A stretch of 14,591 nucleotides of DNA from Deltaproteobacteria bacterium. GTDB lineage: Bacteria; Desulfobacterota; Desulfobacteria; Desulfobacterales; Desulfatirhabdiaceae. The notes beneath the pieces are model-generated. The model saw only the letters and a list, made by a program, of their open reading frames with translations, was not told the origin of the DNA and ran no database searches. This document shows positions 1 to 14,591 of this stretch, in pieces (position 1 is the stretch's first letter; each line of letters opens with the position of its first letter). The DNA is taken from the NCBI GenBank assembly GCA_026388755.1, contig JAPLJE010000618.1:1-14591 (forward strand). The letters are read 5' to 3'. The translations under genes were made by a program, and so were the position numbers.

Positions 1-1110
1 ATCAGCCGGGGTTTCAAATACCAGATAGTATCGGTTTGCGCCCCCGAATACGGCCGGGGCCAGATCCGCTGCAAAGTAGGTGCCGTCATAAAGCAGCTGA
101 ATCATGTATTCAGGTCCGGCGGTAATTTCATTAAGCAGTCGAATGATCAGATCGTGAGCACTGGTAAAACACTCCCCGAGGCGTCGATGATCATATCCTG
201 AAAGCGGTGCCGAGCCATCTGATACTTCTCCCATGGCGGTGACCTGTACCGAAAAGGAGGAAAGCTCGCCGATGAGCTGCCGCAAAACACCGTATGCCGC
301 CCAGGGATGCACCTGCTTGGATTCTGTGAAATGGTGCAGAAGCGGCACATACCGGTTCAGGGATCTTAAGGCGAGAAGATACACCATATCCCGAGCTCCG
401 AACTCAGCGGTGTGGATACCCCGATCCTTTTTATAGGATTCGAGCTGGCGGGATCTGGCGGAAATTTCATCCCGAATTTCCTTTACGAACTTCAGCAGTA
501 CCGCATCGCTGGTGAGTGTAAGGCAGGGGGGAACATATTCCGAGGAGACGATTATCTCCTCGCCGGTGCGGATCAATCGGGAGATGGGGATCAGGACATA
601 ATCCCCCAGCTGGTCGATCTCGGTTTCCCAGAAGAGCCTCAGTAAATCATGCAGCCGCTTGACTTGGGCTGCTGGACCGGACTGGTGTAAATCGGGTGCG
701 TCCTGCGGATCGGCGGTTGTTATAAACCGCGTCGTAACACCGGAGAGCATATCGAGATTGGGTAAAACGGTCACATTCTCGCCGGTTGTATTCCATTTTC
801 GAATACCGACCCACACGGTGAGGGGTTTGCCTCCTTCCACCCAGTCCTCTTTAAAGGAGCGGGCCTCAATCAGTGCATTGCCGGGAAATACCACATGTGT
901 TGCATCCGGGAAAAGAAACTCCCCTTTCAGCAGATTAAAGGAACGATTTCCTATAGCCGCTTTTTGAATACTCATGCCCCCCACTCCCCAGAAGTGCGGG
1001 GTTAAAAATTCATGGAAGGGGGCGATCAGCGATCGGGTGTGAAGACCTTCCAGTTGGAAATGCTGTGGCTGTAAAAACAGGCCCTGGTGCCAGAACAGTG
1101 GTCTTTCCAT
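1..1110 (-). CDS. tssK: T6SS baseplate protein TssK (3' end outside window)
   Basis: TssK (ImpJ/VasE family) is a cytoplasmic baseplate subunit that links the TssEFG wedges to the TssJLM membrane complex. The reading frame is open from the ATG at 1110 to the window edge, giving 370 codons. Family members are usually about 440 residues, so some 70-80 residues lie outside. The N-terminus carries the family signature: the protein starts MERPLFWHQGLFLQPQHFQL, matching the usual 'W-x-x-G-x-x-L-x-P-Q-H-F-Q' opening that forms the shell-like domain contacting the baseplate. The ATG is preceded by purine-rich AAAGGGGA and AGGGG, which can serve as the ribosome site. It follows tssJ by 4 nt, so the two are almost certainly co-transcribed, and tssJ-tssK adjacency is the normal T6SS order. 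I see no frameshift or stop. The identification is firm; only the C-terminus is unseen. Confidence 0.93.
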   Translation of the reverse strand, partial: MERPLFWHQGLFLQPQHFQLEGLHTRSLIAPFHEFLTPHFWGVGGMSIQKAAIGNRSFNLLKGEFLFPDATHVVFPGNALIEARSFKEDWVEGGKPLTVWVGIRKWNTTGENVTVLPNLDMLSGVTTRFITTADPQDAPDLHQSGPAAQVKRLHDLLRLFWETEIDQLGDYVLIPISRLIRTGEEIIVSSEYVPPCLTLTSDAVLLKFVKEIRDEISARSRQLESYKKDRGIHTAEFGARDMVYLLALRSLNRYVPLLHHFTESKQVHPWAAYGVLRQLIGELSSFSVQVTAMGEVSDGSAPLSGYDHRRLGECFTSAHDLIIRLLNEITAGPEYMIQLLYDGTYFAADLAPAVFGGANRYYLVFETPAD

Positions 1111-1114
1111 GCCC

Positions 1115-1654
1115 CTATTCCCCTTTGATGTTTTCGATCTGTTGGGGGCCAAGCCGTAATTTCAGATTGATGATTTCCGGCTTGGAAACCATTTGTTTCT
1201 TGAACCCGCTGCCTTCCTCAACAGTTATGACCGGGATGTTGATGAGTCTCGTGATGCGATCTTTTTGGATGGTGGCATAACCGGCAGCGATCCCGATATA
1301 CTTTGCGCCTTCCGCGCGATCCATGGTGAAGGGCATACTCTGGCCTGGGCTCATGTTCAGGCGCTTAAAATTGGCGACACTGGCATCAAACATGCTGCCT
1401 TCCAGAAGCTTATAGAGCCCTTCCTCGGTTTCGACGAGCTGGTTGAACCCGTTTGGGTCCTTTAGTTGATAAACACAAAGCTGAAGCGTGTGGGCCATGT
1501 TGTTGTAAAGATTGAGTTGCGGGTCTGCCTGGAGGGTGAGTTTGATGGCTTCCTTTTCATATCGCCACTCCGGTGGAAGCACGGGCGCTGATGCGCAGGA
1601 AAGAATCATGAGAAAACTGATAAATACGGCCAAGGTCATAATTGACTTGTTCAA
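1115..1654 (-). CDS. tssJ: T6SS outer-membrane lipoprotein TssJ
   Basis: TssJ (VasD/Lip family) is the lipoprotein that anchors the TssLM trans-envelope complex to the outer membrane. With the start used here the product is 179 residues, within the family range. It begins with a short basic segment, then a hydrophobic stretch ending in a lipobox, with the lipidated Cys at residue 20 (context MILSCASAP). The mature part has the family's beta-sandwich pattern, including the 'L-x-L-x-A-D-P-Q-L-N' opening and a C-terminal strand ending just before the stop. Start choice: AGGAGG lies at 1665-1660, and the TTG at 1654 sits 5 nt behind it. The longer GTG at 1660 overlaps that ribosome site and an internal ATG at 1639 is too far away, so TTG is preferred. 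It ends 4 nt before tssK. The 208-214 nt upstream gap could hold an internal promoter, but I found no convincing one. Confidence 0.9.
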   Translation of the reverse strand: MNKSIMTLAVFISFLMILSCASAPVLPPEWRYEKEAIKLTLQADPQLNLYNNMAHTLQLCVYQLKDPNGFNQLVETEEGLYKLLEGSMFDASVANFKRLNMSPGQSMPFTMDRAEGAKYIGIAAGYATIQKDRITRLINIPVITVEEGSGFKKQMVSKPEIINLKLRLGPQQIENIKGE

Positions 1655-1868
1655 TTTCACCTCCTTGTCACTGGGCTGTTATTCGGTCTTAAGTCCGGTT
1701 GTACGACCGCTAAACGAAACTTCAAATTGCCGTTGAAATTATCGCCATGAGCCTTGCATGTCGGATGCTATCACCTATGATACATGTATGATAAAGTCAA
1801 CTCACATTTAAAACAGCTGGAACGGCACATTCAAAATACCGTATGAAGATATGCATCATATATGTTCA

Positions 1869-2594
1869 TTAATGGTTAAGATGGCAATTGTTTTCGAACT
1901 CTCTCAATAAATCCTCCATGAAGCGGCCCGATTCAAACCATTTCTTTAGAGTTGAAAATTTGGTTTCATAGATATCGAAGTATTCCGCCTTCTTAAGCGG
2001 CCCGAATTTAAGGCCCTGACCGGCTTCGGAGGCAATCTTTTCCGGATCCATCTCGCGCAGCATTTTTAATACAAGTGTATGGGCGGCCTGTTTGAATGCC
2101 TGGTGGGAAATAAAAAAGGCCTTATCAATGCGGCCCAGATACTCCTCAAGAGATACCTGCGGCTCCTGACCTTCCAGTCGGCTGCCGATGACATGGCGAA
2201 TTGTCTGTTCTCCAGGGTTTCCTCCCAGGAGCGTGGCGTTGATGTTTTGTACCAGTCGGTTCAGGGCGCCGAATATGGTGTTCAGTGATTCTGAAAGCTG
2301 CTCCATTATTTCCGGCGCAGACAGGTTTTCGTTTGATACCTCCCTTCCCAGCAGCAGGGAGAAAATCCCGTTGAAGACCGCCTCTTCCGTGCCGGCTTCC
2401 GGTGTCATCTCGGGCTGCTGCGGCTCAAATTGAGATGCCAGAGAGATCAAAAACGATTTTTTCTCATTGTCTGAAAGCGATGCCAGCCGTTTAGTTAAAA
2501 AAGTTTCAATAGCCGATTCGGCTTGTATCGGGTTTGATCCATATATCTGCCGTATTTCATGGGCAAGTTTGTCGTTAGATAGGGCGTTAGCCAT
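1869..2594 (-). CDS. T6SS TagH/Fha1-like C-terminal domain protein lacking the FHA domain
   Basis: The 241-residue product resembles the C-terminal domain of the T6SS FHA protein (TagH/Fha1, VI_FHA family). Its middle (about residues 150-185) has the family pattern: an acidic/aromatic residue, then S/D-x-H-Q-A-F, an alanine-rich helix, then L-x-x-M-D-P-E-K. Near the C-terminus comes K-K-A-E-Y-F-D-I-Y-E-x-K-F, corresponding to the 'kaRyWelYe..Y' segment, then a final F-M-E-D-L-L-R-E-F-E helix. Fha1-type proteins are usually around 400-500 residues with an N-terminal FHA domain that reads phosphothreonine; here no FHA domain is encoded and the first 60 residues are helical. The gene starts at an ATG 17 nt after the stop of the preceding 710-residue gene, with AAGG about 10 nt upstream, so they are probably co-transcribed. 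A structural or scaffold role at the T6SS is inferred. The family match is by pattern recall, not by alignment search. Confidence 0.65.
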   Translation of the reverse strand: MANALSNDKLAHEIRQIYGSNPIQAESAIETFLTKRLASLSDNEKKSFLISLASQFEPQQPEMTPEAGTEEAVFNGIFSLLLGREVSNENLSAPEIMEQLSESLNTIFGALNRLVQNINATLLGGNPGEQTIRHVIGSRLEGQEPQVSLEEYLGRIDKAFFISHQAFKQAAHTLVLKMLREMDPEKIASEAGQGLKFGPLKKAEYFDIYETKFSTLKKWFESGRFMEDLLREFENNCHLNH

Positions 2595-2611
2595 GATGAT
2601 TTGCCTTGTCC

Positions 2612-4744
2612 TTATTTTTTCGGAGGACGCAAAATAACGGTTTCGGATAAAATATCATCTTCATCTACTGCTCCGGGGTTTTCCACTTTTGGTGCCGACA
2701 TTGGTGAAACGAATGATTTGCCGGTTGTTTTACCGGAAAGGATGATGGTATCACAAGGCTCATCCTCGATTTTCTCCTGGGTTGGAATGGGAATTCCGAC
2801 AAGTGCCGCTCCCGTCTTTACTTTGGAGATAACAACCGTTTTTTCAAGTTCCTCCTCTAATTTATCTTTTGTAACCATTACTGTTTCTTGAAGGGTTTCT
2901 TGGGCCGAGTCTCTGGTTAAAATAATCGTTTTCGCTCCCTGAACGGTTTCCTGGATCTTGCCTCTGGTCTGAATGGACGTTTCGACATCCCAAAGGGCTT
3001 CTTCCACTTTGCCTCTGGTGAGAAGAATCGTTTCCGCCTGAATATCTTTTGGTCCGGACGTCTCTGTATGTGAAGGGTTAAGGGCAGTTTCCCATTTTCC
3101 GATGATACCGGTGAGAATCTTATGGATGGCGCGGTCATCAGACACATCGGCTGCAACGATTGCTGGTGCGCCGCCTTCAACAAAGAGGTGCTTTTTTATC
3201 TCTTTACGGATTGCCGAGAGGCCCTGTCGAAATTTATCTGAAGACCTCACGGCTCCCAGTTGGTCGGCCGTAAACAAGGCCCATGCCAATACCAGTGTTT
3301 TTTTCCACAGCGCTTTCCACTCAAATAGAATCTCCTTTAGGCCGTGAGCCGCCGGGTTCCAGAAAATATTTTCTAACGCAAATAGCGGAGTGTTTAATAA
3401 ATCCGTACCTGTTTCATGATTTTTTTCCAGAATCTCTGCCAGTGCGGCTATGACAGCGCCTGCGGGCTGCGACGCATTTGTCAGCAGGACATGGAGCCAG
3501 ACAAGACCCAGAAAATAGCTGATTTGTGCCTGATGTGATCCGGGACGGCCCAGTGCTGTCTGACGGGTGACTCCGATGTCCATGTAGCCGACTCTGAAAC
3601 TCCAAAGTCCGGGCAGGAAGCTGCCTTGACTGGGAATCTTTACCCACAGGCAATCCAGGGCCGCATTGATGTCGAGTGGCGCTGGCCCTGTTTGGAACAT
3701 TTCCGTTATTTCATTCAGAAAGGAAAGTTTGAGATACAGGACTTCAAGGAAGTGCTTTTCCGTTCCGTCAAAAAGAAAAAGGTCTTTTTCCCCAACCATC
3801 CGCCTGAATTCCGCGACAGCAGAGAGCCTTGTTGATTTATTTTTTTCCAGCAAGCGGGTTTCGAGATCATCCAAGCTTGCCCCAGAAACAAGGGGAAGAA
3901 AATCGGCGGCACGGATCGTCATGGCCTTAACTACCAGCATGTGGAACGGGTAAAACCCAAAGGGGATAATCCGTACTGCCGCAAGGTTTTCCGGTCCGTG
4001 GCATTTATCGCGTTCCAGGCATTTGAGACACGGGAACCCGGTGGGCGCAAGGCCGCCCGCCAATAGATACCGCCATGTCGCAATTAAGCCGCTGCTATCC
4101 CGAACCCCTTCGGAATCCGAGATGTCGAGTGAAGGAACGTAAAAGCCGTTACCCTCTTTTGCCGGAGGGCATGACGGACAGTAGAGGTATCGGCGCAAGG
4201 AAGAGCTGTAAACACTGAGTCCTTGGGACAATAACAACGGGTCGTCTTTGCAGAGGAAAAGAGTTTGACCGCAACCGGGGCACGGCGGGTGAAAAAAAAC
4301 GCGCTGATGGATACATAAAAAGAGGGACTGGAGAGCGTTCTGGCTGCCGCTGGTCGTTGTCGCATCTCCCAGCCGGATCACGTCATGACCGATGGCGCCG
4401 ATTGATGTTTTCCCGAATTCCGCAACAGAAAAAAAAGAATGGACCTGCTGCCAGCAAGCCTCTACGTCCAAATTGGTAAGCGGCCACAACTCACTTGGCT
4501 GATAGCGATAAGCATCTTTTTGAACCAACAGGAAAACCGGTTGCACCAAACTGCCGGCATTGGTGAGGATTTCTGCCCGCAGGAGCCGGGTGAAGGGAGA
4601 AGACTCATTTAATACCCGAAAGGGAAACCGCTTTGGAATTGATTCCGTGGTATCCGCAGGTGCGCCAAGGATATCTAAGCGTATTTTGGCATCGTCAGGT
4701 TCCAAGTAGGGGAGTAAAGAGGGCATAGACGTATTCTGGTTCAC
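2612..4744 (-). CDS. T6SS-associated protein, Cys-rich (zinc-ribbon-like), with C-terminal T-x-x-hydrophobic motif array
   Basis: I do not recognise a named family for this 710-residue protein. No signal peptide or membrane span is evident, so it is probably cytoplasmic. Residues 1-150 are a mixed alpha/beta region. Next come paired cysteines C155/C158 with C165 and C189/C192, which look like a zinc ribbon, and a second cluster at C239/C242/C248. Residues about 270-550 are helical. The last 140 residues (571-710) are low-complexity and hold seven copies of a short [EKD]-T-hydrophobic-x-hydrophobic motif with Thr at 572, 589, 606, 621, 636, 666 and 702. Six of the seven fit the pT-x-x-[ILV] preference of FHA domains. 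Start: GTG at 4744 with AAAGGGA about 7 nt upstream; the next ATG (4726) is too far from it. It heads the T6SS operon, just before the TagH-like gene. A role as phospho-dependent T6SS scaffold or regulator is inference. Confidence 0.7.
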   Translation of the reverse strand: MNQNTSMPSLLPYLEPDDAKIRLDILGAPADTTESIPKRFPFRVLNESSPFTRLLRAEILTNAGSLVQPVFLLVQKDAYRYQPSELWPLTNLDVEACWQQVHSFFSVAEFGKTSIGAIGHDVIRLGDATTTSGSQNALQSLFLCIHQRVFFHPPCPGCGQTLFLCKDDPLLLSQGLSVYSSSLRRYLYCPSCPPAKEGNGFYVPSLDISDSEGVRDSSGLIATWRYLLAGGLAPTGFPCLKCLERDKCHGPENLAAVRIIPFGFYPFHMLVVKAMTIRAADFLPLVSGASLDDLETRLLEKNKSTRLSAVAEFRRMVGEKDLFLFDGTEKHFLEVLYLKLSFLNEITEMFQTGPAPLDINAALDCLWVKIPSQGSFLPGLWSFRVGYMDIGVTRQTALGRPGSHQAQISYFLGLVWLHVLLTNASQPAGAVIAALAEILEKNHETGTDLLNTPLFALENIFWNPAAHGLKEILFEWKALWKKTLVLAWALFTADQLGAVRSSDKFRQGLSAIRKEIKKHLFVEGGAPAIVAADVSDDRAIHKILTGIIGKWETALNPSHTETSGPKDIQAETILLTRGKVEEALWDVETSIQTRGKIQETVQGAKTIILTRDSAQETLQETVMVTKDKLEEELEKTVVISKVKTGAALVGIPIPTQEKIEDEPCDTIILSGKTTGKSFVSPMSAPKVENPGAVDEDDILSETVILRPPKK
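2615..3034 (-). repeat. Tandem repeat region encoding T-x-x-hydrophobic motifs
   Basis: The 3' end of the 710-residue gene encodes units of 17, 17, 15 and 15 residues, followed by two more widely spaced copies and one at the extreme C-terminus. At DNA level the first three units share a clear 51-nt period: the plus-strand word CTCTGGT recurs at 2911, 2962 and 3013, each followed about 15 nt later by the codons of the E/K-T motif. The shared DNA shows growth by tandem duplication, while the later copies keep only the peptide motif, as expected if the motif itself is selected. Confidence 0.75.
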
Positions 4745-4903
4745 GAGATCGTCCCTTTACTGGTTTTCCGAACAATTTAAAGAAGATGCACTGTATCGTT
4801 TTGGTGAATCTGTCGGACACCAGAATTTTGAGATAATACGTCAATTTTTCGCATACCGGCGCCGCTGATCGGCAGAATTGCTGTACCGGAGGTACGTGTT
4901 TTT

Positions 4904-4922
4904 AATCCCTAGTATAGGGATT
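4904..4922. promoter_or_regulatory. Perfect 8-bp inverted repeat, possible operator
   Basis: AATCCCTA and TAGGGATT face each other across a 3-nt spacer (GTA). The element lies about 25 nt beyond the -10 box of the leftward T6SS promoter, inside the presumed leader, where a dimeric repressor could block transcription. It lacks a following T-run in either direction, so a terminator is unlikely. Function is inferred from position only. Confidence 0.35.
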
Positions 4923-4946
4923 GCAGGTTTGATTTTAATGATTTAC

Positions 4947-4975
4947 GTCATAATCGAAGAACACTTCCTTGTCAA
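4947..4975 (-). promoter_or_regulatory. Sigma70-type promoter for the T6SS operon
   Basis: On the minus strand, TTGACA (4975-4970, perfect -35) and TATGAC (4952-4947, 4/6 match to -10) are separated by exactly 17 nt. Transcription would start near 4940 and run left through the 710-residue gene, the TagH-like gene, tssJ and tssK. It is the best match in the intergenic region on this strand. Confidence 0.5.
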
Positions 4976-5156
4976 GCAGATCGTATACATGTCAGATTAT
5001 TTGCAATTGAAGTATTTACGGCATCGCTACGATAATTTATGAAGGATTCATTATTGCCTTCTGTAATCTGATTTTTCGGATACAACTGTCTGGCCATACA
5101 AATTATCCTTGACCTGAACGATCATTTTCCCTAAATGATTCAATGGTGATTGTTTC

Positions 5157-5186
5157 TTGATGTGTTTGATCTGTTGTTCCTAATAT
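5157..5186 (+). promoter_or_regulatory. Sigma70-type promoter for thrS
   Basis: TTGATG (5157-5162) and TAATAT (5181-5186) are separated by 18 nt, giving a start near 5193 and a leader of about 50 nt to the thrS ATG. Four of six -35 bases and five of six -10 bases match consensus. The promoter still looks intact although the gene behind it is broken. Confidence 0.45.
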
Positions 5187-5243
5187 GATGCATACATCTC
5201 TTTTGATTTGTACGCATTCGAAACCCATAAAAGCGAGACAATA

Positions 5244-7116
5244 ATGATTCAAATTACCCTTCCAGATGGAAGCTGTAAAACTTTTGAAGCCCCACCTTCT
5301 GGGACCGACATTGCCATGAGCATCTCCGAGGGTCTGACCAGAAATTGCGTGGCCATGGAAATCGACGGCAGTCTGGTTGATCTCGGTACGCAGGTTGAAA
5401 CGGATGCCTCCATTCGACTGATTACCACCCAAGATCCGCAAGCCCTGTCCATTTTAAGACATAGCGCGGCTCATGTCATGGCTCAGGCCATTCTGCACGT
5501 GTATAAAGGTGCGAAACTGACCATCGGTCCCGTGGTTGAGGATGGTTTTTATTATGACATTGACATGGAGCCCGTATCGGAAGCTGATTTCCCCAGAATC
5601 GAGGCGGAAATTCAGCGGATCGTTCAGGCCAGAATTCCGTTCCGCCGCCGTGAAGTCTCCAAGGCCGAGGCCCTGGCCGTTTATCAGGATGAGCCGTATA
5701 AGTTGGAGTTGATCAAGGATCTGCCGGATGGGACCATTTCCCTGTACGAGCAGGGGGATTTTACAGACCTCTGCAGAGGACCGCATCTTCCCCACACTGG
5801 CTTTGTCAAGGCCATCAAGCTCATGAAGGTATCCGGTGCCTATTGGCGGGCGGATCAATCCAGAGCCCAGCTTCAGCGGATTTACGGGACAGCGTTTTTT
5901 GACAAAAAAGAGCTTAAGGCCCATATCCAGTTTATCGAGGAGGCCAAGAAAAGAAATCATCGAAAGATCGGCATGGCACTGGATCTGTTCAGCTTTCATG
6001 ATGAAGCTCCGGGAATGCCTTTTTTTCACGCCAGGGGAATGGTTATCTGGAATGCCCTTCTGGAATACTGGCGGGCGGAGCACCGAGCGGCCGGCTATGT
6101 GGAGATCAAAACGCCCATCATGCTGAACCGGGGGCTGTGGGAGCGTAGTGGTCACTGGGAAAACTACCGTGAGAACATGTACACCAGCCAGGTGGATGAG
6201 ATCGAATATGCCATCAAGCCCATGAACTGTCCGGGAGGAATGCTTCTTTACGGATTAAAGCCCCATTCTTACAAGGATCTTCCCATACGTGCCGCATAAA
6301 TCGGACTCGTGCACCGGCATGAACTGAGCGGTGTGCTTTCGGGTCTTTTCCGGGTTCGGGCGTTTCATCAGGACGACGCCCATATTTTTATGACACCCGA
6401 TCAGATTGAATCGGAAATCCTGGGGGTTCTGCGGCTGGTTGAAAGAATCTACCATACTTTCGGGCTGGGTTTTCATCTGGAACTCTCTACCCGGCCGGCA
6501 AAATCCATTGGAACGGATAAACAATGGGAAGAGGCAACCAATGGATTGAAATCCGCGCTGAACGCATATGGAAAAGCGTATAAAATCAATGAGGGAGATG
6601 GTGCATTTTACGGCCCCAAAATTGACATTCATATTAAGGATGCTCTGGGTCGCACCTGGCAGTGCGGAACCATTCAGCTGGATATGGCGCTGCCGGAGCG
6701 GTTCAATCTGACCTATGTGGGAAAAGATAATCGGGATTCTGGTTGAGCATTTTGCCGGGAAATTTCCCTTGTGGCTGGCGCCGGTTCAGGTGGCGATGCT
6801 TCCCATCAACGATGAACTGGTTCCCCATGCCTGCAATGTCAAAGATTTTTTTGAGAAACATGGCATACGGGTTGAGATTGATGGCCGGACCGAAAGCCTG
6901 AACAGGAAAATCAGGGAAGCCCAGATCAATCAAGTACCGGTAATTCTCACGATCGGTGCCAAAGAAAGAGACACGGGAACCCTTTCGGTGAGAACCCTGG
7001 ATGGAGCGGTTCGATATGGATTGCTTCCGGAAATGCTTCTTGAAAAACTGTTTTCGGTGATTCGTGAAAGACAACTTACCCGGACACTGTTTGAATCTGA
7101 AGAATCCGGCACATGA
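5244..7116 (+). pseudogene. thrS: Threonyl-tRNA synthetase pseudogene (nonsense mutation plus deletion/frameshift)
   Basis: ThrRS charges tRNA-Thr. The remains show every domain: an N-terminal TGS domain (MIQITLPDGS, residues 1-60), the editing domain (H73/H77 and C177/H181), and the class II core with zinc ligand C329 in MNCPGGM. Codon 352 (6297-6299) is TAA where the family has Glu before '[12 protein letters not shown]'; a single G-to-T change explains it. The frame then stays open through motif 2 and the second zinc ligand (DDAHIF) to TYVGKD near 6728, where the sequence jumps into the +1 frame at [11 protein letters not shown]. The lost segment normally reads roughly HRPVMIHRA-GS-ERF and contains the third zinc ligand and the motif 3 Arg (H511 and R520 in E. 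coli). Restoring about 59 nt gives 644 codons, the usual length. The anticodon-binding domain follows to the TGA at 7114-7116. The usual infC-rpmI-rplT neighbours are absent. Start ATG 5244 fits the family N-terminus, with only a weak GCGAGA ribosome site. Confidence 0.93.
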
Positions 7117-7146
7117 AGGATAATATAGAGGTTTTCTGATACGCTG

Positions 7147-7212
7147 GCTGCCGGATGTTGTCTTGTGCAACGCCGGCAGCGAACCGCCTTACCCCAAGGA
7201 TTTGTGGGGGTA
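7147..7212. terminator. Two adjacent hairpins between convergent genes, possible terminator region
   Basis: GCTGCCGG (7147-7154) pairs with CCGGCAGC (7173-7180), and inside it GTTG pairs with CAAC. A second stem, TACCCC/GGGGTA (7190-7195 with 7207-7212), follows directly. A third small stem, AGGAGT/ACTCCT (7261-7276), overlaps the stop codon of the leftward gene. All lie between the convergent ends of thrS and the translocase fusion gene. None has a clear T-run, so intrinsic termination is uncertain. Confidence 0.35.
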
Positions 7213-7274
7213 TAAGGTACGCATGGAAAAGCTTTCCAGGACGGCTTGATGGGGAAAGGGAGGAGTCTAAACTC

Positions 7275-10200
7275 CTAAGTTGCGGCAAAGATAAGTCTGC
7301 GTTCCCCGATACTCAGCAGCGGGCTCTGCAGACGCACCGGCTCGCCAATGTTCTTGAACAGCAGATCTCCGTTTCCCAGAAGGTTTTCAGCCCCTTTCTG
7401 GTTAAGCAGCAGGGCGGCGTCGATGCTTTTGGTTATCTTCAGTCCCACCCGCGCCGGCAGGTTGACATCCAACGTGCCTTTGATGGTCTGCCGATTCGCG
7501 TGCTGGGTGGCGATCATCAGATGAATTCCGGCTGATCTGGCTTTTGCGCCCAGCCTGAATATCTGGGACTCGATTTTTTTCCGCGATTCCCTGTCCCGGT
7601 TGATCAAATCAAAATACTCATCACAGATGCAGACAATCCGGGGAAGCGATACTCTGGCCTGGTGCCCAAGCCTGTCCACGGTATCGGCTCCGGCCTCCTG
7701 TAGCCGCTTGTACCGCCGCTCCATTTCGTCGGCCAGATCTCCAAGAACGCGCTCCGCGGGTTGTTCGTCCGGATAGACAAGCGCAGTGGGATTCAGCAGG
7801 AACGGGGAGCCTTTCAGGTCATTGAAAGCATTTCGCTTCGGATCAATCAGCACCAATCGAAGGGTATCGGGCGTATTGGTCAGCAGAAGTCCGGCAATCG
7901 CGGTTCGCATCCATTCGCTTTTTCCGCTTCCGGTGGTCCCGCCAATCAGGATATGTGCGTTTTCAGGTTCGGCAAGGTCCGCCATTCTCAGGGTATTGGA
8001 AAGATCAACTCCCAGAATGATCTGTGAACAGCCGAAGGAAGCATTGGGCTTCGGCAGCTGATTTCGAATGTCAGAAAACCGGATCACCTGACGGTCCGGT
8101 CTTTGAATATCCACAACAACCCGGCCCTCTGAGATGTGGATGTAGGGCGGTGCAGCAAGCTCCATCCGGTGCTGGATTTCCTTTCCGATTCCCTGAACGG
8201 TTGTCAGCTTTACCCCTTTTCCCAGCCGGATGAAAAACCGGATAAAGGTCGGCCCTGTGACGGGGCTGCCATCCAGTGAGATCTCTCTGCCATATTCGCT
8301 GAAGATGGATACCAGTTGTTCTGCCTGTGGCAAAAAAGAAGGCCTGTGCTGCTGATCCCGGCTATCCTGCGGCTGGCGCCCGCCTGGTCCACCCGGAAGA
8401 ACGTCTGCCAGCCTGCCAATCAGGTGTTTCAGATGCTTCTGGGCACTTTGGATCTCATCCGGCATAAAAATCTGTTCCGTTTTATCCGGGCTGAAACGGA
8501 TGTATGCCATGGCTCCGGATGAAGCGCCGGTCTGCTCGGATAGTATCTGGTGATACAGACAGACCTGAGCCAGATCCGCCTCCGGACAGGCGAGACCTAT
8601 CTTGAATTCAACAACGCACCAGTGAGGGCAGCTTTGATCTCTGAGATTTGAATCTTGAGTTGCGCGGAGGGGAGTTGGGCTGGCGCTTTGCGGAATTTTT
8701 AGAACCAGATCGGCGATCCCTGACAACACGACCGAATCTGTCCAGCCGGGTTCAAAAAAGGATATGGACACTTCCTGCTCCGGGCTGAAGACAAGATCAA
8801 TGTCCATGCCGGGTTTTCTTGCTTCCCACAACAAGGATGCGATCCACCCGCACAATCCTTGCGCAGCCTTCCAGAAGGCGATGACCGAAGGGGTCGTATT
8901 TCGCAGATGAACCTGTTCTCTCTGAATGGCGGGGCCGATCAATAGTTCATACAGATGATGGATGAGCCGCTGTCGCCATTCCTGTTCATCGGGGGCTGCT
9001 TCAAAAAGGGCCGATTCCCAGTTGAAGTGGTCATCATTTCCCAGAAGCTGGGCAAAGGATTCATGAAATATCCGGCCCAGAAGCCGGGTAGATGGCACTT
9101 TATCGTCAGATGAATTTGAATATCCGGCAAGGTGAAGAATTTCCTTCCGGACCTGGCTGACAGACAGGCAGACTGGCATGATTGCCTTGCTCCTTCGTAT
9201 GGTTTGTTCGGGCCCAGATGTCATGCTGAAGACAGGGATATGGATCCGGCGCGCTGCTTCTGTCAGGGCGATGATCCGCTCTTTTTCCATCAGTTCCAGA
9301 AGACACTGGAGAATTTCCTGATCTTCTGAAGACATCGGTTCACCTTCGGATAGAATATCATCCATGAATGTCATCGCAGGATTGGCTTTCAGGGATTTGA
9401 ACCATTCCCGAACTGTTTTTTCATGAATGGGTTTTCCCTGATGCGTCAGATCCCCGGTTCTGGCGTCGCTCAGCAGGCTTCGCAAGGCATCGAAGGCGGC
9501 CAGGGCTTCAAGCGATGGAGTGAGCAGCCGAATGTTACGATCATTGAGCTGGTGCAAGTACTGATTGACTTTTTTGGCGCTGGGTCTGATGCGAAGTTGT
9601 GGGTGCCTGAGCAGTACCAGCCGCATCCTTTGTTCATGTGGAAAGTTTTGAACCAATCGCCGAAACTTTCCGGCCAGGCTGTTCGTTTTCTGATGATTAC
9701 ACAGACAGATTCCGATCTCAGCGTCCGGGCAGGCAATCACCATATCCACAGCCGGGTGAAGCTTCCGGTTCTTTTCCCGGCAGCGATCATCCAGAATATT
9801 GACCAGGGAAGGAAGCACGTTTGAAAGCACATCATCCATTTCATCCGGGCCGATGCGGCTGAATGCGGTTTCTTCCAGGGCGTCCATTTCATTTTGAAGA
9901 AATGCGCTGAGTGGTGGCTCTGAATCAGGCTGCCCGTGTACGGGGCCAGGGTTGGACAGGTTGTCGAAGATGTCTGCGCAACGGGTAAGGACAGCGCGGC
10001 AGGTCTGGCTGGCTTCTCCCACAAAATCGGACAAGTCCTTTGAAAGGGTCTGAAAAAGAGCGTTTCTGTCAAAGCCTTTGTCGGGTATGGCCTCAATTCT
10101 TGAGAAAATTAGCTTCAGGGCCTGATGCTGCGTCAATTTACTCAGTGTCAGGGCGTGACAGGACATGGCGTCAAAATCCGGAAAAGCCACAGCCTTTCTG

Positions 10201-11003
10201 AGTTCGCCAATAAAAGAGGTCTGAATACAGGTGACCAGCAGGAGATTTGAAGTTGCGTCATGAAGGGTGCGGATGGCCTGGCCGAAACGAAATAACCCAT
10301 CGATGTCCTTGGGATAGCGCTGAAGGGCTTCAATCTGATCAAAAGACAAGACCAGGGGAATCGTCGGCCCAGCCAGCCGGCACAGCTCCAGAATCATCTC
10401 GCGGGCCAGATCTTCAGGATCATCGGTCTCATCCGGCGGGCGAATCTGAAGTTTGGGATATGCGGATTCCGGCAGCGTATGCCCCTTGATCCAGGCAAAA
10501 ACATCCGGGCCATGGCGCAGATGAATCAGGTGTTGAAGGGCCTGGCACAGATTCGGGGAAAGATGGGAATCCGTCCGGATGGTTTCGGTAAGATCTGTCA
10601 GCGCTTCGAAAGGGATGGCGGGTTTACGGTACAGGAGATAAAGCCTGCGCATAAACATCAGTTCGAGTTGGGTGCGTCCATTTTTGCCGGGTTTGGCGAG
10701 GCTTTCGACAAAACAGGTGCGAAGATGCCGCCAGAGCCGGTTGGGGCTGGTATGGAGGCGGACCGAACCAAAAACATGAAGATTCGGCAGGGTGAGCGTA
10801 TAATGCTGGAGGCGATTCAGGACATGAGTTTTCCCGCTTCCGGTTTCGCCGTAAAGAAGAACGGATGTTGTGCGTCCTTCCTTTCGGACCGTATTCAGCG
10901 CCTTGCAGCAGAGATCGAAAGCATTGGAATGGATTTCAGCGACATCGGCACCGCCGGGCCGCCAGGGATCAGCTACGATACGGTTTCGAAAGGGATTGAT
11001 CAT
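7275..11003 (-). CDS. AAA ATPase - RecB/Cas4-like nuclease - FtsK/HerA translocase fusion protein
   Basis: This 1242-residue cytoplasmic protein joins three enzymatic modules. Residues 1-350 form an AAA/Orc-like ATPase with Walker A GETGSGKT (52-59) and a Walker B-like LVLSFDQIE (217-225). Residues about 410-540 are an unrecognised domain. Residues 640-850 carry a complete RecB/Cas4-type PD-(D/E)XK nuclease: G-x-x-x-H (H648), GIAD (D765), E799-x-K801 and Q813-x-x-x-Y817. Residues 985-1242 are an FtsK/SpoIIIE-type motor: GGTTGSGKS (1021-1029), LIDPKR, a Walker B ending D1128-E1129, and the downstream IATQHANRQTIKG and N-L-P-A-R-V-G-L-K-I segments. No membrane spans or FtsK gamma domain are seen, so this is not the cell-division FtsK. 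ATG 11003 overlaps the upstream gene's stop by ATGA, with GAAGGAAA as ribosome site. A DNA-translocating nuclease, perhaps defensive, is inferred; no named system I know has this order of domains. Confidence 0.85.
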   Translation of the reverse strand: MINPFRNRIVADPWRPGGADVAEIHSNAFDLCCKALNTVRKEGRTTSVLLYGETGSGKTHVLNRLQHYTLTLPNLHVFGSVRLHTSPNRLWRHLRTCFVESLAKPGKNGRTQLELMFMRRLYLLYRKPAIPFEALTDLTETIRTDSHLSPNLCQALQHLIHLRHGPDVFAWIKGHTLPESAYPKLQIRPPDETDDPEDLAREMILELCRLAGPTIPLVLSFDQIEALQRYPKDIDGLFRFGQAIRTLHDATSNLLLVTCIQTSFIGELRKAVAFPDFDAMSCHALTLSKLTQHQALKLIFSRIEAIPDKGFDRNALFQTLSKDLSDFVGEASQTCRAVLTRCADIFDNLSNPGPVHGQPDSEPPLSAFLQNEMDALEETAFSRIGPDEMDDVLSNVLPSLVNILDDRCREKNRKLHPAVDMVIACPDAEIGICLCNHQKTNSLAGKFRRLVQNFPHEQRMRLVLLRHPQLRIRPSAKKVNQYLHQLNDRNIRLLTPSLEALAAFDALRSLLSDARTGDLTHQGKPIHEKTVREWFKSLKANPAMTFMDDILSEGEPMSSEDQEILQCLLELMEKERIIALTEAARRIHIPVFSMTSGPEQTIRRSKAIMPVCLSVSQVRKEILHLAGYSNSSDDKVPSTRLLGRIFHESFAQLLGNDDHFNWESALFEAAPDEQEWRQRLIHHLYELLIGPAIQREQVHLRNTTPSVIAFWKAAQGLCGWIASLLWEARKPGMDIDLVFSPEQEVSISFFEPGWTDSVVLSGIADLVLKIPQSASPTPLRATQDSNLRDQSCPHWCVVEFKIGLACPEADLAQVCLYHQILSEQTGASSGAMAYIRFSPDKTEQIFMPDEIQSAQKHLKHLIGRLADVLPGGPGGRQPQDSRDQQHRPSFLPQAEQLVSIFSEYGREISLDGSPVTGPTFIRFFIRLGKGVKLTTVQGIGKEIQHRMELAAPPYIHISEGRVVVDIQRPDRQVIRFSDIRNQLPKPNASFGCSQIILGVDLSNTLRMADLAEPENAHILIGGTTGSGKSEWMRTAIAGLLLTNTPDTLRLVLIDPKRNAFNDLKGSPFLLNPTALVYPDEQPAERVLGDLADEMERRYKRLQEAGADTVDRLGHQARVSLPRIVCICDEYFDLINRDRESRKKIESQIFRLGAKARSAGIHLMIATQHANRQTIKGTLDVNLPARVGLKITKSIDAALLLNQKGAENLLGNGDLLFKNIGEPVRLQSPLLSIGERRLIFAAT

Positions 11004-11947
11004 CCGTGATTTCCTTCGTGCAGGACCACCACCACATAATAATTCCCCTGGCCATCTGCAATCATTGTCTCTTTTTCCGCATCGGTCATCTGAGCAGGGT
11101 GGGCGTGTTTATTTAAAAAAACTTTTCCCTGTTTCGCAAGGATCAGGATGGCGCGGTCAAATGTGTATTTGGGTAAATCCAGGACGTTTCGAAGGTCAGG
11201 AATCCAGACTGGCGCCTGTTTTGCGGCGCTGGGAACAATTCTGAGCATGGTTTTAACAATCCGGTTCAAAACCGTTTCAGATACATCCGGTTCAGGCAAA
11301 ATGGGTTGGAAATTCTCCCTGTTGCCCACTCCGGAAGGAGAAGCAGCGGTCCGCGAAAGGGACAGCATTTTTTCAAAAGCCTCAAACACCTGTTCGGCGC
11401 CAATGTCGGCTTTTTTCAGTTTCTGGCAGATCCGGTCGAATTCTTTTCGGGTCTTGTCCAGATACAACTTGAGATCCGGGGGATGGGCTGCATAACGGGA
11501 TTTTTTGTAAGTTCCCCAGGGCGGAATTTCAAATAGCGTTTTTTCTTTAATAAGGGCTGCCAGTGTGGTATTGACGATGCAGGTCAAACGGGTTTTTGAA
11601 CAGGGAACCGCGTCATTTTTAACGTTTTCCAGCAAATCGGTTTTGGTCAGCATTTGCCGGGAAAGAACGGACAGTATCCTGCCCTGAAAATAGGAGGTTT
11701 CGTCCTGATGCCAGAATCGATCTTTCCGGCTGCCAGGTCCTGCCGGCCACCGGTGGAGCGTTTCGGACCCTGCTTCCCGTTGAAGCAGTCCGACCAGATC
11801 CTGTTTTTTAAGTTGATATAGTCCGGGAATGTCCTGATGGATTTCATCCGCGGTAAGCGGTTTGAGGGCGCGTTCAATCATTTTTTTCATAACCATAAGG
11901 GTCTCGGGCCGGGAAAGATCATCGGAAGGCGTTAGGGGCATGTCCAT
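11000..11947 (-). CDS. Uncharacterised winged-helix-like protein, partner of the translocase-nuclease
   Basis: I do not recognise a named family. The product, 315 residues from the start used here, appears to contain three winged-helix-like segments: near the N-terminus (around the residues PLTADEIHQDI), in the middle (TKTDLLENV through the basic strand YKKSRYAAH), and at the C-terminus (VLDLPKYTFDRAILILAKQGKVFL followed by an acidic helix and the strand NYYVVVVLHEG). A helical linker of about 60 residues separates the second from the third. No catalytic motif is visible, so DNA or protein binding is the likely role. Its TGA overlaps the ATG of the fusion gene, which implies translational coupling and a shared function. 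Start: ATG 11947 has AGGA 4 nt upstream. A TTG at 11986 would add 13 residues, but it has no ribosome site and lies inside the flanking repeat element, so it is less likely. Confidence 0.7.
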   Translation of the reverse strand: MDMPLTPSDDLSRPETLMVMKKMIERALKPLTADEIHQDIPGLYQLKKQDLVGLLQREAGSETLHRWPAGPGSRKDRFWHQDETSYFQGRILSVLSRQMLTKTDLLENVKNDAVPCSKTRLTCIVNTTLAALIKEKTLFEIPPWGTYKKSRYAAHPPDLKLYLDKTRKEFDRICQKLKKADIGAEQVFEAFEKMLSLSRTAASPSGVGNRENFQPILPEPDVSETVLNRIVKTMLRIVPSAAKQAPVWIPDLRNVLDLPKYTFDRAILILAKQGKVFLNKHAHPAQMTDAEKETMIADGQGNYYVVVVLHEGNHG

Positions 11948-11978
11948 AATATCCTGTAAATGGTTGATGAACTTTTGG

Positions 11979-12104
11979 GATGGCAAAGTAAAAAGTTCAA
12001 GATCAAGACGAGCAAATCCTTCGTCATTGCAGCGTACTTTTGGGTACGCTGCAATGACGAAGGATGAAGCTCAACGCAGACATTGGACTTTTTACGAAGC
12101 CATC
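11979..12104. repeat. Nested inverted-repeat element (MITE/REP-like)
   Basis: The core is a perfect 22-bp inverted repeat (12016-12037 and 12044-12065) around a 6-nt loop; its arm contains CCTTCGTCATTGCAGCG. Further out, a second pair of 22-nt arms matches at 18 of 22 positions: 11979-12000 read on the minus strand and 12083-12104 on the plus strand, both of the form TTGRACTTTTTAC-NNN-GCCATC. The outer arms are almost symmetric about the same centre. A double palindrome between divergent genes without a T-run looks like a small non-autonomous repeat rather than a terminator. It encodes nothing. Confidence 0.7.
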
Positions 12105-12132
12105 AACCTTTTCAACCACCCTTGTCCGTTAT

Positions 12133-12161
12133 TTGTCAAGAAAAACCTTTTTATTTGTACA
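12133..12161 (+). promoter_or_regulatory. Possible promoter for the elbB operon
   Basis: TTGTCA (12133-12138, 5/6 match to -35) is followed after 17 nt by TGTACA (12156-12161), a poor -10; TACAGA two bases on is an alternative. The start would fall only about 15-20 nt before the elbB ATG. It is the best candidate in the short region between the repeat element and elbB, but weak. Confidence 0.25.
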
Positions 12162-12184
12162 GAATATCAGAAAGGAGGCTATGT

Positions 12185-12841
12185 ATGCCAAAAAAAGTCG
12201 GTGTATTGTTATCGGGATGCGGTGTTTTTGATGGAGCCGAGATTCATGAGTCTGTTCTGACGTTGCTGTTTCTGGACAGGGCAGGTGCAGAGGCGCTGTG
12301 TATGGCCCCGAATGTGGATCAGTTTCATGTCATCAATCACCTGACCAATCAGGAAACCAATGAAAAACGAAACGTCCTGGTGGAATCGGCACGGATTGCA
12401 CGGGGAAACATTCGGGATGTCGCCAAGGTTAAGGCATCGGAACTGGACGCCTTGATCCTTCCTGGCGGATTTGGGGCAGCTAAAAATTTGAGCGACTTTG
12501 CCTTCAAAGGCCCGGATGCCGTGGTGCAGGCGGATGTTGAGCGTCTGATTCGGGAAATGGCGGCTGCCGGAAAGCCGGTCGGCGCTATTTGTATTGCACC
12601 GGCAACCCTTGTCCGTGCCATTGCAGATAAAAAACCGGAGGTCACCATCGGAAACGACACCGGAACAGCCGCCGGCATCGAGCGCATGGGCGGGCGCCAC
12701 AAGAACTGCACCGTTGATCGGATTCACGTGGATAAGGCCAACCGGATCGTTTCAACGCCGGCCTATATGCTGGGGCCGGGGATCAAGGATGTGGCGGTCG
12801 GCATCGAAAAACTCGTCAATGAAATCCTTTCGATGATATAG
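12185..12841 (+). CDS. elbB: ElbB-type glyoxalase (DJ-1/PfpI superfamily)
   Basis: ElbB belongs to the class I glutamine amidotransferase-like (DJ-1/PfpI) superfamily. The E. coli protein has been linked to isoprenoid biosynthesis and has glyoxalase activity; its true substrate is unclear. The 218-residue product has the usual length and shows the ElbB signature at the N-terminus (GVLLSGCGVFDGAEIHES, with the conserved Glu at about 19), the LILPGGFGAAKNLSDFA loop, and the nucleophile elbow GAICIAPA with Cys136. It ends in the conserved TPAYMLGPGI region. Start: ATG 12185 lies 6 nt behind AGGAGG (12173-12178), an excellent ribosome site. A longer in-frame ATG at 12083 lies in the upstream repeat element and is rejected. 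The dehydratase-family gene follows after 10 nt, so the two are probably co-transcribed. Why a DJ-1-type protein sits with a radical dehydratase system is unknown. Confidence 0.92.
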   Translation: MPKKVGVLLSGCGVFDGAEIHESVLTLLFLDRAGAEALCMAPNVDQFHVINHLTNQETNEKRNVLVESARIARGNIRDVAKVKASELDALILPGGFGAAKNLSDFAFKGPDAVVQADVERLIREMAAAGKPVGAICIAPATLVRAIADKKPEVTIGNDTGTAAGIERMGGRHKNCTVDRIHVDKANRIVSTPAYMLGPGIKDVAVGIEKLVNEILSMI

Positions 12842-12851
12842 GGAGACGGCA

Positions 12852-14066
12852 ATGGCTGATCCGGATAAAGAACGGCGGAAAATCAAGTCGGTCCAGAAAA
12901 TGAAGGAAATCATGACCCATTACTACATCGAGGCCAAGACCGCCGGTGAAACAGGGAAAAAAATCGCCTGGATCACCAGCGGTGGTCCGGTGGAGCCACT
13001 CATTGCCATGGACGTGATTCCCATCTATCCGGAAAATCACGGAGCCATGATCGGTGCATCCCACATGGGGGTGGATTTATGCGAAAAGGCGGAAGTCATG
13101 GGCTATTCCAGGGACTTGTGCTCTTATGCCCGTTCGGACATTGCCTGCTCGACGGTTGACGGCGGCCCGATCGGCGGGCTTCCCCGGCCGGACATGCTGA
13201 TCTGCTGTAACAATATCTGCGGTACGGTTTTAAAATGGTACGAGGTCCAAGCCCGGTTCTACAACGTTCCGCTCTTTGTCCTGGATACCCCGTTTTGCCA
13301 TACGGAGTTTTCAAGTGAAGCCCGCAGCTATGTCAAACGCCAGGTTGAAGAATACATTCTGTTTTTAGAGCAGGTTTGCGGAAAAAAACTGGCCCGGGAC
13401 AGAATGGCAGAGGTTGGCAGGCTTTCCATCGAGGGTCAGCGCCTATGGCAGGCTGTCCTGGATACAACAGTCCATAAACCGGCGCCCATGAGCGCCTTTG
13501 ATGCTTTTTTTCACCTGGCCCTGATTGTCACCCTTCGGGGAACGCAGACCGCGATTGATTATTACAAGATGCTGCTGGATGAAATGAACACCCGGATCAG
13601 CGAAGGCATCAGCGCCGTGCCTTTTGAGAAAACCCGTCTGTTGTGGGATAACCTTCCGGTCTGGTATCGAACCCGGTGGCTTTCGGATAAATTTGCCGCG
13701 CACGGCGCCTGCCTGGTTGCAGATACCTATACCTCTGCCTGGTGCGGGTCCATGAAGTACATTGATCCGTCTGATTTTATCAACACCATGGCCGAGGGTT
13801 ACAGCCGGATTTATCTGAATATCGGGGTGGATCAAATGGCCGATGAAATCATTGCCATGATTGACAAATACGATGTCCAGGGTCTGATCATGCACTCCAA
13901 CCGCAGCTGCAAGCCCTATTCGTTCGGCCAGTATGACATTCAGCGGATCATTCAGGAGAAGCGGGGCCTTCCGACCCTCATGCTGGAAGCCGACATGGTG
14001 GATGAGCGCAGTTTTTCCGAGGCCCAGATCGAAACCCGGATCGATGCCTTTATGGAGATGCTTTAG
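12852..14066 (+). CDS. 2-hydroxyacyl-CoA dehydratase / benzoyl-CoA reductase-type subunit
   Basis: The 404-residue product belongs to the 2-hydroxyacyl-CoA dehydratase D-component family (HgdA/B, FldB/C, BadD/E, BcrB/C). These oxygen-sensitive [4Fe-4S] proteins form heterodimers and use a high-potential electron from an ATP-driven activase to dehydrate 2-hydroxyacyl-CoA or reduce benzoyl-CoA. Family features are the N-terminal KIAWITSGGPVEPLIAMDV, cluster-ligand candidates C90 (DLCSYARSD), C118/C119/C123 (ICCNNICG) and C353 (HSNRSCKPYSFGQ), and the closing LEADMVDERSFSEAQIETRI-type stretch. Length is typical. GGGAGA sits about 6 nt before the ATG. The activase gene starts 3 nt after its stop, which fits the usual enzyme-activase operon. 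Only one such subunit is visible; a partner may follow downstream. The substrate cannot be read from the sequence: benzoyl-CoA reductase or a dehydratase of an amino-acid-derived acyl-CoA are both possible. Confidence 0.88.
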   Translation: MADPDKERRKIKSVQKMKEIMTHYYIEAKTAGETGKKIAWITSGGPVEPLIAMDVIPIYPENHGAMIGASHMGVDLCEKAEVMGYSRDLCSYARSDIACSTVDGGPIGGLPRPDMLICCNNICGTVLKWYEVQARFYNVPLFVLDTPFCHTEFSSEARSYVKRQVEEYILFLEQVCGKKLARDRMAEVGRLSIEGQRLWQAVLDTTVHKPAPMSAFDAFFHLALIVTLRGTQTAIDYYKMLLDEMNTRISEGISAVPFEKTRLLWDNLPVWYRTRWLSDKFAAHGACLVADTYTSAWCGSMKYIDPSDFINTMAEGYSRIYLNIGVDQMADEIIAMIDKYDVQGLIMHSNRSCKPYSFGQYDIQRIIQEKRGLPTLMLEADMVDERSFSEAQIETRIDAFMEML

Positions 14067-14069
14067 ATA

Positions 14070-14591
14070 ATGTTGACCGTAGGGATTGATATTGGCTCGA
14101 TTACCGCCAAGGCGGCGGTCATGCGGGATGGAAAAATTCTGGCGGTCCGGATCCTTCGTACCGGATATAATGCCAAAAACGCCGGGGATCAGCTCTTTGA
14201 AGGAATCATATCCGGTCTTGGCCTGAATCCCTCCGACATTCAGAGAATCGTTGCCACAGGATACGGCCGGAAAAGCATCACGTTTGCGGATCAGGCGGTC
14301 ACTGAAATCACATGCCATGCCGCGGGTGCCCGTTATATGAATTCCGAGATCCGCTCCGTCATCGATATCGGAGGCCAGGACAGCAAGGTCATTCTCCTGG
14401 ATGAAACCGGCCGGGTCAAGGACTTTGCCATGAATGACAAATGTGCTGCCGGAACCGGCAGATTCCTGGAGGTCATGGCCAGGGCGCTGGAGGTGGAAAT
14501 CTCGGATTTTGGCAGCCTATCGCTTTCCGCCGATCATCCGGCATCCATCAGCAGTCTGTGCACGGTATTTGCGGAATCCGAGGTCATTTCA
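14070..14591 (+). CDS. ATP-dependent CoA-enzyme activase, HgdC/BcrD/BadG type (3' end outside window)
   Basis: This is the ATPase that injects a low-potential electron into the dehydratase/reductase encoded just upstream. The visible 174 residues contain the ASKHA ATP-binding signatures: phosphate-1 loop GIDIGSITAKAAV (5-17), ATGYGRKSI (62-70) and phosphate-2 loop DIGGQDSKVI (99-108). They also contain both cysteines that in family members hold a single [4Fe-4S] cluster at the homodimer interface: C125 in MNDKCAAGTGRFLE and C164 in SSLCTVFAESE. Family members of this short type are about 260 residues, so perhaps a third is missing; a longer multi-domain relative cannot be excluded from the visible part. 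ATG 14070 lies 3 nt after the upstream stop, so translation is probably coupled. It is intact as far as it can be seen. Confidence 0.92.
   Translation, partial: MLTVGIDIGSITAKAAVMRDGKILAVRILRTGYNAKNAGDQLFEGIISGLGLNPSDIQRIVATGYGRKSITFADQAVTEITCHAAGARYMNSEIRSVIDIGGQDSKVILLDETGRVKDFAMNDKCAAGTGRFLEVMARALEVEISDFGSLSLSADHPASISSLCTVFAESEVIS

Follow-up and report, generated by a model that had tools for sequence, protein, structure and literature searches.

The operon described here lies in a window (the whole stretch of DNA that was analysed, 14,591 nucleotides long) and is best read, with a probability of roughly two in three, as a member of the Orc/CDC6-coupled HerA/FtsK capture systems, a chromosomal operon most likely restricting incoming DNA. 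Its defence role is inferred. Operons combining Orc/CDC6, a nuclease, HerA/FtsK and multi-wHTH proteins were predicted to act against invaders and named "HerA/FtsK capture systems" by Rakesh, Aravind and Krishnan (2024; PMC10853773), whose text has the domains spread over one or several polypeptides. It gives the class an inactive REase between the AAA core and a C-terminal wHTH, an active REase and, in one set, FtsK-alpha; the partner carries 2-4 wHTH units and in a subset is related to DndG/SspB, and the gene neighbourhood is mobile. The window is filed under this class because the paper lists such domain sets, and the system, which a sequence-only reading had called undescribed, had therefore already been described in its domain set in 2024. 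The accessible part of PMC12839542 repeats the capture idea and adds a BREX-related variant; in that of PMC7159879 no mention of Orc was found. The class is a prediction from comparative genomics; no experimental test of it was found in the literature searched, which covered few subscription journals. An experimental HerA-nuclease defence complex has reportedly been described in one study (PMC11291478). The capture class itself being already known, what is added here is the linkage of nuclease-FtsK and ATPase in genomes of the taxonomic class and the joint loss of a winged helix with the nuclease-FtsK.

The features of the window are collected in Table 1. The ATGA-overlapping ORF pair noted from the sequence alone is real, the upstream winged-helix (WH) ORF ending over the ATG of the 1242-codon ORF, and the end coordinate given at that time is an ATG of the WH ORF. 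The assignment of the domains to AAA, RecB-type nuclease, FtsK motor and DNA-binding partner was also right, the partner having a predicted wHTH fold, and both P-loops of the 1242-residue protein are in place.

Table 1. Coordinates of the features discussed, in positions of the window
Feature	Position	Strand	Remarks
Fused ORF	7275-11003	(-)	1242 aa / 1242 codons, open throughout
Winged-helix (WH) partner gene	11000..11947	(-)	ATG at 11947; longest ORF form starts with TTG at 11986
Fusion junction	9180..9236	(-)	End of ATPase C-terminal wHTH and stop codon replaced by a short unrelated stretch
RecB/Cas4-type PD-(D/E)XK nuclease	8394..9179	(-)	Residues 609-870; own ATG at 9179
FtsK alpha + beta motor	7275..8372	(-)	Residues 878-1242; P-loop 1022-1029 (GTTGSGKS)
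Orc1/Cdc6-type AAA+ ATPase core	9864..11003	(-)	About residues 1-380 of the fused ORF
Alpha/beta insert	9429..9848	(-)	About residues 386-525; placed from the structure prediction of the G003 orthologue, whose numbering is shifted by one residue

The ATPase core carries a Walker A motif at residues 52-59 (GETGSGKT) and FDQIE from residue 221, and Pfam assigns AAA_16 to residues 40-228 (E 1.8e-8); as in the capture class, it is an AAA+ ATPase of the Orc/CDC6 clade. In the structure prediction of the G003 orthologue the core is followed by an alpha/beta insert and then by a wHTH, which is truncated in the window. The position of the insert would be that at which the published class has its inactive REase. 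Alignment column counts reveal no catalytic ExK in it, and a profile comparison with the active nuclease gave no match, with which a shared fold is still compatible; its strand order presumably resembles that of REase. The nuclease motif residues are H647, D765, E799, K801, Q813 and Y817. The complete RecB/Cas4-type motif claimed earlier is thus present, with the histidine at 647 and not at 648, and it is conserved in the alignment of the 120 homologues listed out of 636: H647 is kept in 115 of these 120, D765 and E799 in 119 each, K801 in 116, Q813 and Y817 in all 120, and D..ExK is jointly intact in 115. The conserved motif points to a REase of the active type. PDDEXK_1 (Pfam) was matched in three of eight close family members; in the window's own protein it was absent at E 0.1 among the matches listed. 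L025, a homologue from one of the genomes, no longer has the nuclease ExK. As in the capture class, the chain ends in a HerA/FtsK ATPase with FtsK-alpha, and no room is left for a gamma domain. FtsK_SpoIIIE (Pfam) matches residues 995-1168 (E 1.4e-31) and is found in 8/8 close family members; FtsK_alpha has E 0.0015 in the window protein, under the Pfam cut-off, and is seen in 5/8 members at E 0.01. The best solved relatives are FtsK structures, in particular 2iuu (E 1.7e-46, residues 878-1234), which we take to be the P. aeruginosa-type FtsK. The AlphaFold model of the 328-residue form of the WH protein (mean pLDDT 82.6) shows three wHTH units, predicted to span residues 27-92, 96-166 and 237-322, with borders read from predicted helices and strands. 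This protein matches nothing in Pfam and, at E 1, nothing in PADLOC; kinship with DndG/SspB was not seen by profile nor among the fold matches listed, an absence that is not evidence.

Compared with the class as given in the accessible part of PMC10853773, the window has in common the Orc/CDC6 ATPase, the insert before the C-terminal wHTH, the active REase, the FtsK with FtsK-alpha and the multi-wHTH partner; it differs in that ATPase and nuclease-FtsK are fused, the end of the C-terminal wHTH is missing and the neighbours are not evidently mobile. The earlier picture of a machine that senses, translocates and cuts agrees with the proposal published there, and the function may be as follows. 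Judging from their predicted folds, the ATPase of Orc/Cdc6 type and its triple winged-helix partner would bind DNA and form an ATP-controlled platform. This platform would recruit the nuclease-FtsK, probably via the C-terminal winged helix of the ATPase, as the joint loss reported below suggests. The FtsK ring would then pump duplex DNA past the RecB-type nuclease, which would cut it; the motifs of both are seen.

In relatives, the order is WH gene, ATPase, nuclease-FtsK, all as separate genes: the ATPase has about 560-725 residues in a gene of its own, and the nuclease-FtsK about 590-690 (595-691 in the 120 homologues listed of 636, from a search unable to list a 1242-residue chain). What had been presented as a two-gene system comprises three genes, two of them fused locally in the window, and one chain with both ATPases and the nuclease holds for the window, not as the typical layout. 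The canonical ATPase was counted in 19 distinct genomes: 12 of the taxonomic class, plus G054, G064, G674, G969, G678, G675 (L026) and G676 (L027). HSG16, which appears as both G487 and G677, is counted once, and the distant relatives in G033, G400, G576, G006 and G1076 are excluded from these counts. Of the points listed beforehand as refuting the proposal, the assignment of homologues to a class already described does apply, but a want of conservation of the partner does not: WH is present in 18 of the 19 genomes and adjoins the ATPase in 17 of these 18. Only its tail is seen at a contig end in G420 and G603, and in G002 it lies on a different contig from the ATPase. The canonical nuclease-FtsK is present in 14/19, of which G064 has only the first 117 positions before the contig ends; it adjoins or is fused with the ATPase in 12 of the 14, lies about 9 kb from it in G001, and starts at the edge of another contig in G476. 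Four draws of genomes were made, each including a centre genome that carries the system. The system is distributed as follows: 6/297 genomes in the phylum draw (1 weak), 14/389 in the class draw (2 weak), 2/297 in the phylum of L025's genome and 2/282 in the phylum of L029's genome (1 weak). In the class draw, the 12 genomes that have the canonical ATPase include all eight in which a full nuclease-FtsK is present (hypergeometric P 4e-14, kinship ignored). No canonical genes turned up in two members of the genus, G006 (99% complete) and G005 (67% complete), although the former has a distant pair of this kind; in G004, another member, the WH gene stands alone. The operon is chromosomal and patchily distributed.

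The fused layout is a local fusion within a three-gene system, found only in this contig across the searches run. Among relatives of the fused protein, 0/17 matches had this layout and none exceeded 708 residues (the length window allowed 1242; the best 7992 candidates were scored). This layout could be genuine, or it could reflect a copy in decay or a fault of the assembly. We give even odds that it is no functional variant and that an ordinary three-gene operon is decaying in the window or was mis-assembled. In the alignment, the window tracks G003 and G007 up to ATPase residue 589, then diverges, and rejoins them at the AAGGAG ribosome-binding site and ATG of the nuclease gene; conserved sequence is replaced at the junction, which is thus not a clean join in frame. 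Decay or an error of assembly is also possible because the contig holds a disrupted threonyl-tRNA synthetase (ThrRS) gene next to the locus, which in comparison with G003 contains a nonsense codon and lacks 59 bp through a deletion; it is the sole copy found in the genome at E 1e-30. The assembly itself is in 839 contigs with 5.68% contamination. On the other side, the fused ORF is open across 1242 codons with every motif intact, and it retains the start signal of the nuclease gene. A 47-base junction probe was found only in the window itself within its own assembly and in none of 7 relatives (<=3 mismatches), so that this stretch was not copied from there. If the copy is sound, the covalent link between ATPase and nuclease-FtsK may stand in for the lost winged helix, since the genes are fused in frame; otherwise the copy is damaged or mis-assembled.

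The canonical nuclease-FtsK was not found in five of the 19 ATPase genomes (G002, G420, G603, HSG16 and G969), so that in these ATPase and WH act without it or are relics. In the same five, the ATPase stops short of its C-terminal winged helix. The winged helix is thus missing in 5/5 genomes without canonical nuclease-FtsK versus 0/13 with it (Fisher P 1.2e-4, kinship ignored), the window being excluded from this comparison because of its fusion; conversely, the 13 genomes with a full-length ATPase all have the nuclease-FtsK (partial in G064). G007 adds a sixth short ATPase, its second copy of the gene, on a 6.4-kb contig that carries no nuclease-FtsK. The short forms fall on scattered branches, several of them weakly supported (FastTree). 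This joint loss suggests that the C-terminal winged helix couples the ATPase to the nuclease-motor, and a docking role is inferred from it. Several observations qualify the pattern. Some genomes are incomplete (G603 75%, G487 80%), and G420 has a weaker FtsK-type match (E 6.7e-67) that extends into the nuclease region. In HSG16, G603 and the second copy of G007 the profile match runs a few codons beyond the stop, as it does in the full-length genes of G003 and G007. G969 lacks WH and shows an unusual repetitive tail. A deletion of the gene end and its neighbour would yield the same pattern each time.

With frames that stay open for 562-725 codons on long branches, the short ATPase forms seem still to be under selection. 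A tentative extension, possible in our view but doubtful, is that the WH-ATPase pair is a self-sufficient selected module which is armed in only some lineages, the C-terminal winged helix of the ATPase being a dock for a separable nuclease-motor that was repeatedly lost with this motor and is replaced by a covalent link in the window. If this is true, unarmed WH-ATPase pairs would be DNA-binding sensors or regulators, or would block an invader without cutting. The family offers compact three-gene test operons with clear catalytic residues, such as the complete one of L029 (a Polyangiaceae metagenome assembly), nuclease-less natural versions and, if real, one fused variant, and such variants open the cooperation of a pump, a nuclease and an origin-type ATPase to direct testing.

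A competitor of the capture reading is that the operon serves housekeeping processing of chromosomal DNA (segregation, replication restart or repair) and not defence, which we consider unlikely. It draws on the Orc1/Cdc6 part and on the cellular-FtsK-like part: the alpha and beta motor domains (2iuu, above) are common to the window protein and cellular FtsK, which differ in that ATPase and nuclease precede the motor in the former and the gamma domain is absent. In cellular FtsK, a membrane part precedes the motor. It also draws on the neighbourhood. The same DJ-1/HGD-D genes border the locus in three genomes of one genus, that of the window, G003 and G007, as would be expected of a vertically kept gene. 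At other loci, neighbours were called by a longest-ORF rule, with which spurious ORFs are possible and which hid the WH gene in L027. A Pfam match was obtained for 17 of 20 neighbours examined, including PfkB, outer-membrane efflux, chaperonin, radical SAM, periplasmic binding protein and acyl-CoA dehydrogenase, as well as protein kinase, tRNA synthetases, sulfatase, glycosyltransferase and ParA; the families are mainly metabolic or housekeeping (25 listed of 119).

Results concerning defence genes are as follows. PADLOC on 87 neighbours (a selection of the larger ORFs at 12 loci) gave 70 families at E 1e-5, with 1-3 members each among the best 25 of the 70; mad3, mad8 and AriA are also among the matches. 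When 30 neighbours were scanned singly, five had a match: a kinase, a Pycsar-cyclase-like domain, an RtcR-type regulator, a DolB/PDC-M37B-like protein and a BrxC-helical-domain protein. These scans turned up no complete set of any known defence system next to the locus. The expected enrichment near known defence genes was not borne out by five single matches in 30, and it may exist all the same, because these numbers have no background set for comparison; no defence island is seen in them. Housekeeping or conjugation neighbourhoods had been named beforehand as speaking against defence; the neighbours identified are mainly of the former sort.

Neither the 72,556 plasmid records nor the 50,697 phage records searched contain an ATPase relative, which favours the housekeeping explanation and counts against a mobile neighbourhood. 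Viral contigs held no relative of the whole protein and none with the ATPase alignment; with the nuclease-FtsK alignment, three FtsK-domain relatives appeared (31-33% identity). Plasmid matches to the full protein cover at most 29% of the query, at its FtsK end (best 20 of 653 records). No clean empty insertion site was found next to ThrRS in G006, G004, G007 or G001, where the gene order differs; in G002 a lone ATPase adjoins ThrRS. Set against the capture reading were thus the mainly housekeeping neighbours with no complete defence system recognised among them, the want of plasmid or phage relatives, the shared DJ-1/HGD-D flank, the 5/19 genomes without canonical nuclease-FtsK and the ExK loss in L025. 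A housekeeping role in turn fits poorly with a system present in just 14 of 389 class genomes, with canonical genes not found in the 99% complete G006, its distant pair notwithstanding, and with the separate cellular FtsK-type match that the genomes checked have in addition.

Two further explanations fare worse. A transposon target-selection module is very improbable: the ATPase does resemble TnsC and MuB, but TnsC and Orc are less than 1 apart in Z, so that this likeness is not specific, and no transposase is among the neighbour families listed (25 of 119). A phosphorothioate-dependent restriction system of DndFGH or SspFGH type is scarcely credible: SspH is the best PADLOC match of the 1242-residue protein (E 1.5e-44), but it covers residues 958-1231 only, the DndF/DndG or SspF/SspG models are matched by neither window protein, and chain length and N-terminal architecture are unlike those of DndH in the accessible part of PMC10853773. 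The homology to DndH/SspH is indeed partial, with profile positions 1472-1754 of 1766 and 1236-1549 of 1561 aligned. DndFGH/DptFGH and SspFGH share with the window a large protein ending in nuclease and HerA/FtsK and partners with wHTH and P-loop (PMC10853773 and PMC8092258, accessible parts); no modification genes were seen. Relative to BREX/BRC as described in the accessible part of PMC12839542, no PglZ or methylase is recognised in the window and the partner set differs. As for MADS, when the two window proteins were scanned with PADLOC, the FtsK domain matched mad8 (E 5.5e-23), over the motor domain only.

The third of the predicted winged-helix units of the WH partner is also found in scattered small proteins of three genomes (G000, G002 and G003). 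In G003, the same-genus relative used as reference, such proteins occur in seven places. A Pfam search of three of these small winged-helix proteins returned no match. Two of the places holding them are adjoined by ORFs which we take to be YD-repeat-like. At six loci (L035, L072, L076, L077, L080 and L083) the ATPase genes lack the C-terminal winged helix and have no adjoining nuclease-FtsK gene.

Features associated with the system, its relatives and its surroundings
Feature	Location	Size
Small proteins with the third winged-helix unit	L009-L014, L016, L017	~120-240 aa
Stand-alone BrxC-like protein	L031:5500-6654	384 aa
Pycsar-cyclase-like protein	L072:3030-5342	770 aa
Acidobacteria nuclease-FtsK	L025:1568-3406	
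ATPase + nuclease-FtsK pairs	L038:6832-10933; L079:4871-8907; L081:9449-12912	
Broken threonyl-tRNA synthetase gene	window 5208-7116	
Type VI secretion region	window 1-4744	

The Acidobacteria nuclease-FtsK protein has lost the ExK motif of the nuclease; its FtsK part looks intact. The three tabulated pairs form a distant sister group, and that of L038 bears at the nuclease end a cysteine cluster which, to us, is reminiscent of Cas4. Among neighbouring genes, the BrxC-like protein matches BrxC over the latter's C-terminal part and helical domain and adjoins DksA, PHP and RNase III genes. The protein with the Pycsar-cyclase-like domain lies near an unarmed pair (WH and ATPase genes without nuclease-FtsK) and is adjoined by a DUF4388/cNMP-binding protein; it possibly belongs to ordinary cyclic-nucleotide signalling.

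Compared with G003, the threonyl-tRNA synthetase gene beside the operon in the window is disrupted: it contains a nonsense codon and has a deletion of 59 bp. No other copy was found in the assembly. The disruption suggests that the gene is decaying, that strains were mixed or that the assembly is in error. The type VI secretion region contains TssK and TssJ genes, together with one protein that weakly matches the C-terminal domain found in FHA proteins of T6SS, and a 710-aa protein without match.
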